Assembly (NCBI GenBank): GCA_031280065.1
Contig: JAITHH010000274.1
Span: forward strand, 1-7,862
Reading direction: 5' to 3'
Origin: Treponema sp.
GTDB lineage: Bacteria; Spirochaetota; Spirochaetia; Treponematales; Breznakiellaceae
DNA: 7,862 bases
Each line of letters begins with the position of its first letter. Within the stretch, counting starts at the first letter, position 1. The position numbers were made by a program, and so were the translations under genes. Shown piece after piece: positions 1 to 7,862 of the stretch. The notes below the pieces were generated by a model. The model saw only the letters and a program-made list of their open reading frames with translations, made no database searches and was not told where the DNA came from.

Positions 1-402
1 TCCATACCCATTACCAGCGTCATCGAAAGCCTGCGGATCAAGCCGGATGAAATCAACATGATCGACAACTACGAAGTGTTCAATATCCGCCAGGACGTTA
101 TTTCGCTTTTGCGCCTCAATAGGCTCTTTGGGATCAAAACCGAGGAACAAAAGGATTATTATTACATCGTTATAGTCGGTACGGCGGAAAAGAAAATGGG
201 ATTTATGGTGGACAGCCTGATTGGAGAGGAAGACGTTGTCATAAAGCCCCTGCGGGATCAGTTTACCAATTCGCCGGGCATAGCGGGCGCTTCCATACTG
301 GGAGACGGATCGGTATCCCTGATTATCGATGTTAGCCAGCTTCTTGAGCTGGGACAGCGCAAGGAAATGGAACAGCGCCGTATACGGGAAGGAACACACT
401 GA
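1..402 (+). CDS. cheA: CheA histidine kinase, C-terminal end (partial)
   Basis: Only the last 133 residues are present; the gene enters from the left edge in frame 1 and stops at TGA 400-402. This is the CheW-like regulatory (P5) domain of the chemotaxis kinase CheA, which docks the kinase onto CheW and the chemoreceptor tips. Visible family features are the opening SIPITSVIESLRI, the strand GFMVDSLIGEEDVVIKPL and the closing GIAGASILGDGSVSLIIDV, all typical of the end of CheA rather than of a free CheW, which seldom has the VVIKPL and ILGDG segments together. The last residues (EMEQRRIREGTH) form a short charged tail. The stop overlaps the next start as TGATG, so translation of the following CheW fusion is probably coupled. 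The kinase, dimerisation and phosphotransfer domains lie outside the window and cannot be judged. Confidence 0.93.
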   Translation, partial: SIPITSVIESLRIKPDEINMIDNYEVFNIRQDVISLLRLNRLFGIKTEEQKDYYYIVIVGTAEKKMGFMVDSLIGEEDVVIKPLRDQFTNSPGIAGASILGDGSVSLIIDVSQLLELGQRKEMEQRRIREGTH

Positions 403-1739
403 TGGCTGCGGTACGGGATTTGGAAACGCTGAATACGGAAATCCAGCAACAAAAAGAACAGGTTGAAAACGTTGATTTCAAGATGATTACCTTTTCCCTG
501 GGGGGGAAGGATTATGGCGTTGACATTATGAACGTCAAGGAAATAGCCAAGGCCGATAAATTTACCTTTGTGCCCAACGCGGCTTCGTTTGTGCGGGGCG
601 TGTACAATCTTCGCGGCGACATTATTCCTATTATCGATCTGCGCGCCTTTTTTCATCTTCCTGTTCAGCACAAAGACGACAATATCGAAAACATGCTGAT
701 CCTTCGCATCGAAGACAGAGTATACGGTACCATTGTTGACAAGATTGACAAGGTTGTCGGGGCCAACTCCGACAGTATCCAGCCGCCTCATCCGATTTTC
801 GGGGATATTAACATCAAATTTATCAGCGGCGTTGTGGAAAAACAGGGAAGCCTCTACATCATTCTGGATGTCGTAAGGATTTTTTCCCAGAGCGAGGACG
901 ATAAAACCAAAGGCCGCGCTCCGGAAACGGCGGACGAGGCGTACTACATGCCGCCTCCGGCTGCCGCTGCCGCGGCGGAAGCTCCCGCAGCCCGCGAGAC
1001 CGGCGAAAGCGCCCTGGACTTTATCCGGCAGAGCCTTCCGGCCCTCAAGCGCTTTCATCCCAGCGTCCTCAACGATCAATGGCTGCGGGAACGTTTTGCC
1101 GACTGGAGTCTGGGCCGCTCCGGGCCGGACCTCCAGCTCAAAGACTCTGCCGCCGCCGGGGAATTTCTGTCGGCCTTCTATTCGCCGTTTTCCGGCGGTT
1201 TCTGGGATGACGACTATGCCGCGCAGGTCAAGGCTGCCCTTCCAGACCTTTCTTCCAATAATATCCAGGTCTGGAACATAGGCTGCGGAAAGGGCCATGA
1301 AACCTTTTCGTTTGCCTGCGTGCTCAAAATGCGCTATCCTGACGCCCGGATCAAGATTTGGGCCAATGACAACGACATCATGGCGATTTCTCAGGCGCCC
1401 AATATGATCTTTGATCTGGACGACGTGCCTGAATTCTGCAGGACCTTCATGGTGCGCGGGGCAAACGGTTATAGCTTTAACCAGGCGATAAAAGACTTGA
1501 TCTTTTTTGAATACCATGATATTCTCAATGATAATCAGCTGCCGGAGCTTGATATTATTCTGGCGCGTGATATACTGTCATTCCTGCCGGTTCCGGAGCA
1601 GGAAAAACTGATAGTTGAGTTTGTTGAAAAGCTGAAAAGCCGGAATATTGTCTTTTTGGGCAGGAATGAAGAACTGCCCGAGCATGAATGGCGTACCGCG
1701 GCAAAACCGCCGGTTTCCGCATTTGTGCATAAAGGATAG
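402..1739 (+). CDS. cheW: CheW–CheR-like fusion adaptor protein
   Basis: A 445-residue chemotaxis adaptor. Residues about 25-165 are a CheW domain (FSLGGKDYGVDIMNVKEI, then RGVYNLRGDIIPIIDLR at 65-81, ending LYIILDVVRIF), which links receptors to CheA. An Ala/Pro-rich linker (about 183-198) leads to a CheR-like Rossmann methyltransferase domain (about 205-435): VWNIGCGKGHETFSF (290-304) corresponds to the SAM-binding VWSAACSTGEEPYS of CheR, ANDND (321-325) to the acidic end of strand 2, and ILARDILSFL (386-395) to the FCRNVMIYF strand. Where CheR has the catalytic FFRE this protein has FYSP (259-262), so the receptor-methylating Arg seems lost. Free CheW is about 160 residues, so this is a true fusion. 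A CheW–CheR-like fusion is known from Treponema denticola, where it helps order the receptor array; a structural rather than enzymatic role is therefore likely. AAGGA at 389-393 lies 8 bases before the ATG, which overlaps the cheA stop. Confidence 0.93.
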   Translation: MAAVRDLETLNTEIQQQKEQVENVDFKMITFSLGGKDYGVDIMNVKEIAKADKFTFVPNAASFVRGVYNLRGDIIPIIDLRAFFHLPVQHKDDNIENMLILRIEDRVYGTIVDKIDKVVGANSDSIQPPHPIFGDINIKFISGVVEKQGSLYIILDVVRIFSQSEDDKTKGRAPETADEAYYMPPPAAAAAAEAPAARETGESALDFIRQSLPALKRFHPSVLNDQWLRERFADWSLGRSGPDLQLKDSAAAGEFLSAFYSPFSGGFWDDDYAAQVKAALPDLSSNNIQVWNIGCGKGHETFSFACVLKMRYPDARIKIWANDNDIMAISQAPNMIFDLDDVPEFCRTFMVRGANGYSFNQAIKDLIFFEYHDILNDNQLPELDIILARDILSFLPVPEQEKLIVEFVEKLKSRNIVFLGRNEELPEHEWRTAAKPPVSAFVHKG

Positions 1740-1785
1740 CCGGAAAAGCCTGTACGGCGCTGGTTTTGAACAGACCGGTATAAAA

Positions 1786-1815
1786 TTGACCTGCGGGACA
1801 GTCAGGCTGTATCTT
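1786..1815 (+). promoter_or_regulatory. Possible sigma70 promoter for cheX
   Basis: TTGACC at 1786-1791 (five of six -35 consensus bases) is followed after 18 bases by TATCTT at 1810-1815 (four of six -10 bases). It lies about 230 bases before the cheX start. No experimental support is possible here, and a chance match in 306 bases is not unlikely. Confidence 0.35.
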
Positions 1816-1920
1816 GTGCAAATTTTGTGGTTTTTTGCCGTCATATTCCTGTAACCGGAAGTGTACGGTCTGAAAAACATGCGATTTGAAGCGGAAATTG
1901 TCTGGAAACGGCCCGGCGAT

Positions 1921-1939
1921 GCCGGAAAAGTTTTCCGGC
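1921..1939. promoter_or_regulatory. Perfect 19-base palindrome
   Basis: GCCGGAAAA and TTTTCCGGC flank a single central G, making a perfect 9+1+9 palindrome. As RNA it would fold with 8 pairs and a 3-base loop. There is no T-run after it, so it is not a standard terminator; it could be an operator or a leader hairpin of cheX. Confidence 0.45.
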
Positions 1940-1958
1940 AAGATATTACAGAAAAGAG

Positions 1959-1980
1959 AAAAGCGCCTTGCGCGGCTTTT
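1959..1980 (+). terminator. Weak hairpin with T-tract before cheX (possible attenuator)
   Basis: AAAAGCGC (1959-1966) pairs with GCGGCTTTT (1972-1980) with one bulged G and a five-base loop. The final four T belong to the stem, so termination would be weak. It lies 65 bases before cheX, where it could reduce read-through from the cheW fusion. Confidence 0.25.
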
Positions 1981-2045
1981 CCAGATACCGGCCGCATAAC
2001 CGGAACGATTGCGGACCGGCACAGACTTACAATGAGGAGAGTTGT

Positions 2046-2513
2046 ATGAGAGTTGAGTATATTAACCCCTTTGTTGAGGCCGCCTATAGTGTTTTGAAGG
2101 AAGTATTGAACACTGATGTAAAAAGGGGCGATCTGTACCTCAAATCTACCAGCATGACCATTATGGGCGTGGCCGCTCTGGTCGGTCTTGCCGGGGATGT
2201 GGAAGGCCGCGTTCTTTTTGACATGACCAAAGATACGGCCCTCAATATAGCCGGAGCAATGAACGGCGAAAAATTCACCACTCTTGACGATATGGCAAAA
2301 GCCACGATTCAGGAGCTTGCCAACATGATAACCGCACAGGCGGTAACCAAACTGCATGGCATGGGCTTTAAATTTGACCTTACCCCCCCGGCTCTTTTTT
2401 CCGGTGAAAATATGGAAATATCCAACCGCGAAGTTGAAGCCCTGATAGTGCCCATGGAACTCGGTTCCCATGGCAAGATCGAAATCAACGTGGCGGTTAG
2501 GGAACGGACCTAA
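2046..2513 (+). CDS. cheX: CheX, CheY-P phosphatase
   Basis: A 155-residue cytosolic protein of the CheC/CheX/FliY phosphatase family. It dephosphorylates CheY-P and so ends the flagellar switch signal, a job done by CheZ in enterobacteria. The family's catalytic E-x-x-N appears as QELANMI, with Glu90 and Asn93, in the helix after DDMAKATI. A single such motif and the length of about 155 fit CheX, which works as a dimer; CheC carries two. The opening MRVEYINPFVEAAYSVLKEV is also typical. The start at 2046 is chosen because AGGAGA (2035-2040) lies 5 bases before it; in-frame upstream extension lacks a ribosome site and family similarity. The TAA stop (2511-2513) is the first three bases of a repeat element, so the end of the gene may have been set by an insertion. 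In treponemes cheY usually follows directly; it does not here. Confidence 0.93.
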   Translation: MRVEYINPFVEAAYSVLKEVLNTDVKRGDLYLKSTSMTIMGVAALVGLAGDVEGRVLFDMTKDTALNIAGAMNGEKFTTLDDMAKATIQELANMITAQAVTKLHGMGFKFDLTPPALFSGENMEISNREVEALIVPMELGSHGKIEINVAVRERT

Positions 2514-2700
2514 GGAAGCGCTGAATAATTCAGTCAGGAATTATTTAGTGATGCTTTATTCGCGCCGAGGGTTTAATACTACGCGGTTCTGCCGCGGTCA
2601 TGCAGGGATTAAACCCGAGTCCAACACCATACAAGAACAATGCACTGCGCCCTTCGGGGTGAGGTGCTTGATGAGAGTCAATGTAATCAATGCTTCCTTA
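2511..2700. mobile_element. MITE-like element bounded by inverted repeats
   Basis: TAAGGAAGCGCTGA (2511-2524) matches the reverse complement of TCAATGCTTCCTTA (2687-2700) at 12 of 14 positions, bounding 190 bases with no gene. The interior is rich in inverted pairs: AATAATTC (2524-2531) with GAATTATT (2538-2545), GGGTTTAAT (2569-2577) with ATTAAACCC (2608-2616), GCGG with CCGC near 2583-2595, and a CCC-TTC-GGG hairpin near 2650-2658 flanked by GCAC and GGTGC. The same end sequence occurs at 4330 and, inverted, at 5596. Small size, inverted ends, no gene and recurrence fit a non-autonomous transposable element. A TA at both ends would suit TA-targeting transposases, but no clean target duplication can be shown from one site. 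Confidence 0.6.
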
Positions 2701-2743
2701 AAACGGCAGGCGTTTGTTCATTGCGATATTTCCGGTACAAAAC

Positions 2744-2817
2744 GGGCGGTTAGCTCAGTTGGTGAGAGCACTAGCTTGACATGCTAGGGGTCGTGGGTTC
2801 AAGTCCCCCATCGCCCA
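2744..2817 (+). tRNA. tRNA-Val (anticodon GAC)
   Basis: A complete cloverleaf of 74 bases. The acceptor arm is GGGCGGT with ATCGCCC, the D arm GCTC with GAGC around AGTTGGTGA, and the anticodon stem CTAGC with GCTAG around TTGACAT, giving anticodon GAC (2778-2780), which reads valine codon GUC and possibly GUU. The T loop is TTCAAGT. The discriminator base is A2817 and CCA is not encoded, so it must be added after transcription. The T stem GTGGG/CCCCC has a T·C mismatch at its second pair (2794 with 2808). Confidence 0.95.
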
Positions 2818-2827
2818 TTGTTATTCG

Positions 2828-2846
2828 AAAACCCTTGCGGTTTTTT
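2828..2846 (+). terminator. Intrinsic terminator after tRNA-Val
   Basis: AAAACC (2828-2833) pairs with GGTTTT (2839-2844) around the loop CTTGC, and two more T follow. It begins 10 bases after the tRNA and 45 bases before hexokinase, so it would separate tRNA transcription from the next gene. The stem is short and AT-rich, so moderate strength is expected. Confidence 0.6.
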
Positions 2847-2873
2847 CCGTGAGGGCGTATACTCCATAGTGAA

Positions 2874-4223
2874 ATGTGTGCCTTTAACCCTGAATATATT
2901 GCGGATTTTGCCCGCTCTTACGGGTTTCATTATGACATCTGTGATCCGTTGACACTGGTACGGGATTTCCTCATAGACATGGAACGCGGCCTGCGCGGGC
3001 AGTCTTCGCCGCTGCCGATGATCCCTTCCTTTCTGCGCCCTGTTTCCCGCGTTCCTTCGGGTAAAACCGTCATTGCTCTGGATGCAGGCGGTACCAACCT
3101 GCGCGCAGCCCGGGTCAGCTTTGGGGAAACAGGCAGGCCGGTACCCGGGGGAAGCGCGAAAGCTCCCATGCCGGGAACCCACGGCCGGATCAGCGCGGAA
3201 ACGTTTTTTGACGAAATCGCCGCCCTGGCCGCCCCGCTTATTGAAGAAGGCCCGGTAGAAGGTATCGGCTTTTGCTTTTCCTATCCCATGGAAATGAAGG
3301 AAGACGGGGACGGAATTCCCATGGCGTTCAGCAAGGAAATAGACGCCCCGGAAGTAACCGGTAAACCGGTGGGCCGGGGCCTGCGCGAGGCGTTAAAACG
3401 GCGGGGCATTACAGCGCCTGAACGTATCGTGCTGCTCAATGACACGGTGTCAACCCTGCTTGCCGGCCTTGCTGAAATTCCGCCTGACGGCGGCCTTGTC
3501 AAAGGCGCAGATACCTATGGCGTTCCCGGCGGCCCGGCAGTCGGCTTTATCCTGGGAACGGGATTTAATACGGCCTACCCGGAAAAAGACATTCCCAAAA
3601 TAGGCTTTCATTCCGGGGAATCCCCCCAAATTGTCGTCTGTGAAAGCGGATGCTGCGCTCCCAGATATCTGGGTGTGTTGGACAGGGAATTTGACGCGAC
3701 AACCAAAAAACCGGGCGTGTACACGCTGGAAAAATCCGCCGCCGGAGCGTATCTTGGCCCGCTTACCTTTCACATACTCAAACAGGCGGTAAAAGACGGC
3801 GTTCTGTCATTCAAAAAATCGGCTGAATTTGTTTCCTGGCCGGGGCTTGAAACAAGACATCTGAACGAGTTCATGCATTCCCCGCTTTCAGGAGAAGGTC
3901 CGGTCGGCGGGCTTTTCGGCAGGGACGAGCTGGACGCGCTTAAAACCTTTTGCTGCATTACTTCGATTGTTACCCTGCGGGGAGCGCTGTTTTCCGCCGC
4001 CGCGGTCGCCGCCGCCGTTGAACGCATGGGCGCGGGATTTGATCCCTTTGTCCCCGTACGTATCGCGGTTGAAGGGACTACCTTTATCATGTACCGGGGA
4101 ATGAGGGAAGCTCTGGAATCCTGGCTCAGGGTTATGCTGACAAAAGACAAGCCGCGCTTTTATGCCATTACTCCGGTCGAACAGGCTTCGCTCTTTGGCG
4201 CGGCCATGGCGGCGCTCACCTGA
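2874..4223 (+). CDS. hxk: Hexokinase (eukaryotic-type family)
   Basis: A 449-residue cytosolic sugar kinase that phosphorylates hexoses with ATP at the entry to glycolysis. It follows the eukaryotic-type hexokinase family rather than the short ROK or GlcK glucokinases: phosphate-1 motif LDAGGTNLRAARV (69-81), sugar-binding FCFSYPME (133-140), LLNDTVSTLLAG (187-198) with the catalytic base Asp190, phosphate-2 motif GFILGTGFNTAY (224-235), and adenosine motif AVEGTTFIMYRG (398-409). The length fits the usual 440-500. Treponema pallidum is known to carry a hexokinase of this kind. The ATG at 2874 is the first start after an in-frame TGA at 2850. No clear Shine-Dalgarno lies just before it (the nearest purine run, GAGGG, is about 20 bases away), so translation may be modest or leaderless-like. 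It stands alone between a tRNA terminator and a repeat patch. Confidence 0.92.
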   Translation: MCAFNPEYIADFARSYGFHYDICDPLTLVRDFLIDMERGLRGQSSPLPMIPSFLRPVSRVPSGKTVIALDAGGTNLRAARVSFGETGRPVPGGSAKAPMPGTHGRISAETFFDEIAALAAPLIEEGPVEGIGFCFSYPMEMKEDGDGIPMAFSKEIDAPEVTGKPVGRGLREALKRRGITAPERIVLLNDTVSTLLAGLAEIPPDGGLVKGADTYGVPGGPAVGFILGTGFNTAYPEKDIPKIGFHSGESPQIVVCESGCCAPRYLGVLDREFDATTKKPGVYTLEKSAAGAYLGPLTFHILKQAVKDGVLSFKKSAEFVSWPGLETRHLNEFMHSPLSGEGPVGGLFGRDELDALKTFCCITSIVTLRGALFSAAAVAAAVERMGAGFDPFVPVRIAVEGTTFIMYRGMREALESWLRVMLTKDKPRFYAITPVEQASLFGAAMAALT

Positions 4224-4228
4224 AGCAA

Positions 4229-4330
4229 TAGCCTTGTTCGCAAGTCAATAGGCCGCAAAAATCCCGGTTTTCGGGCTCTGCGAACCTTCGGTTCGATGGA
4301 GCCTACAAGGTAGAATTTTGAACAGGCTCT
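4229..4330. repeat. Hairpin-rich intergenic element after hexokinase
   Basis: AGCCTTGTTC (4230-4239) and GAACAGGCT (4320-4328) are inverted, pairing over nine positions with one bulge, and enclose about 80 bases. Inside are CCCG/CGGG (4263-4275) and a two-part hairpin: GGCTC/GAGCC outside CGAACC-TTC-GGTTCG (about 4274-4303). It directly adjoins the next repeat at 4330. It could act as a rho-independent 3' structure for hexokinase, although there is no T-run straight after the stem, or it may be a small mobile repeat. Confidence 0.5.
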
Positions 4331-4474
4331 AAGGAAGCGCTGATTAAATCAGGGGTTTCACAGTCCACGGATTAAAACCACGGAAAATGCGGAAACCGCA
4401 CGGAAAAGGACTTTCTTTCCGCGTCCCTTCCGTGTCTTCCGTGGTTCGGTTCGCTTTAATCAGCGTTGCTCTAA
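4330..4474. mobile_element. Second MITE-like element
   Basis: The left end TAAGGAAGCGCTGATTAAAT (4330-4349) is the same repeat as at 2511. The right end (4455-4474) reads, on the other strand, TTAGAGCAACGCTGATTAAA, sharing CGCTGATTAAA exactly and the rest loosely. The interior (about 4368-4446) is a long imperfect inverted repeat built from CCACGGAAA-type and TTCCGTGG-type blocks (ACCACGGAA at 4377-4385 with TTCCGTGGT near 4437-4445). There is no gene; short open frames here translate only the repeat. An alternative reading takes 4330 as the left end of a larger element ending at 5596. Confidence 0.55.
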
Positions 4475-4735
4475 GCCAGCCGGATACCGTGATAATTGCT
4501 GATTCCTTGTTTTTCTCCCCGGTAGAGCGGGCGCTCATGTCCTTCGCGGGCTTTTTGCCGGCAATAACGTATACGCAAAGCCTCACAAACCCGGTTTCCA
4601 GGCCGGTTTTGTCATAGTGCCGGGGAGCATAACGCCGTTTTTCCCATCGGCTGTTCTGTAATTCCTTACAAGATAAGGAGTTAGCTCATTCCCCCAGAGA
4701 GGGTTTGAACGCCGTTTACGGATAAAATCACCGGG
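4475..4735. other. Non-coding stretch with a possible weak terminator
   Basis: I see no convincing gene in these 261 bases. A bulged hairpin at 4587-4610 (AAACC-GG paired with CCGGTTT and ending in TTTT) could be a weak terminator on the + strand. A purine run AAGGAG at 4675-4680 is followed by no suitable start. The stretch is likely part of the same decayed region as its neighbours. Confidence 0.4.
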
Positions 4736-5053
4736 ATGGACGGGACATCGCATACCTTCACCTATCCTGCCTTAAAGCTGCTGGACTACACGGTCGAAGA
4801 GCTTGAAGAGCGCGGTCTGAGTATTCTGCTGCCGTTTTATCTGCTCAAACTGAAGAAGCGCGTCCGGGCGGCACGGACACCGGAAAAGCGGCAGGAGCTG
4901 GCCGGGGAGATGAAGGACCTGGTGGAAAAACTGACCGCCGCGCTGGAGCGGGGGGCGCCAAGTAAACTCGCCCGCAGGGCGTTGAGCAAACATATACGGC
5001 ACGGCGTAGCGCTCGTAATACCCCCTATTAGCACACATGCGCGAAGGCTTTAG
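4736..5053 (+). pseudogene. Truncated Rpn / PD-(D/E)XK transposase-like remnant
   Basis: An open frame of 105 residues, with an in-frame TGA upstream at 4706. Residues 1-80 look like genuine protein: YPALKLLDYTVEELEERGLS (10-29), LLPFYLLKLKKRVRAA, and a charged helix RTPEKRQELAGEMKDLVEKL. This resembles the C-terminal half of the Rpn-type recombination-promoting nuclease / putative transposase proteins that are abundant in treponemes. The N-terminal nuclease domain with its PD-(D/E)XK residues is missing. From about residue 82 (SKLARRALSKHIRHG onward) the frame simply reads the first tandem repeat unit, so the natural C-terminus is lost as well. It is best seen as an inactive internal fragment; the family assignment is from memory of such proteins and only moderately sure. 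No ribosome binding site precedes the ATG. Confidence 0.5.
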
Positions 5054-5515
5054 CTGAGCAGGGCACGGCAAACATCCGCGCCCATCAGGGCGTTGAGCAA
5101 ACATATACGGCACGGCGTAGCGCTCGTAATACCCCATGCTCTCACAGATGCGCGAAGGCTTTAGCTGAGCAGGGCACGGCAAACACCCGCGCCCGCAGGG
5201 CGTTGACCAGACAATGCGGCCCGCCGTAGCGCTCGTAATACCCCATGCTCTCACAGATGCGCGAAGGCTTTAGCCTGAGCAGGGCGCGGCAAACATCCGC
5301 GCCCGTCAGGGCGTTGACCAGACAATGCGGCCCGCCGTAGCGCTCGTAATACCCCATGCTCTCACAGATGCGCGAAGGCTTTAGCCTGAGCAGTGCACGG
5401 CCAATAAACGCGCCCGTCAGGGCGTTGACCCAGGATATGCGGCCCGCCGTAGCGCTCGTAATGCCCCATATTATCACAAATGCGCGAAGGCTTTAGCCTG
5501 AGCAGTGCGCGGGAA
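4979..5515. repeat. Tandem array of about five ~111-bp units
   Basis: Units begin with GCGTTGA at 4979, 5090, 5200, 5311 and 5422, giving lengths of 111, 110, 111 and 111; the fifth is cut off near 5515. The most conserved part is the roughly 65-base block from GTAGCGCTCGTAAT to GGCTTTAG and the following GAGCAG; the segment after GCGTTGA varies (AGCAAACATATACGG in units 1-2, ACCAGACAATGCGG in 3-4, ACCCAGGATATGCGG in 5). Most unit joints carry the hairpin CGCCC-GTCA-GGGCG or a close variant. On the minus strand a 37-residue unit is read, with core MGYYERYGGPH and then LVNALTGA and RALLRLKPS, across units 5 to 3; the 110-base unit breaks the frame. No intact gene spans the array and I do not recognise the peptide. 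Confidence 0.85.
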
Positions 5516-5575
5516 ACCCCCGGAGGAAATTCTTCAGTTCTATGGCGGGGCGGCATCCTGAATTCGGGATTGCTG
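5516..5575. other. Short spacer between tandem array and terminal repeat
   Basis: These 60 bases follow the point where the fifth unit loses similarity. They contain no gene or clear signal, apart from a loose inverted match between AATTCTTCAG (5529-5538) and CTGAATTC (5559-5566). Confidence 0.4.
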
Positions 5576-5596
5576 GATTTAATCAGCGCTTCCCTT
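5576..5596 (-). repeat. Inverted copy of the AAGGAAGCGCTGATTAAATC repeat
   Basis: Read on the minus strand, this is AAGG-G-AAGCGCTGATTAAATC, identical to 4331-4350 apart from one extra G. It faces the copy at 4330, so 4330-5596 is a 1.27-kb segment with near-perfect inverted ends. Its last two bases on the + strand are the first two of the rfu -35 box. Confidence 0.75.
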
Positions 5597-5623
5597 GACA
5601 TCCCCGGCCCAGCCGTATACACT
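5595..5623 (+). promoter_or_regulatory. Sigma70-type promoter of the rfu operon
   Basis: A perfect -35 TTGACA (5595-5600) is followed after 17 bases by TACACT (5618-5623), which has four of six -10 bases. Transcription would begin near 5630, just before the first paired strand of the FMN aptamer at 5637, as expected for a riboswitch leader. Confidence 0.7.
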
Positions 5624-5636
5624 CACCATAACAAAA

Positions 5637-5787
5637 GATTTTCAGGGTCGGGTGCGTTTTGACAGGCGGAATGACCTGCAAACAATTCCCTACCGGCGGT
5701 ATAGCCCGCGAATTCAGGAGAACCACGCTCCCGGATTGAACCGGTGAAATTCCGGCGCCGACGGTATAGTCCGGATGGACGAAAATC
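5637..5787 (+). promoter_or_regulatory. FMN riboswitch (RFN element) aptamer
   Basis: The conserved RFN core is visible in order. P1 is GATTTTC (5637-5643) with GAAAATC (5781-5787). Then come CAGGGTCGGGTG (5643-5654), ATTCCCTACCGGCGGTATAG (5685-5704), CCCGCGA (5705-5711), a variable P4 hairpin (about 5712-5740), CCGGTGAAATTCCGG (5741-5755) for P5, and GCCGACGGTATAGTCCGGATGG (key bases at 5757-5778) for P6. It binds flavin mononucleotide and, with the terminator at 5849, should lower rfuAB transcription when FMN is plentiful. The one odd point is loop L2: about 30 extra bases (5655-5684) with their own small hairpin sit between GGGTG and ATTCCC, where the loop normally has only a few. The rest matches the consensus closely, so the assignment is firm although the insertion might change ligand response. 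Confidence 0.95.
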
Positions 5788-5876
5788 GAGCAGGCGGGAT
5801 ACCTGCCCTTGGCCGGCATCCCCGCTTCCGGATCTCCCAAAGATAACGCCCCGGATCATCAATCCGGGGTTTTTTT
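5788..5876 (+). terminator. Riboswitch expression platform with intrinsic terminator
   Basis: CCCCGGAT (5849-5856) pairs perfectly with ATCCGGGG (5862-5869) around CATCA, followed by seven T (5870-5876): a strong intrinsic terminator 35 bases before rfuA. Before it lies a small hairpin GCAGG/CCTGC (5790-5806). The left-arm sequence CCGGATC also occurs at 5828-5834, and CCGGAT at 5771-5776 inside the aptamer, so the right arm has alternative partners. That fits a switch between terminator and antiterminator governed by FMN. Confidence 0.9.
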
Positions 5877-5911
5877 GTACCCCCGCATTACCCAAAATAT
5901 GGAGACTTTAT

Positions 5912-6934
5912 ATGAAGCAAAAAAACTTTTGCCTGGCTCTGGCTGCGGCGGTATTGCTGCTGCCGGCCTGCACGGAGAAGGAAACTCCCAAAATTCCCGG
6001 AAAAACGCATATCGGGGTGTTCATCCCTGGGGTCATGTCTGGAAGCCCCATCTACGAGATGCTGGCCCAGGGGGTGCGGCAGGGCGCGGCGGATTTTTCT
6101 TCCCCAGAGGATGTGGAAGTCACCGTGGTGGAAGGGGGCTACAATCAGGCCGAGTGGGAAGCGAAGATCACCGCCATGGCCGCGTCCGGGTCCTACGATC
6201 TTATTGTTTCCTCGAACCCTTCCATGCCGGCCATTGCAGCCTCGGTGTCCCAGGGCTTTCCCAGCCAGCGTTTCCTTCTTTTAAATGGGGAACTGGCGGG
6301 GCATCCTAGAATCTTCACCCTGGCCTATAACCAGTGGGAGCAGGCTTATATGGCAGGGCATATCGCCGCCCTGGTTACCCTGGAAGCGGCTCCCGGGGGA
6401 GCGCGAAGGGTAGGCTTAGTGGCGGGCCAGGAATATCCCGACATGACCGGCGTCATTGCCCCAGGCTATCTGGCGGGAGCCCAGGCAGCGGACGCGGATT
6501 TTTCGCTGGTCTTCCGGGTGGTGGGAAACTGGTTTGACGCGGGCAAGGGGGCGGAGCTGGCCCATGAAATGATCGGCCAGGGCGTTTCGGTGATCCTCTG
6601 CGTGGCCGGAGGGGCCAACGAAGGGGTTGTCCAGGCGGCTTCCGAGGCGGGGGCCAAGGTGGTGTGGTTCGACATCAACGGCTACGGCGTCCGCCCCGGC
6701 ACCGTGGTGGGCAGCGCGGTCCTGGCCCAGGAAAAAGCCGCCCGCGAACAGACCAGGCGCTTTTTGGAGGGAACGCTTCCCTTTGGCAGCGCGGAAATCC
6801 TGGGAGCCGCCCAGGGCTATGTGGATTTTGTGGAGGACGATCCCCGCTACCATGCCGCGGTGAGCGAGGATGTCAGGGAAAAACAGGCCCTCTTGACTGC
6901 CCGGTTCAGGGCCGGGACAGGACCGGAAAAATAA
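5912..6934 (+). CDS. rfuA: RfuA, riboflavin-binding lipoprotein of ABC transporter
   Basis: A 340-residue exported lipoprotein. The start at 5912 has GGAGA (5901-5905) six bases upstream; the open frame runs further back, but that part is the riboswitch leader. A basic N-terminus and hydrophobic core (FCLALAAAVLLL) end in LPAC with Cys20 as the likely lipidated residue. The mature part is a BMP / PnrA-like (Med family) periplasmic-binding fold: IGVFIPGVMSGSPIYEMLAQ (34-53), VVEGGYNQAEWEAKI (72-86), SYDLIVSSNPSM (94-105), YNQWEQAYMAGHIAAL (139-154), RVGLVAGQEYP (166-176), VILCVAGGANEGV (227-239), VVWFDINGYG (250-259). BMP proteins bind nucleosides or riboflavin; the FMN riboswitch in the leader, together with the RfuA known in Treponema pallidum, points to riboflavin. 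The stop overlaps the rfuB start (TAATG). A close relative binding purine nucleosides cannot be excluded on fold alone. Confidence 0.88.
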   Translation: MKQKNFCLALAAAVLLLPACTEKETPKIPGKTHIGVFIPGVMSGSPIYEMLAQGVRQGAADFSSPEDVEVTVVEGGYNQAEWEAKITAMAASGSYDLIVSSNPSMPAIAASVSQGFPSQRFLLLNGELAGHPRIFTLAYNQWEQAYMAGHIAALVTLEAAPGGARRVGLVAGQEYPDMTGVIAPGYLAGAQAADADFSLVFRVVGNWFDAGKGAELAHEMIGQGVSVILCVAGGANEGVVQAASEAGAKVVWFDINGYGVRPGTVVGSAVLAQEKAAREQTRRFLEGTLPFGSAEILGAAQGYVDFVEDDPRYHAAVSEDVREKQALLTARFRAGTGPEK

Positions 6935-7862
6935 TGGTGGAACTCCGGGGGATAAGGAAGCGTTTTTCCGCTAATGGGGTGCTGGCCTTGGACGGAGCCG
7001 GTTTCTCTGCCCGCCCCGGGGAGATTCACGCCCTTTTAGGGGAGAACGGCGCGGGAAAATCCACGCTGATGCACATCATGGCGGGTTTCCTGAACCCGGA
7101 CAGGGGCGGCATCCTAATGAAGGGGAAGGAGGCCCGGTTCTCCAGTCCCGCGGACGCCCTGGCAGCGGGGATAGGCATGGTCCGCCAGCACCCAAACTTG
7201 ATACGGGGCTTCAAGGTTTGGGAGGACTGCGTTACCGGGGCGGAACCCCGGCGGGGGGGGATCCTCAGACCCAAGGCGGCCCGGAACCGGGCGGCGGAAC
7301 TCTCAAAGCGCTGGGGGTTCGGCCTGGATGTGGACGCGGTGACCTCAAGTCTTACCGTGAGCCAGCGGCAGAAGGCGGCGGTCCTGGCCCTGCTGATCCG
7401 GGAGGCGGAGTATCTTATCTTTGATGAACCCACCGCGGTGCTGAGTCCCGGCGAGACCCAGGGGCTGTTTGCCCTTTTCAGGGCCCTCAGGGATGGGGGG
7501 AAAGGGGTGATCCTCATTTCCCATAAGCTGGAGGAAACCCTGGCTCTGGCCGGCTGGATCACGGTTCTGGGGAAGGGAAAAACCCTGGCCTCCGGGGAGG
7601 CCGCTTCCTTTTCAGGGGATAGTTTGCAGGCGCTGATGTTCGGCAGCCTGGAGGAAAAACCAGTTTCGGCAAGACCGGCCAGGGCCAAAAAAAGGACATC
7701 CCCGGGGGCCGGAAACAAGCCGCCGGTCTTGAGTGTGCAAAACCTGGGGCTGGAAATCCCCGGACGGCCCTTTATCCGGGGGGCCTGCCTGGATGTCGCC
7801 CCAGGCGCGATTCTGGGCGTGGCCGGGGTCAGGGACAGCGGCCTTGAGACCCTGGAACTGGG
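6934..7862 (+). CDS. rfuB: RfuB, riboflavin ABC transporter ATPase (partial, 3' end missing)
   Basis: The first 309 residues of a tandem-domain ABC ATPase of the RbsA / nucleoside-transporter type (usually about 500 residues), running off the right edge. Domain 1 has Walker A GENGAGKST (36-44), Q-loop Gln85 in VRQHP, a signature region LTVSQRQK (140-147) in place of LSGGQ, Walker B YLIFDEPTA (160-168) with Asp164 and Glu165, and H-loop His197 in SHK. A basic, Pro-rich linker (about 242-264, RPARAKKRTSPGAGNKP) leads to domain 2, which opens VLSVQNLGLEIPGRPF and has the weak Walker A-like GVAGVRDSG (295-303) normal for this family's second half. The ATG overlaps the rfuA stop by one base, so translation is probably coupled. 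It would power RfuA-delivered riboflavin uptake with two permeases (rfuC, rfuD) expected just downstream. Confidence 0.88.
   Translation, partial: MVELRGIRKRFSANGVLALDGAGFSARPGEIHALLGENGAGKSTLMHIMAGFLNPDRGGILMKGKEARFSSPADALAAGIGMVRQHPNLIRGFKVWEDCVTGAEPRRGGILRPKAARNRAAELSKRWGFGLDVDAVTSSLTVSQRQKAAVLALLIREAEYLIFDEPTAVLSPGETQGLFALFRALRDGGKGVILISHKLEETLALAGWITVLGKGKTLASGEAASFSGDSLQALMFGSLEEKPVSARPARAKKRTSPGAGNKPPVLSVQNLGLEIPGRPFIRGACLDVAPGAILGVAGVRDSGLETLEL

Follow-up and report, generated by a model that had tools for sequence, protein, structure and literature searches.

The FMN riboswitch in front of an rfuA-like gene of Treponema sp. (contig JAITHH010000274.1; the whole stretch of 7,862 nucleotides that was analysed is referred to here as the window) raises the question of what becomes of an aptamer when L2, the loop that makes contact with L6, is opened by some thirty additional bases. 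In the crystal structure report (PMC3764141), L2 is a T-loop of sequence UGAAA that contacts L6, and the adenosine A90 of L6 is intercalated into the step formed by residues 4 and 5 of L2 (A21 and A22). The first-pass annotation of this DNA had likewise taken L2 to contact L6 normally, in agreement with that report, and had proposed that an added domain of a kind not described before was inserted in the loop. We consider it most probable, at roughly 85%, that the leader is an ordinary FMN off-switch in which a tolerated, outward-pointing helix has been added to a working L2 T-loop. The features on which the argument turns are the following.

5595-5623, plus strand: promoter-like site TTGACA-N17-TACACT, 5' of the leader, a consensus match only (10 of 12 positions)
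5634-5790, plus strand: FMN riboswitch aptamer (RFN element), by RF00050 match
5650-5652, plus strand: 5' strand of P2, GGG, by direct reading and RF00050 alignment
5653-5655, plus strand: T-loop residues 1-3, U5653 G5654 C5655, by direct reading and RF00050
5656-5683, plus strand: inserted L2 hairpin, between T-loop residues 3 and 4, with a basal stem rich in U and A below the CAGG/CCTG stem
5684-5687, plus strand: T-loop residues 4-5, A5684 A5685, then the 3' bulged U5686 U5687, by direct reading and RF00050
5688-5690, plus strand: 3' strand of P2, CCC, by direct reading and RF00050 alignment
5759-5776, plus strand: P6/L6 and the conserved strand after it, CGACGGTATAGTCCGGAT, L6 being the partner of L2
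5848-5876, plus strand: rho-independent-terminator-like hairpin (5848-5870) with T tail, the putative expression platform
5912-6934, plus strand: rfuA-like gene for a Bmp-family substrate-binding lipoprotein (PF02608, E 4.4e-58)

Outside L2 the aptamer is unremarkable. The RF00050 covariance model matches 5634-5790 of the plus strand over its full length (model positions 1-138) at 91.6 bits, against a gathering cutoff of 66.2 (E 1.3e-20); the core segments other than L2 align normally, and the conserved junctions, P3, P5, P6 and L6 are all present, so that the aptamer looks as intact as was first supposed. The match also leads, as an FMN riboswitch should, into a riboflavin synthesis or transport gene, in this case the RfuA-like one. 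Proteins related to its product come from records labelled as Treponema, Breznakiella and other Spirochaetes, and from PMC4418817 Spirochaetes are known to have an rfuABCD operon that carries an FMN element; the window's protein would presumably bind riboflavin. Of 13 leaders compared by eye, the window counted in, 12 show a hairpin and T run similar to the window's; L025 is the exception. Given this terminator-like hairpin and what is known of FMN riboswitches, the FMN-bound aptamer would most likely allow the terminator to form and shut off the rfuA-type riboflavin uptake gene.

The departure from the family lies in L2, which is 7 nt long in the Rfam consensus and has 28 extra bases in the window. 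Alignment of the leader with RF00050, which the first-pass annotation had recommended as a check, crosses the loop by a local-end jump, with 32 bases against 4 model positions, and together with direct reading it places the extra bases at 5656-5683, in good accord with the roughly 30 announced; CAGG (5663-5666) and CCTG (5675-5678) are also where they had been reported. With the 28 bases removed, the loop has the form UGNRA-UU. The hairpin can be longer than originally stated because GTTT at 5656-5659 and AAAC at 5680-5683 are also able to pair, two registers being possible, and the minimum free energy (MFE) fold of the insert pairs 5658-5661 with 5679-5682. Folded alone, the insert reaches an MFE of -6.8 kcal/mol, a value equalled or bettered by 7.5% of 200 mononucleotide shuffles; in an ensemble fold of 5634-5880, nearly all of its pairing stays within the loop (15.6-16.2 of 28 positions, for bounds 5658-5685). 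The window's hairpin is therefore weak by itself, and it is convincing only jointly with its relatives.

Loops of this kind have been described. Barrick and Breaker (2007, PMC2258182) report helix-interrupted GNR triloops in the loops of P2, P3 and P5, and their updated riboswitch models specify new sites at which unconserved domains can be inserted; section 12 of that paper, on helix-interrupted loops, speaks against the earlier statement that no FMN riboswitch with such an extension was on record. The window's L2 shares with the helix-interrupted T-loop of FMN and AdoCbl riboswitches its closing G-C pairs (GGG/CCC), U1 (U5653), A5 (A5685), a GNR triloop broken once by a base-paired helix (G5654 C5655, insert, A5684) and two bulged 3' residues (UU, 5686-5687), and we found no letter that differs, the text of the paper naming no exact position for the insertion. 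A further likeness is to P4 of the FMN riboswitch, which according to PMC3764141 is also a peripheral stem without conserved letters; P4, however, contacts no other stem-loop, whereas L2 contacts L6. Among the titles listed, a literature search found none on an L2-extended FMN riboswitch of the treponeme clade. The extension is thus known in kind, and what is new is its prevalence in one clade.

We propose that L2 would here be a T-loop that a helix splits between its third and fourth residues, in the manner described by Barrick and Breaker, and that the added helix would sit in the loop and point outward. An insertion at this place leaves untouched the gap after residue 4 into which L6 intercalates; and since U1, G2, N3, A5, a residue at position 4 and the UU at the 3' side are all kept, the letters suggest that both the U1-A5 pair and that gap, where the L6 adenosine intercalates, can still form. 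An aptamer built in this way would be expected to retain FMN binding.

The helix itself is best seen across relatives. We compared 68 unique extended loops, the window's among them, after removal of two false parses, L049 and L265 (wrong strand). When the insert is taken to begin after residue 3 and to end before residue 4, its first four and last four bases pair in 215 of 266 cells. Displacing either end alone by a single base leaves 95-117 of 265-270 cells paired, and joint shifts of the two ends, inward or outward, give 201 of 261 and 171 of 271, part of the pairing surviving as expected of a continuous helix. The first pair of the insert is complementary in 56 of the 68 loops (shuffle mean 48.2), a count reached in 1 of 2000 partner shuffles, and for each of pairs 2-6 none of 2000 shuffles scored as high (kinship not removed in either case). 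Changes that preserve pairing can be seen by eye in some sister sets. The inserts range from 8 to 78 nt with no common sequence or length, and short ones of 8-10 nt (L002, L004, L121 and L259) form no stable hairpin alone. The window's insert agrees with that of L001, its nearest relative, in 12 of 28 columns, as against agreement in 83 of 97 of the other columns compared, which include P4; the insert was less alike than the rest in four of six relative pairs, and its fast turnover is not uniform because L005/L006 and L008/L010 show no such lowering. At the upper extreme, the longest L2 found (L302, from a genome of the order, 85 nt) has a 78-nt insert that is one long hairpin of -39.7 kcal/mol.

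The T-loop around these helices is conserved. In a set of 118 unique aptamers (71 extended, 42 with a 7-nt loop and 5 others), the extended ones keep U1 in 71 of 71, G2 in 63, A5 in 69 and the last U in 71, and among the parsed aptamers of the order L6 is the same kind of sequence in extended aptamers as in the ordinary form. Conserved T-loop letters and an unchanged L6 suggest that L2 and L6 still make contact. The T-loop of the extended form may nevertheless not be identical to the plain one, because its fourth residue is less often a purine: 53 of 71 extended loops have one there, versus 40 of 42 loops of 7 nt (Fisher p 0.005, uncorrected for kinship). The two 7-nt loops without a purine at this place, L051 and L063, both lack T-loop letters. 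A pair in P6 also differs: 69 of 71 extended aptamers have its G form, and 32 of the 45 with a short loop have its A form. We considered and rejected a coupling of this pair to the extension: G is also present in five of the six short-loop rfuA leaders that fall on the same side as the window in the RfuA tree described below, and the A form occurs together with an extension in L312, a contig from a viral collection, so that the G/A difference looks like lineage.

How common is the extension? In the order of Breznakiella homolactica, 111 of 390 genomes gave an FMN match, 106 of them over the cutoff, and 120 of 123 places were fetched, the remaining three being weak ones (one of G024, two of G308). 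Among the 111 aptamers that could be parsed, L2 measures 15 nt or more in 69 and 8 nt or less in 42, with none intermediate, which does not bear out the rarity that the first description had implied. Nine of the 120 loci were not parsed: L273 and L301 have plain 7-nt loops and are barely past the score limit, L291 shows a plain loop, and the others are partial, weak or were missed by the pattern; they include L299, whose contig is as long as that of L028, a locus with an extended loop. In a sample of the phylum (296 genomes, FMN match in 79), every one of the 68 places from genomes not already in the first sample was retrieved and 65 parsed, 61 with a 7-nt L2 and four with 23-33 nt, some of these genomes possibly belonging to the same order. 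The site is of a kind known to vary and many FMN riboswitches carry an insertion there, in substance the two outcomes that the first-pass annotation had itself named as fatal to its proposal.

A search of relatives' rfu leaders, also recommended there, locates the extension more precisely. Among unique leaders of the first set, 52 of 57 rfuA leaders are extended and 16 of 43 others, many of which precede rib genes by eye; in three or more loci of the class of other or no gene (L073, L295 and L253 among them), the downstream DNA is too short for a judgement. The 69 loci of RfuA relatives do not amount to a census because 34 were unparsed (upstream DNA missing, no switch, or divergence). In a quick tree of 73 RfuA proteins, 54 of 60 leaders on the window's side are extended and the other six have a plain 7-nt loop; the label changes 7 times, against a shuffled mean of 17.0, in a tree whose several long branches make details unsure. 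An early gain followed by several losses fits this pattern, the method being blind to gain versus loss. An extended L2 is thus the rule in one treponeme group (54 of 60 rfuA leaders) and uncommon elsewhere in the sampled phylum (4 of 65).

The extension also occurs further afield. L312 has an L2 of the form UGA-CCGCUUUGCGG-GAUU with an ECF-type transporter gene downstream (PF12822), and its gene content points to an origin in the Bacillota; this is an occurrence, not a frequency, because it was found by a pattern built for extensions. The viral, phage and plasmid collections hold few FMN aptamers, and nine of the ten sources examined with Rfam have a 7-nt loop. These counts give no frequency because the finds were made with loop-specific patterns or by similarity: L314 by the plain-loop pattern, L312 by the extension pattern and all others through their resemblance to a plain aptamer or the window's.

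The distribution counts against the preferred reading, since retention of the insert in most of one clade needs either inheritance or a role. Conceivably the L2 helix has a special function, such as the effect on folding, affinity or speed that the first-pass annotation had suggested. The helix-interrupted L2 might be a fixed structural subtype of the FMN riboswitch in this treponeme group, found before transporter and biosynthesis genes alike, and selection might maintain it for a part in folding or in the response to ligand while leaving its sequence free; we regard this as unlikely. Another reading, in which the helix is a functional, clade-specific element under selection, fine-tuning affinity, transcriptional timing or the speed of folding, would account for the concentration of extensions in rfuA leaders and for pairing maintained despite varying sequence and length. 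We judge it rather improbable, as the inserts have neither sequence nor length in common, six of the 60 ingroup leaders do with a plain loop, and an early gain inherited with losses would account for the same distribution. The tolerated helix, probably devoid of any special role, is thus the reading we favour.

Two near-identical 17-base hairpin sequences lie in the window, one in the L2 insert and the other just 3' of the aptamer. The resemblance of CAGGCGGAATGACCTGC (5663-5679) to CAGGCGGGATACCTGCC (5791-5807) invites a model of strand exchange, in which arms swapped between the insert and the expression platform would make a second switch. When the window's insert was shuffled 3000 times, only 2 of the shuffles matched the 120 bases past the aptamer equally well, and 9 of 68 leaders show similarity at p <= 0.05 (30 shuffles each) where 3.4 were expected. 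Most leaders, however, have no such similarity, complementarity is near expectation (5 of 68 versus 3.4), and the ensemble fold described above keeps nearly all pairing of the insert inside the loop. What is striking in the window is at most a mild excess among its relatives; we reject the exchange as highly improbable. A second promoter within the insert (TTGACA at 5659, AACAAT ending at 5686), from which transcripts would bypass the aptamer, is barely credible and is likewise rejected: it matches 10 of 12 consensus positions, but among the 71 extended unique loops the pattern used finds it in the window's only, and its AACAAT overlaps conserved T-loop letters.

The tolerated-helix reading leaves the picture of FMN riboswitch function unchanged; the variation is real and largely ordinary. 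Its interest lies in a large natural set of FMN aptamers whose L2, half of a key tertiary contact, has made room for a helix of almost any sequence. Such a set is a natural test of what the L2 T-loop tolerates. The set is also useful for aligning and finding such riboswitches, as the Rfam model needs a local-end jump at L2.

We also note some variants of L2 and of the window's surroundings. The FMN aptamers of several distant spirochaete rfuA leaders (L049, L051, L053, L055-L059, L061 and L063) have an L2 without UGNRA letters, most of them with a seemingly longer P2, for instance GGGAC-loop-GUCCC, and a J1/2 of GAGGGA or AAGGGA. L110, L117 and L261 are extended-type FMN riboswitches with a T-loop of UAA instead of UGN and lipoprotein-like genes downstream, the protein pieces of L110 and L261 bearing a weak likeness, under the Pfam cutoffs, to pyridoxamine 5'-phosphate oxidases. 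Directly 5' of the window's riboswitch, 4969-5517 consists of about five tandem repeats of 111 bases (90% matches), a length of 37 codons, each unit with an inverted repeat AGGCT-TT-AGCCT inside, and tandem-repeat peptides recur in several minus-strand ORFs in differing frames. Further upstream, a single ORF at 402-1736 joins an N-terminal CheW domain to a C-terminal CheR methyltransferase domain.
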